From: Amanita rubescens
Taxonomy: Eukaryota; Basidiomycota; Agaricomycetes; Agaricales; Amanitaceae
Assembly (NCBI GenBank): GCA_015039365.1
Contig: WION01000033.1
Coordinates: 1 to 64,000 of the forward strand
DNA length: 64,000 bases
Direction: 5' to 3'
Part shown: positions 1 to 64,000 of the stretch, in pieces
How the letters are laid out: each line of letters begins with the position of its first letter
Position numbering within the stretch: position 1 is the stretch's first letter
Notes under the pieces: generated by a model
What the model saw: only the letters and a program-made list of their open reading frames with translations
The model's database searches: none
Told to the model about the DNA's origin: nothing
Program-made: the position numbers and the translations under genes

Positions 1-792
1 CCTTTTCCTGATGCAATTCTATGACACTCAAACAATTCTACACCACTCAAACCCCATACTCTCTGACTCAAATGCCCCCAACAGAAGACACCTGGCCTCG
101 GACTTGCCATGCATCGCAATGGCCCACATCGTCCAAGTGGCTGCTCAGTCAGAGTGATGGTGTTCCGATGCGGCCAAGGCCTGTCTCCCTGGGAAATTGG
201 CCGATGCGACTCAGAACGGCCACTTGCCGCTCGGTGAGGCACTTTTGTGTTAGCAAGGTACCTGTCCTGTCGCAACCAAATGCTGTGCCTAGTACCACTC
301 CGCACTTCTCTGTAAACGAAGCGAAAGTTACCTCCAAGCACCACCATCGGAACCCACATCAAATCAGAAACGAAGCCACGCGCGGCCGCGCCTGTAGTAT
401 CTGATTGGAGTTCTATGTGTGTAGAAGCATTTGCATCCGACCACAAGTTACGACACAGCATCCACAGTTATGGTCTCCGACGGTTCAACAACATTGGGTG
501 CCAGAGGCACTGGGCAAAAGGGATTGGGGCAACAGTTGCAGGAACGGAGTGCCAGACTCGAGCTCGCAGGGATGTCAGCCTGTGTGGCCATTGTACAAAA
601 CTGAGCGAGGGTAGTAACTGTGGAAGAAAGCAAGCACATCGTTGGACACGTTAGGGGCCACGGTACTGAGGTGAGTATGGACTTATTATATTTGCTATCT
701 TACGATACTCATTATGTACCTTAGTCTGATAGTCTACTAGTAACAGGTACAATATAGTCGCTTGTTGCATGACTGAGTCTGATAGTCTAACA
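1..792. other. Left-edge spacer ending in a probable LTR terminus
   Basis: I recognise no gene here; the short open frames show no family motif. From about 690 the DNA becomes AT-rich with a repeated TCTGATAGTCTA motif and ends in CTAACA directly before a retrotransposon-type primer binding site. The last 100 bases or so are therefore probably the 3' edge of a 5' LTR. The LTR start was not found, and no second copy is visible in the window. Confidence 0.35.
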
Positions 793-806
793 GGTTATGG
801 GCCCCG
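793..806 (+). other. Primer binding site complementary to initiator Met tRNA anticodon region
   Basis: GGTTATGGGCCCCG directly follows the CTAACA LTR end. It is complementary to the GGGCCCAUAACC anticodon stem-loop of eukaryotic initiator Met tRNA rather than to a tRNA 3' end. Drosophila copia uses the same GGTTATGGGCCC site with a cleaved half-tRNA primer. The same 14 bases occur at the equivalent place in the copia element of this window (minus strand, 58121-58134). Finding it before a Ty3-like pol is unexpected. Confidence 0.65.
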
Positions 807-939
807 CAAGTTTGCCACAATAAATAACAGATTTATTGATTATTAACGAAGATGAACAAAAACTCAGAAATGTCGACTCAAACATCTTTGTCTGATTTTG
901 CGAACTCTATTGAGAAGTTATAAATAACAAATTGACGTC

Positions 940-1935
940 ATGGAGTCAATTCAAGAAAGATCTCGAAGCAAGGTTCTCCGACCCAACAAGGAACAGAGCG
1001 CCCTTAACGAAATACACAACTTTGTGCAAGGAAAACTCTCAGTACAATCGTATCTCGATAAATTTGAACAACTGAAAGCAAGATCCAAGATCTCAGATAC
1101 AGATGCACTATATTTAGTCAAGAGAGGGTTGACCCCCGGCCATCATGAATAAGGTTTATGGGAATGATGATGATATTCCCACCGATTATAATGAACTATC
1201 TAAGAAACTCAGAAAGATTGGCACCAATTTAGACATCGCCTGAGGATATCAGCGATCAGCTCCAGGAGCAATCAATAGTAATGGATCAAATAATTGAAAC
1301 CCCAGATCTGATACCAAACAGGATCAGGTACCACATTTGGCAGATCAGGAAAGCCAATGGAAGTAGATCGAACAGGACCCCGATGCTATACATCAGGAAA
1401 ACGGTGGGGGTTTACAATTTTTTGAGTCACTGTATAGATAGTTCGATTACCATACTTATTATTTTTGATCACAAGATTGCAGCCTGCACATCAATATCAT
1501 CCTGATACATATGGTGGAATCTACTATTTGCCCTGAGACAGCTGGTGGCATTTTGTCACCCTTTTAGCTAATTGCCTAGGATTATCTTACTTATTATTTC
1601 TGATCACTAGATTGTAATCAGTTTCTCAGACAGTCCAATACTTGTGAAAGTGCCAATTCTGGACTACCTTGTGAAAATTGTCAACCCTACCGTCCTTTAA
1701 ATTGCATTACCAATTGGTATATCAGACTTGAAAATATTACAGGTTTTTTATTTATTTTAAGTCTTTATCTAGCCTTATCCATTTTCCACCGTTTTCCTGA
1801 TGTAATTGTGGAAAGTTTGGTCACATTGCCAAAGAGTGCAAGGGGCCCAAATGAGAGAAAGGAGCATGTTTTGAATGCAGAAAGATGGATCATTGTGTAA
1901 ACGAATGTCCTGTTGAGAAGAAGAAAGATGCAATC
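940..1935 (+). pseudogene. Ty3-type gag remnant with two CCHC zinc knuckles
   Basis: Frame 940-1152 reads like a retroelement capsid segment (EIHNFVQGKLSVQSYLDKF, then a KRGLTPG motif). After a frame break and unrecognisable DNA, two zinc knuckles follow at about 1807-1915: CGKFGHIAKEC, then a TGA stop in the same frame, then CFECRKMDHCVNEC. Gag binds and packages element RNA. The stop between the knuckles and the broken frame upstream make this non-functional. Confidence 0.65.
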
Positions 1936-2053
1936 AAGGGAAGGTCGAAGAAGAACCCAAACAGGAAGATGAATTGAAGGAAGAGATAGAAGTTGAGGAA
2001 CAACCTGAAGGAGAGTATGAAGAAGATGAAGTGGATTTTATGAATGGGGACGA

Positions 2054-2566
2054 GTGGGTGCCATACTCCCCCAAGACCAGTGTTCATGGACAATAAAGAA
2101 TATTTCATGTACCCCTAAGTTATTGAAATCAAAGATTAACTTATTAAAAAACTGTGAATGCGAGGCACATGTAACGATATCGCCAAGAACTATGAAGAAA
2201 GTTCCACATGTTGTAACAGTCAAAGGATTAATTCACATTGGGAATAGGAAGTGGGGAAAATTCCACCTTGAAATTGATAACGGATGCCAAATAACATGCA
2301 TAAGTCCAAAATTGGTCAGAAAATTTGGGTTGAAAAGAACCAAACTTAATACACCAATACCAATGACAAATGCAGATGGAACACCAAATCGACAAAAAGA
2401 AGCAATGCATGTAGCCAAATTGACTATGAAAATAGACTCCCATAAAGAAAACATGGAAGCTCTAATTTTAGACATTGGAGACAATGAGATGCTACTAGGA
2501 CAAGATTCAATGGTTGTTGGTACACAATCCAACAATCAATTGGCAGACATGAGAAGTAAAGTTTAG
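2054..2566 (+). pseudogene. Retropepsin-like protease segment of the Ty3-type element
   Basis: A 170-codon frame contains a single-domain aspartic protease pattern. LEIDNGCQITCISPKLVRKF sits where retropepsins have D-S/T-G-A followed by a hydrophobic strand, and a later LILDIGDNEMLLGQD stretch matches the second conserved segment (ILG-D). The catalytic triplet reads D-N-G instead of D-S/T-G, which could be decay or a variant. The enzyme would normally cut the gag-pol polyprotein. The frame starts and ends without matching the neighbouring frames, so it is a broken segment rather than a free gene. Confidence 0.65.
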
Positions 2567-2897
2567 CTGATGCCCAAAGAAATGTGGTGCCATCATTAAG
2601 AAGATAATAGAACCAGAAAAAGATGAAGATGGGATCTCAAAAGGAATAATGCCCGATTATGTCAAACCATTCAAACACATGTTTGACAAAGTAAATTTCG
2701 ATAAACTACCTATCAGAAGGGAATGGGACCACAAAATCAACCTATGTATTGCCAAATGCACCAAAAGAAATCCCTGCAAAGAACTTCAGGCTGACACAAG
2801 AAGAAGAAAAAGCTGTAGACGAGTTCCTTGATGGAGAATTAAAAGTTGGAAAGATCTGCCCATCTAAATCCCCATACGCAGCTGCTTGCTTTTTCAT

Positions 2898-4351
2898 TAG
2901 GGAATAGCTCGGGTATGGGTAACCCGCCCGGGTTTGGACCCACGGGTTTCCTGGGTCGGGTCACGGGTCACATCCCTGTGAACCCGTTGTGTACCCGTAC
3001 CCATACCCGTACCCGTGTATGCAGACATGCCAAAGTTGACACACCACATCCACCACATCCCAGGAGCTCTCCCAGGAGCTCTTCTACAACTTCCTCTTTG
3101 TTGTCCGAGGGCTGGATAGGTTTGGATTGATTATGGATGGCTTGGATGAGGTTTGGGTGCCATGGCAGGTAAGTTTGTTTTGTCATATCTCCACCAGTTT
3201 TCAGCAGATTGACTTTGTTTAGGGCTGATCTTTTAGAGTTTTTGACGCTCTTTCTGGTGGCGCTGACCGTTTGATGATAGACCTCTTCGTTCCCTGGCAA
3301 TTCGACATTTTGAGGGTTGGGTGGCAGGTAAGTTTGTTTTTATCATATCTCCACCGGTTTTCAGCAGACTGACTTCGTTTAGGGCTGAATTTTTAGAGTT
3401 TTCGACGCTCTTTCTGGTGGCATTGACCGTTTGATGATAGGCCTCTTTGTTCACTGGTGGTTCGATGTTTTGAGGTAAGTTTGTTTTTGTCATATCTCCA
3501 CTGGTTTTTAGCAGACTGACTTCGTTTAGGGCTGATTTTCTAGAGTTTTTGATGCTCTGTCCGGTGGTGATGACCATTTGATGATAGACCTCTTCGTTCC
3601 CTTGCAATTCGACATTTTGAGGTTTGGGTGGCAGGTAAGTTTGTTTTTGTCATATATCCACCAGTTTTCGGCAGACTGACTTCGTTTAGGGCTGAATTCT
3701 TAGAGTTTTCGACGCTCTTTCTGGTGGCATTGACCGTTTGATGATAGGCCTCTTCGTTCACCGGTGGTTCGATGTTTTGAGGTAAGTTTGTTTTGTCATA
3801 TCTCCACTGGTTTTTAGCAGACTGACTTCGTTTAGGGCTGATTTTCTAGAGTTTTTGATGCTCTGTCTGGTGGTGTTGACCGTTTGATGATAGGCCTCTT
3901 CGTTCGCTGGCAGTTCGACATTTTGAGCTTCGGGTGGCAGGTAAGTTTGTTTTTGTCATATATCCACCAGTTTTCGGCAGACTGACTTCGTTTAGGGCTG
4001 AATTCTTAGAGTTTTCAACGCTCTTTCTGGTGGCATTGACCGTTTGATGATCGGCCACTTCGTTCACCAATGGTTCAATGTTTTCAGAGGAATTGACTGC
4101 TTTTGGAGGTTGATTGCTGTCCCTGTGACACTAGTACTATACTATCATTCTATATAGTATTTTTCGTACATAGTAACTAAGAATTGGTGGTTACCCTTGG
4201 GTAACCCGTGACCCAGAGTACCCGGAATACCCTTCTCCTAAGAATCCAAACCCGTGGGAAAACCCGTACCCGTTTCATCGGGTATGGGTAAGGACGGGTA
4301 TGGGTACGGGTTAGCATGTGACTACCCATGGGTTACCCGAGCTATTCCCTA
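2898..4351. mobile_element. Non-autonomous hAT-type element with 8-bp target duplication
   Basis: The ends are TAGGGAATAGCTCGGGT and its inverted copy ending at 4351. They are flanked by perfect 8-bp direct repeats TTTTTCAT (2890-2897 and 4352-4359). Removing the element plus one repeat restores the RT frame of the host retrotransposon. TAGGG termini and an 8-bp duplication are hAT hallmarks. The 1454-bp interior has no transposase. It holds subterminal GGGTATGGGTA / TACCCGTACCC repeats (2910-3020 and 4185-4340) and a tandem array in the middle. It was presumably mobilised by a hAT transposase in trans. Confidence 0.9.
3163..4085. repeat. Tandem array of about six 145-165-bp units inside the hAT element
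   Basis: Units begin at about 3163, 3329, 3475, 3631, 3780 and 3936, each starting near GGTAAGTTTGTTTT. Two unit versions alternate, so the array also has a dimeric period near 305 bp. On the minus strand most of it is open and encodes a repeated motif like YHQTVNATRKSVENSKNSAL; frames 2968-3300, 3233-3607, 3540-3761 and 3846-4070 are repeats of one another. On the plus strand every unit carries a GTAAGT donor-like and a TTTTCAG acceptor-like sequence. No known domain was recognised. Confidence 0.75.
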
Positions 4352-5755
4352 TTTTTCATCTTGAAGAAAGATAAATCGAGAAGACTAGTGCAAGACTACC
4401 GAGGAATCAACAAATATACAATCAAAGATAAAACCCCCCTACCACGAATAGATGATCTAATCGACACACTGGCTGAAGGGAAATTCTTTATGAAAATGGA
4501 TATTATATGGGGATACAACAACTTGAATGTGAGAATCAAAGAAGGACATGAAGAACAAGCAGCCTTCCTAACCCCAAGAGGGTTGTTTGAACCCCTAGTT
4601 ATGTATTTTGGGTTGACAAATTCCCCCGGAACGTTCATGAGAATGATGTCAACAATCTTCCGAGATATGATCCGAGATAAGAAATGTGTTATCCACATGG
4701 ATGACATTATCTTCATCGGTAAAATGAAAGAAGAATTGCAACATCATTTGATAGAAGGATTGAAAATCCTGGAAGAACATGACCTTTATGTATGTGAAAG
4801 AAAAGAAATGTTATTGGGAAGTAACGGAGGTACCAATGCTTGGACATATTGTGGGAAATGGACAAGTATGAATGGAACCGAACAAGATTAAAGTTATCCT
4901 CAATTGGAAAGATCCAACATGCAAGAAAGATGTTCAGAAATTCAATGGATTTTGCAACTTCTACCGAAGATACATAAAAAGATATTCTGATGTTGCAAAA
5001 CCAATAACTAGATTAATGGGGAATAGACCATTCAAATGGGAAGATGAAGAACAAAAAGCCTTTAAATGAATGAAACAGTTAGTAGCATCAGAAGAAGTCA
5101 TTAATTGCCAATGGAAAATACCGAGTAGAAGCAGACGCATCTGGATATGCAATAGGAGGAACCCTATCCCAATTACAGAATGGAAAATGGAGAACAGTTG
5201 CACTCCTCTCATGATCAATGTCCGATGCCGAACTACAGTATGACATATATGATAAAGAATTACTAGCAATAGTATGTGCATTAAAGGAATGGTGACCCTA
5301 TCTACTTATTAGATGCAGCAGAACCATTTGAAGTATGGTCTGATCACAAAAATCTCTCCTATTTTAGGAAACCACAGAGATTAAACGGATGACAAGCCAG
5401 ATGGTATCTAGAACTCCAAGACTACAATTTTGAAATCAAACATATACCTGGAAAAGTGAATACAAAAGTGGATATTTTATCTCGTTTACCTTGGTATAAA
5501 AACGAAATACCAGAACAGAAAGATGTAACTCTATTAGAAAACACCCGCTTCACCAAGAAAGTAACCACCCCAATACAATTGTTCATGGAAGAACAATTTT
5601 TGAAGGGAGGTGAAACCCTTTCAACCAAACAAATTGAAATAAAAACATCATTGGATAAATTAATCAAGACATCTAAACATAGAGAAACCGAAGTCCTAAA
5701 GAGACAAAAGGAGAAACCAAACCTATTTAAAGAACATGATGGACTACTGTGCTAG

Positions 5756-6202
5756 GGCAGGAAGCGGGCCACCTAAGCAAGATCAGTGATTTTCGTCAGC
5801 AGATCAAAGTTTTTATAAGATCTGAGGGGCTAGGATCGCAGACAAGTATCTTAGGAAGGTGACATATCATAGCTGTAATTTTGGAGAATGTTTTTGTTGG
5901 GCTCAAGTGCCATGTCTGGACCATGGACCTAAAATTTTGAAAAAATCAAAAAAGGGTCCAGGCCTGTAAAGGCCTGCCCTACATCTAATTACCAATCTAT
6001 TCTGATCAAAACCCTTTTTTTAATGTCATTCTTTCTGAAAATTCATGTAAAAATACAAAACAATTTTTGTAAATGTCTGTAGGCAAACTTTCCATTCAAA
6101 AAATGTATAGAAAAAATTCATAGTATCATTTCAGTTGATTCCCTTGTTTGTACATTCCTATATTTGCATATTAGTCTGAAATAATATAATAAAATCACTT
6201 TC
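5756..6202. other. AT-rich spacer without recognised genes
   Basis: There is no coding signal. The AT content rises, and a short inverted motif AGGCCTGTAAAGGCCT occurs near 5960. The spacer lies between the last recognisable retrotransposon sequence and the stop of the next minus-strand frame. Confidence 0.5.
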
Positions 6203-7002
6203 TTACCCAAATTGACACTTTGATCTTCCCCCTGATCCTGGACAATGACTGCCATCACGGCCAGCATCCTCACACACCCTGCACTTTTTCCTTGCCCTAT
6301 TACTTGTTCCAGTTACAAATGTAGTAGAGGTAATGCCAGATGCTGCATGGGACCTTTTGGATTTTTTTCTGCTTCCAGATGGATGAAGCAAGTTCATTGC
6401 ATCTGTTGCACTCCCATGGTGGCCAGACAAAGAGCCAGTATCATCCAAAAGCATTGAAGAACTGGATGCTACTGGTTCACTATCAATATCCATTATATTT
6501 TCATCACTTGGGGCTGGAGTTGGTATGCTCTGATGACTGGAACCAATTCCCAGAGCCATTATATCATGAGACTGTGCTGCTGTTGCAGAGGTAGTTGTAG
6601 AGACATTATGAATTTCAATAGCAGGTAACACCTTTGCATGGTGGCTGTGAGATCTAATCCATGTCTGATTGCGCTGACGCTGTGGTTGACTTTCAACCAT
6701 TGTCTGCTGTGTCATCCTTCTTTCAGAAAACTTGGCATAGTATGTTGACAGATGCTCAGGCAACTTATAGAATATTGTTTCACCATTGGCATGAGAAGAC
6801 CACCAATATGCCATTTGCTGAAAATGTGGCTTGTTCTGAGTACACCATGCACCTCCAGGCAGAATTGCTTTTGCAAAGAGATCAAATTCTCCCTTGGTAT
6901 GAACTGGGGTCACAGCAAACTTTGTCCTTTGTGCTTTAGCCAGGAATGCATATACATCTTTCCAGCTCCCTTGAAGCCTTGAAAGATGCAGCTTTATTAT
7001 GT
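6203..7002 (-). pseudogene. C-terminal tail of a probable transposon protein, Cys-rich end
   Basis: An open frame runs from just after a TAA near 7005 to a stop at 6203. Its first part reads LQGSWKDVYAFLAKAQ, then VHTKGEFDLFAKAI and IFYKLPEHLSTYYAKFSERR. A long Ser/Thr-rich linker and a basic KRKKSKRS-like patch follow, ending in a zinc-cluster-like C-terminus CRVCEDAGRDGSHCPGSGGR. Such tails (FYKLPEHL followed by C-x2-C...CPG...C) occur in large multi-copy fungal proteins that I believe are transposon-encoded, but I cannot name the superfamily. There is no start codon or catalytic domain, and the 5' end abuts the plus-strand gene at 6946, so it is most likely a truncated copy. Confidence 0.45.
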
Positions 7003-8503
7003 ATTAGTAATGGAGCTGTCAAATTCTGGACTCGCGATGATTGGAATGAATGGAATAATAAACAGCCACGCAGCAAAGGCCAGGACCGCCGGGTTAGCAA
7101 CGCAGTCCCTCGGCACTATTATTATCTTGAAGACGAACATGGAGAAGTCATTAGCATCGTCGTGTACAACAACATATTAAAGTACATGCGCGAAACATTT
7201 GCTGACACGAACCACTATATGCCAGCACTCCTCGGCACGTCCTGGAGCAGAGTGGATAAAGTATTTCAAGAGGCTATCAAAAACGAGATGAGTACTCATT
7301 TCCCCCTCTTTACGCTATGCCAGGGCAGTTGGAAGGTTCATGACATCCTTTCGAGGTGGTATTCGCACTGGAGAGGCAAGCCGAGTGCAAAGTTGAAGAA
7401 ATCAAAGAAAGGGAGTGAAGTAGATGGTGGGGACAATGGCGAAGACTCGGAGGGCCAAGAAACCCACGGTCGCGGGCCCTCTCCTGATGATGCCGTTGCC
7501 ACGGCTTCCACTTACCCTGGCGCTTCCAACATTAGCGCTGACACTTCTGCGTCCAAGAAACGTCCCCATCATGAATCAGAAGCACCTGCACCTGTCAAGA
7601 AGCCAAAAGTTATCAAGAATCCGATGTAGGCTCTTCTACTTCTTTTTCTACTTCACTAATTGTCGTACCATTAGTACATCCAAGCAAAAAAGTATCGCAA
7701 TCACCCCAGCTCCAGTATCCTTGGCCCAGGCAACGCCTCCTGGCACCAACAATCCACAGGGTCTAGCCAACGACTCTGCACCTTTGGCCAATGATATGGC
7801 TTCAGCCCCAACGCCTGCGTCTCCAACCAGCGACGCGCCTCCGACTGCCAACGACACACAGGAGGTAGATGCATCCCCAGCACCTTTGTCTCCAACCAGT
7901 GGCGCACATCTGAGTCCTGCCCCAGCACCCAGATCTCCAGCTAACGACACGCCGGGAGTAAATGTCACATCTCCAACCAGTGACACTGCCCTTGCCAACG
8001 ACGCACCAGGAGCAAATGCCTCTGCAACTGGTAACACACCTCCAGCCGACAACACACCAGGAGCAGACCCTGATCCAGCAGCCGACCCTTTCACTCTCGA
8101 CGTGCCGTTCCAGGGATTGAAAACCTTGGCGGCAGTAGCCTTACAATCCTCGTCAGCATCAAACATTGGGCTGGGACACGACAAAGAATTACCGGAGGGG
8201 CCAGGCGAAAAAACTACTAAAGGTAAGCGTTTGATCATTCAATGCAGGGTTACGGTACATCGGTTGATTATTGCCATATATTATGGTAGTAGGCACAAAG
8301 GCTCGGAAGGGAAAGAAACTCACAGTACCCGAAAACTCAATGACTGCGAGGTACGACATCTGATGGCGACTTACACAAGCTTACATATTTGGCTTCAGGA
8401 CTCACATTTGCACGAGGAACTGGTTGCAAAGCAACCCAGGCGGACTCACGGAGACATACAAGGATTACTGGAACAGTCTCAGTGCAGAGACAAAAGCAGT
8501 TAG
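6946..8503 (+). CDS. Hypothetical protein, low-complexity Pro/Ala/Thr-rich C-terminal part
   Basis: Frame 6946-7629 (227 aa) encodes a globular-looking segment (AVKFWTRDDWNEWNNKQ, RHYYYLEDEHGEVISI, WKVHDILSRWYSHWRG), then an acidic/basic tail with KKRPHHE and PVKKPKV, possible nuclear signals. A second frame (about 7640-8503) has many AND-, SPTSGA- and PGAN-type repeats and probably joins by an intron near 7620-7690. It ends in a segment readable as TYKDYWNSLSAETKA. A GT donor follows, and across the hAT insertion there is an acceptor at about 13064, so the gene may continue as LDAERDRNE past the transposon. Function unknown. Proteins with a similar N-terminal segment are, to my recollection, common as hypothetical basidiomycete proteins. 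Confidence 0.4.
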
Positions 8504-8531
8504 TGTTTTTTTATCTTAGTATTCTTCGTTC

Positions 8532-11500
8532 TAGGGTTGCCAAAGTTCAGTTCAGTTCAGTTCTTCCACCCTTTGGGGGGAACTGAGAACTGAACTGACA
8601 ATTGTCAGCCAGAACTGAGAACCACTTAAAAATCACAAGGCACAGTGTGAATTAGATTGTATATTCAAGTGTTACTAATCTAATTCTATCACTCTAAATG
8701 CTTCATAAGCTTCTGCTTCATCTGAAGCATTCAAGAAGTTAGTCTTGTATGCATACTTCAATACCTGCAATTTTCCAAAGGTATTGCTGTCTATGTTGTT
8801 GCGACGAACATCATCAGTGATACCTGCACTTGAGAAAGCTCTCTCTGATGCAACTGAGGATCCTTGGATGGCCAGGAAGTCACGGGCTATCTTTGAAAGT
8901 GTAGGGTACTGCTGAGAGTGATACTAAGCTTTTTATGAGCAAGAACACCAATCAATGATGAATTAGTGACTCACACCCCACCACTTGATTGGATCTTGTG
9001 TACCTTTGTCTGTTGGGCTCTCAAGATAGTCATTGAGCTCTTTCCTCACATCTTGAGAAATGTCTGGCTCAGATGCATTTCTCTGCAAAGTTGAGAGAAT
9101 AAACATTGAGCCATAACCTTTGAGATCCATCATTGTGGGTAGCTTAGGTCAAATACTGTGATTTACCTTGGAAAGGTGCTAATGAAGAATCTTTTTGAGC
9201 AGCTGAAGCTAATGACTTGGATTTCCTTGGTGCCTCAAGATAAGTATCAAACTAACAGTGTTTCAGATCATGATTGAGCATACAATAAAATCATACCAGA
9301 TGTTCTAAGCTTTCCTTCCCTCTTGCAAAGGTGTCTGCATCCCAACTATTTTGGCAATAAACCAATTTAATCCCTGGATGCAATGCTGATGATATGTGAG
9401 TTGACCATTGAAATAAAATGTGAAAAATGGCAGACCAAGGCAAACAAAATATGTGTTACATTCCTTCACATTTGAATACCACTTGCCAAGCTTACTGATC
9501 CCTTGAAGGATGGCATCCTTGACTGGTGAAAACTTAGCCACATTTGCCATTGTTTTCCACCGAGATTGAAGACACTCCAAAATTGGAATTGCCTTCCATA
9601 GGGTTGGCTCTGTCTCAGATGAGAAGGCTGACTGGGCATTGCGAGGTTCCTAATAAAATATTCACCTGAAATTGTAACAGCAATAATAATATTTACTCAC
9701 CTCAAGGACTTCTTTGACTAATTTTAAAAGAGCCCACTCTTTTTCTTCCAGCCTGTAGTCAGAGTACTTCTTCTTCTTCAACTTTGGGAGATTGTAGTCA
9801 GCCAGGGAGCAGAACTTTACAACAGCCTTCATGGATTTTACTAACAGATAACAAGAGTAAGGAGAAAGAAACTTACTGATTGACAGTCCAGTAGGCGTTC
9901 AATAAGATCATGCATTGACCCCCAACGTGTTCTGACCCATTTAATCAGCTCAAGCTTTGGGATATTCTCCTCAGAGCAGCACTTTGCAAAGTAAGTTTTT
10001 GCCTGAGGAGAAGCTCGAATCTAATGGCATGAAAAATCATGAAAAGTGGCAAGAGGAAGAACAAAACTCACTTGATTCACTAAAGCAAGTGCTTTCCCAA
10101 CTGTATCTCCTGCTGTGAACTCAGTCTCATCATCAACAACTTGTTCATCAGGTAGCAATTCAAGCTGGTTCCAGTCTACCTCTTCATCACTATCCTCAAC
10201 TGATGCAGTATGGTTCTTTGTCCAACTCTTAGACTTTGGACCAATTACTTTGATGAAGTCACCAGCTGCAAGGTGGATGGTATGTTCCATGCATCTTAAC
10301 TTGGTTAGTTTTCAGGATCTAGACAAGTACAAAGACCTTAACGAACACGATGATCTCTAGCAGTCCAATCTTTGAGAAATACACGATCCTTGTTCAACTT
10401 CCTGTCAAGAGACTGCATAGCCTTGTCATTGGCACTCGCATTGTCAGATGTGGCCCAGCCAATCTGTGTCATATTTCAAATTTTGAAAAGCCAAGAGCAG
10501 GTCACTCACCTTGTCTTGGATCTCATATTGCCCAAGAACTTTGATGATTGTGGTAGCCATGTTCTCACCAGTATGACGACCTTGCAACTCCTCCAAAGCA
10601 AGGACTTTGCTTTTGAGCTGCCACTCATTTGGCTGACCTGGTGGATTGTCAATGTAGTGGGCTGTTACAGCAAGGTATGGATCATAAGCCTTTGATGTCC
10701 ATGCATCAAATGTGATGGATATTTTGCTAGGAACAGTCTAAAGCATATCAACAGGCAATACAAGCAGAGAAACCAAAGAAACTTACTTTAAAGTGATTTT
10801 TTAACCATTCAATTGCTGTATTTGCCTTCTCAATGATTTCATCATGAAGTTTTGTGTGGTGTGGTATGTCACTCTCTTTAGTTGCTGGACGTTGGTACAT
10901 AAGAATATGGCGAAAACTCTTCTTGTCAATGATCCTGAAGGCCTGGGCCTGTCAGCAAGTTTTATTTGAGGATTAAGAGCAGCTTACCTGGTCATCAGAT
11001 ACAACAAAGTCAATAATGTGCTCAAGAAGCCCTTCCTTTGACCACTTAGCCACAGGCTTGACAAATCCATCAAGATTCTGTTGGGATGATGAATTCTGCA
11101 ACTGAGAATCTTCCTGCAGTGGCAAAGCAACTGGATTGGGTTCAATTTCCAGTTCCCTGCACTTCTGAAGGTACACCTCTCCATGGGAATCCCAGTGCCT
11201 ACACAGGAAGCACCCTGTCAACTTGATTTTGAAGAAATCAGGAGAAACTCACCTGGCAATGTGTTTACGAAGTGATGAAGTATGGCCTTTGAAAAAGAGA
11301 CTAAATAAAATTTAAGCAGAATGAAAGTGGATAAGAAATAGTACAGTACTTGCCTACAAACTTTGCAGACATGGCCATGTACTTCATTCCCCTCCTCATT
11401 TTGAGTTGCTTTTTTGTACATAGCTCGAAGATCATGGGTACGATCATCATTACCTCGGTGGTTGTGTTTCCGGGGCTTAGACTAAGTCATAGACTGAGCA

Positions 11501-13039
11501 AGAAGCATATTAAAAATATTTCCATAAACTAACTCACCTTTTTGTGTCCCTCAAGGAGCCTATCAGCTTCCAGCTTTGCATAGGCAGAGTCATTGTCAGC
11601 ATCAATGTCATTGCCCTCCTCTTCCTCCTCCTCTTCCTCCTCTGCATCCTCTGCATCCTTATCCTGTTCCTCCCAATCACCATCCTTATCTTCAACACCA
11701 CCACTATCCAAATCCTTCGGGTCCTTTGTCATTTGCTTGCTCACCTTACGACGTTCTGGAGATGGAGGCGCAGAGTTGGCACGTTTGCGCTTTTTCACTT
11801 GCACCGTTGACTTTGCTATAATATTGGAAGTGATCAGTATTAGGTACTAATGACAGCGAATGGGACTTACATTGGCGTGATTGAGGAGTGAAGGACTTTG
11901 CTGGTGTCAAACGTCCTGGTCCTGGGGCAGCTGTGATATGTTTATCAGACAGATAACAATAGAATGGCAAGTTTACGCCATAATCAAGGTTATAGAACAT
12001 ACCTTGATGCGCCAGTGACTTTGCTGATGTCGAACCTTCACCAACAGATAAGATAATGATTAGTTTTATATGTAGATGATAGTATTAATCGATGACAAAC
12101 CTTCGAAACGGCTGAAAAAGAGCTTCGTTCTTGGGGAAAGTTGCTGCTCTTTCAATGCCGAGACCTTATTCGAGGGTTTTGCAACGTGCTTGCCACTGAC
12201 AAGTATGGCAGGTTGTTTTCCCTTGAGGCCTTTGAGGGGGGTTAATCCAACACCCTGAGATGATCTATTTCCATCGCTGTCATCTGCCATTGAATCGCCG
12301 AGGGAGGTATTCTCAGGCTCAGGGGGGAGAACTCGAGTCTCGGAGCTGGGAGAATGGACCCAGTCAATCTTGGATGCGTCTTTGAGAGTCCCGTCTGGTC
12401 GGAGTGCAGGTGTGTCTGGATCGGACATTGCAGATGCTCAGATATCGTGTCTGATGGTGCGCCTCACAAAGGTTCAACGGTAATCGGCTTTACCCGTCTG
12501 AGTTTGAACTTGAATCCTGGCCGCGGACGACGCCCGCTGCAAGTAATCTAATCAATATATCTACCTCCCCTACCAGCAGCGGTCAGGCAACTGCATGGGT
12601 ATACCCCCATGTCCGCTACTCATTCAACAGCCTGACCGCCGAGCTCCACATCCACCCGCCCACTGGACTCGCTGTCGTGATGGTGACGGTGATCCACCAA
12701 CCTCTAATCCCACGCCATCGCCACTGAGTCCCCTCAAACCCACGCCATCGCCGGAATACCAGCCTCAGTAAGCCGCCAGACTTACGGTCTGGCCAATAGA
12801 TCACCTCTGACTTGCCTGTACCCATCCCGTACTCGTGATATCGCCCACCCACTGGTCCTCAAATAGTTCAGTTCGAACTGCAGTTCGAACCGGTTCTGGT
12901 TAAGACCTGGGAGCCAGAACCGGGAACCGGAACCATCCCAGAACTGGTAGAACCGGAACTGGACTGAACCGAAACTACGGTTCAGTTCTGTCGGTTCCGG
13001 TTCTCTGACACTGAACTGGACCGAACTTCGGCCACCCTA
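8532..13039 (-). mobile_element. Complete-looking autonomous hAT transposon
   Basis: Inverted ends start TAGGGTTGCCAAAGTTCAG on the left and TAGGGTGGCCGAAGTTCGG (reverse strand) on the right. Flanking 8-bp repeats are CTTCGTTC (8524-8531) and CTTCATTC (13040-13047), matching at 7 of 8 positions. Subterminal AGTTCAGTTC / GGTTCCGGTTC repeats at 8545-8610 and 12860-13020 are typical transposase binding regions. A hAT transposase gene fills the interior on the minus strand. The element seems to sit within an intron of the plus-strand gene starting at 6946: a donor lies before it and a TTTTCTCGTAG acceptor just after it. It is a plausible source of transposase for the two small TAGGG elements at 2898 and 13740. 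Confidence 0.88.
8675..12428 (-). CDS. hAT family transposase, multi-exon
   Basis: The likely start is at 12428 (MSDPDTPALRPDGTLKDASK) and the stop at 8675. The N-terminal part is disordered, with a basic KKRKRANSAPPSPERRK patch and an acidic EEEEEEEEE run near 11630. A BED-like zinc finger follows (CKVCR near 11350, H residues near 11200-11270). Next come FRILMYQRP-type residues and the RNase-H-like core: SKISITFDAWTSKAYDPYLA near 10700 and IGWATSDNASANDKAM near 10430. EHTIHLAAGDF lies at 10270-10290. The C-terminal hAT dimerisation domain is near 8750-8900: ARDFLAIQGSSVASERAFSS, then RRNN and LQVLKYAY. About a dozen short introns separate the exons; I did not fix every boundary, and saw no stop inside the exon segments that I read. 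The enzyme excises and reinserts TAGGG-ended elements. Confidence 0.8.
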
Positions 13040-13189
13040 CTTCATTCTCATCTTTTCTCGTAGCATTGGATGCAGAAAGAGATCGAAATGAAGGTATTTC
13101 TATTATTTTGTTGCGAATGATTACATTCTAACATATGATACCATATAGCAAAATGTGAAGGAGAAAAAGAAAAAGAAGGAAAATCAGTA

Positions 13190-13262
13190 GGAGAGGGGAA
13201 AGCGGGGGAGGGCAGGGGAAGCGAGGGAAAGCGAGGGAAAGCGGGGGAGGGCGGGGGAAAGC
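13190..13262 (+). repeat. G-rich tandem tract (GGGAAAGCG units)
   Basis: About seven imperfect repeats of GCGAGGGAAA / GCGGGGGAGG make a purine-rich strand with many runs of three or more G. This could form a G-quadruplex or triplex on the plus strand. It lies between the hAT element and the DDE transposase and does not look coding on the plus strand. Confidence 0.5.
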
Positions 13263-13739
13263 ATGTGTTGTAGGCTAGAAATGGGAATTTGTTGGAAAAC
13301 GTGAGAACTGTCGGGAAACGGGGGAAATTTTTTCTAAAAACTGGAACTTTTCTCACAGAGCTACCTCAAAATCCGACTTTGCCGGAAATTTTCGGAAATC
13401 GTTGGATTTTGTGAGAACTGATTCCTACTGGGTCTCAAGAATGATGAGAACGAGATTATCCCTCAGTTTCACGATGAGAGCTGTTTCACAGCCAATGAAT
13501 ACAAGGCCAAGGCTTGGCTCGCTGCTGGCCAGACAATCTTGCAGAAGAAGGGTCGTGGTCGGCTTATCCACGTCTCAGAATTCATCAATCCAATCACAGG
13601 GCATCTGGCAGTACGTGACAAAGGGGGCAACATTACCGATGAGGCACGAAAGATTATCTATCCAGGCTCAGGGGGAGATCCATGGTGGGACACAAACCAA
13701 CTGCTCGAACAAGTCAAGCATGCAGTCAGTGTATTTGAG

Positions 13740-14778
13740 TAGGGATTGGCTGGGGTGAACCCCTGGGTATCCAGATGCATACCCACACCCACACCCTGTG
13801 ACATACCCATACCCTCACTCTGGGTATGGGTTTGGATCAGGGTACATGGCAAGCTGACCCATACCCACACCCACTTCCATACCCACACCCACACCCTTAT
13901 GGGTTATACCCCTTGATGAAGGTAATGATATGTGTAATACAAGTTAATTAAAATGAAAAAGAAAAGAAAAAACTAGTAATTGAAACTAAGGTGAGTCCCA
14001 CCTTCCCTTTTGGCCTTTCCATTCAAAATCATATCCCATCAACATCCCCCTACTCTAGTAGGCCCAGTCCAGCCTCCAATGGTGCCCATCACTGCCACCT
14101 CCTTTAAGCCATGTGAGACAATTTGAAGCAAACAGGACCAGGAGTGCCACTCCTTCCCCTCCATTCCCTTTCCTTTGCTGGCTGACAGAGAAGTGACCCC
14201 ACAGGCCCACCAGCATTGCACCCATGGACCACCAGAAGGAGAACACACTCCTGACCCCCCACCCTCCACCTGAGGTCCCCACTGCCACCCCCAATTCAAC
14301 TCTCTAGCCACACCTGTTCTGGAGCAATCCAAACAGTGAAACCCCACCCAGCAGCCCACTACTCAGGCCGCCACCCTAAGACCTCAGGTGTACAGGCCAC
14401 ACCCAGGTCCAGCCTCTGTAATTGCCACCCTCTGCCATCATCATGACCCATGGAGTGAGCCACTGATGCATGTGGCCCAGTGGCCCTTCACAGGTTCTGC
14501 TTCCAAGGCTCCCCCTGCCCCCCTGCAACTATCAGACACCCACACAGGCTGCATTTGTGACCTGGGCCTGGCCTCTGTCCCAACAGAGCTACCCACATCC
14601 CACCTTATCCTGACATACATAGGAGTGGGTACAGGAGTGGGTATGCCTGATGATACCCAAACCCACGTTGAGGGTATGGGTTTGAATGAGGGTCCATGGA
14701 GTCTGTACCCCCACCCATACCCACTATACACCCACACCCAAGACCCTCAAGGGTTTGGCCAACCCACGCCAATCCCTA
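13740..14778. mobile_element. Small non-autonomous hAT element with perfect 8-bp duplication
   Basis: The ends TAGGGATTGGC are inverted at the two sides, and the flanking repeats TATTTGAG (13732-13739 and 14779-14786) are perfect. The 1039-bp interior has no transposase. It carries GGGTATGGGT / ACCCATACCC and CACACCC repeats within about 180 bp of both ends and a C-rich middle (14040-14560). It has the same organisation as the element at 2898-4351, so both belong to one family of deletion derivatives. It disrupts the DDE transposase gene in the coding sequence. Confidence 0.9.
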
Positions 14779-15227
14779 TATTTGAGCGAGCTCATCCGAA
14801 ATGTGTCGCTCTGTTCATCTTCGACCAATCATCTGCTCACGCATCGCTTGGGCCGGATTCATGAAAGGCCTTTGAAATGAATAAATCAGATGGTGGAAAG
14901 CAGCACGTACAACGGGATACAATTATTCCACAGTCCAACCCTATTGTGGAACATCGCGGGAAGGTTCAGAAAATGACGCTTCCAGATGGGACACAAAAAG
15001 GCTTAGAACGTGTGCTTACAGAACGCGGGTTTAATGTCCGTGGCTTGCCTGCTAAGTGTTCACCAGTCTGTCCAATGGAAAACACCAATTGCTGCATGGC
15101 ACGTCTTCTCAGCAAACAAGAAGATTTTATGAATCAGGTCTCCATGCTTGAGACACTAATATGGAAAAGTGGACATGAGTGCATCTTCTTGCCGAAATTC
15201 CACTGCAAGTTGAATCTGATTGAAATG

Positions 15228-15288
15228 GTGTGTAACTCCCGCCTTTCTCTATTATAATTTATAGACTGATCACTACTACTACTACAAG
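15228..15288 (+). other. Spliceosomal intron in the DDE transposase
   Basis: The donor is GTGTGT after GAAATG and the acceptor is TACAAG. Removing the 61 nt joins the E-M and Y-W-G-W codons in frame, as expected for this transposase family. An ACTGATC branch-like sequence lies about 20 nt before the acceptor. The intron gives a local yardstick for what introns look like in this genome. Confidence 0.75.
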
Positions 15289-15920
15289 TATTGGGGATGG
15301 GCTAAATATTGGTACCGTGAAGTACCAAAGCAGAACTTCGCTGAAGCGAAGGAAATTGCTCTGAAGTACTTAGATGCCTGTCCCACTGATGTCATCCGGC
15401 GGTTTATCAACCGATCATGGCGCTTTTTGAGCGCATACCGGATGGGACTCACTGGAGAAGCAGCAGCATGGGCTGTACGAAAACAGCGCCAGCATCGCCA
15501 AGTATCTAAGCGAGCGATGATGGGGATCGAGGCCCTCTTGAACCCAAATTAGTCACCCAAACTTATGACTTTTTTGGCCAAAAAATTTGGCGGCCCTCAA
15601 AAGTCGTGGGAATAATTCAAAGAGGGTGTTTTTAGACGTATTTCGAGGCGCTGAATCCAAATCTGGTGCCCATTTTACTCAGAAAATTTTAGATCTTGAT
15701 ATATCGAGATTGTCGTGTTTGGTTGTGCGCAACTGTACTGTTGCTCCTTGGACCGCCGCTCCAACCCCCAGTGTGGGAAAAATGACCTACTCAAAAAAAA
15801 TGATAAACAACAACAAACAACAATGATGACCCCCCCCTCCCCCAGGCTAAAAAAAGAAAATGGTTTTGCTTCGCAGGCCAGCCCAGGTAAGGAGCGCCTG
15901 TGACCGGCCTTCGTATACCT

Positions 15921-18575
15921 AACTTATAGCGTGTGAAATATAGAACGTAGCAAAACGTAGCAAAACGTAGTGGCCTCCCTGGCTGCTCCCCTCATCTCAA
16001 ATAAAATGTAGATTGTAATGATGTGATCCCAAGTGACCACCCAAGGTTTTTGAGAGCACCGCTCTTTGTTGTGCTTGTGATATACAACTCATCTTGAAAC
16101 TTATAGCGTGTGAAATATAGAACTTAGTAAAACGTAGCAAAACGTAGCAAAACGTAGTGGCCTCCTTGGCTGCCCCCCTCACCTCAAATAAATTGTAGAT
16201 TGTAATAATATGATACAAAGTGACCACCCAAGTCTTCTGAGAGCACCGCTCTTTGTTGTGCTTGTGATATACAACTCATCTTGAAACTTATAGCGTGTGA
16301 AATATAGAACGTAGCAAAACGTAGCAAAACATAGTGGCCTCCCTGGCTGCTCCCCTCATCTCAAATAAAATGTAGATTGTAATGATGTGATCCCAAGTGA
16401 CCACCCAAGGTGTTTGAGAGCACCGCTCTTTGTTGTGCTTGTGATATGCAACTCATCTTGAAACTTATAGCGTGTGAAATATAGAACTTAGTAAAACGTA
16501 GCAAAACGTAGTGGCCTCCTTGGCTGCCCCCCTCACCTCAAATAAATTGTAGATTGTAATGATATCATCCCAAGTGACCATCCAAGGTTTCTGAGAGCAC
16601 CGCTCTTTGTTGTGCTTGTGATATACAACTCATCTTGAAACTTATAGCGTGTGAAATATAGAACGTAGCAAAACGTAGCAAAACGTAGTGGCCTTCCTGG
16701 CTGCTCCCCTCACCTCAAATAAATTGTAGATTGTAATGATATGATTTAAAGTGACCACCCAAGGTTTTTGAGAGCACCGCTCTTTGTTGTGCTTGTGATA
16801 TACAACTCATCTTGAAACTTATAGCTTGTGAAATATAGAACTTAGTAAAACGTAGCAAAACGTAGTGGCCTCCTTGGCTGCCCCCCTCACCTCAAATAAA
16901 TTGTAGATTGTAATGATATCATCCCAAGTGACCATCCAAGGTTTCTGAGAGCACCGCTCTTTGTTGTGCTTGTGATATACAACTCATCTTGAAACTTATA
17001 GCTTGTGAAATATAGAACGTAGCAAAACGTAGCAAAACGTAGTGGCCTTCCTGGCTGCTCCCCTCACCTCAAATAAATTGTAGATTGTAATGATATGATC
17101 CAAAGTGACCACCCAAGATTTCTGAGAGCACCGCTCTTTGTTGTGCTTGTGATATACAACTCATCTTGAAACTTATAGCGTGTGAAATATAGAACGTAGC
17201 AAAACGTAGCAAAACGTAGTGGCCTTCCTGGCTGCTCCCCTCACCTCAAATAAATTGTAGATTGTAATGATATGATCCAAAGTGACCACCCAAGATTTCT
17301 GAGAGCACCGCTCTTTGTTGTGCTTGTGATATACAACTCATCTTGAAACTTATAGCGTGTGAAATATAGAACGTAGCAAAACGTAGCAAAACGTAGTGGC
17401 CTTCCTGGCTGCTCCCCTCACCTCAAATAAATTGTAGATTGTAATGATATGATCCAAAGTGACCACCCAATGTTTCTAAGAGCACCGCTCTCAATTGTGC
17501 TTGTGATATACAACTCATCTTGAAACTTATAGCGTGTGAAATATAGAACGTAGCAAAACGTAGCAAAACGTAGTGGCCTCCCTGGCTGCTCCCCTCACCT
17601 CAAATAAAATGTAGATTGTAATGATATGATCCAAAGTGACCACCCAAGGTTTCTGAGAGCACCGCTCTCAGTTGTGCTTGTGATAGACAACTCATCTTGA
17701 AACTTATAGCGTGTGAAATATAGAACGTAGCAAAACGTAGCAAAACGTAGTGGCCTTCCTGGCTGCCCCCCTCACCTCAAATAAAATGTAGATTGTAATG
17801 ATATGATCCAAAGTGACCACCCAAGGTTTCTGAGAGCACCACTCTCAGTTGTACTTGTGATATGCAACTCATCTTGAAACTTATAGCGTGTGAAATATAG
17901 AACGTAGCAAAACGTAGCAAAACGTAGTGGCCTTCCTGGCTGCCCCCCTCACCTCAAATAAAATGTAGATTGTAATGATATGATCCAAAGTGACCACCCA
18001 AGGTTTCTGAGAGCACCACTCTCAGTTGTGCTTATGATATACAACTCATCTTGAAACTTATAGCGTGTGAAATATGGAACGTAGCAAAACGTAGTGAAAC
18101 GTCGCGGCCTTCCTGGCTGCTCCCCTCCTCTCAAATAAATTACAGTTTGTAAGGATACGATCCTAAGTGCCCACCCAAGTCTTCTGAGAGCACCGCTCTT
18201 TGTTGTGCTTGTGATATACAACTCATCTTGAAACTTATAGCGTGTGAAATATAGAACTTAGCAAAACGTAGCAAAACGTAGTGGCCTTCCTGGCTGCCCC
18301 CCTCCTCTCAAATAAATTACAGTGTGTAAGTACATGATCCTAAGTGCCCACCCAAGGTTTCTGAGAGCACCGCTCCTTGTTGTGCTTGTGATATACAACT
18401 CATCTTGAAACTTATAGCGTGTGAAATATAGAACTTAGTAAAACGTAGCAAAACATAGTGGCCTCCCTGGCTGCACCCATCCCCTCAAATAAATTACAGT
18501 TGGTAAGGATATAATCCTAAGTGCCCAGCAAAGTTTCCTGAGAGTGCTGCTGCTTGTGATAAGCAAGTTACCTTG
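15921..18575. repeat. Satellite array, about 15 units of about 177 bp
   Basis: Units start near 15921, 16099, 16286, 16461, 16639, 16817, 16993, 17171 and then every 177 bp to about 18408. Each has a 10-bp sub-repeat (ACGTAGCAAA two or three times), the sequence TGGCCTCCCTGGCTGC, and a GAGAGCACCGCTCTC-like inverted motif. In some units the motif is a perfect hairpin CTGAGAGC-ACC-GCTCTCAG; in others GCTCTTTGTT spoils it. The last two or three units are more diverged. There is no reading frame that explains the repeat. The array lies downstream of the transposase and could be heterochromatic. Confidence 0.9.
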
Positions 18576-19100
18576 AAACGTACCAAAACGTAGCCCAAAC
18601 GTACCAAAATGTCGTTGCCTTTCTGGTCACTCCTTACACCTCAAACCCATTGGAATCTTAATTGAGGATGTCCCAATGACATATTTGATAAGTTTGGGAT
18701 AGTCTAGCCATTGTAATGTACACTGTATAGTATTTAACATTCACCGCCTCTTAGCATTTGACCATTGCTGCTGCCATTTCTATACCTCCTCATCTATTTC
18801 TGATGAGCAAAAGGATGTTTCCTTATATCATACATTCCAATTGAACAGTCCAGAGGGGTGTGACAGCAGTGGAGAGCAGAGGGTAAGCGCTCCTGGTGTT
18901 GTGACCTATATGTCACTACAGGTCACAACTTGATGAATATTGAAGGCTCAATAACTCGAAAACTGGACCGCCGATTTCTTAGCTATTGCAGGGTTAGTAA
19001 GTGGTATATGATACCTTTCCATTGATACAATAAGATTTGAAAAAATCTATGATATGTTTATAGTACTAGTGTTATAAAAAGGTGTATAATAGATTGCGCA
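18576..19100. other. Spacer with a degenerate repeat copy
   Basis: No coding signal. The stretch from about 18890 to 19070 (TGTGACCTATATGTCACTAC..., then ACTCGAAAACTGGACCGCCGATTTCTTAGCTA and a TATATGATACC segment) resembles the two better copies at 21290-21500 and 21585-21790, so it is a diverged third member. Confidence 0.45.
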
Positions 19101-19104
19101 CAGG

Positions 19105-19345
19105 GGGGTAATGGGGGTGAAAGGGGGTGACGACGACGACAGCAGGAGGGAAATTGGGGGGGGATGCGGGGCAACGATTGCCAAAAAGGGAAAGGGGACA
19201 GCGGCCGCGATGGGGGATAAAGGGGGGACGACGACGACGACGAGGGGGGTAACGACGACGATGACGAAAGAGGAGGGGGGGTGATGACGACGATGACAAA
19301 AAAGGAAAGGGGCGACGATGACGTCGCGATCGCGACCAAAAATAG
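19105..19345. repeat. GACGAC / GGGGG low-complexity GC-rich tract
   Basis: Runs of (GAC)n and (GAT)n alternate with G5-G8 blocks. Long frames on the minus strand here are simple-sequence artefacts rich in Ser, Pro and Arg. The composition is strongly unlike the AT-rich flanks. Confidence 0.7.
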
Positions 19346-19420
19346 ATCGCGCACCCGAAAACGCGCCTCGGCCCTTCGGGCCCAGGGCGCCGCACCATGC
19401 CCTCGCTTCGCGAGGGCATG
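19323..19420. other. Cluster of three strong palindromes
   Basis: In 100 bp there are three inverted repeats: GTCGCGATCGCGAC, a perfect 14-bp palindrome at about 19323-19336; GGCCC-TTC-GGGCC at 19370-19382; and CATGCCCTCGC-TTC-GCGAGGGCATG at 19396-19420, with an 11-bp perfect stem. Two share the loop TTC. No gene or terminator context explains them. They mark the left edge of the inverted-repeat cluster. Confidence 0.6.
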
Positions 19421-19424
19421 ATGC

Positions 19425-20700
19425 TCAGTGTCAATGTGTGACCATATGGATGCATTATCATATGTGAGGTAGTAGGCAGATGGTGTGGTAATTGATTACA
19501 TGATTAAAGCCACATGGCCTGACCTGCTAGCAGGTGAGGTCATGTGATTGATGAGTCATGTATCCTGCATTTCTGAACAAGGTTAGAAGGCCTCATATGC
19601 ATTGCTCATTCAACCCATTCTTCTGATGGCTGTTGCTCAATCTTCAGTTTATTGCTTCATAATTCTAGAATTCACCTGGAATTGAAATTTGCACAGTGGG
19701 TGGATTTTTTGGCTGGCATCTGGGTAAAGTGTGGGTGACAAATTACAAGATGTCTGCAATCAAATTTGTTATATCCATCCAAGTTGCACTATCCTGAGAG
19801 TGGGAATATGCAATCAACATTTTCATAATGTCAATGTGTGACCATATGGATGCATTATGTGAGGTAGTAGGCAGATGCTCATCAATCACATGACCTCACC
19901 TGCTGGCAGGTCAGGCCATGTGGCAGTGGCTTTACTCAGGTAATCAATTATTACATTATCTGCCTACCTTAGTACATAATGCATCCATACTATGGTCACA
20001 TATTGACATCATAATATGTTGATTGAATATTCCTGCTTTCAGCAGAGTACAACTTGGATGGATATAACAAATTTGATCAAAGTGGTGCAGACATATTGTA
20101 CTTTGTCACCCAGGCTCCAGCTAAACAATTCACCCAATGTGCAAATTGCTCATTCCAGCTCAAGTCATAGAATTTTCATGCAATAAACTGAAGATTGAGA
20201 AAAAGCTATCAATGGGTTGAATGAGCAAGGCATATGAGGCCTTCTACCCTTGTTTAGAAATGCAGGATACATGACTCATCAACCACATGACCTCACCTGC
20301 TGGCAGGTCAGGCCATGTGGCTTTAATCAGGTAATCAATTATCACATCATCTTCACATAATGCATCCATTGCAGACATCTTGTAATTTGTCACCCACACT
20401 TCACCCAGGCTCCAGCTAAACAATCCACCCAATGTGCAAATTTCAATTCCAGCTGAATTCTAGAATTATCCTGAAGATTGAGCAACAGTTATCAATGGGT
20501 GAATGAGCAAGGCATGTGAGGCCTTCTAACCTTGTTCAGAAATGCAGGATACATGACTCATCAATCACATGACCTCACCTGCTGGCTGGTCAGGCCATGT
20601 GGCTTTAATCAGGTAATCAATTATCACACTATCTACCTACCTTACATATGTAATGCATCCATGATATGGTCACGTATAGACATCATGACTCAATGGTGAT
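19425..20700. repeat. Cluster of large inverted and direct repeats
   Basis: The module GTCAATGTGTGACCATATGG...GCATTATGTGAGGTAGTAGGCAGAT occurs forward at 19427 and about 19828. It occurs in inverted form (ATCTGCCTACCTT...TAATGCATCCAT...GGTCACATATTGACATC) at about 19958-20010 and 20630-20690. A second module with CATGTGATTGATGAGTCATGTATCCTGC is forward near 19540 and inverted near 20265-20300 and 20545-20590. The DNA can fold into hairpins with arms of a few hundred bases. No ORF is convincing. It may be a nested foldback or MITE cluster. Confidence 0.7.
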
Positions 20701-21290
20701 TTAAATCCCTGCTTTCAGCATAGTGCAACTTGGATGGATATAACAAATTTGATCAAAATGGTGCAAACATATTGTTTTGTCACCTACACCTCACCCAGGC
20801 TCCAGCTAAACAATCCACCTAATGTGCAAATTGCCTATTCCAGCTCACATCATAGAGTTATGTATGTATAAAGCAATAAACTGAAGATTGAGCAAAAGCT
20901 ATCAGAATGGGTTGGATGAGCAAAGCATAGGTAATGGCACAGATACAGGTAATCTGTACAGATTGCAGATAAGTACCCTTGACAGGACAGATACAGATAC
21001 AGTGGTCAGGGGTATCTATCTGTAATCTGTGACTATCTGTTAACTTTTCTCTCATGTTCAAAGCAGAGAGACCACCTGAAAACCATCATCTGCTTTGCTA
21101 AGTATATCTATGGTGACCTAATTCCTCACTGCAGTTGCACACATGCATGCCCACTGCTGAAAAGGTCACAATCCACAACTGTTTGTCTTGGCACTGGTAC
21201 TCAAGTAGTACACAACTTCATGATTTGGCAATCACAATTTCATCAGAGTATTTGGAAAAGCTTTTCCTAGATGCAGACCATTCTGTGTGA
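20700..21290. other. Repeat-rich spacer
   Basis: The first 200 bp continue the inverted-repeat cluster (CAGCTAAACAATCCACC, GCAATAAACTGAAGATTGAGCAA). Around 20930-21060 there is a purine/pyrimidine mix of ACAGATACAG-type short repeats. No gene was recognised. Confidence 0.45.
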
Positions 21291-21790
21291 GTGACATGTA
21301 TTACTGTCACATGCATCCAAATAGGGAAAGTCTCCATGAAAGGGCTGCACATTGTTTCCTTTATAACTCCAAAACTAAACCACCAATTCCTTAGCTATGG
21401 TAGGGTTGATATACCAAGCATATAAGCTCTGAATTGATATCTTTACTTTCAGGAAAAAATGGTTCTTCATTATACATATATAGGTATAAAATCTACATTA
21501 ATCATGCAAGGTATCAGAGCAGAGCCTGTTTACCCACCCACATGCACATAATGAAGAATTGCAGCTGCAGGTTGTAATGTGTGATATGTAACTGTCACAT
21601 CCTCCAAATATGGAAATTCACCATGAGAGGGCTGTACTTTGTTTCCTTCATATTACAAGAACTACTCCACCAATTACTTAGCTATTCTAGAGTTGATATC
21701 CAATGCATATAAGCCTTCATTTAATGTACTTACTCTCAGGAAAAAATGCTTCTTTGTTATACATATATAAGTATAAAATTCATATTAATG
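21290..21790. repeat. Two diverged direct copies of a repeat of about 220 bp
   Basis: Copy 1 (about 21290-21500) and copy 2 (about 21585-21790) share, in order, GTAACTGTCACAT, a GGAAA..CTCCATGA.AGGGCTG block, ACTCCACCAATT..TTAGCTAT, CATATAAGC, CAGGAAAAAATG and TTATACATATATA.GTATAAAAT. They are non-coding and repeat-derived. Confidence 0.6.
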
Positions 21791-22385
21791 TCATGATTGG
21801 CGGATAATTGTATCACTTATATAGATGAAAAATGGTCCGCCGATGGCACCGTTGGAATAGGCGGACCATTTTCACATGATTTTGATTGGTAACAATGCCA
21901 TGTTCGGCTTTAAGGAAAATAATCTTCCGCACATTACAATGTCTTGATTGGCGGATAATTGGATCACGTATATAGATGAAAAATAGTCCGCCGATGGCAC
22001 CGTTGGAATAGGCGGACCATTTTCACATGGTTTTGGTTGGTCACAATGTTATGTTTGGCTTGACACAAAATAATCTTCTGCACATTACAATGTTTTGATT
22101 TGCAGATAATTGTATCACTTATATAGATGAAAATGGTCCGCCGATGCCAGCGTTGGAATAGGCGGACCATTTTCACATGGTTTCAATTGGTAACAATGCT
22201 ATGTTTGGCTTTAAAGAAAATAATCTTCTGCACATTACAATGTTTTGATTGGCGGATAATTGGATCACTTATATAAATGAAAAATGGTCCGCCGATGGCA
22301 GCGTTGTAATAGGCGGACCATTTTCACATGGTTTTGGTTGGTCACAACACTATGTTTGGCTTGACACAAAATAATCTACCGTGAA
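21790..22385. repeat. Four tandem units of about 150 bp, each with a TCCGCC hairpin
   Basis: Units begin near 21797, 21950, 22098 and 22249 with TTGGCGGATAATTG. Each holds AAAATGGTCCGCC and, about 20 bases later, its inverted copy GGCGGACCATTTT, a 13-bp perfect arm around the loop GATGGCACCGTTGGAATA or variants. Changes occur mainly in the loop and spacers, while the arms are kept in all four units. After 22385 degenerate TCCGC motifs continue to about 22760. Confidence 0.8.
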
Positions 22386-22916
22386 TCGCTATGTCTTTAT
22401 CAGTGGATGATTGGCACATCATACTCAGTATGTAAACTACTCTGCCCATTGCAGTGTCATCATTGCCGGACTATTTTCATGCCTATATATACATTATCAT
22501 ATGCACAACACACATCTTCCGCCTATTGCAACACTGTTTTAAGCGGATGAAAACAGATACATTCTGCACACTTTGTATGTAAATGACAGACCAACTCATC
22601 CGCGCTTCCTGGTGTTCTCATCCGCGGTTGCTTTTGTGCTAAACATATGTTTCATATGTGTTTCACATGTTATACACAACAAACTTCCGCGCATTATTTC
22701 TTACTTTTGTGCCATGTTTCTGGCTAAATCAATACAATAACCCCCCCGCAGTATACTATGCTAACTCCGAAAAGCACCTATAATCATCCATATAGTAAAA
22801 CATGGGTATGACCTCCATATGGGACAAAATGCGTTGCATACAACATGAGGTAGACCATGGGTTGAACTTTCTGAAGCAATGTGTAATTTACGGCTCGCCT
22901 AACCCACCGGCCTCTT
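22386..22916. other. TCCGC-rich decayed repeat and spacer
   Basis: CATCCGC, TTCCGC and GCGGATGA motifs recur (22500-22700) followed by TTTTGTGCCATGTTTCTGGCTAAATC. The same order occurs at 35950-36180, so this is the 3' part of a dispersed repeat family. The last 150 bp before the gene at 22917 show nothing else. Confidence 0.45.
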
Positions 22917-23934
22917 ATGGACCCTCAGTCACTGCCCACTGACCCCCCACCCTTGAAATCCTTGTCCTTTCCATCATCGCAACCTTTTCGCTTCACATTT
23001 TCACCTCCAGGTGCATTGCAGCCTGTGCAGAGAGCTCTCTCATTCACATTTGCCGAGCACCTCCACTCGCCTATGCGGCCTATCAAGAACACCACATTTT
23101 GCAGTGGCTACAGCTCATCCGAATTGCAACCTCAGCCTTGGAGTTCCTCTGGAAGTTCCTTCATGGTTGCCAATGCCACTCCCGAATCAGAAATAAGCGA
23201 GGTGTGTCTACCCTTTTGTTGATTGTTGCATCACCTATCAATGCGTTATGAAGGATCCTGCATCCCAAGTGCCCCGCACAGTGTCTCCGGTGCCCACGGA
23301 GATCCTGGACGATCCGCCAGTAGAGGATATCATAGCCAATGTCGTTGCGCATGGCATCAAAATTCGGGACTTTGCTTCAATGGAAGAGGTATCCAAGTCA
23401 ACACTAAAACCCGTACCCGAGATTTTTGACCCATTCCTTGCTGTGGCAGAGTTTGAATATCGCTTGGACGACAAAGGGTTTAGGTGGCCCATCCCAGGAA
23501 AGATGCTTCGTCGTCTTCTCGTAATAGGATGGGTTTCACAGGAGGAGGTTGCGCAGAGATGTGCCCCGATGGATATCGATGCCCTGAAGATGTATGACAT
23601 GAAGATCGCTGTGGATATTCAAGAAGGCCTTGGCGTATACCCCTGGCGCTCACTCAAATGGGCGGCTGTGCCAACGGAGCAAGGGAGGAAGAGGCTTGTC
23701 ATGAAATACATGCAGCACTTTGTCACCATGGACAGAGCTAGAATACATCTTGAGGCACTTGAGCGCAAAGAGAAGCTATCCCAGGTCCAAGCTGAGGAGG
23801 AAGAGCGTCTCGTGAGGGAGATTTTGCGGCGGCAAGGATTCAAGGAGAAGGGACGGGCAAGGATGGGGGTGTTACCGGAGGATTGGGGCAATCTGACATC
23901 CGCTGAGCCCTTCAGTGAGGAATGCTGCGAATGA
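22917..23934 (+). CDS. Two-exon hypothetical protein, about 321 aa
   Basis: Exon 1 is 22917-23201 and exon 2 is 23254-23934, joined by a 52-nt phase-0 intron (GAG|GTGTGT ... TTATGAAG). The start is the first ATG of the open frame. The N-terminal 95 residues are Ser/Pro-rich and look disordered (LPTDPPPLKSLSFPSSQPF). The second part looks folded: PVPEIFDPFLAVAEFEYRLD, KMLRRLLVIGWVSQEEVAQR, MDIDALKMYDMKIAVDIQEG and YPWRSLKWAAVPTEQGRKRL. A helical charged C-terminus follows (HLEALERKEKLSQVQAEEEE). No known domain was recognised. Codon use and the clean intron suggest a real gene, although it lies in a repeat-rich neighbourhood. Confidence 0.65.
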
Positions 23935-24973
23935 AGCAGCTGGCCGTGAATAATACATCCTTGATTGTAGGCTGGAGCTGGACTGCAGATATCGATGTCT
24001 GCAAATAGAACGTCTATTTTTAAACTTTATCCGATCATCACATTCAACAACTTGAATACAATCTGACGTCGTTGATTGTCTACAGTGTACACCATGCGTC
24101 CCTCGGCGCGCGACGGATTTACTGAAATTTGGCCACGCTAAGTTGTAGAAGCTGGCGGTCACAATGTGACACTGACCTTGACAGCGCTCGACACTACCTC
24201 GGTGCATCCCCAAGTATACGAGAAATCATGTGGCGGGCTCGAGCTCCTCATCCGGGACTTTTGCCTCCCTACCCCTGCCGGAGAATCCTACTTAGCTAGA
24301 TGCATCTACTTCTCTATCAATTGACAACGCGGTCACAATGCTTGGCCATGGGAGAGGAATCACAGGTGAGCTATCGATGCCGCTACAAAGATGGTGGCTT
24401 TGCTCACCATGCGACTTGGGAAGCTTTACCTCCTGCACCCTACCTCTCGTTTGCGTCATTGGATCGCAAATCTGTCGGGTCTCTAGCAACATTTCGTCGC
24501 ATTTGAGCAAGCATATGGCACGGTCCACGACTTGTACGTAGCCCATCCATCGCGGAACTACATCATGACTTGAACCGAACTTCAAGGTCGTTCAACTGAC
24601 GTCTTTATGCCTAACCGCGGACGCCTTGCATCATACTTCAGGATGCACTGAAAATTGAACTGAAAAAGGGCTATCAAGACGTGTTATTCGGAGACTCTTG
24701 TATCCACCTTGTCTAACGTTGCTTGCAACTAACGAGAGGATGGTAGTCAAATTAACGAAGAGATGAGGGTACTTTTTTGTCCTCCTTGATTCGTCTATCA
24801 AATGTAATTCGCAGTTAGATGTTGGAAGCAGGAATTTTGGCTTCTGGAGGTGCTATGTGATAGGTTTAGGCGTTTTTGCTTCCGCTAATCCATTTATAAA
24901 CGGGTTTTTAGTTCATTTTCCGATTTGAAGTCGGTGATGCTGACTTGGGCGAGGAAACACCCATTAAGACCAA
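23935..24973. other. Intergenic region, no recognised gene
   Basis: Several short frames on both strands overlap without family motifs or plausible splice chains. The frames near 24300-24585 could be remnants of a gene, but nothing supports one. No structured repeat was seen. Confidence 0.4.
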
Positions 24974-25339
24974 CATCAGGAAAAAGGGGAAAAAACTAAT
25001 TGCAACTAATTGGATCTGTGATGCTGGAGCACTAGTTGTCTGATTGTCTGATCATCTGGCCAATGCTGGACCACTAATTGTCTGATTGTCTGATTGTCTA
25101 ATTGTCTGACATTGTCTAACAACAGGCAGTCAGACGGTATCAGACAGCATTAGACAATGTCAATCAATTAGACAATTAGACCACTAGTATGCCAGTGCTG
25201 GTTAGACCTGGTTAGACAATCAGACAATTAGACAGCTAGTGTTCCAGCACTGGCCAGATGATCAGACAATCAGATAACTAGTGTTCCAGCTCCCCAGATC
25301 CAATTAGTTGCAATTAGTTTTTTCCCCTTTTTCCTGATG
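24974..25339. mobile_element. Foldback element with perfect 44-bp inverted ends
   Basis: The outer 44 bp (24974-25017) and the last 44 bp (25296-25339) are exact inverted copies, starting CATCAGGAAAAAGGGG. Further in, TCTGATCATCTGGCC pairs with GGCCAGATGATCAGA, so nearly the whole 366 bp folds back. The middle holds GTCTGATT / AATCAGAC short repeats. A target duplication is not clear; the flanks share at most AA. There is no coding capacity, so this is a MITE or foldback element of unknown superfamily. Confidence 0.75.
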
Positions 25340-25969
25340 AATCAACCTTGCAACATATGTTGATTATCAATACTCTTGCTAGAACCTACGAACGCTGACA
25401 CAGGTCTGGCATGGTCGTGCTCGCTGATGAAATCCTTCTTCGGAACAGACCATCAAGCCAAGCCTGAGTTCTGAAGATGTAGCAGGCGCTTTTCGCACGG
25501 AGTCAATGCCGAATGCATGTGTTCGTCTGCAGCGTCAGTGTTACCCGCGGACAGGGTGCCGGTGCATGTTTTCATTATGGTTGCCAGCGTCTAATTCCCT
25601 ACATCCTAGCTCCAGAGAACAACAGAATGGGCCACCCGCAACGCTCTAGGGTGCGTGCGGCTCTCAAGGAACTCCATTTCACACCCCGGGGGATTCTTCT
25701 CGCACACTCACAACTTTGAAATCAACGATTCTTGTTTCTACCATGCCAGCCATAATGTCCATTATGACTATCGCGAAGGTGAGACAAGCAAAAGCTGTTT
25801 ACTCTTTAGACACCGTTTTGATTGCAAGTCACAGAGCTTCTTCAATAGTACATTTTGGAAGGAGCACCTCACGATTTCAGGGAACATTCTCCTTGGCCCG
25901 TGTGTCGTTCCAGTAGTCGTCAAGAGGTCTTGAAGATAACCGTGGATTGTGTTGAAGATTCACACCCGC
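25340..25969. other. Spacer between foldback and LTR element
   Basis: Short frames such as 25655-25933 have no recognised motif. No repeats were noted. Confidence 0.35.
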
Positions 25970-26307
25970 TGTAACAACGAAAGTGGAGGTGCAGTGTGCA
26001 ACCTCCGACGTTCCGATGCGGCCGTGCGAGTTCGGCAGCACCAAAGGGTGCTCGTCCACTTCGGTCGCACTCGTCGGGGCTCGGAAAGATCAACTCAAGT
26101 GAGGGGTAGTAAAAGCTTGTATATCAAACTAACTACGACAATATATGTACTGTAGACCTCGTGTAAGCTACGTGTGTCCGACCCGAAACGGAACTGTCGG
26201 AATGTGTCGGAATGTGTCGGAATGTGTCGGAACTGGCGGACGGTGGGGGAGACGTTCAGAATGCTGCGGAACGTGCTGCACAATGTAAACGGATTCCATC
26301 CGTTACA
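25970..26307 (-). repeat. LTR, left copy (3' LTR on the minus strand)
   Basis: 338 bp, TGTAAC...GTTACA inverted tips. Near-identical to 28525-28862. Contains four imperfect copies of TGTCGGAA at about 26190-26235. Confidence 0.75.
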
Positions 26308-28038
26308 CCCACTCATTAGTTTTGAATGTTGACGTCAGTCAACCTATAATGCATCGGTGGATGAACGAGATGAATGTCGGCGGCAAAGGAAGTGAGGTCG
26401 GAGGTGAGACGGAGTGTCAGCGGAAGCCCGTGATGGTGTTGACAGTGTCGACGGAGTCCGATTGTGCATAGGTAGTCGCAAACAAGGGAGTCGGGGATGG
26501 CAATAGGGTTCAGGAATTGTTGGAGGTCTCAGTGGCAGTCGGCGTGCTGCGGATGTTGTCGGGATGTGGAGGAGGGGCGTGTCGAGGTGTGGATAGCAGA
26601 TGGCGTGTCGGCGGATGTCGTCGTAGGCGGTAGAAAGTGTTGGCGAGGTGGGGCGCTACTTCCCGCGATCGCGGTCATCCCAGTAATCCGAATCAATAGC
26701 ACGGACCCCTGTAAGGCTGCTATGATGTTTCCTGAGATGCCGTCGGCGCAATACGGTGTTAAAGAGTGGTGTCGGAGTCGGTAGTGCTAGTCAAATGATA
26801 AAGGGCCTAAGGTGAGTCCTGCGTTGTGCGTACTGATATCCATTCTCCGAGTCTGTCCCAACGTCCCCCACACTCCAAGTAGGCTTCAGGCTGGCTTGGT
26901 GAAGGGTCTTGTGCAGAGGTAATGCCGGCGGCGATGAGACGTGGTGTTGAGGGTCCGACGAGCGTGAACTTGACCGTTTTGAACGAATACGGCTACGCCG
27001 TATCCCGATCCTGGGTAGAAAAAGAAAAAAAAGCTGAAAAAAAAGATGGCGACTCGCGGGCATCGGTGGAATGATGATAGAGTGAGCGGAGATGCTGGCA
27101 TCATCGAAATACGGCGACGGATGGCTGTAGCGGGCGCGAGAGGTGAAAGGAGGGTGCAGCGTGGTCTACACGTGTCGGAGAGGCGGGCAAGGTGGCAATA
27201 AGGAGGGGCTAGGCTGTGACGGAAGGGACGTGGTCATTCAGGGTATAGCTGGTGTGGTTGCGGCTGGTATGTGAGGCTGGGCATGCGATAGGTCAGGGGC
27301 TGTGGATAGGCTGCAACGTCGGCTGATGGGTTCCGATGTGCTCCAATAAGGCTGCGGCCGTTGTAGACGGGTGGCGGGACGCGATGCAGAGATGATGTAT
27401 GGTGTGGACACATGCTGGAAGGCTGTGCGTGCGGATGGGCTGCAATAGCGGCTGATGGCGTCCGATAAGGTTGTGGCAGGGTGCAGACGTCGTGTGGCAG
27501 TCTTGGCAGGCTCTAATGGTTTCCGATGGACTCCGATGACTCCGATAAGACAACAGAGAGCTGCAGGCAGGTGGCAACTCGGCAGGGCAGCTGGGGTGGG
27601 ACGTGGCTGGTAGCTCAGAATCAGCGAGCGTAGATAGCAGCAGGGAGTGGCGCTGTGCATGTCGGAAGGGTGGAATGCAGAGAATAGGGGCCCGATGGGA
27701 TCCGATAGCGGCGTGGCAAGCTGTAGACGGTGTGTGGCATGCTTGGCGGGCTCCGATGGTGTCGGATGGAATCTGATAAGGCTGCGGATGGGCTGTAGAT
27801 GTCGTACGGCGGCTCGACGGGTCAGATGAGAGCTGGCAGTGGGTAGCAACGGCGTTGTGCATGTTGGCGAGCTGGGGTGCAGATGCAGCGTGTTTGGCAG
27901 TAACTAGCAGACACATGAGAGCGGGGATGAGCTGATGGGGCCGTCCAGAAAGAATGAGCGCCTCCGGGGCTGTTTGTGAATGAAAAACGAGGGTTTCTTG
28001 AGTGCGGCCAAAGGCTGGACCGAGCGGTGGGCTCCAGT

Positions 28039-28356
28039 TGTAACAACTCAAAAGAGGCTGTGTTGCGCACAACCCCCGAGTGTTTCGGCGTGTGCCGAAA
28101 GAGTTCGGTGGACGGGGCAGTCGCACCCAACCTCGGCCGCACTGTCGGACGATGGAACTAAAGTGGTCGGAAGGAAAGAAGGTGTATAAAACTAAACTAC
28201 GACACGTTTATATAATGTCTACCTCATGTACTACATGCGTCCGACGATCCGATGCGTCCGATGTCGGGTTTCGGGGTCCGCAGTGTCGGAGGTCAGAGCC
28301 CGCCATGTGTCGGGTTTGAGCACTGAGTACAACGTAGCCGGTATCGGCACGTTACA
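28039..28356 (-). repeat. Diverged LTR of the same family inside the element
   Basis: 318 bp with the same tips (TGTAACAAC...CACGTTACA) and partial similarity to the outer LTRs. The preceding 80 bp (GTGAATGAAAAACG... GGACCGAGCGGTGGGCTCCAGT) are also duplicated before the right LTR. This suggests a nested or recombined copy. Confidence 0.6.
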
Positions 28357-28524
28357 TCGGCGTGCTGGAGTGCAGAAGTGATGCGTTTGGCAGTAACCAG
28401 CAGATGTATGCGAATGAGAATGAGCCAATGGGGTCGTCCAGGTAGAATGAGACCTCCGGGGTCATTTGTGAATGAAAAACGGGGTTGAGTGCGATCCAAA
28501 ATGGACCGAGCGGTGGGCTCCAGT

Positions 28525-28862
28525 TGTAACAACAAAAGTGGAGGTGCAGTGTGCAACCTCCGACGTTCCGATGCGGCCGTGCGAGTTCAGCAGCACCAAA
28601 GGGTGCTCGTCCACTTCGGTCGCACTCGTCGGGGCTCGGAAAGATCAACTCAAGTGAGGGGTAGTAAAAGCTTGTATATCAAACTAACTACGACAATATA
28701 TGTACTGTAGACCTCGTGTAAGCTACGTGTGTCCGACCCGAAACGGAACTGTCGGAATGTGTCAGAATGTGTCGGAATGTGTCGGAACTGGCGGACGGTG
28801 GGGGAGACGTTCAGAATGCTGCGGAACGTGCTGCACAATGTAAACGGATTCCATCCGTTACA
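28525..28862 (-). repeat. LTR, right copy (5' LTR on the minus strand)
   Basis: 338 bp, near-identical to 25970-26307, with TG...CA tips. Followed on the minus strand by a TGG-starting primer-site candidate. Confidence 0.75.
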
Positions 28863-29890
28863 CCGCGCCGGCTTGTCATATGAAGAAACGGTCCCACATA
28901 TGTCGAATTGAATGTATCACGTATGCAAGGGCGCGGCACGTAGCAGGAGCGCGACGCATCAGCATCATAATCGAGGGTCTCACCTTACAAGCTCAAACAG
29001 ACCAACGAAGAAAACCACATGACACGTCACAAGCGCTCCTTGACACTTGCAGACTTCTCTCCATCACTGCTTGCCGTCTTGCCTGGGAACGTCTGGGAGA
29101 TCTCTACGGCTATTTCGACCCTTACATTCTCCCCATCTCCGAACCCGGGTCATCAATCGGTTTCTTCGCTGGCTACCTTGCACCTACCAGGCAGTGGCAT
29201 TCAGCCTTCATGCAGCTGTCATTACGCTGCCAGATGTGCAGAGAATGGAAACAAACATCGAGGGAATCAACTTGCGCACGACATTTTCAATCATACATAA
29301 AGGAAGGAGGGGCCATGGCATAACATTTAAGTTCGTGCGGGCATCCTCTAACACTGGCTGCAATAGTAATAAGAGTTGGTACCAAGAAAGATACCTCGAG
29401 ATCGAGAGACCACTACTCGAACATTCTGCAGTGCGTCCTCGCGTTAACTGGGCCGCTCGCCGGGTTCAGAAAGATTTGCTGATGGTAAGAAATTACCTTT
29501 TGGCTGATCCGCTACTGACGTTCCTTGTTTTCTTTATTCTCTTTCAGGTCGCCATTTGACGATTCGGTGTCGCACTTTGCCCCACCAGAGGCCACTCATC
29601 AAGCCCAAGGGGACTCTCTTTGACTAAACCATTCTCCTCCGCGCGGCCGCCCTGCTAACTCAACTCTACCACGCCCCATCCAAGTCTAGCTCAATGCATT
29701 CGCCATCTTTGTATATCAAACCGCTACTGCTTATGCAATGCTATGCTCTATATGCCTACCTCAATCCCTCGAGACCTCGTAACCATTGCATCGAATCGGC
29801 AGTGACGACGAAGGCGAGTCTGATGAGGCTGACTCGGATGGCGAGGCGGATGATATGTTAAGATACGCAGAGCTCTAAGTCAAGAGGCCG
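28863..29890 (+). other. Possible remnant of a small spliced gene
   Basis: Frame 29047-29559 reads VITLPDVQRMETNIEGINLR and RVNWAARRVQKDLLM. A good intron (GTAAGAAA...CTCTTTCAG, about 29485-29548) could join it to RHLTIRCRTLPHQRPLIKPK and a stop near 29622. A separate acidic stretch (SDDEGESDEADSDGEADD) ends at about 29877 just before the DAHP synthase remnant. No family was recognised, and the start is unclear. Confidence 0.3.
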
Positions 29891-29898
29891 CTCCGCCC

Positions 29899-31330
29899 GT
29901 GAACTTGTTTATTGCTTTGTTTGACTACATATGTTCGAACGTGAGTACAGCTTTATTCACTCCATTGGCCGTGAGAAACTCTAACCATCACTCAGTACTA
30001 CTTCACTGTCACCTCAACCACAAGGTTTGTAACACCGGACTCAAGTGTTCCGAGGCCGAAATGAAATGTAGGTCTTATAATCGGCGCGTCGCGCGAGTTT
30101 CGGTAACGCTCCATTAAAATACCGGCATCTTCCGAAGATCAACAAGTACAAATATCTACATTCACTGAGGATGCTCAATGTGCTGCGGGTGCGGACACTA
30201 AACTGGGGACCGGTTCAAGAAGAGGAGGCGGTGAGTAGGGCCGTTAATGGGCGCAAAATCACAAGTCTGATGTCAACTAGCGCCCTTCACGCGTACTCGC
30301 AGCCAAAACCCGTCAACAGCTCTATGCTGTCAGGAAGGGCATGATACAAAGACCCAGCACCTCACAGTCATGCGTATCGGCCGTATCACAAGACAGTACT
30401 ACGCAAAGCCTAGAAGCAGCCCCTATGAGCAAATCGGTGACCGCCCAGTCATAAGCTTCGGATTCGACCCCAATGACAGGACTCCAGAACGTCTCCTCAG
30501 GTTCGTATCTGCTGCCCCGAGTCTTTTTCCCTCCTTATCAATCACACAAGGCCCACTTTTGCTCGACAACCACACTCGACTACATCCGTACCCTCGCATC
30601 AGGATTTGCCTCTCTTCATCACCCCAGAGACTGGTCCTTGGCACATGTTCGCTCTCCTTCCATCCGGTAAGCTTCGATCTCCTTCAATCTGTGCTTCTCA
30701 CTCTTTAGTACCCTCCAGCCGCGAATTCGAATCCATCATAGCTTCCCTCTCAGATGCCCTGGACTTTTAGCCGCACCATCAGCAACCTTTCAGCTTCTTC
30801 TGCAACCGCCGACCATGTTGATTTCTATACCAGTCACGAAGGTCTCTTACTCGATTACGAACGTGCCATGACTCGTTTCCCTCCCCGCTCCAAGCACACC
30901 CGATAGCTACAATACCTCCGCTTTTATGGGTCGGCGATAGAACCAGGCAGTTGGACGGTGAACATGTCCAGTATTTCCGTACCATCTGGATTCATTCAGG
31001 AACCCATGGATGTCAGAAACGGGTAGAGTGGCCCTCATTACGCGCTATGGTGCCCCCAAGGTACGTTTCCTCGTCTTAAATTCCTTCTTTCGCTAAACGT
31101 CGTTGATCCAGATTGGCGATCATTTACCGGCCCATATCAAAGCTGTATTAAACTCTGGAGATCCCGTTGCCTGGCTTTGCGATCCCATGCATGAGTGCGT
31201 TGCGTGATGTTCTTGTGCTCTCCAACTATCTCAAAAAATTTGATTTCCTTTTTTCTTCAGCACGCTCACTGGTGCCTTAGCAGGTTTGAAGAAACCTCGA
31301 CGGAAAAGACATATACGAAAACTCTCGGCT
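29899..31330 (+). pseudogene. Class II DAHP synthase (3-deoxy-7-phosphoheptulonate synthase) remnant
   Basis: The enzyme condenses phosphoenolpyruvate and erythrose-4-phosphate, the first step of the shikimate pathway. Recognisable class II segments appear in order: LFDYICSN (29917), MRIGRITRQYYAKPRSSP (30370), FDPNDRTPERLLR (30465), LASGFASLHHPRDWSLAHVR (about 30590-30650), FESIIASLSDALDF (30725), VDFYTSHEGLLLDYERAMTR (30818-30880), LLWVGDRTRQLDGEHVQYFR (30920-30980), GRVALITRYGAPK (31025), GDHLPAHIKAVLNSGDPVAW with CDPMH (31115-31190), and NTLTGALAGLKKPR (31262). Two or three intron positions look normal. Stops (for example after SDALDF) and frameshifts between segments, plus missing segments, mark it as decayed. 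Introns show that it derives from fungal nuclear DNA, not recent bacterial transfer. Confidence 0.8.
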
Positions 31331-32780
31331 ACGTGGAGACTCGCAAATACCTCCTTGTTCAGTGTTTGCCTTCCTTTTTCTTGCGTTCAGACCATCCCCT
31401 TCGAAAAACTTGAACCTTGCGAGTGTTGTTGGCCCCCGGTTGTGGAAAAAAAAGAAAACAGATGTTTTAGATTGGGACCGACTTCTATCGATACGGTAAG
31501 CATCGCTACCAATTTGCCCGTATTCATATCTATGAACATTCCTTGAAGTTTAGATGATGTTAGGATCCAGCCAGAAGGATGGCAAGGACCGCTTTGGGTG
31601 GATGGTTGTAATGCGAGGTGGATGACGTTTTCACCTGCGTGAGTCTGTGGTTGTTGAGCTGCTCTACTTCTCCGAGTGTTCCGCAAGTTGAGTTGTGTTT
31701 CTTTGTCCAGAAGCTCTGGACATCTAGTCGTACTTCGGTGCTGGAAAGAAAGGTCATACTCATTGACCTCACGATTCCCTTGACGGTGAGCACAACATCA
31801 TCACGCGTGGGTTGGGACCTCATTTTTCATACTCGTGACTAGTGGTGGGAGCCTCGTTCGACAATCGTCCTTGGCTTGTTTGTGCAATTGGTGTAATGGT
31901 AATCAGTCTACTCATGTCTCGTGCAAATTACCAGTTTTGTCTGTTCTATTGCCACCATTGTCATACTTTATATTACAACAATGTAAACCTTGTATTTCCA
32001 AGTATCCATCTTCGCGGAGTAAATTGCAAAAAAAGGGCCTCGAACCTGCCGTGCAAAGCAGCGGCCCATATAATACCAAGTGTTCTGTTTACGCTATTGA
32101 CTGCGAGAATCGACTTTTACTTATTGATGCACGTTTCAGTGAGCAACACAGCACCAGAGTAGAGAACGATAGAGATGACGGCGATGATGTCGCGATGCCA
32201 GCGCGATGCGTTTCAGTGACTGGTACAACGACGGCCTTGTTATCGGGACGTTACATACTCGTAATTTGTGGCTATTTGAGCAATCACGTGTTAGTTGAAG
32301 TTCAAATCGACACTGCGACGTTTACATTCTCCCCCAGCCCATTCACAATGTGCGCGATCGCCTCTCCCTTGCTGTCTACTTTCCCTCTGAATTTATGGTT
32401 TACTAGTGCTCATCTGCTCCGCCTGGCGAGTCAACATGCAATTCATACCTATATCACCAAACCCTGTCCCTGCTTTCGATCAAATCGCTCTCTTCTCCCT
32501 TGGCTCTTTCTCATACTGGCATCGTCTCTGGTATCATCTTCAACTTAGTCCGCCTCCCTGGCACTGCCAAGCATTCGTCCCTTCTCATGTATGCCCTCAC
32601 ACGCGGATTCTTCTATTATTTTATTTTATTTGTATTCTCAACTGTTTCTCGCACTGCTCCCTCCCTCAGTCTCATCTGTGGATTCTTCAACAGTTTCTTG
32701 CACAGCCCAAGTCTTTCTCGCATAACCCAGGGTTCCTTCTTCTCATGTGCAGATTTCCAGTCTTCTCTCTACTTCTGATC
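31331..32780. other. Intergenic region and start of minisatellite frame
   Basis: 31331-31560 may hold eroded 3' sequence of the DAHP synthase copy. Beyond that, frames at 31560-32550 on both strands show no known domain. A GGTTCGAGGCC box followed by seven T on the minus strand (about 32015-32050) was examined as a tRNA and rejected. Confidence 0.35.
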
Positions 32781-33620
32781 TTGCCTACCCTTCAACCGTT
32801 CCTCAGCTTTCCCATCCTGTCTTCTCTCAAATCTCTGGGATTCTTATGTTCTTTTGCCTGCCCTTCAACCGTTCCTCAAATGGCCCAGCTTTCCTATCTG
32901 GCGTTCCTCCCTTCCCATGTACGCCCTCCAGTCTTCTTTCAAACCTTTGGGATTCCCATGTTCTTTTGCCTGCGTCCCACCCGTTCCTCGAATGGCCGAG
33001 CTTTCCTATCTGGCATTCCTCCCCTCTTATGTACGCCCAGTGATTCAAAGTTCAGTCCTTACGTTCTTTTGCCTGCCCTTCAACCGTTCCTCGAAGGGCC
33101 CAGCTTTCCTATCTGGCATTCCTCCCTTCCCATGTACGCCCTCCGGTCTTCTTTCAAATCTCTGGGATTCCCACGTTCTTTTGCCTGCGTCCCACCCGTT
33201 CCTCGAATGGCCGACTTTCCTATCCGGCGTTCCTCCTCTTATGTACGCCTAGTGATTCAAAGTTCAGTTCTTACGCTCTTTTGCCTGCCCTTCAACCGTT
33301 CCTTGAAGGGCCCAGCTTTCCTATCCGGTGTTCCTCCCCTCTTATGTACTCCCTCTGGTCTTCTTTCAAATCTCTGGGATTCTTAGGTTCTTTTGCCTGC
33401 CCTTCAACCGTTCCTTGAACGGCCCATCCCATCCTTTCTTCTCTCAAATCTCTGAGATTCCCATGTTCTTTTGCCTGCCCCCCAACCATTCCTCGAATGG
33501 CTCAGCTTTCCTATCCAGCGTTCATGTACGCCCTCCGGTCTTCTCTCAAAGCTCTGGGATTCTTGTGTTCTTTTGCCTGCCCCTCAACCGGATCCACGCC
33601 CTTCAACCGTTCCTTGAATA
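32780..33620. repeat. Minisatellite of about 110-bp units in a dimer of about 215 bp
   Basis: TTCTTTTGCCTGC recurs at about 32848, 32961, 33066, 33177, 33277, 33388, 33465 and 33570. Two unit types alternate (one with CCCTTCAACCGTTCCT, one with GTCCCACCCGTTCCTCGAATGG), which gives a higher-order period near 215 bp. The unit length is not always a multiple of three, but plus-strand frames stay open (SFPIW.SS.PMYAL.SSFKSLG) for several hundred bases. Pyrimidine-rich on the plus strand. Coding status is doubtful. Confidence 0.7.
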
Positions 33621-34150
33621 GCCCAGCTTTCCTATTCAGCATTCAGTCGGATTCTCGTGTCCTTAAGCATGCCCTAAACGGCTCACCTTCGTTCTGGTGT
33701 GCAGTCCCAGTCCTCTCCAATCTTGCACCACCCAGCATTCCTCCCTTCTCATGCACGGCCTCCTGTTTTTGTGTGCGCGAGCCAGCGTTCCTTCTCATGC
33801 GCGGATTCCCTTCTCGTGTGTGGGTTCTTTGTCCTTGCCCTTTGGCTGCTTGTGCGGTGTGGCATTCCTCCTCATGTGCCATCTGGTCTTCAAGCTTCTA
33901 GACGGTTCCTTGGATAGCCTAGCTTTCTCTGTTCTCTGTCTTGAATCCCAGGTTCTTATGTAGTTAGCAAGCATTCCTCCCTTCTCATGTGGATTCTTCT
34001 GACTTAGCATCCTTCCCTCATGTATGCCCTTTCTTGGCTGCTGTATCTGACACCCCTGGATTGTTTCATGTCCAACTGTTTTTGCCCTCTTTAATCTTGG
34101 TTATGACATAGGTAGTCAATGATATTATTGAAGGTTTTGGGATGGTTTCT
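33621..34150. other. Pyrimidine-rich spacer
   Basis: Degenerate CATTCCTCCCTTCTCATG repeats continue from the minisatellite to about 34020. No gene was recognised. Confidence 0.4.
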
Positions 34151-34164
34151 GTCAACTGGGTGAT

Positions 34165-34640
34165 GACCTAAAAAGGTAAATCCCAAAAAAGTAAACTGCA
34201 CAGCCACAAAACTTGTGGCAACTTGACGACTTGTTGACTGCACAGCCACAAAACTTGTGGCAACTTGAAAGCCTGTTGACTGAGATCCTTATCCACTTCA
34301 CAAGAATATAACTGCACAGCACGTTCACTTCTCGAATTATAAACTGCAAAGCCACACATTTGTGACGACTTGAGAGCTTGTTGACTCGGATTCCTAATCC
34401 ACTTCCCAAAAATATAAACTGTGCAGCCACAAAACTTGTGGAGACTTGACAGCTTGTTGACTGGGATCTTAATCCACTCCAAAAAAGAATAAACTGCACA
34501 GCCTGTTCACTTGGATCCTGGTCTACTCCCCAAGATATAAACTGCAATGCCACACATTTATGACAACTTGAGAGCTCATTGACTGGGACCCTAATCCACT
34601 TGCCAAAATATAAAGTGAACAACGATGAAGCTTGTAGCAG
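34165..34640. repeat. Degenerate tandem repeat of about 85 bp
   Basis: AAACTGCACAGCCACAAAACTTGTGGCAACTTG...GTTGACTGGGATCCTAATCCACTTCCCAAAAATAT recurs about six times with substitutions and deletions. The minus strand is open for 171 codons with repeated SSCHKFCG and KWIR.PVN motifs. This could be a chance effect of the repeat. Confidence 0.6.
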
Positions 34641-35805
34641 CTTCTTGACTAGGATTAACTTGATCATGTAGACACAATTCTTAACAATGTGGCAAATGTT
34701 CCTGATTACTTCTCAACATCCGGGTGTGGGACACATTTGACAGGGTTACTTCTTAACAACATGGCATATGTTCCTGATTACTTCTTAGCATGCAGGCATG
34801 CTATGCATTTGACAGGGTTACTTCTTAACTACACTGTGATATTGCCAATATTCCTTATCACTTGTTAAGTTCTTGCTGTGCAGGCATAGGTGCTTTTTGA
34901 CAGGCTTACTCCCCAACCACACTGTGATATTGCATACATTCCTGATTACTTGTTAACATTTTGCCTTGGAGGTATATGTGCTGATTGCCTGTATACCAGA
35001 AACTCAGCTAATGACTTCTTTACAGGCTGCCTATATTGCTGATAGCTCTTGCATAACAACTGCATGCGGGACAATCGGAATTGTCATGGCATAGCTTCAG
35101 GAGGCTTATAAACCATAGGACTTTTCATCATTTGATTTGTAAGACTTAGTATGATGTATTCTGGAATCCTGATACTCAATCTTTCATGACTTGGGACTTG
35201 TACAATGCCTCTAACATCTTATTGCCTTAGATGCAAAAGGCCTAAGATGTACTTGTGATTAAATTGACTGATCATTGTATATTCTACATGGTTTGACAAA
35301 TTGCATAGTCTCATTAGCATGAGACCTGATAGACGACAGGACCAATGGGTGAATGGCTACACTAATCTAGTGTACTTGTAATGTATGTCAATGACTAATG
35401 TTTGACCCAATGAAATTCAGGAGCCCTAACTCAAATGTACTTGTGATCATAAAGCCATTATTGTTTATAGTGAGGTAAATCTGGACAACAGGAAGTGGGA
35501 TGCACTTGATATATGCATGGACTATGTTATATTGATTATTTTACTCTGTATTGTTATGCAACTTACGCTATCTGATGCTATTTCTTGACTTGTTTACCAC
35601 TGATAATGCTCACTAGACAACTGACACAAATGTTGTCCTTGAAGTTCCTGTTGTAATATAGTTCTATTGTTTGTACACAAGTTCATAAGACAGCACAAGT
35701 TTTTTTGCAGGGTTGCTGATGCATTATATCGCTTGTCATCAGGCTACAATCTATTTGTGATTGACGTTAAACATAGACAGATAATAAAAGTATAAAAAAT
35801 ACTCC
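34641..35805. other. AT-rich spacer with weak repeats
   Basis: 34690-34960 has four or five diverged units with CCTGATTACTTCTTAACA and TTTGACAGGGTTACTTC. The rest, to 35805, shows no gene or strong repeat. Confidence 0.4.
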
Positions 35806-36220
35806 GCAGATCGCACCGTCATGATCGGCGGAGTATTTCCTGCTGATAAAAATAGAAAAATACTCCGCCGATCACACTGCCATGATCGGCGGAGTATTTT
35901 CCCGCAGTTAGAAGTATATATAAGTATCTTGTTAAATGTTCTACTAATTTTGTATGTATGATTGTCATCCGCAGACTGGGACACTACAATTCGCGGATAT
36001 ATTTCACATGAATGAGTGATCCTGCTTAGTATCCTCATCCGCGCTTCATGTTGTCAACATTCGCGGATACTTCTGGGGCAAATTATATGTTTCATGTGTG
36101 TTTTGTATGTCCAGACTAAAAAATCTTCCACAAGTTATTTTTTATTTTTGAGCCATGTTGTCTGCCAAATCGAAACCTGAACCCTCCCCTGCATACCCTA
36201 AACCCCCTACCCTAACTCAA
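35806..36220. repeat. Two TCCGCC hairpins plus TCCGC-rich repeat, related to 21790-22760
   Basis: Two tandem hairpins occur. The second (35865-35901) has perfect 18-bp arms AAAATACTCCGCCGATCA and TGATCGGCGGAGTATTTT around CACTGCCA; the first (about 35806-35848) has slightly imperfect arms. Downstream order (CATCCGC motifs, TTTCATGTGTGTTTTGTATGT, GAGCCATGTTGTCTGCCAAATCGAA) matches 22560-22760. A short CCCTAA-like stretch follows at 36195-36217. Confidence 0.75.
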
Positions 36221-36383
36221 ATAGGGTGTATATAATTGATGTCTACATCAGGAAGAAAATATTACAGATGCATGAACAACAAAGGGAATGCATATGAGAA
36301 GTGATCTATGTACAAATAAATATGATCTCAATGCAAAGGCAATGCAGCCAATATATCACTGACTGGATATCATACTGTGTGTT

Positions 36384-39300
36384 TCACCCTGCCATAAATT
36401 GTTCAAAACTAATGCATGACTAGACAAAGCACATACCATCAATGTGAGACACCTGCCTATTGAGTAATGTGACAAAATGACCAGAGTGCATAAAGTCAGG
36501 AGTAATGTCAGTCTTCAGCTTCTGAGCATAGCCTTTTTGCTTGTATTGATCCATGGCCTCTGTGACTGATGGCAGAAATGGTTTATTGATCCAAAAGGAT
36601 AGCTTGGCAATGATAATAATTGCTCCAAGGTTTAAGCATAAATTCAGTACATGAAAAGGAGTGATTTACAAACTAAGACCTGGCAATCAGTAGGCTTGTT
36701 GCAATGGCATCAGTTTTGTACTACCCAAAAAGAAAAAAGAAAAACACCTTGGCTGCAAAGTTCCTTTGCCTGTTTCCAAACATCGAGAAAAATTCATGCT
36801 AGTTATGTATGAGATAGAGAATACAGAATAATCACATGAGGTGGGAGTGGGTGAGCTGAAATGAAATCTTACAATCTATGATGATAATAATGTAAAAGGA
36901 CAACATGGAAAAGATAAGGCAATATGCTCACTTTCTGATATGTATAAATAGGATGTAATGATATATCAAACATTCATGAATTGAGGTATGCTGAGAATGC
37001 AGGTCAAAAAAATTGCAAAGGAACTCACAAGCTGTTGGTCATAGGAAAAAATGTGATGAGACTGCCTTTCACAAAATGTGCAATGTCACTCACTTCCTGT
37101 TGGTCATAGGAAAAGATGTGATGAGACTGCCTTTCACAAAATGTGCAATGTCACTCACTTCCTGTTGGTCATAGGAAAAGATGTGATGAGACTGCCTTTC
37201 ACAAAATGTGCAATGTCACTCACTTCCTGTTGGTCATAGGAAAAGATGTGATGAGACTGCCTTTCACAAAATGTGCAATGTCACTCACAACCTGTTGGTC
37301 ATAGGAAAAGATGTGATGAGACTGCCTTTCACAAAATGTGCAATGTCACTCACAAGCTGTTGGTCATAGGAAAAGATGTGATGAGACTGCCTTTCACAAA
37401 ATGTGCAATGTCACTCACAACCTGTTGGTCATAGGAAAAGATGTGATGAGACTGCCTTTCAAAAAATGTGCAATGTCACTCACAAGCTGTTGGTCATAGG
37501 AAAAGATGTGATGAGACTGCCTTTCAAAAAATGTGCAATGTCACTCACTCGCTGTTGGTCATAGGAAAAGATGTGATGAGACTGCCTTTCACAAAATGTG
37601 CAATGTCACTCACTCGCTGTTGGTCATAGGAAAAGATGTGATGAGACTGCCTTTCACAAAATGTGCAATGTCACTCACTCGCTGTTGGTCATAGGAAAAG
37701 ATGTGATGAGACTGCTTTTCACAAAATGTGCAATGTCACTCACAAGCTGTTGGTCATAGGAAAAGATGTGATGAGACTGCCTTTCACAAAATGTGCAATG
37801 TCACTCACATCCTGTTGGTCATAGGAAAAGATGTGATGAGACTGCCTTTCACAAAATGTGCAATGTCACTCACTCCCTGTTGGTCATAGGAAAAGATGTG
37901 ATGAGACTGCCTTTCACAAAATGTGCAATGTCACTCACAAACTATTGGTCATAGGAAAAGATGTGATGAGACTGCCTTTCACAAAATGTGCAATGTCACT
38001 CACAAGCTGTTGGTCATAGGAAAAGATGTGATGAGACTGCCTTTCACAAAATGTGCAATGTCACTTACATGCTGTTGGTCATAGGAAAAGATGTGATGAG
38101 ACTGCCTTTCACAAAATGTGCAATGTCACTCACATCCTGTTGGTCATAGGAAAAGATGTGATGAGACTGCCTTTCACAAAATGTGCAATGTCACTCACAA
38201 GCTGTTGGTCATAGGAAAAGATGTGATGAGACTGCCTTTCACAAAATGTGCAATGTCACTCACTCGCTGTTGGTCATAGGAAAAGATGTGATGAGACTGC
38301 CTTTCACAAAATGTGCAATGTCACTCACAAACTATTGGTCATAGGAAAAGATGTGATGAGACTGCCTTTCACAAAATGTGCAATGTCACTCACAAGCTGT
38401 TGGTCATAGGAAAAGATGTGATGAGACTGCCTTTCACAAAATGTGCAATGTCACTTACATGCTGTTGGTCATAGGAAAAGATGTGATGAGACTGCCTTTC
38501 ACAAAATGTGCAATGTCACTCACAAGCTGTTGGTCATAGGAAAAGATGTGATGAGACTGCCTTTCACAAAATGTGCAATGTCATGTCACTCACTTCCTGT
38601 TGGTCATAGGAAAAGATGTGATGAGACTGCCTTTCACAAAATGTGCAATGTCACTCACTTCCTGTTGGTCATAGGAAAAGATGTGATGAGACTGCCTTTC
38701 ACAAAATGTGCAATGTCACTCACTTCCTGTTGGTCATAGGAAAAGATGTGATGAGACTGCCTTTCACAAAATGTGCAATGTCACTCACTCGCTGTTGGTC
38801 ATAGGAAAAGATGTGATGAGACTGCCTTTCACAAAATGTGCAATGTCACTCACTCGCTGTTGGTCATAGGAAAAGATGTGATGAGACTGCCTTTCACAAA
38901 ATGTGCAATGTCACTCACAAACTGTTAGACATAGGCAAAAATTTGGTAAGGTCATCTTTTGAACCACTAAATTAGCATGACATGCTGCTAACCTCCTATG
39001 TTTATAGGAAAAGATGTGATTTCACTGCTTTTCACAAAACTTGCAATATCACCCACAATCTGTAGAACAAAATAATGTGTCCAAATTGTCCTCTAGCCAA
39101 ATGGCCAGCATCACTCACTTCCTTTTAGAATGGAATTAGTATCCTGAGGAGTTGAAAAAAAAGAAAACAATGCCACTGACTCTCTTTTGCTGTATTTCAT
39201 ATGATGAATTCACATGTCACAGAAGGATCACATACATCCTGTTTATTTCACAATAGCTTGTGAAGAGACTTTGAAAAGGAGAAATATTTACTGTCTGTTG

Positions 39301-41356
39301 TTTTGGGACATCATATAATGTTTATAAGCAGACAGAAAGGAAATGTTACTTACTTCCTGTTATTAGTAATCCAATGAAATTTGTTGAGACTCTCTTTCAG
39401 ATAATAATATGTTACCAACTTTCTGTTGCTCATTGAGTAGTATGTCTGATAAGCTGTGCAAACATCAATGTTGCTTACTTTCTTTAAGCAGGTCAGATGT
39501 AGTGTGAAGGAACATTGTATTACTCACTCCCTGTCCATGAGAGACTGGATTGACAAGTCTGCTTACAATGATAGATCAACTCACTTGCTATTGGCCATAT
39601 GGTGCACCATGGGATCATTTACCAAAAATCAAAATTGAGTCATGTCACTCACTTCCTGTAGATTATGGGACAAGAGTGCTGATCACAAAAGGAAGCATTA
39701 CTCACAAACTGTTGTCATGAGACAATATATCAGATCTATGCTATGTAGTCCAATGTCACTTACCCACTGAGATCAATATCGTCAGATCCTGCTGCCAACT
39801 TGAATATGGTGACAGTGACTAACCTGCGCTTCACTCAGTTGTTTATTGGCCATCTGAACCATGACTAATTTTGTTTTCATGTGAAGGCATTGGAGTGTTA
39901 CTTACCACCTGATGAACATTTGCAAGTATTTATCATTCCATATGAAGGTTACCTACCTCCCTGTCCACCTATTTCCATTCAAATTTTCCTATGCTATGTG
40001 CAGTTTGACAAAAATGCATACCCAAAAATGTGGAAATTTTGAAAAAACTATGATAATGACCTCATCCCATGTCCAATCTCTATACTTCAGAACTTGTCTG
40101 AACAATGTCAATGTTAGTAAGTGACAAAGATGTGAATGTGACCCTCACTGAAGTGCAGATTTAACACAAAGGTCAAGATTATTCATCTGTGTTGAAACGA
40201 ACAGCTCATGTATGCTGTTATCATCTATTGCATCAGCAGTTTGCTGAGTTAATTCAGCACAATTCTTCTCTGGTAAATCCATGTCTATGAAACAACATTA
40301 CTCCTGTTTTTCAGGAAGAAATCCTCATCATTCTCACCTTCCAATTGCACATATGCCTTGGGAGGATATTTGGTATCTGAAACTTTAGGAAGATAAACTT
40401 TCTGAAAAGTGATTTCAGCAATTTCCCTGGCTCTCTCCCACTTATCCTCATCCTTTGCATCAGTCAAGTTGACATATTCACTGGCTATTTGACCATCAAA
40501 TTTAGTGAATATAACCACCAAAGGGACTGTAAAGGAAATATTTACTAGTCAGTACTAGTAGATTTGTGGCAAGTTGGCCAATGGAAAGGAGGTAACATAA
40601 CCAATCTCTCCAAAACCAACTTGAAGTTACAAGATGAGATATGAATTCATTAGGGCTTACCTCTGCCTGTCCCTTCATTGAAGAATTCAAGTTCTGCAGG
40701 TAGAATGGGACGAGGACTGTCCATGGGTATACAGTACCTAGAGGAAGCCAGGTCAGCCAGTACTGTAAAGGGATAGAGCAAGATACCAAATTGCATGCAG
40801 CTGGTTTTTCAGCTCAGTTTCTCCAGACTTCTTTTCAATGAACTTCCAAGCAATCTCCAATTCCTCAGTTGAACCAGATTCAAAACCCTGAGAGTCATGG
40901 AAGATAAAGTTACTTCCAGGGTATGTAATTTGATGCTCAATATCATGCAGGCCTCTCTGATATTGTTGCATGTAAATGGGTACATCCATACATCATTATC
41001 TGACTCACCTCAATTGATGGCATCAAATGATTCACAGACTGTTCAAGCTGATTACCTGCAAGAAACTCAGCAGCCAAACTTGGAAGCACAAACTCAGATT
41101 GACTTACCATCCTTGCCATATATGATGGGCTTTGTCCCCTTGGCTACACCACAAACCTTCTCAAGGATGGTTGTCTTGCCTGCATTAGCCCTCCCAATGA
41201 CAAGGATGCGAAAGTGTGGGCATAGATAGCGTTCTTTGATTATTTGAAGATGTGTCTCATCTTGATCTGCTATTGTCAAGGATTAGAGATGCTGATTCAC
41301 ATAAAATGATAAATTAGCCTACTCAAAGATCCAGGTGCACCAGTTGTGGCTGCCAT
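36384..41356 (-). CDS. P-loop GTPase gene with a chain of about 47 three-nucleotide exons
   Basis: Proposed exons run 41356-41323, 41269-41108, 41055-41009, 40956-40787, 40737-40661, 40526-40338 and 40284-40149, giving a G domain. G1 is GRANAGKT (residues 37-44), G3 is DSQG (102-105) and G4 is TKFD (171-174). The start ATG at 41356 is chosen because exon 1 then joins exon 2 in frame. Next come a 12-nt exon (40097-40086), a 4-nt exon (39960-39957), about 47 exons of 3 nt (39908 to 36873, residues 278-324), and exons 36798-36748 (HEFFSMFGNRQRNFAAK), 36679-36670, 36622-36437 (AKLSFWINKPFLPSVTEAMD) and a last one with TGA at 36386-36384. All parts sum to 1224 nt, exactly 408 codons. The G-domain family is expanded in Agaricomycetes. 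The microexon chain is inferred from splice sites only. Confidence 0.75.
36932..36934 (-). other. Three-nucleotide exon (AAA) downstream of the array
   Basis: TATCAG-AAA-GTGAGC on the minus strand. The next one, CATCATAG-ATT-GTAAGA, is at 36873-36875. They connect the array to the 51-nt exon at 36798-36748 and keep phase 0. They lie outside the 65-bp repeat, so repeat copying does not explain the spacing. Confidence 0.65.
37029..38921 (-). repeat. 65-bp tandem array: 62-nt intron plus 3-nt exon, 29 units and one more 3-nt exon at the edge
   Basis: On the minus strand each unit is GTGAGTGACATTGCACATTT... to ...TATGACCAACAG (62 nt), followed by a variable triplet. Triplets (minus strand) are CTT in 8 units, CGA in 6, GAA in 6, CAT, TTT, GAT and GTT in 2 each, and GGA in 1. 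The 62-nt part is nearly invariant: one unit has 5 extra bases at 38581-38585, two have CAAAAAATG, two have CCAATAG acceptors and two have GTAAGT donors. Two six-unit blocks 390 bp apart (starting with the CAT triplets at 38459 and 38069) form a higher-order repeat. The array lies inside the GTPase gene between its exons. Confidence 0.9.
38919..39960 (-). other. Diverged microexon region: AG-3 nt-GT kept while introns differ
   Basis: Minus-strand 3-nt exons flanked by AG and a GT donor are at 39906-39908, 39764-39766, 39706-39708, 39653-39655, 39585-39587, 39528-39530, 39479-39481, 39420-39422, 39354-39356, 39292-39294, 39236-39238, 39181-39183, 39119-39121, 39057-39059, 38993-38995 and 38919-38921. 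Donors vary (GTAAGT, GTGAGT, GTTGGT, GTAAAT, GTATGT, GTCAGT, GTGGGT, GTTAGC), as do intron bodies (46-71 nt, except about 139 nt around the skipped site). At 39823/39824 a CAG meets GTTAGT with no exon between them. The triplets spell only sense codons in the frame fixed by the flanking exons. Confidence 0.8.
40098..40148 (-). other. Intron with a CTAAC branch site before the microexon chain
   Basis: GTGAGG...CTTACTAACATTGACATTGTTCAG, 51 nt. The last large exon ends in phase 2 (CTTCA), and the 12-nt and 4-nt exons that follow shift the chain to phase 0. Confidence 0.65.
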
Positions 41357-42064
41357 AGCTTGAGCTAGGATCAAGATCAGATTGTTTGATTGAGGGGGTG
41401 GTGAAATGGAAATGATGCTTGCCACTGGAGATATGGAAAAAGCAGTGATAGCTGGGTGTGTGAATCAAGAGGGGATTGTGTACCGGAGACTTGGATGAGG
41501 AAATGGATGATGTGTCTGGATCCTGGATCAAGAGATCAGCAAGCAGCCATGGTGGTTCTGGCATGATGTGGCTTGACCTACTAGTTCGTGAGGCGTAGAT
41601 GGTGTGTGCGGGCAAAGTGACTCGTTGCAATACAGTCAGATGACCGTGTGAAAGGCAAGAGCTGGTTAGAGATGATGCGTTTGCTGTTGGTTAAGACTTG
41701 AGAGTGCACGGAGCGAGTGCACTCTGGGTACAAGCGAAATCAAATGGTCGTCTTGTCAAAGGATTGAGAGCGCGCAGGACTACTATAAGTTCACGTGCGA
41801 GGCAGCACTGACCCCAGGAACCAGGCTGCTCTCGGGCCCAGTCATACATATTTAGATAACTTCTCCATTTGGCAACGTGGGTCTTCCTGAGGCCATTCTA
41901 GCTCTTTCTCGAGACTACGGACTATCATCAGGCAAGTTACGCAACAATACGGACGGGCGCTCGCCTACGAATGCTCCCTTCATTGACCGTGCTTCCAGCT
42001 GAGACTACTACAAATTGTCCACCCCAACCGCCATCTTCTATTCGCGTCTCGGCCAGTTCATTGA
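41357..42064. other. Upstream region of the GTPase gene and spacer
   Basis: This holds the probable promoter of the minus-strand GTPase. A longer minus frame (41630-41319) is open but in another frame than exon 1. No repeat is evident. Confidence 0.4.
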
Positions 42065-44238
42065 AACCTAACCAATCTTATAATCGAGCTACTGGCGATA
42101 TGCGGAGGACGGGGCATGCGAGCTGTTCCGAACAGGCTTTACGGCGCTACACGCAAACGACGAGACGGACAGTAGGGACCAACACATATGAAGGTGCATT
42201 CATCTCTTTCCGTCTCAAAACTTGACTGACCCCCTTCCTCAGGCCTCCGAGTCATGTCCTTCATGCGCCCATCAACGTCTATAAACTCCATATCGGCGCC
42301 ATCTCCTGATATCCGTACGTCACGATCCAACCTGAAAAATACCGACGCGCACAGGTGTCGAACGAAATCCGGCCTCTACCAGCCTCGTTCATGTCGGCCT
42401 GCCGCCTACTTCATTCCATCTGGTTTGGCCTCTGCTGCTGCAGATATATCTCTCAACACGGCCTCATCTTCCTCTGCTCCTCCCAACTTTCTTCTTCCCA
42501 CGGAAAAAATCATCGCTGCCACATTCTACTTACTCTCCTCTTCCTCCTCCCTCCGACCCTACTGGCTCAGATCTGCTGTCGAAGTACAGGTCCGCGAAAC
42601 GCCGCTCTGGCTATGCTATTGCTTCCGGTAAACGCGTATCTCCCGTTTCATTCGCAGATTACTGACCTCGCCCTTCCACAGATCCCGTCATACAGCCGCT
42701 TCCTGCGCCTCTCGCGCATTCCATTCTGCTTATGCACCGGCTGTCCCCTTCTCTTCCTGCCATGTACAGTCACAAGGAAATAGGAAGAGAAAACTCGGTC
42801 GAAGTCGACGTCACCCTAGTCCATGACAAATCCACCCCAGAAGATATCGCGTCGAGATGCAGAGTGGTTAAGACGATGACAACTCTAGACAGTAAGTCGT
42901 TTACTCCTCGTACAATGGATGGTCCATGATACCTAATCCACTACCTCAGTGATGCACACCGGATCATGTGCCTCTAGTACGAACGATCCCTTCCGAATCC
43001 CAGCCTACTGATTCTCTTTTATGGTCCAAATCAAGGAATAGCCGGCCGACGACCTCCTTCCTCCCTGCCCCATTACTATGCCAGATACGAGTCCCCAATG
43101 ACTACTGAGACCGCACCCGTGTCTTCCCGCTGTCGCCTCGTGAATCGGAAGAGCTACCCGATGCACCGGTCATACGAAACGCCAATCTCAATAGTTAGTT
43201 CGGTTCTTGTATTATGTACAGACTGTATAACAACTTTTTCTTCCTTATTTCGAAAAATTAACGTAAATTACACCAATAACGATACTCATTCCGCCATAAC
43301 TCGTATTCACTCGGCCAATCAAGGCCCCTCCCCATTTCCCGAAGGCCCCATCCCAGCTTTTTCCCCGTCCCTCCCCTTTTTGCCTTTTGCTCCCGGTCCA
43401 CCCCCAATCCCACCTTCAGACTTGACACCATGAACTTTTGTACAAACCCCCGAGCTGCCTGCGCTTTCAAGCTGTCGTCTTGGGTCGACGAACTACCGAC
43501 ACTCAGTTCTGTGAACCCCCACCCAAACTCCCTCTCGCAGTACTTTCTCTTTGACAAGGTACCGCAATTTATTGTGCACCGAGATGAGGCATCGCGCTCG
43601 GATATGGTCCCGCATGATGAGGTATAGATCAGTATGTGGAAATAATCCACACCCGAGTAGTCGTTTGTGGAAGCCTATAGCTTCCGGTATTGACATCGTC
43701 ACATCATCGCGTTGGCTGTGATGAGTGCTGAGTATCTTTCGATTCCAGCGCTTTTCGTCCCTTCGAGTATCATCCGCCCCGATGCCATCGCATTGTGCAT
43801 ACCAAACTGCGCGTCTCCCAACCCGAGATCCACACAGCTCTTCTGAATCCATACCGCAGCCGGGTGGTGCACAGACCACTGCTTTCAGTTCTGTCGTTCT
43901 TTTTCACGTTGGAAGCAGTTAACGTTGAACGCGCGGCAGGTGACGGTGCCCCTGACTCGCCCTGAGGATGACTCGAGGGAGAATCTTTCATGCTTATCCT
44001 CCACGTTCTCGGAACCCAACTTCCGCCCACGGTCCTCCCAAACGATCTGGTCCATAATCCTATCTCTCAAGCACATCCAATACCCACACAGCGCGTTCAA
44101 CGCCTCCACCCGGACTCGTTGGCAGCATCTCATCCTGTCGAGGGAGACCCACGTTGGCTTTTCACCGTCTTTATGAGGCAACTTGGGGAACTCGGAAAAA
44201 CTGTGATGAAAAAGAAGCGAGGGTCGAAGAATTTCATT
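42065..44238 (-). repeat. Tandem duplication, copy A, of an unknown gene segment
   Basis: Starts CCTAACCAATCTTATAATCGAGCTACTGGCGATATGCGGAGGA, the same sequence that begins copy B at 44245. Shared minus-strand coding-like segments include GDGADMEFIDVDGRMKDMTR (about 42260-42310), IRARCLISV.NKLRYLVKE (43550-43610), VCAPPG (43870), and a terminal RSSS-type region near 44200. The minus frame 43885-44181 (ALNALCGYWMCLRDRIMDQI) may be another exon. No domain was recognised. Reading frames are broken into short pieces with no confirmed introns, so it may be a decayed or multi-exon gene. Confidence 0.55.
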
Positions 44239-45981
44239 GCAACCTAACCAATCTTATAATCGAGCTACTGGCGATATGCGGAGGATAAGACTAACGGACA
44301 GGGTATGCGAGCTGTTCCGAACAGGCCGTACAACGACGGAGATGGACAGTGGGGGACCAACAATTACGAAAGTGCGTTCATCTCTTACCGTATCAACACC
44401 TTGACTGACCCCTTCCTCAGGCTTCCGAGTCATCTCCTTCATGCGCCCGTCAACGTCTATAAACTCCATATCGGCGCCATCTCCTACCCGATATCGGTAC
44501 GTCACGATCCAACCTGAAAAATACCGACGCGCACAGGCCCAGGGGATGTCATCGAACGTAATCCAGTTACCAGCGTCGTTCATGTCTGCCTGCCGCCTAC
44601 TCCGCTCCATCTAGTTTGGTCCCTGCTGCTGCAGACATGTCTCTCAACACGGCCTCATCTTCCTCGGCTGCCTCCCATTGGCAATCTTCTTCCCACGGAA
44701 AAAATCGTCGTTGCCATCCTACTTCCTCTCCTCCTCCTTGTCCCCCCGCATGATTGGAGACCTTACTTCCCCCTCACCCGACACGGCTTAGATCCGCTGT
44801 TGAGGTATAGGTCCGCGAAACGCCGCTCTGGCTGATACTATTGCTTCCGGTGAACGTGTATCTCGCGTTCTGATATTGCTACCCGTGTCTTCTTTGCTAC
44901 CGACCTCGCCCTTCCACAGATTCTGTCATACAGCCGGCACTTCCTACGCCTCTCGCGCATTCCATTCTGCTTATGAACCGCCTGTTCCTTCTCTTCCTGC
45001 CGTGTACAGTCACAAGGAAATAGGAAAAGAAAACTCTGTTGAAGTCGACGTCGCCCTTAGTCCATGATAAATTCAGTCCAGAAGACATTCGCATCGTTCT
45101 TGAATGCTCCCTTCGCTATGCTTGGTGAATGTTTTCACGAGGAAGTGCCTGGGTCTTAGCTCTGGTATTTTGTATACTGTACAACAACTTCCTGATTTCG
45201 AAAAATTAACAAAAATTACACTGATAATGATACTCGTATACTCAGTTCCGTGTTCCTCGGCCAAACTTCCTCTCATCTTTTCCAACACACCCTCAATGTT
45301 GACACTCCCTGGGCGGAATTGGCACGGGTTGACTAGGGGTCACGCATTCCATATTCACTTCCTTCCCCAACCACTTATCCACACCCACCGCCGAAGAAAA
45401 AGGCGATGCCCCTTGTAAATCGTCCATACCGAGCTGAGCATATATGCAACCATTGCTCTCGCCCACAAATTTGAAATGCCAGCCCAGCGCAGTACTTGTC
45501 TTCCTCTTTGACGAGGTACCGCAGTTCGTCCCGCACCGAGATGAGGCATCGCGCTCGGATATGGTACCGCTTGATGAGGATAGTACGATCAGCATGTGGA
45601 GGTAATCCACACCCGAGGATTGGACGACCCAGCTTGAAGGTATATGATCCGATCCGAATTCGTTCGGGGGTACTCCTTGCTCAATGTGTACGTCACGCCG
45701 CATCCCAACGCAGGCATCCTAGGCTTCTTTGAATTCACAATCTCCTCGAGCTTGTTAAACACGAAGCTCTCGCAATCTCCGAAACTTTCGATAAAACAGG
45801 TCGGATTGGTAATTGTTGCGGCCCTTTGTGGAGATACGAATGCAAATCCGTTCCAGCACTTTTCGTCCCTTCCACCCCAATGTCGTCGCATTGTGCATAC
45901 CAAACTGCGAACCCGGGATCCACAGCTCTTATGAATCCGTATTGACACAGACGATCGTGTAGCCGCCAGCCGGGCGGTGCA
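44239..45981 (-). repeat. Tandem duplication, copy B (left part, cut by the LINE)
   Basis: Same order as copy A with roughly 75-90% local identity: GDGADMEFIDVDGRMKEMTR at about 44430-44480, SHKEIGKEN-type plus-strand shadow near 45010, SERDASSRC near 45540-45570 and VCAPPG near 45980. One minus frame, 45589-45948, reads TCFIESFGDCESFVFNKLEE, which is absent from copy A at the same place. Copy B continues at 62566-62642 beyond the LINE insertion. Function unknown. Confidence 0.55.
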
Positions 45982-46289
45982 CAGACCATTACTTTTTTTT
46001 TTTTTTTTTTAAAACCTTGTTTAGGCCCCGTGGCGCTTACAGCGCATGGTAGGGCATAGTCGATCGTAATGTACTCCACTTAAGCTACCTTATGCTTTTG
46101 TCTTCTTCATCCGCTAAGAACTACGCCCTATGTCTGGTGCGTAAGGAGTTCAATTTGACGTTTATGGCGTAAGTTTGCTTGGCCGGTCGGATGTGCGTTG
46201 CGCTTGACGCGCTGTTCATCGTCCCCTCACTCGCCTCTCGTCGCCTATCTCCCGTACCGCTTTACTCCGCGGTCCCCATCTCTCACCCC

Positions 46290-48763
46290 TCATCCCCCCA
46301 TCCTTGCCCCCCTGTTCGTCCTGCTTGCTCCATCCTCTCTCTCACTGCTCCCCGTTCCTCCCCCTCCTAGCCCTCCTCTGAGTCCGCCTCTGTTGCCTAC
46401 TACGAGCCAATTGCGTATATCCCCTTTGTCGTATATGTCCCGTTCTCCTTCTATCCTTTGAGCCCTATTCGGCCCCGTTGTGCGTCCCCTACTGTTTTGT
46501 GCGCTTTGCCCCATTGGCGTTATCCCGTTTTCCCGGCATGGGTTGCTTGTTGTGTATCCGTTGAATAAGTTGCTCTGTGTTGTCTGTTTTTTATCCTGTT
46601 TCGACATCCACGCTAAACGCTTCGTTTTCCTGATAAAGGTGGCAGCGTATGTCATGTTGTTATCATTTCCCAAGAATTTTCGGAGGTCCGTCATATCTCG
46701 CTTTGCCTTTCTACGGAGTTGGGTTCTTGGTTCGTCGTAAATTCTACAGTGTCGTAATACGTGATCCACTGTTTCGTTATATCGCTTGCACGCTGCGCAA
46801 GCTGCGGTGTCGCTTATCTTAATGCGGTGGAGGTGTGCGTTTAGACCGATGTGTCCTGTCTTTAGCTGCGTCCATAAGCTGCCCGTGCAGCGGTCGACCT
46901 TCGCTAACGCTTTCCTGTACTTTTTGCCGCCTGCATCGCTGATGATGCCTTTGAGTTTTTTCGCCTGGGGGGATATGCGCCAAGCCTCTAGCGCTGCCTC
47001 CTTTAATTTGGAGTTAAAATGTTGTTTCGCCGCAGATTTGCTGATCGGCAGGGGCTTTCTAAACAGTTTTGGCAGCGCCGTTCTGGCACTGCATATGCCT
47101 GTGCTTGCGGCCTTCGCCGCCTCGTCTGCCTCCTCGTTTCCTTTTATTCCTACGTGACCCGGTGTCCACCTGATCTTCAGCTTTACATTACCGTTCCTGT
47201 TTTTAAGTGCTTTTATCTGCTCATGGAAAACATCGAGGATGTACTTGCCTGATCCTGGCTTGTTATCTGTGGATGCCATTATAGCTGCTTGATTGTCGAC
47301 GTTAATGGTGACAGATTTTACGTTTTGTTTGTTTCTAATTGAAAAGACGCCTAAGGCCATTGCGGCGCATTCTGCTTCGTAAACTGTATGTTCTGTAGCC
47401 GGCCCTAAATGGAATTGTGTTAGAGCGACGTGTTTCCCTTTTTTATAGATCACCGCTGCTGCCCCGACCCCATCCTTTGTTAGGGATCCGTCTGTGTATA
47501 TTTGGTAGTCAGCCTCGTCACGACTACATCGCTCAATGGCAGTGTCTTTGTCGCTCGGGATGGTGGTCTTGATGCCCGGGTTCCATGAGCTGGGATGTCG
47601 AATAGGTATTATCTTTTCCATCTTGTCGGGTTTGATACTGTATGTGTGGAAGAGCTCGTGTAGGGGGCTGGGGTGCTTTTGTACATATCGTCGTGCTTTA
47701 CCGCATACCATCTTATATAAGGGGTGGCTTTTAGGGATCGTAGCGAGGCCCAGGGTTGTGTTGTAACGCCATTTGTCGACTGCTAGGTGTATCGGAAGTA
47801 AGTCTGATAATATGTTTAGAACGGAACTCGCCGTGGTTCTCATGGCGCCTGTGATTAACAAAGATGCTCGGCGTTGTATTGTTGCAAGTTGGCTCATGAC
47901 TGCGATGTTGTAGGTTGGGGTCGGGCTGGGTGATGTGAGGTTGTGGCGTCTCCGGGGAGAGAGGAAGATGTCGGCGCCGTAGAGTATTCGAGGTATTGCT
48001 ATGGTGAGGTATAGCTGACGTACGAAGGAGGGGCTAACGCCTTTGTTCATGCGGGCTAGGCGGCCAAACTGGCTGATCCATTTTTCGCCTTTCGCGAGGG
48101 TTGCTGCTATGTGTGTTTTCCAGGTGAGCTGGCGGTCGATTGAGATACCTAGGAGTTTTGCTGATTCCTGCGGTTGTACTTCATGTCCTCGTATGTGTAT
48201 TGCTTCGCCTTCGCCTTCTCTTCCTGTCGTTGCGCCTTTGGCTCGTAAGAAGTCGACCAGTTGGAATTTTTCTATGCCGAAGGTGCAGTTGTGTGCGTCT
48301 GCCCACTGTAAGATACCGCCGTGTCTGTTTAGCATTTCTTCAATTTTTTTGTGGGTTTCTGTATAGTTGCGGCCTATCGCGAGAATTGTTGTGTCGTCTA
48401 CAAATAGTATCGCGTCCTCACCGTTTTTTCCGTTTGGCACGTCCAGGATTTCCGAGTTGTATATCATATAGGCGATAGGTGAGAGCGGGTCACCTTGGTC
48501 AAGTCCATTTGTGACGATGAAAATGTCTGATACGTAGTCGTCAAATCTGAGCTGGGTCCTTCTGTTGCCCATTCTCTGTATGATCCAGCTGGTGAATTGG
48601 CAGGGGATGCCTCTTGTACGCATGTCATGTACTAGTCGATCAATGTTGACACTTGGGAAAGCGCCTTTAACGTCTAGGAAAAGCGCCGATACTACCTTTC
48701 TTTTCCGCCATGTGTCTTTGACCGTCGTGGTCAGGTAATGAACTGCCTGTGTTGTTGTATGGC
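46290..48763 (-). CDS. LINE ORF2, 3' part: reverse transcriptase, RNase H and CCHC
   Basis: This continues the frame of 58845-60595 across the copia insertion. RT motifs are ALFLDVKGAFPSVNIDR (about 48650-48700), GLDQGDPLSPIAYMI (48470-48510) and the catalytic FVDD (about 48395). RNase H spans about 47520-47110, with YTDGSLTKDGVGAAAV, YEAECAAMALG, VDNQAA and WTPGHVGIKGNEEADEA. A C-terminal zinc motif CAACKRYNETVDHVLRHC follows at about 46745-46800. The enzyme would nick target DNA with the endonuclease part and copy its RNA on site. About 825 codons remain here, without internal stops. The stop is at 46290, about 280 bp before the A tail. Confidence 0.88.
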
Positions 48764-48768
48764 CTGGG

Positions 48769-49473
48769 TGTTGAAACTAGGGGTAACAAATCCCTAGCGA
48801 GCAGCGCAGTCTAGTACATAGAATGTACTACTTACCGAGTGTGGTGTGGAGTTGTTAAGAGCTTACTGGAGCTGGGGCTCAACAGTAGACAGTAGAGAGG
48901 ATAATAGGATAAGGATTGACGCTACTAGAGTACAGTTTATATACTACTAAACTACAAATAAGTACAAAGAGTCTTATCAGTATGAGTCACAGGTATTTGA
49001 CTCATAAGGCGTCATTCCACAGCAATGCACAGCTATTGTACAGCAATGCATAGCTTTGCGCAGCACTTGACTCATCAATTATATTGACTGACTCATCACA
49101 TTATCAATCTTCAATGTGATAGGTCGATAACCATAACGTATATATGTCTTCTATTCTCATGTCAACATATATTCACATCATCAATAGTTCCACTATTATG
49201 ATTGGATGATCTTATGAGAATATCGCTAGGATATTCTCATGTCAGAATATGTTCTCATCATCAATCATCCACTATTATGATTGGTAGATGAGTATGAGAA
49301 TATGTCGAATATATTCTCATGTCAATATATTATCTCACACTCAATCATCCACTATTATGATTGGTTGAGAGACGAGTAAGTAACTGAGCGTTATTACATT
49401 AGTTAGTGTAAACTAATGATATCACTTATATTTACTATATACTGTATGTATATTGTATATTATAAGTTCAACA
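48769..49473 (-). repeat. Copia LTR (3' LTR on the minus strand)
   Basis: 705 bp, identical by eye to 58135-58839. The inner part has three repeats of ATCATCCACTATTATGATTGG and several TTCTCATGTCA..ATAT units, probably enhancer-like or structural repeats. Confidence 0.93.
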
Positions 49474-49482
49474 CTCCCCTTC
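49474..49482 (-). other. Polypurine tract
   Basis: Minus strand GAAGGGGAG directly precedes the 3' LTR (TGTTGAAC). It is the expected primer for plus-strand DNA synthesis and sits seven bases from the end of gag-pol. Confidence 0.7.
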
Positions 49483-49488
49483 GCTAAG

Positions 49489-52400
49489 TTATTTATTAGC
49501 TTTCAAAAGGGTAGTCAATTTATCATTTTCTCTTTCATAGTATTTAAAAATTTCTTCAAGATATCCTCGCACTTCAAGATCTTGAATCCTTTCAAATATT
49601 TTACTATGTTGTCCTGGGGACTTATTAAGGGTTTTACTTTTAATATAATTAGCAAAAGTTTGTGATGCCTTAATATGATTGGTTAATGATATTTGACTAT
49701 CATCAAGGATTAATCCCATCTTCATTCGGAATATTACAAATTTTGAATATGGTAGATTTTTGGTCATTATATCCGCAACTTGTTCATTAGTAGGAATGTA
49801 TGTGAGTTTAACTTTCTCACTTTCGACACATTCTCTAATGTAGTGGAATCTTATGTCAATATGTTTTGAACGATGTTCTTGTGCGGGGTTACTGGCTAAG
49901 AACATTGCTCCTTGATTGTCACAACATAAGAAAATAGTTTTAATTGGAAAATCGAGTTCACTCATAAGAGACTCAATCCAAACTATTTGTCTTGATGTAT
50001 CAGACATTGACATGTATTCTGCTTCAGTTGAAGACAGTGCCACTACTTTTTGTTTTCGTGAAACCCATGATATAGCTCCTCCTGCGAGTTTTACTATATA
50101 TCCAGTGACAGATTTTCTTGTAATCTTGTCAGCACCCCAGTCAGCATCAGTAAAGGCTACAAAGCCTTCTTTATTTAAACCATTATAAACTATTTTAGTT
50201 TGTACAGTGGTATTAACATAGCGTACTATGTATAATGCTTTCTGTATGTGCTCTTCATTTGGGTTTGCACAAAACTGAGACATTAATATTACTTGATAAG
50301 TAATATCAGGTCTTGTTCCTAATGCAAGATATAACAACGATCCTATTATTTGTTGAAAATAAGATCGCATTTCTGCTGTACATTCTTTTGTAGCAGCAGT
50401 TGGAATATATCCTGTTGGTAAAGGTGTACGAGTTGGTTTACAATTTTCTAAACCAAATCTTGTTACAACCTTCTTAGCGTATGCATGTTGATCAATAATA
50501 AGAGTACCCATATTCTTATTGTAATTGATTTGCATACCTAAGTATTCTTTAACTTTTCCAAGATCATGACATTCCCATTTCTTCATAAAAGCATTTTTAA
50601 CTTTATGAATTTCTGGTGTACTGTCACCCATGAAAAGCATGTCATCGACATATACTATACACACTATTATAGTGTCGTTTTCTCTTCTGACGTATACGCC
50701 AGAATCAGATAAACAGCGTATAAATCCTAAATCCTCTAAGGATTTATTAGCTTGTTTATTCCAGGCATATGAGGCTTGTTTAAGTCCATATATTGCCTTT
50801 TTAAGTTGGTAAACTTTTTGTTCTTGGCCTTTGACTACATAACCTTCTGGTTGTTGCATATAGATATCCGCTTCGAGATCTCCGTACAAAAAGGCTGTTT
50901 TAACATCTAGTGCTTCAATATCCCATTTTTCTAGCACAGATATTGCTAACAAAAGGCGAATCGTTTCATATCTTGCCACTGGCGAAAACGTTTCATCATA
51001 GTCAAGTCCAGGTCTTTGAGAAAATCCTTTAGCAACAAGTCGAGCCTTCTTTCGACCGTCGGATTTAATATCATATACCCATCTACATTTAATAGGTGTA
51101 CGATTATGAGGTAATTCTGTAAGTTCCCAGATTTTTCTATCATTCAATGATTTCATTTCATCATTCATTGCTGTCTCCCATTGTTCATAAGATTTGGGAT
51201 CAGTAATTTTGACTTTTTGAATATCTTTGTATTGATATTCTCTGATATTATCTCTTGAAATATCAATGGCAGGAATTGCTTGTGCGAGTAAGTAATTCAG
51301 AAAACCATTACCTTGCTCTTTAATGAGACATGACATTTCATTAATTTGAGCATTGTGTAATGTTGAATAAAGTAATTTAACTTTATCAATATGTTGTCGT
51401 ATTTTAGATCTAAGAGAATATCTGATTGTAACATCAAGTCTTGGATCAGATTTATCTTTTTCTTTAAGATCTTGAATTAATTCACGAACAACATCTTGTT
51501 CTTCTGTAATTTCTTTTTCAATTTCTAATGGTGTTTTATTACCATAGGCATTGTCTTTCTGTATAACTGGTTTTCGAGATCTTTCAGATCTTCGAGTAGG
51601 TTCTACAGGTTTTTTAGCAGTTCCTTTGCCTTTTCCTTTAGTAGTTTTATCTTTAAGACTTTGTACAGGTAGATCTAATTCAACGCCTGTAGGTTGATCT
51701 AATTCAGCACCTTTGTCTTTTGAAGATGTATCTTTCTTTTCAAAGAAAGATTCTAGTTTATCATCCCATTTAGTGTCATCATCATCATCATCTGATGAAT
51801 CAGAACTAGGATGATTTTCAAAGTTGAAATCAAAGAAATCATCATCTGAATGCTGCTGTTCAGATGAAATATCTCCTTCATTATCTGGTTTACCATCAGA
51901 GATATTTTTATCTGAGTTTTCAGAATTATCCTGTTCAATAGGCCTGATAGGGTCCAAGTTTTTTGTATAATTTTCATCTTGAGGTTTGGCTCTTGGAAAT
52001 TTGGTTTCATCAAATTCAGCTTGGGTGGATACTCGAAGTTGATTTGTATTTGTCATGAAGCGGTATGCTTTTGCATTTGGTTCGTATCCAATAAAGGTCA
52101 TTATTTCAGACCTTGGTGTTAATTTATTTTCGCGCGATTCATGTGGGATAAAAACCCAAGCTTTAGATCCGAATATCTTAAAGTAAGAAACATCAGGTTT
52201 CTTTCCAGTAAGATTTTCAACAGGGGTCTTCCATTTGGTTCGTCTAAGTGGAGTACGATTATAAACATGTACGGCAGTTTCGATCGCAAAGTTCCACCAA
52301 GATTGAGGACATGAAGCATGTAATCTCAATGCTTCACTTTTTTCCCAAAGTGTTCTATTCATGCGTTCAACCTTTCCATTTTGTTGATGTATATATGGAG

Positions 52401-55400
52401 TAGATTTTTCATGAATAATTCCTACATCAGTTAAGTAATCTTGTATGTTTGTGGACATAAATTCGCCCCCTCGATCGGAACGAACGATTTTTATGTTATA
52501 TCCATATTGGTTGTATATTTGTTTGTGCCAACCTTCAAATATTACAGCGACGTTAGACTTTTTCTGTAATGGTTTTACCCATACATGTGATGTACAATCA
52601 TCAAATATTACAAGTAAATATTTCTGTTTATGATAAGATTGTACAGGAAAAGTCATCAAGTCACAGTGTATACGTTCAAAGGGTTGGGTAGCACGTTTTT
52701 CTGAAAGAGGAAAGCTTTGTGAAACAGCTTTTCCTTTTAGACAACCGTTACAAGGTTCTAAGTCTTTAGGAATTGTTAAGGGAGGGAAACCCTCTAAGTT
52801 TTTAGAGCCTAATTTCAATATTTGTTGGCTAGGATGACCCATCCGTTGATGCCAAATTTCATATCCAACAACATTAATGGTGGTCATCATTAATTTATAA
52901 TTTGAAGGTTTAATAATTTGACCTTCTGTCCACATTAATGTTTCGTTACCATCTCCTGGAAATCCTTCCAGTGATGCGTTTTCAGAGCCTTCTCTGTAGA
53001 AAGAAATCCTATCATTATCTTGTTTTGCAATAAAACCTTGTTTACACAATGTTCCATTGCTTATTAGTTGTAGTGTGGCACTTGGCATATGGAGGACCGG
53101 ATAAAGTTTCAATCTTGAAACCGAACCATTTTTAAGAGTGTGATCCAAAATCACAGTCCCTATACCTAATATATCTGCTTGATTATCAGCTGTAAATACC
53201 GAAGTAGGAACTTCATATTTTTTATAGCTGACAAAATCTTCTAAGTGTGCGGTAAAATGATGTGATGCACCTGAGTCACACATCCATATTGTAAGTCCTT
53301 TATTATTTTTATAACATTCAGGACATTTGCAAGAAGGTGATTTACTACAAGGTAGATTATATGGATCTTGAAGATGTCCAATGTTAATAACATTAGCACG
53401 TCTACGATTGTTTTCTTCTATTATGAATTCATCCAAGTTATATTGATTGTATAATTCAGAGAATGTTCCATAATTTGAAAGATTTTGAAGATTAGACATG
53501 TTTTGTCTGTATCTTTCATTTTCACGCATATTGGCATCAAAATTATATAAATTATGAAGATCTGTAGATCTTCTTGGTGTAGGGTTTACTATCGGTACAT
53601 TTGATGGTATTACCGGTACAGTGTCAATAGTACGATTAGTTGGATAATCGTATAAATTGAAAAAATCTTCATAAGGCGTAATAGGCCTTGTTGGGATTTG
53701 AGATGATGCCATAGATTCTGGAGCCGTATGGTAAACAGAATCTTGATCAGATTGATAAAAGTAATTTAAATCTGATGAACTTACAGATTCTGGTCGGAGG
53801 GATACAGTGTCATGGTCATTTACCATCCCTCTCAACATATTTTGTAAGTGTTCTAAAGTGCGTGCATTAGTATTCATTCTTCGAGCTTCCAAATTAGCTC
53901 GTCGAACTTGATCCACATAATATTGTCTGGTATGTACATACCACCAACTTATTTGTTCATCATCAAAGGAACCAGGCATTGGTCCCTCAGGCTCCTCATC
54001 GGTATAAAGTCCTTCATACCCTGAAGAATTGGCCTCAGATTGATGTGATTCATTATCTGTTTGATATCCTTCATTATCGGTTTGATGATGGGATATACTA
54101 GAGGAAGCAAAGATAGGACTAGCAAGATCGTCCAAACTTTGAGTATCCTTAGTATCTGCAAATATTGCAGAATCAAAGATATCAGAGTAATCCGTTGATT
54201 CAGTTCGTACTTTTTGTACATCTCTGGATACAGAATCTCCCGAATCTTCGGATATCTCATCAATTCTCCCCATGAAGTCGTCCGTGGGAACCGCACGAGT
54301 ACCTTTGTACTTGTAAATCTTGGGGACAAATTCTTCATCAAAATCTGTCATTACCTGATCTCCAATTCTGGCAATCAGAGGTAAAGATGCTGATGTCGAA
54401 GATGCCATAGCATGCCCAGAACCAAGTGTTGATTGAGCTGCTGTGCGAGCAGCAAGTTTATTCGCACGATTCTTTGCTTTAGCTGCCTTATTGCGTTCCC
54501 AATTTGGTCCTTTAGACTGATTAGGGACTTGACCAGCCCATTGGGGTCTAAAAGGAGTCTGAGATTGGCCAGGTGTATGTTTTGGTCCATTAGATGGTCC
54601 ACCTGTCGGAGTATGTTGTGTTGGGTTTCTTCGATTTCCCATTGGTTTTCTTCCACCTCTGCCTCGAAAGGACTTCCCACGATAGGAATTCCAAGGGGTG
54701 CGAGGTTGTCCTTGTTGCAATTGTTGGCGTGCCATATTTGCAACTACTTGAGAGTTAGAATGTTTATTCCCTCTCGTGACAACAGAAGTATTGGCATTGT
54801 TCCTGTTACCTTTCCTTCGGGACCATTCCTCAGATATGAGATTAAGGAATTCATCTACAGTGTCATCATCTGCGGAATGTGCCAACAGATTTGCAACAAA
54901 GCTGTCCCATGAAGGAGGTAAGGCATGTAGGATCGTCATAATTTGCATTTTGACGGTTAAGGTTACACCTTGGTTTGACACTCTATTAATCAAGTCCATA
55001 AGATGTGGAACTTGAGTGTTTGGATTGGAATTCTCTTTGAGTTTCCAGTCAACAATTTGTCTATAGAGTCCAAACGTAGCAGCCAGACCTTGTTTACCAA
55101 ATTTATCCTTTAGAGATTTCCAAAGGACTTCGGCTTTATCATTTTTATCGTCAACAAGGTGTACTAGATTAGGTGCTAGTTTTAAGGTAATGTAACCTTT
55201 GGCTTTCATATTGTCCTCTTTAAATTCGATGTATTCTTTGCGAATTTCTTTAAGGGTTTTTAACTGATCTGGCTTTATATCAGATGTCTTGATCGCCTCT
55301 TTTTCAGATGGTTCAAGATCTCTGGGCCAATCAAGTTTAGGATCAATATGTGCACCAAGACCTTGACTGTTCAAGTACGCAGTCATAAGTCTTTCGAATG

Positions 55401-55461
55401 CAAGCCAATTTGATCCGGTAAGAACAGGAACAATGGAGTTTATTGAATTGGAAGAAGACAT
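49489..55461 (-). CDS. Copia gag-pol polyprotein, 1990 aa, intact
   Basis: One frame encodes the whole polyprotein. Gag is residues 1-250 (LTGSNWLAFERLMTAYLN, LPPSWDSFVANLL), followed by an Arg/Gly-rich RGKSFRGRGGRKP segment in place of a CCHC knuckle. A long disordered Ser/Asp/Tyr-rich linker (about 380-700) precedes the retropepsin CDSGASHHFTAH (about 728). The zinc-binding pre-integrase is HQRMGHPSQQ...CNGCLKGK (about 870-910). Integrase has D of HCDLM (about 933), RSDRGGEF (about 997) and KVERMNR (about 1032). The RT has WVYDIKSDGRKKARLVAKGF and YVDDMLF (about 1605). RNase H has FTDADWGAD, SSTEAEYM and CDNQGAMFLA (to about 1900). A C-terminal extension of about 80 residues follows. There are no stops, so the copy may be functional. 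Confidence 0.95.
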   Translation of the reverse strand: MSSSNSINSIVPVLTGSNWLAFERLMTAYLNSQGLGAHIDPKLDWPRDLEPSEKEAIKTSDIKPDQLKTLKEIRKEYIEFKEDNMKAKGYITLKLAPNLVHLVDDKNDKAEVLWKSLKDKFGKQGLAATFGLYRQIVDWKLKENSNPNTQVPHLMDLINRVSNQGVTLTVKMQIMTILHALPPSWDSFVANLLAHSADDDTVDEFLNLISEEWSRRKGNRNNANTSVVTRGNKHSNSQVVANMARQQLQQGQPRTPWNSYRGKSFRGRGGRKPMGNRRNPTQHTPTGGPSNGPKHTPGQSQTPFRPQWAGQVPNQSKGPNWERNKAAKAKNRANKLAARTAAQSTLGSGHAMASSTSASLPLIARIGDQVMTDFDEEFVPKIYKYKGTRAVPTDDFMGRIDEISEDSGDSVSRDVQKVRTESTDYSDIFDSAIFADTKDTQSLDDLASPIFASSSISHHQTDNEGYQTDNESHQSEANSSGYEGLYTDEEPEGPMPGSFDDEQISWWYVHTRQYYVDQVRRANLEARRMNTNARTLEHLQNMLRGMVNDHDTVSLRPESVSSSDLNYFYQSDQDSVYHTAPESMASSQIPTRPITPYEDFFNLYDYPTNRTIDTVPVIPSNVPIVNPTPRRSTDLHNLYNFDANMRENERYRQNMSNLQNLSNYGTFSELYNQYNLDEFIIEENNRRRANVINIGHLQDPYNLPCSKSPSCKCPECYKNNKGLTIWMCDSGASHHFTAHLEDFVSYKKYEVPTSVFTADNQADILGIGTVILDHTLKNGSVSRLKLYPVLHMPSATLQLISNGTLCKQGFIAKQDNDRISFYREGSENASLEGFPGDGNETLMWTEGQIIKPSNYKLMMTTINVVGYEIWHQRMGHPSQQILKLGSKNLEGFPPLTIPKDLEPCNGCLKGKAVSQSFPLSEKRATQPFERIHCDLMTFPVQSYHKQKYLLVIFDDCTSHVWVKPLQKKSNVAVIFEGWHKQIYNQYGYNIKIVRSDRGGEFMSTNIQDYLTDVGIIHEKSTPYIHQQNGKVERMNRTLWEKSEALRLHASCPQSWWNFAIETAVHVYNRTPLRRTKWKTPVENLTGKKPDVSYFKIFGSKAWVFIPHESRENKLTPRSEIMTFIGYEPNAKAYRFMTNTNQLRVSTQAEFDETKFPRAKPQDENYTKNLDPIRPIEQDNSENSDKNISDGKPDNEGDISSEQQHSDDDFFDFNFENHPSSDSSDDDDDDTKWDDKLESFFEKKDTSSKDKGAELDQPTGVELDLPVQSLKDKTTKGKGKGTAKKPVEPTRRSERSRKPVIQKDNAYGNKTPLEIEKEITEEQDVVRELIQDLKEKDKSDPRLDVTIRYSLRSKIRQHIDKVKLLYSTLHNAQINEMSCLIKEQGNGFLNYLLAQAIPAIDISRDNIREYQYKDIQKVKITDPKSYEQWETAMNDEMKSLNDRKIWELTELPHNRTPIKCRWVYDIKSDGRKKARLVAKGFSQRPGLDYDETFSPVARYETIRLLLAISVLEKWDIEALDVKTAFLYGDLEADIYMQQPEGYVVKGQEQKVYQLKKAIYGLKQASYAWNKQANKSLEDLGFIRCLSDSGVYVRRENDTIIVCIVYVDDMLFMGDSTPEIHKVKNAFMKKWECHDLGKVKEYLGMQINYNKNMGTLIIDQHAYAKKVVTRFGLENCKPTRTPLPTGYIPTAATKECTAEMRSYFQQIIGSLLYLALGTRPDITYQVILMSQFCANPNEEHIQKALYIVRYVNTTVQTKIVYNGLNKEGFVAFTDADWGADKITRKSVTGYIVKLAGGAISWVSRKQKVVALSSTEAEYMSMSDTSRQIVWIESLMSELDFPIKTIFLCCDNQGAMFLASNPAQEHRSKHIDIRFHYIRECVESEKVKLTYIPTNEQVADIMTKNLPYSKFVIFRMKMGLILDDSQISLTNHIKASQTFANYIKSKTLNKSPGQHSKIFERIQDLEVRGYLEEIFKYYERENDKLTTLLKANK

Positions 55462-55651
55462 TTTCTTACTTTGGTTAAGTTTGTTTAAAATCTAAGAAGA
55501 TTTTTCGTAAGAAAAGGTTCAAATAATAATAAGGCATAAGAATATATGTGATGATATAATTTCCGTCCTGATTTCTTAAGCTTAATGTCGTTCATGTTAA
55601 AATGACAAGAATATAGTATTTTACTATCTAGTGTCAATACTAGAAAGTAAA

Positions 55652-56971
55652 CTAGGGAATATCTTTTTTACACGTCCTTTCAGGTATGTAATATCGAATT
55701 TCCGTCACAGGGTTAGATGCGAATCTAACCCTCTTATTGTCTCTATCATCGACAGGTTTGTCGAAAATAGATTCTTTAGGTAATTTTATGTGAGGAAAGT
55801 CTTTATACCGTCCGGGAAGCCTTCCAGTTTCCTGCCATATTCCCATGTCATTACTATATTCGTCAACAACCCTTTTTACTTCGGTTCCCTCTTGATTTGA
55901 AGGAAACACTCCAGCCGCTCTGCTTTGGGCTCGAGTTTTAGATACGATATATCCCCAACTTGCAATGTTGGGGGCGCATCTACTCCAGGTAGGTGTTGTT
56001 GACTTTCGCCATCCTTTTTGTTCTGTATTACGTTTTAGTTGGGTCTTATATACGTTAAAAGGTGTATTTACCTTTCCTTTTTTGTATATTTGAGTGATCT
56101 CCTCCGGAAGAGGAATTCTGCCCCTTTCGTCAGATGCGATGCCAAGGAAATGTTGGCGGTACGCATCCGAATCCAAAGCATTAGGGATATTCGTCTTATT
56201 TTTCCATTGACGATTACCCTTATGCCAGTCGTTTTTGGTGACTGGCCTGAATTGGACATGGGCATTGTTTGGTGGTCCATAGGACCACTCTTCCGGTTTA
56301 GCGTTGTGGATCCAAGGCGATCCACGATCTTTGTTATATCGCCAACCTTCGTTGACGATAGTAGGTCGTCCTTGTGGACGAGAGACTGGCCCAACAGCCT
56401 TCGCGGCCTTGGCGTATGAGACTAGATTATCTTTATTAGATAAAGATGCATACCTAGTATTTTTAGAAGACTGACCTGTTGGGCTCCGCATTGATTTGGG
56501 AGCCGTCGGGACTCCTTTATAGTCGAAGACGACTTTTTGTACACAGCGGTGTACATGATGTATCGCATCGGGATGCGAACAGTGGCAGCCCTTTGCTGCA
56601 TGAGGCATATATGGGCGCGAGCCCATGGGAACAGGATACTTTTTATAATTCCTATTTAGCCTCACAGCTTGAGGCGCAGAAGTCGGAACAGGAAAACGTA
56701 ATGAAGGTACCATTTCTGGTACCTGTGCCTTTGCAGGCGGCGGCGAATTCTTTGGTAAGGCCCTAACGGGGGCCTGGAGATGCCGGGCGCCAGAGTTCGG
56801 CAAAGCGTTGCCAAAGGTGTTCTGGCGGGGGCTCCCGCGTGAAAAAGTCGGTGTGCCAGGGGCAACACCAGTGCGGGACAACAACGAAAAGGAATTTTCG
56901 AACGACATTTTTATATAAAATGAAAAAATGAATTTAAAAATTTTGCTGAAATCAGGAGGTTTAATCATCAC
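55652..56971 (-). CDS. Extra ORF between copia 5' LTR and gag, 418-439 aa
   Basis: The frame lies inside the element, 190 bp before gag-pol and in the same direction. The start may be at 56971 or, more likely, at the ATG at 56908 (MSFENSFSLLSRTG), which avoids a hydrophobic N-terminal run. The protein is basic and Pro/Ser/Asn-rich. A Cys/His cluster C-H-C-S-H-x4-H-H-x-H-x-C (residues 129-143) could bind metal. Later segments are RPTIVNEGWRYNKDRGSPW, WSYGPPNNAHVQF and GIWQETGRLPGRYKDFP. The C-terminus KRVRFASNPVTEIRYYIP holds a KRVRF sequence matching the RVxF protein-phosphatase-1 docking consensus. I recognise no family. It may be an accessory nucleic-acid-binding protein or a separately expressed gag-like protein. 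Confidence 0.8.
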   Translation of the reverse strand: MMIKPPDFSKIFKFIFSFYIKMSFENSFSLLSRTGVAPGTPTFSRGSPRQNTFGNALPNSGARHLQAPVRALPKNSPPPAKAQVPEMVPSLRFPVPTSAPQAVRLNRNYKKYPVPMGSRPYMPHAAKGCHCSHPDAIHHVHRCVQKVVFDYKGVPTAPKSMRSPTGQSSKNTRYASLSNKDNLVSYAKAAKAVGPVSRPQGRPTIVNEGWRYNKDRGSPWIHNAKPEEWSYGPPNNAHVQFRPVTKNDWHKGNRQWKNKTNIPNALDSDAYRQHFLGIASDERGRIPLPEEITQIYKKGKVNTPFNVYKTQLKRNTEQKGWRKSTTPTWSRCAPNIASWGYIVSKTRAQSRAAGVFPSNQEGTEVKRVVDEYSNDMGIWQETGRLPGRYKDFPHIKLPKESIFDKPVDDRDNKRVRFASNPVTEIRYYIPERTCKKDIP

Positions 56972-58120
56972 ATAGTTCTTTGGATAAGATCAAAGGAAAG
57001 GAATGGGCGTTCAGAGCCTTCAGCCCTTACTAATCCCAGAAAACAGATAATTTGTACGCAAATTGGATGTTTCGGCACAAGTTTCGCACATCATTGTTTC
57101 TTCTTGTCATGCATGTTGAATTTGGTACTAATCGTTATGAAAGGTGTTATATTAACCAAGATCTATGTCACATTGGTATCCACTTCGATGTTTTTAGCAT
57201 CTAATAACGCAGTATTACATTTGCGTGGGATATGATCCAATGTAGGTAAGAATAGCCAACCTAAGCTTCTGACAATAGATTAAAGACTCGGGGATCGGCC
57301 CTTGTCCCTTCTTAAACGATCAAATGATAACCGTTTAATCTCTGGAATAACCATGACGATAACGACTGCATTCCCAAATGCATGAGATAAGTCCATCACT
57401 TAGATGGTCTATGGGGTCTCAATCCCCCACTAGACGTGTGTGTACAAGTATTAAGAATTAATCTAGACACCGCTGGGTTACAGCTGAGTGTATTCCTAAT
57501 CTAGAGAAGTCCCTAAGGGCGCATTCTCGATAGGCAGAGTGTACGGTCCACAATGTGACCTCATCTCACCCCTTATACTAGAATCTATTATTTACTTGTA
57601 CATATATTAGGTATTTTACAGGATCGAAAATCCTGATGATGGTATAGCGTGGTTCAATACGTCCAATCACATCACACTGCCCAAGCGGAATACAGTGTGG
57701 GACGTTACCCTTTTATACGGTAGGTAATAACCGGTGAAGTTCACACTTCACAAGTGAGCCAATTTCTATTGACGCAGTAATGGTCCACTGCGAGATTTTT
57801 AAGGCGATCTAGGCCAGTTTTTAACGTCATCCAAGACTGTCCCTTGTACAGGGATACTCGTAATTTAGACCGCTGAGTAATAACGGGGTCCCCTTAGCCC
57901 TGGGTCCGGGCGTTATACAATCCAGGTAAGCGGATGACTCTGAGTCTATCCCTCACTTCCCAGAAGGGTTAGCCAAGTGCGGTGACTAATCTAACAAGAA
58001 AATGAAAACCACACTGGGCGCCTCGCCCAGTTACCTTTGTTTTACCTTTTCTCTCCGTCAATGACTTGAGAGTGTGCGTCGCTTGGCTTCACAACCAATA
58101 GCGCCAAAGGCGTCTGGTTT
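56972..58120 (-). other. Copia leader, about 1.15 kb without ORF
   Basis: Untranslated region between the primer site and the extra ORF. No long frame on either strand and no obvious tandem repeat. It probably carries packaging and dimerisation signals. Its length is unusual for copia elements. Confidence 0.6.
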
Positions 58121-58134
58121 CGGGGCCCATAACC
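58121..58134 (-). other. Copia primer binding site, half-tRNA type
   Basis: Minus strand GGTTATGGGCCCCG, immediately after the LTR end TTCAACA. Complementary to the anticodon arm of initiator Met tRNA, as in Drosophila copia, which primes with a cleaved 5' half of that tRNA. Confidence 0.8.
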
Positions 58135-58839
58135 TGTTGAAACTAGGGGTAACAAATCCCTAGCGAGCAGCGCAGTCTAGTACATAGAATGTACTACTTA
58201 CCGAGTGTGGTGTGGAGTTGTTAAGAGCTTACTGGAGCTGGGGCTCAACAGTAGACAGTAGAGAGGATAATAGGATAAGGATTGACGCTACTAGAGTACA
58301 GTTTATATACTACTAAACTACAAATAAGTACAAAGAGTCTTATCAGTATGAGTCACAGGTATTTGACTCATAAGGCGTCATTCCACAGCAATGCACAGCT
58401 ATTGTACAGCAATGCATAGCTTTGCGCAGCACTTGACTCATCAATTATATTGACTGACTCATCACATTATCAATCTTCAATGTGATAGGTCGATAACCAT
58501 AACGTATATATGTCTTCTATTCTCATGTCAACATATATTCACATCATCAATAGTTCCACTATTATGATTGGATGATCTTATGAGAATATCGCTAGGATAT
58601 TCTCATGTCAGAATATGTTCTCATCATCAATCATCCACTATTATGATTGGTAGATGAGTATGAGAATATGTCGAATATATTCTCATGTCAATATATTATC
58701 TCACACTCAATCATCCACTATTATGATTGGTTGAGAGACGAGTAAGTAACTGAGCGTTATTACATTAGTTAGTGTAAACTAATGATATCACTTATATTTA
58801 CTATATACTGTATGTATATTGTATATTATAAGTTCAACA
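58135..58839 (-). repeat. Copia LTR (5' LTR on the minus strand)
   Basis: 705 bp, identical by eye to 48769-49473. It contains the promoter of the element; the transcription start was not determined. Confidence 0.93.
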
Positions 58840-58844
58840 CTGGG

Positions 58845-60595
58845 CGTGCACCAAAGTGGTTCTTCGGTATAATGTTGTGTGTTTCGCATCTGTTGGTAAT
58901 TTCGTTAGCCACGCAGGCATTGAGTAGGCGAGCAAACCCGTTCGAGAGGGAAATTGGTCTCCACGCGTTGGGGGATTCATAGTTTGGTCGGCTCGGCTTT
59001 TTGAGGATGACTGTCATGGTTTGCGCCCACGAGTCTGGGTAGTAGTCAAGGTCGAAGGTTGCCCGGAAGAGCGGTCCTAGGTACGGGATTAGCATCTTCT
59101 GGGTTTCTTTGATGACGCAGTTTGGTGCAGTGTCTGGGGCTGTCGCTTTATACGGGGCCATTTTGTCGATGGCTCTTTTGATCTGCTTGTTGGATATTGG
59201 TCTGAATTCCCACTTTGGTTTGGGGTACTCGGGGCCATCGGGCGCCTCGTCCTGTGGAGGCTTTTCCGGAAATAGCGCTTCGTAGAATATGCGGCTCTTC
59301 AGGTCATTGGTTGTTGCAACGATCTCTTCATCACTTCCTCGCAGCCTTGCTTTGAGGTTGGGGACCCTTGCCCGGCCCGCGTCGGTTGGCTCGTTGTTTG
59401 CATACTTAGCTGCCGTCCACACCGTTGTTTCATTTAGGGATTCTAGCCATTCAGTCCAGTGGCCAAGCTTCGCTTCGCGTAAGGCGGTTGTGTATTTACC
59501 GCGTAGGCGTCTGTATTCCTCATGCGCAGGGTGGTTTGGGTTGAAGCGTTGATTGTAGGACTTCCTGCCCTTTTTGGTAAGTACTTTTTTGAGCTTCTTC
59601 AGATCATTGGACCACCATCGCTTCGTGTGGGGGGCGTATTTCGCTTTTGGGACTATTTTTTCTATTGTTTCATGTACGGCTCTATCAAGACTCGTTAGCA
59701 TTTGATCAAACTCATGGATGTTATGGATGGTCTTAGTCTTCGGTATACCGTCCAGTTTAGCCTTTAGCGTCTTCCTGAATTCATCCCAGTCGGTTTCTTT
59801 GAAGTTGAATCGTTGTTGTTCATCATGTAGTGTGACCGAGGTATCAATCTTGGTGATGATTGGGAAGTGGTCCGTATTCACTGGTTGTTTCTCTGGTTCT
59901 GTGTTGCAATAAGTTAGCGCGTCAATTATAGAGCAAGAGATGAAGACGTTATCCGGTCGTGTGAGATTGCGCGTATTTAGCGCCCGCAGTGTTGGGATGT
60001 CTTTGGGGAGAGCCATTTCCATGTCGTAGGTCGTCGTGAGGTCTAGAACTGTTTGGGCGCGTTCTATGTTTGCCGGTGTAAAGAGGTGGTGGTTTCTATT
60101 TTCGTCCCAAAATGGGTGGTGTCGGTTGAAGTCGCCGAGCCAGATCATATGTTCATTGTTTTCCTCGTTGTGGAACTTTTGGATCGTTTGTGATAGAGAT
60201 TGTAGGGCGTCATCGTTGTTTATGTCGTTATAGACATTGAAGATGTTGATTGTACTGGCATCAGTCTGAAGCCGGATCGCGGTGACGTCTCCGGATTTTG
60301 TGGCTAAGTCACTCCATGTGTTTGTGAGAACCGATGTGTTGACGAGCATGATGGATCTGGTTTTCTTTGGATTTTTATAGTGGGTGTCCGGGTAAACAAC
60401 CCGCCACTTCGAGTTTGCCCTGGTGTTATTAAAAGAGTCAATATATGGTTCCTGAATAGCGCAAATATCAAATTTCTTGGCCTTTAAGGATTCCAGGAGG
60501 TCTTCCTGCGCGTTTCGGGATTTGTTTACGTTTTGTTGCCAGATTTTAAGTTGCTTCGCGACTGGTTGGGATGTGCTTGGGGCCGTATAAACCAT
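58845..60595 (-). CDS. LINE ORF2, 5' part: APE-type endonuclease and RT start
   Basis: The start ATG at 60595 overlaps the ORF1 stop by one base (TAATG). The endonuclease has QQNVNKSRNAQED, CAIQEPYID (catalytic Glu), MIWLGDFNRHHPFWDE (Asp/Asn/His) and VNTDHFPII (terminal DH) within about the first 250 residues. A linker with WWSNDLKKLKK follows, then the RT N-terminus (WRPISLSNGFARLLNACV) up to HFGARP, where the copia element interrupts the codon after P. The frame resumes at 48763 with the Gly-His expected for this motif, so the copia insert is the only break. Confidence 0.88.
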
Positions 60596-62403
60596 TAAGA
60601 GGGGACAATATTGGGGCTAGTGGGGCCTTTCAACTGTTGAGCATATTCCCTTGCCCAGGCGCTGAGGGTAGTCTGTATGTTTCCCAAAGTGATTGTCGGA
60701 GGAGGCTCAATGGCCGTCGAGGGTGCTTTAGGATCTATTTGCATATCGGTTGTTGCGTATGTTGGTCGCGCCGTTGATGTTTGAGTCTGAGGGCCCATGG
60801 GCGAAGGTGGGAATAGGTGCTCAATTCCTTCCGCCCAGTTCGGGGAGTCTGGTTCTGTTGTAACGAGCTGAGCGGGGGTTGCAGAAAGGTCCTGAGGTTC
60901 CCAGGTGCGTGTGTCCATCTCGATCGGGAAATACCTGTATCTGGCATCAGGGGTGAATCTACGGTAATGTTCGGTACTTCTCTCGAAGGACGGGCAATCT
61001 CTGTCTGAGGCCGAGTGGCCATCAGCTCGACAATTGACGCAGCGAGGGGTTCCCATGTGCTTGCATTCCATGGTCCTGTGGTTGCCTGAGCATCTGGCGC
61101 AGACAGGCTCACTCACTGGGCATTCGGCGGCTCGGTGGTCACCTTTGACGCTTTGGCAGTTGAAGCATCTAGATGGCTCGATAAGTAGCTTTTCTACCTG
61201 GGATCTTTTGCTTTCAATGATGAGCCCGGTGTCGATAGCCTGGTTGGCTAGCTCCCGTGAGCTGAACCCCATAATGACGTGGGCCGTCTTTTGGCCTAGC
61301 TTTCTGCGTTCCGGGGCTTTGATCCATTTGGCGTGGGCGATCGCACCACTGGGTAGGTGGTTGTTGGATTCCACAGTGTTACGGCTTAGCTGGTCTTCCG
61401 GTGTGAACTGGACCGCAACAAATTTGACGAGGACATGAAAGAGTCTTGCTTGGGCGGTGTTTGCGTCTCCCATGTGTCGGGTGAAGTTTTCCAAGTTGTC
61501 CTTTGTCCGGAGCCAGTCAGCTACGCCCTTTGAGTTGATTTGATAGATAACTGCTCCGCTCTTGGTTATGGATGCCTGCACAAACGCTGCGCCCTTTGGT
61601 ACCTGTATGCCATCCTTGGCCATCAGCTCCAGCGCGAGGTCGCCTTTGGCCACGAGTTCCGTGGGAGAGAGTTTGGCGAGATCTTTCTTGGTGGCCTCGT
61701 TTCTGAACGTGATGATGATTTGTCGCTCTCGGTCGTTACCCCTAGCTATGGCGGAGACGTGTTGTTGAGCCAAGTCTTTGCTGGTAACTGTAGCATAGGA
61801 AGGTTTGCCAGTCGCCGTTGGTCCTTGGGAGTGGTGGGAGCATGGTAGCGCCCGGTTGAGCGTCGTGGACGAGAGCGTTTCTGCGGTGTTGGCTTTGATT
61901 TCGGTAATGCCTTTTTTGGTTTCTTCTATGTCTTTCCTTATTTCCCTCATTTCTCCTTGGCTGTCAGATGCTATTTTCGACACGAGGCTTTCTAGACTTG
62001 CGAGGGATACACGCTGAGACTCCAACTCCTGGAGGACTCGAGGGTCGTCCGTGTGAGCGTCGCCAATAGCTCCAGTTTCTTGCGCGTGTCTGAGCACCTG
62101 ATAGGCGCTACGTATGCCATCTGTCAAGAATTGTGCCGACTTGTTTGGGCCTACGGCAAGCCAGAAGAGCAAATTGATTATGGAGGCGACGTTCGCGGTT
62201 TCGCCATCGCTTAGCTGCCCCTGTTCCTTGAAAAAGGCTCTGGCTTCTTCTATGGATTTAATTTTGGACTCAACTGGGTCTCCCATTATAAGTGCTTTTC
62301 TTGGACGCGGGATCACCCTATCGCCGCCGTCCTTTCCCACCACTGGTGACGTCTCTGGGCTATTTACGGGTTTTCGTTTGCCGAGCTGTGATGTCATGTT
62401 CAT
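60595..62403 (-). CDS. LINE ORF1, gag-like RNA-binding protein with zinc knuckles
   Basis: About 602 aa from the ATG at 62403 (MNMTSQLGKRKPVNSPE). The longer frame to 62559 starts in the target duplication and is not element-encoded. Residues 75-200 are helical and likely coiled coil (LESLVSKIASDSQGEMREIR, KDIEETKKGITEIKANTAET). The central part resembles an RRM-like esterase/gag domain (RQIIITFRNEATKKDLAKLS). Three Cys-rich knuckles lie near 61000-61180: CFNCQSVKGDHRAAEC, CARCSGNHRTMEC and CVNCRADGHSASDRDC. The protein coats element RNA. It ends with TAATG shared with ORF2, suggesting translation of ORF2 by termination-reinitiation. Confidence 0.85.
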   Translation of the reverse strand: MNMTSQLGKRKPVNSPETSPVVGKDGGDRVIPRPRKALIMGDPVESKIKSIEEARAFFKEQGQLSDGETANVASIINLLFWLAVGPNKSAQFLTDGIRSAYQVLRHAQETGAIGDAHTDDPRVLQELESQRVSLASLESLVSKIASDSQGEMREIRKDIEETKKGITEIKANTAETLSSTTLNRALPCSHHSQGPTATGKPSYATVTSKDLAQQHVSAIARGNDRERQIIITFRNEATKKDLAKLSPTELVAKGDLALELMAKDGIQVPKGAAFVQASITKSGAVIYQINSKGVADWLRTKDNLENFTRHMGDANTAQARLFHVLVKFVAVQFTPEDQLSRNTVESNNHLPSGAIAHAKWIKAPERRKLGQKTAHVIMGFSSRELANQAIDTGLIIESKRSQVEKLLIEPSRCFNCQSVKGDHRAAECPVSEPVCARCSGNHRTMECKHMGTPRCVNCRADGHSASDRDCPSFERSTEHYRRFTPDARYRYFPIEMDTRTWEPQDLSATPAQLVTTEPDSPNWAEGIEHLFPPSPMGPQTQTSTARPTYATTDMQIDPKAPSTAIEPPPTITLGNIQTTLSAWAREYAQQLKGPTSPNIVPS

Positions 62404-62565
62404 CGGTAGAGTTGTGTGTGTGTTTGGGATAGAGTAAGAAGTATAAAAGCTACAGCTACGATCGTCTACGGTGCTACTAACCCGTCCGTCCACCGAAAAA
62501 TTCGGGGTCCTGGTTGGGGTGCCACGTGGTAAAGGATCAAGAGAGCTCCTCCAGACCATTACTTT

Positions 62566-62642
62566 CAGTTCTGACCCGGCTTTTTCACCATCTTTATGAG
62601 GCGACTTGGGAACCGTGATGAAGAAGTAGCGAGAGTCGAACC
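62566..62642 (-). repeat. End of duplication copy B beyond the LINE
   Basis: CAGTTCTGACCCGGCTTTTTCACCATCTTTATGAGGCGACTTGGG... matches 43880-43905 and 44165-44228 of copy A. It proves that the LINE split this copy, because the left half ends at 45981 with the matching flank. Confidence 0.6.
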
Positions 62643-63284
62643 AGCAGGGTTAGAGGACAACAGAGACGATCCGCGCTTGGAATGTTCCGAGATGGAAGAA
62701 GGAACGCGATGCCAAAACAAAGGGTAGCCTCTCCACGCCAACTCTTGAGCAAGAGCAGTGCAATTCGGCTTCGAGGCGTGAGATCGATCGTACCGGGAGG
62801 TAAACCTTTCTTGGGTCTCGTCAAGTCCCAGTACCATTTCGGCTAATACGTGGCGGGCGCTTTCGGCTCCTCCTGCTCCTTCCGCTTTGTCCTTTTCCTG
62901 GCTCAAATCGAGTAGAGAGAACCACGGTTCTTGAACAATGACCGATTCTGGATCCTTCCTAACCTCGTCCCATCACGCAAACCGCAGGTCTGGATCCAGG
63001 CTTTTAGATCCAGACGATAACACCATCGGTAGGTCATTATCGTCAGATGTCATTTCCAACGGCACCTTTGCATGGCGCGGGCCAAGAATCCGATTCGTCT
63101 TCTTACCGCGAGCGGTTACGCAGTTTGCCCACGTTTCCTTTGTCGTCGAAGTACTAATTCTAGCCTTCTTTGCTCGAGAATTCGAGTGGACAGCCGTTGA
63201 GTGTTGGGTCCGAATGCGGCATAAGGTGTCCTGTTCCAATTTGACGTTGGGATGTCCATGGGTGAGTTGGCGGAAGTTTCCCAA
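62643..63284 (-). pseudogene. Unknown protein-coding remnant with an in-frame TGA
   Basis: A minus frame starting upstream of 63284 reads RIRTQHSTAVHSNSRAKKAR, NCVTARGKKTNRILGPRHAK and DDNDLPMVLSSGSKSLDPDL. It meets TGA at about 62971 and continues in the same frame with DEVRKDPESVIVQEPWFSLL, EKDKAEGAGGAESARHVLAE and ELAWRGYPLFWHRVPS. The same frame on both sides of the stop suggests one gene with a nonsense change, or an unrecognised intron. No family was recognised. It may be the 5' part of the gene duplicated in copies A and B. Confidence 0.4.
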
Positions 63285-63794
63285 GTTCTATTCATCGTTT
63301 TCGTTTTCGTTGCCATCCCAATTCATCTCGGAATGATAATTCACCCGAAGAGAAGAATCCTCCATGTCCATCCTGACCCTCGTCAGCTTTTCCACCGTTT
63401 CCGTATCTTCTCGTTCCCTCACCTGCTCCTTGCACGCGCGATAAGATCAACGATAGCATCAACCGCTTCGACCAGGCTTTCCACTTGTACCAGCAAGGGA
63501 GTATTCATTTTTGACGCGGGCGTGATTGAAAGGTTGTGGCCCAAAGCGTGATGATGGAAAAGGGCTAGGTGCGCAAAGCTGGAGAAAGCGTTGAACGTGA
63601 ACAGTCCGGACTCCGTTGCACCGTGCGGGACGAGATCCTGTCGACGTTGAGACGCGAGTGGTAGACGAGTACGGCGTTGCCAGTGAGCAGGCGTTCAATT
63701 TTCGGGTGACGAGCGAGGGAGTGAGGTTGGTGAGGTGCGATCTATTACAATTGTCTACAATGAACGTAGTCGGTGCTGACTAAGCTTTACAAAG
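63285..63794. other. Short coding-like remnants and probable promoter region
   Basis: On the minus strand, MNTPLLVQVESLVEAVDAIV (from about 63508) and KEQVREREDTETVEKLTRVR with a stop near 63292 are both coding-like. They lie in different frames and need a one-base shift to join, so they may be parts of the decayed gene next door. The last 150 bp are the likely promoter of the plus-strand gene at 63795. Confidence 0.35.
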
Positions 63795-64000
63795 ATGAGC
63801 TCACAACCTTTCCAGACGCTGTACGGCGCTCTTTGGAACAAGCCTCTCGATTCAATACTTCTTGATGCTCCTGCCAGTGCCAGCGGATCAGTCCTCAAGT
63901 ACATTTCGCTCTCCGTGCTTGAGGATCTGGGATTAACTTCCATGAACTACGAAGAAGATGTTCTCCTGATTCGCAAGGAATATGATACTGCGCTTGATAC
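63795..64000 (+). CDS. 5' end of a hypothetical gene, runs off the window
   Basis: From the ATG at 63795 the frame is open for 68 codons to the window edge (MSSQPFQTLYGALWNKPLDS, SVLKYISLSVLEDLG, NYEEDVLLIRKEYD). The sequence looks like a real, folded protein with good codon use and no repeat origin. No domain was recognised from this short piece. Confidence 0.6.
   Translation, partial: MSSQPFQTLYGALWNKPLDSILLDAPASASGSVLKYISLSVLEDLGLTSMNYEEDVLLIRKEYDTALD

Follow-up and report, generated by a model that had tools for sequence, protein, structure and literature searches.

Within a 64,000-nucleotide stretch of the Amanita rubescens genome (contig WION01000033.1, positions 1 to 64,000; hereafter the window), we found a minus-strand GTPase gene (36384..41356) of 61 exons, 47 of which are exactly 3 nt long; 46 of these follow one another without interruption (39766-36873), from a first TGG (39766-39764) to a final ATT (36875-36873). 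The coding sequence of 1338 nt (445 amino acids plus stop; 1224 nt had first been proposed) has no internal stop codon, and all introns measure 46-134 nt. The array of single-codon exons is present where the preliminary description had placed it; its figure of about 47 fits the 3-nt exons as a set, but the consecutive run comprises 46, with a GTG exon standing apart. Judging from sequence, the gene is highly likely to be a functional representative of an Amanita GTPase family that has expanded greatly, with tandem single-codon exons encoding the protein segment that lies after the G domain and before a C-terminal helical domain. That segment is best read as a hypervariable linker, probably disordered and plausibly serving recognition, a role suggested only by hypervariability, family size and fold resemblance.

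The gene model is supported by similarity to homologous proteins: in its N-terminal part to the intron-free P0001 (386 aa, contig of 1446 nt; a 326-residue alignment at 81% that includes ...LSETKWFEKGKKESDREIEY and has a single 1-residue gap) and in its C-terminal exons to P0044, up to residue 425. Exon 1 (41323..41356), with an inferred start codon, lies where the alignment begins at residue 1 of P0001, and conventional exons 2-8 (40022..41266; 81% identity to P0001) run from the G domain (GRANAGKTT, FTKFD) to ...FSKFPHFW, the last of them (40097-40022) extending to 40022, a correction to the earlier description. The 12-nt exon of the original model is kept (39968-39957), encoding VDRE (VDRA in P0001, VGRD in P0008). 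What had been taken for a 4-nt exon is the first 3-nt exon, GTG (V; 39906..39908; GAG in six of the eight aligned copies), and a supposed gap of about 140 bp contains a 30-nt exon (39853-39824) for MANKQLSEAQ, a peptide found identically in P0008. The array head follows, with 14 single-codon exons (38993..39766) reading W-F-E-Q-G-K-K-E-T-D-R-E-I-E, and then a variable part of 30 single-codon exons (37029..38921), nearly all separated by near-identical 62-nt introns (a 65-bp unit, with one 70-bp unit; TRF reported a 65-bp unit × 29.6 copies at 37009-38940). Two last single-codon exons (36873..36934), AAA (36934-36932) and the final ATT, precede four C-terminal exons with the stop codon (36384..36798; 36798-36748, 36694-36670, 36622-36437 and 36388-36384); K-I or K-N closes 14 of 20 arrays. 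The AGA exon at 39183 is ambiguous, with a possible start 6 nt earlier (CAAAAGAGA, 9 nt) that keeps the frame: the first splice-site model prefers the 9-nt form, and D-R-E in P0001 supports AGA alone.

Chance, retrocopy and sequencing error were considered as sources of the array pattern and set aside. The strict chain of AG-NNN-GT sites (spacing 44-82) has 44 members at the array and breaks off at the 94-nt intron lying in front of the final two microexons. Elsewhere in the window no chain on either strand exceeds 2; the antisense strand of the array region gives 1, and none of 300 dinucleotide shuffles gives more than 2. Only exon length 3 produced chains, the longest for lengths 0-2 and 4-12 in the same test being at most 1. 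Joined triplets read in phase +2 gave 110 stops in 934 codons and in phase +1 only 6 in 934, in a set from an earlier array caller with some sites out of register; with few stops in phase +1 as well, phase 0 is assigned from the flanking exons' frame and from the residues of the intron-free proteins. A genome search for contiguous WFE[QK]GKK coding found no place at 0-1 mismatch and 48 places at up to 3 mismatches (56 in the control), and a 27-residue head peptide found no match in the genome, in a search insensitive enough to miss an existing 10-residue exon as well.

Arrays of the same kind were called at 19 loci outside the window, picked by motifs of this GTPase family, using a splice-site model trained on the window only and blind to triplet content. 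Among the 903 exons called, 859 were 3 nt long, and none of these 859 triplets, tails included, was a stop, where about 49 would be expected from triplet base composition (a 709-triplet subset of the calls omits L023, L026, L027 and L028). Eighteen of the 19 arrays held 32-72 three-nucleotide exons (72 being the largest array called in a paralogue) and L028 held 11. The other 44 of 903 exons had other lengths; copies L010 and L025 have many exons of 1, 2 and 4 nt, which look like decay or assembly/homopolymer error. The first array callers had returned 20 apparent stop triplets, nearly all in contexts that show better neighbouring sites (for example, acag-GAA-gtgagtgag taken as aag-TGA-gt). 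The first splice-site model, which ignored triplet content, read none of the 20 as a stop exon of 3 nt; its training had omitted stop sites, and the calls counted above are from the rerun trained on the window alone.

In the array head, codons are conserved between copies and introns have diverged. W-F-E split one codon per exon occurs at 90 places (0 for the reversed control) and D-R-E at 66 (9 for scrambled E-R-D), counts that include some near-identical copies. Across 13 of the 14 loci tried (L017 was dropped as incomplete), head triplets were 92.4% identical, compared with 75.7% for intron interiors (81.9% ungapped), and 579 of 936 head intron pairs were of unequal length; L031 keeps one mis-registered triplet (TAA), which slightly lowers the stated conservation. 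Intron-free proteins of relatives show the head residues as one continuous stretch, so splicing and translation of the head are very probable, and the conservation of its codons as a series fits constitutive inclusion. The earlier proposal that each microexon is one complete codon in phase 0 is supported by the stop-free triplets, the conserved W-F-E and D-R-E order and the joined residues.

The contigs of the intron-free proteins are probably cDNA, judging from their length; the proteins themselves are from paralogues or different species (among the matches listed, no exon matches the A. rubescens genome above 89%). P0008 (contig of 1903 nt) aligns through MANKQLSEAQWFEHGKKDTDKQIVYDG. For both P0001 and P0008, similarity to the gene model is lost where the variable part begins; both stop before the C terminus, and their final residues are unlike those of the C-terminal exons, so that the array may be incompletely spliced in them. 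Further short-contig homologues end soon past the FPHxW motif (for example, P0015, P0064, P0095, P0111 and P0114), and full passage through a long W-F-E-x-G-K-K-type array was found in none of the proteins examined. P0044 (478 aa, contig of 1486 nt) aligns at 53%, from the G domain across the variable segment into the C-terminal part, where the alignment ends at residue 425 of the 445 in the model. Variable residues lie between head and C terminus in P0044, P0046 and P0047; these three and P0067 are complete proteins of other subfamilies, known here from protein only. In the structure model of P0044, pLDDT is <50 for residues 317-329 and 334-359, the stretches that contain the variable segment. 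The array plus C-terminal part alone had no match in the protein collection.

From head to tail the pattern inverts: tail introns are near-identical and their codons hypervariable. Across 231 tail units, intron diversity was 0.034 and triplet diversity 0.59, the former capped by a limit of 6 mismatches to the consensus, which 231 of 267 units passed, with L023 and L027 omitted and the near-identical L022 and L026 both kept; copies L016 and L027 are identical throughout. The 136 tail units with an identical intron carry 16 different triplets. Between two copies with no difference in 1998 flanking bases, the differences affect 4 of 153 bases in triplets and 4 of 3128 in introns (P = 2.7 × 10−4); a second pair (9 of 154 versus 7 of 3123; P = 8 × 10−9) and a third (5 of 154 versus 9 of 3123; P = 3 × 10−4) behave alike, the three pairs sharing copies. 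Whole codons change between copies (for example, ATC to CGA) with adjacent introns unchanged. The comparison of codons between copies is weakened by the possibility of misassembly among such near-identical tandem units. Inside the window, a duplicated 5-unit block shows no intron differences (0 of 310) and 3 triplet differences in 15 bases. Genome-wide, the tail intron has 2020 matches at up to 2 mismatches (0 for the control) and the tail unit 1019; of the first 100 of these listed, 95 have exactly 3 bases between introns. Of 513 variable triplets, 96.5% end in A or T, compared with 241 of 399 codons in the longer exons of the window gene.

Assignment of the protein to a fold was tentative. 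For a 387-aa form of the model, Pfam gave seven weak matches, five GTPase-type and two DUF, including MMR_HSR1 (PF01926) at 17.7 bits, below the curated cut-off of 21.9, although several annotated relatives of the window GTPase carry MMR_HSR1; neither NACHT nor ANK was detected in this form at E values up to 1. A profile search of solved structures gave only the GTPases Der, EngA, Arl2 and Arl3 (E 0.001-0.006). Immunity-related GTPases (IRG; we take GM4951 to be a member of this family) were the best among the matches listed in structure comparison, with low TM scores (0.34-0.41 for the first three) and high rmsd.

In the explanation that we propose, the short introns would be removed by intron definition in a 5' to 3' direction, so that the upstream exon would lengthen by one codon at every step. 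With all array exons a multiple of three and in phase 0, skipping or duplication of a unit would leave the frame intact; the near-identical introns would supply homology for unequal exchange and gene conversion, by which codons could be swapped whole between units and introns kept uniform, while diversifying selection would keep the codons different. The product would be the hypervariable linker of an immunity-like GTPase, recognizing self, non-self or partner organisms. A wider version, to which we give slightly under even chances, is that codon cassettes form a genome-wide pool of single-codon exons between copies of one 62-nt intron, shuffled by recombination and rewriting the protein residue by residue without frameshift to yield a repertoire of hypervariable receptors (90 array heads and >1000 unit copies, near-identical copies included). 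Adding to rather than opposing the proposed explanation, the arrays could possibly be read combinatorially, with sites skipped at random or by regulation to give many linkers per gene. Any skip would be in frame given phase-0 exons with similar splice sites, and alternative splicing of codon-sized microexons is reported for Tuber melanosporum in the papers cited below; yet the conserved head series fits constitutive inclusion there, and no isoform pair from one gene was seen among the proteins, P0046 and P0047 differing also outside the variable segment (chiefly just before it) and so being more likely different gene copies.

Other origins for the tail appear less probable. It could be a dead minisatellite within one large intron, with coding limited to the head or nil; it does look like a nearly perfect 65-bp tandem repeat, and the similarity of P0001 and P0008 ends at its start, but we consider this very unlikely given a stop-free set of 859 triplets that includes tails, the near-constancy of 3 bases in the listed unit matches, the concentration of variation in the triplet, the in-frame closure onto the C-terminal exons and the variable residues of P0044, P0046 and P0047. 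It is also improbable that an introner-like element invaded an ordinary exon between every codon, leaving triplets of the old exon among recent intron copies: more than 1000 near-identical introns do lie beside very different triplets (a trait of introners that tandem duplication explains equally), but insertion every 3 nt, always in phase 0, is hard to obtain, contiguous head coding was not found in the genome, and the 5-unit block was duplicated with its marker introns before its triplets changed. Little more than a slim chance falls to a dedicated mutator rewriting triplets by targeted hypermutation in place of exchange and selection; the whole-codon changes beside unchanged introns and the excess of A or T at the third base would suit it, but conversion from a unit with the same intron gives whole-codon swaps without a new enzyme.

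Codon-sized exons are not without precedent, and the earlier statement that 3-nt microexons are rare and isolated needs correcting, tens having been reported for NACHT-ANK (nank) genes of the truffle T. melanosporum, alternatively spliced, in papers that refer to Iotti et al. 2012 (doi 10.1016/j.funbio.2011.11.009; PMC4986451, PMC10197012 and PMC3689799). Both systems place tens of tandem 3-bp exons in an expanded fungal gene family, and the truffle microexons are said in those papers to diversify a sensing part; however, the truffle genes encode ascomycete NLRs and the A. rubescens gene a basidiomycete GTPase in which neither NACHT nor ankyrin repeats were detected, and the conserved head, uniform introns and between-copy codon turnover are documented for A. 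rubescens, whereas alternative splicing is reported for the truffle microexons. Schistosoma micro-exon genes (PMC10526429) likewise combine many short exons (3-81 bp) with variable, secreted proteins, but have introns of up to 5 kb, unlike the 46-134-nt introns and nearly uniform 3-nt exons here. Among isolated microexons of plants and animals, the 1-nt exon of APC11, for which intron definition with recursive splicing was proposed (PMC4674806), and the 3-bp exon of homothorax (PMC7392893) indicate that spliceosomal exons of 1-3 nt are possible, but as single exons, not arrays. Mammalian IRG proteins (for example, Irga6/IIGP1) are also among the closest known systems. No report of single-codon exon arrays in Amanita or another basidiomycete was found among the matches listed from open-licence PMC literature, and the abstract of a 2024 paper calls functional microexons undescribed in filamentous fungi, overlooking the truffle report (PMC11121469).

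With 46 consecutive one-codon exons in one gene and 72 called in a paralogue, the family poses an extreme test of spliceosome accuracy and is a natural experiment in which intron definition and recursive splicing can be studied. The annotated A. rubescens proteins that we read mostly end at or before the array, so the whole variable region has been missed, and in other Agaricomycetes, annotations that break off at this same residue suggest a system that may be widespread and overlooked. Truffles and Amanita are both fungi that live with tree roots. Together with the truffle NLR precedent, our results suggest that codon-sized exon arrays may have arisen at least twice in fungi of this lifestyle, and that they may represent a new route to a hypervariable protein, one residue per cassette with the frame always kept, making the question of adaptive-like recognition in fungi directly testable.

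The GTPase gene model, built from the minus-strand reading and from an alignment of 8 copies upstream and 11 downstream, runs from 41356 to 36384 (−) and comprises 61 exons and 1,338 nt (445 codons plus a stop), with every intron 46–134 nt long. Exons 1–8 encode the G domain, the last residues of which are FSKFPHFW; next, on the same minus strand, come exons of 12 nt (VDRE), 3 nt (V) and 30 nt (MANKQLSEAQ), an unbroken run of 46 exons of 3 nt each and, last, four C-terminal exons. For the microexon at 39183, our splice-site model favoured an alternative acceptor 6 nt upstream. Pfam matches of the GTPase protein all fell below curated cut-offs. Pfam also revealed transposable-element genes in the window: a long copia-type gag-pol frame (49489–55461, −), a reverse transcriptase with RNase H (46290–48623, −), an endonuclease-reverse transcriptase piece (58826–60595, −) and a further reverse transcriptase piece (4328–4891, +).

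Under a strict site pattern, the microexon chain in the GTPase gene was 44 long; neither strand of the remaining window nor any of 300 dinucleotide shuffles gave a chain above 2. Such a chain was obtained with exon length 3 only, and not with lengths of 0–2 or 4–12. The 75.7-Mb assembly (786 contigs, of which C257 is the window), taken as that of the agaric Amanita rubescens, contained 2,020 matches to the repeat intron motif at ≤2 mismatches (reversed pattern, 0). The W-F-E split pattern (three codons, three exons), which opens the array, occurred at 90 places (control, 0), and the D-R-E split pattern at 66 (scrambled order E-R-D, 9). Genome-wide, contiguous coding of WFE[QK]GKK was found at no place with 0–1 mismatch and at 48 places with ≤3 mismatches (control, 56). 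Near-identical copies, which may represent the two nuclear haplotypes, make up part of the 90 places, so distinct genes number fewer than 90.

Twenty arrays, including the window's own, were read in whole or in part. A splice-site model that was blind to the triplet, and whose training used only the 46 sites of the window, called 903 exons in the other 19, of which 859 were exactly 3 nt and none was a stop codon (~49 stops expected from triplet base composition; naive P ~ 7 × 10−22); with four near-identical or short copies left out, 709 triplets still contained no stop. The pattern CCAACAG-N{0,30}-GTGAGTGACATTGC had 1,019 genome matches, and in the first 100 listed, counted by hand, the gap was 3 bases in 95 (otherwise 2 bases in three, 4 in one and 6 in one). 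In one paralogue (L009), 72 three-nt exons were called. Six further 3-nt-exon chains (7, 8, 10, 36, 15 and 9 exons on first pass) span ~7 kb at L012:2810-9941 (G000:C3:124000-133999), downstream of a W-F-E head (C3:115834, L028) whose array breaks off after 11 exons; they are possibly one giant or broken array. Two other arrays (L010 and L025) have many exons of 1, 2 or 4 nt (CA, GA, CATT and others), reflecting either decaying copies or homopolymer errors.

We read 23 homologous proteins; JGI contigs of ≤2.1 kb supplied 22 of them and an ENA contig of 4.3 kb the other. Because one 386-aa protein lies on a 1,446-nt contig, with no space for the family's introns, these contigs were taken as cDNA. 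The W-F motif and following residues were joined in 6 of the 23 (P0001, P0008, P0017, P0044, P0046 and P0047), and P0067 carries a related segment. P0001 matched the window model at 81% over 326 residues with one 1-residue gap, crossing 15 residues encoded as separate exons in the genome; the P0008 match continues through MANKQLSEAQWFEHGKKDTDKQIVYDG; and P0044 (53%) aligned up to residue 425 of the model's 445, covering the C-terminal part. P0046 and P0047 hardly differ over the first 250 residues and at the C terminus; they diverge most across the variable segment, and to some extent just before it. Full passage through a long array of the window's subfamily was seen in no protein examined. 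Neither P0001 nor P0008 includes the C-terminal exons, and other relatives on short contigs stop shortly after the FPHxW motif that closes the G domain; given these early ends, there may also be transcripts that are truncated or whose splicing is incomplete.

The array's conserved head (its first 14 exons) and variable tail show opposite patterns: codons are conserved and introns diverge in the head, and the reverse holds in the tail. Across 78 pairs from 13 loci, head triplets were 92.4% identical and intron interiors 75.7%, whereas diversity in 231 tail units (intron ≤6 mismatches from consensus) was 0.034 for introns and 0.59 for triplets, with 16 different triplets among 136 units sharing an identical 62-nt intron. 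Across the window's 28 units of 65 bp, all three triplet positions vary, plus just five others, and a five-unit block duplicated within the window shows 3 triplet and 0 intron differences. Among 513 tail triplets, 96.5% ended in A or T, compared with 241 of 399 codons in the gene's longer exons. Among array loci, L016 and L027 were identical throughout; L022 and L023 differed at 0/1,998 flank, 4/153 triplet and 4/3,128 intron positions, with codon changes in adjacent exons (ATC to CGA, GGA to CGA); L022 and L026 at 21/1,998, 9/154 and 7/3,123, respectively; L023 and L026 at 5/154 triplet and 9/3,123 intron positions; and the window and L024 or L026 shared 98.2–99.6% identity in flanks and head, with unrelated tail codon series.

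Exchange between units could produce such whole-codon swaps and, with the same intron in donor and recipient, would leave introns unmarked. Since triplets too would become uniform if exchange were neutral, a further force would be needed, either selection for diversity or targeted mutation. The simplest route to joining 3-nt exons would be intron definition in 5′-to-3′ order, each splicing step lengthening the upstream exon. Six loci (L011, L014, L016, L017, L019 and L020) share [CT]AG|GTGAGTGA downstream of their last microexons, within the intron that precedes the first C-terminal exon. This element, absent from the window copy, places a donor immediately after an acceptor and so resembles a zero-length exon or a recursive-splicing ratchet point.

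In a 170-protein set from a search with restricted candidate lengths, 71 had an FP[HN..]xW-type motif and 57 of these ended ≤45 residues past it, including proteins of Mycena, Hebeloma, Lyophyllum and other Amanita species; given that length restriction, the early ends may reflect gene predictors halting at arrays outside this genus. Two more distant relatives on JGI short contigs, P0124 and P0153, have variable segments (HHREEEEYHHHHHYLEYEEYL and PRPPDRLHRPRRDPRPLRRDP, respectively) whose array-like composition hints at arrays in other genera. Codon-sized microexon arrays have been reported for truffle NLR genes (PMC10197012, PMC3689799), and such arrays are thus already known; what is new here is a GTPase family from a basidiomycete in which the head is conserved and codon turnover has been measured.
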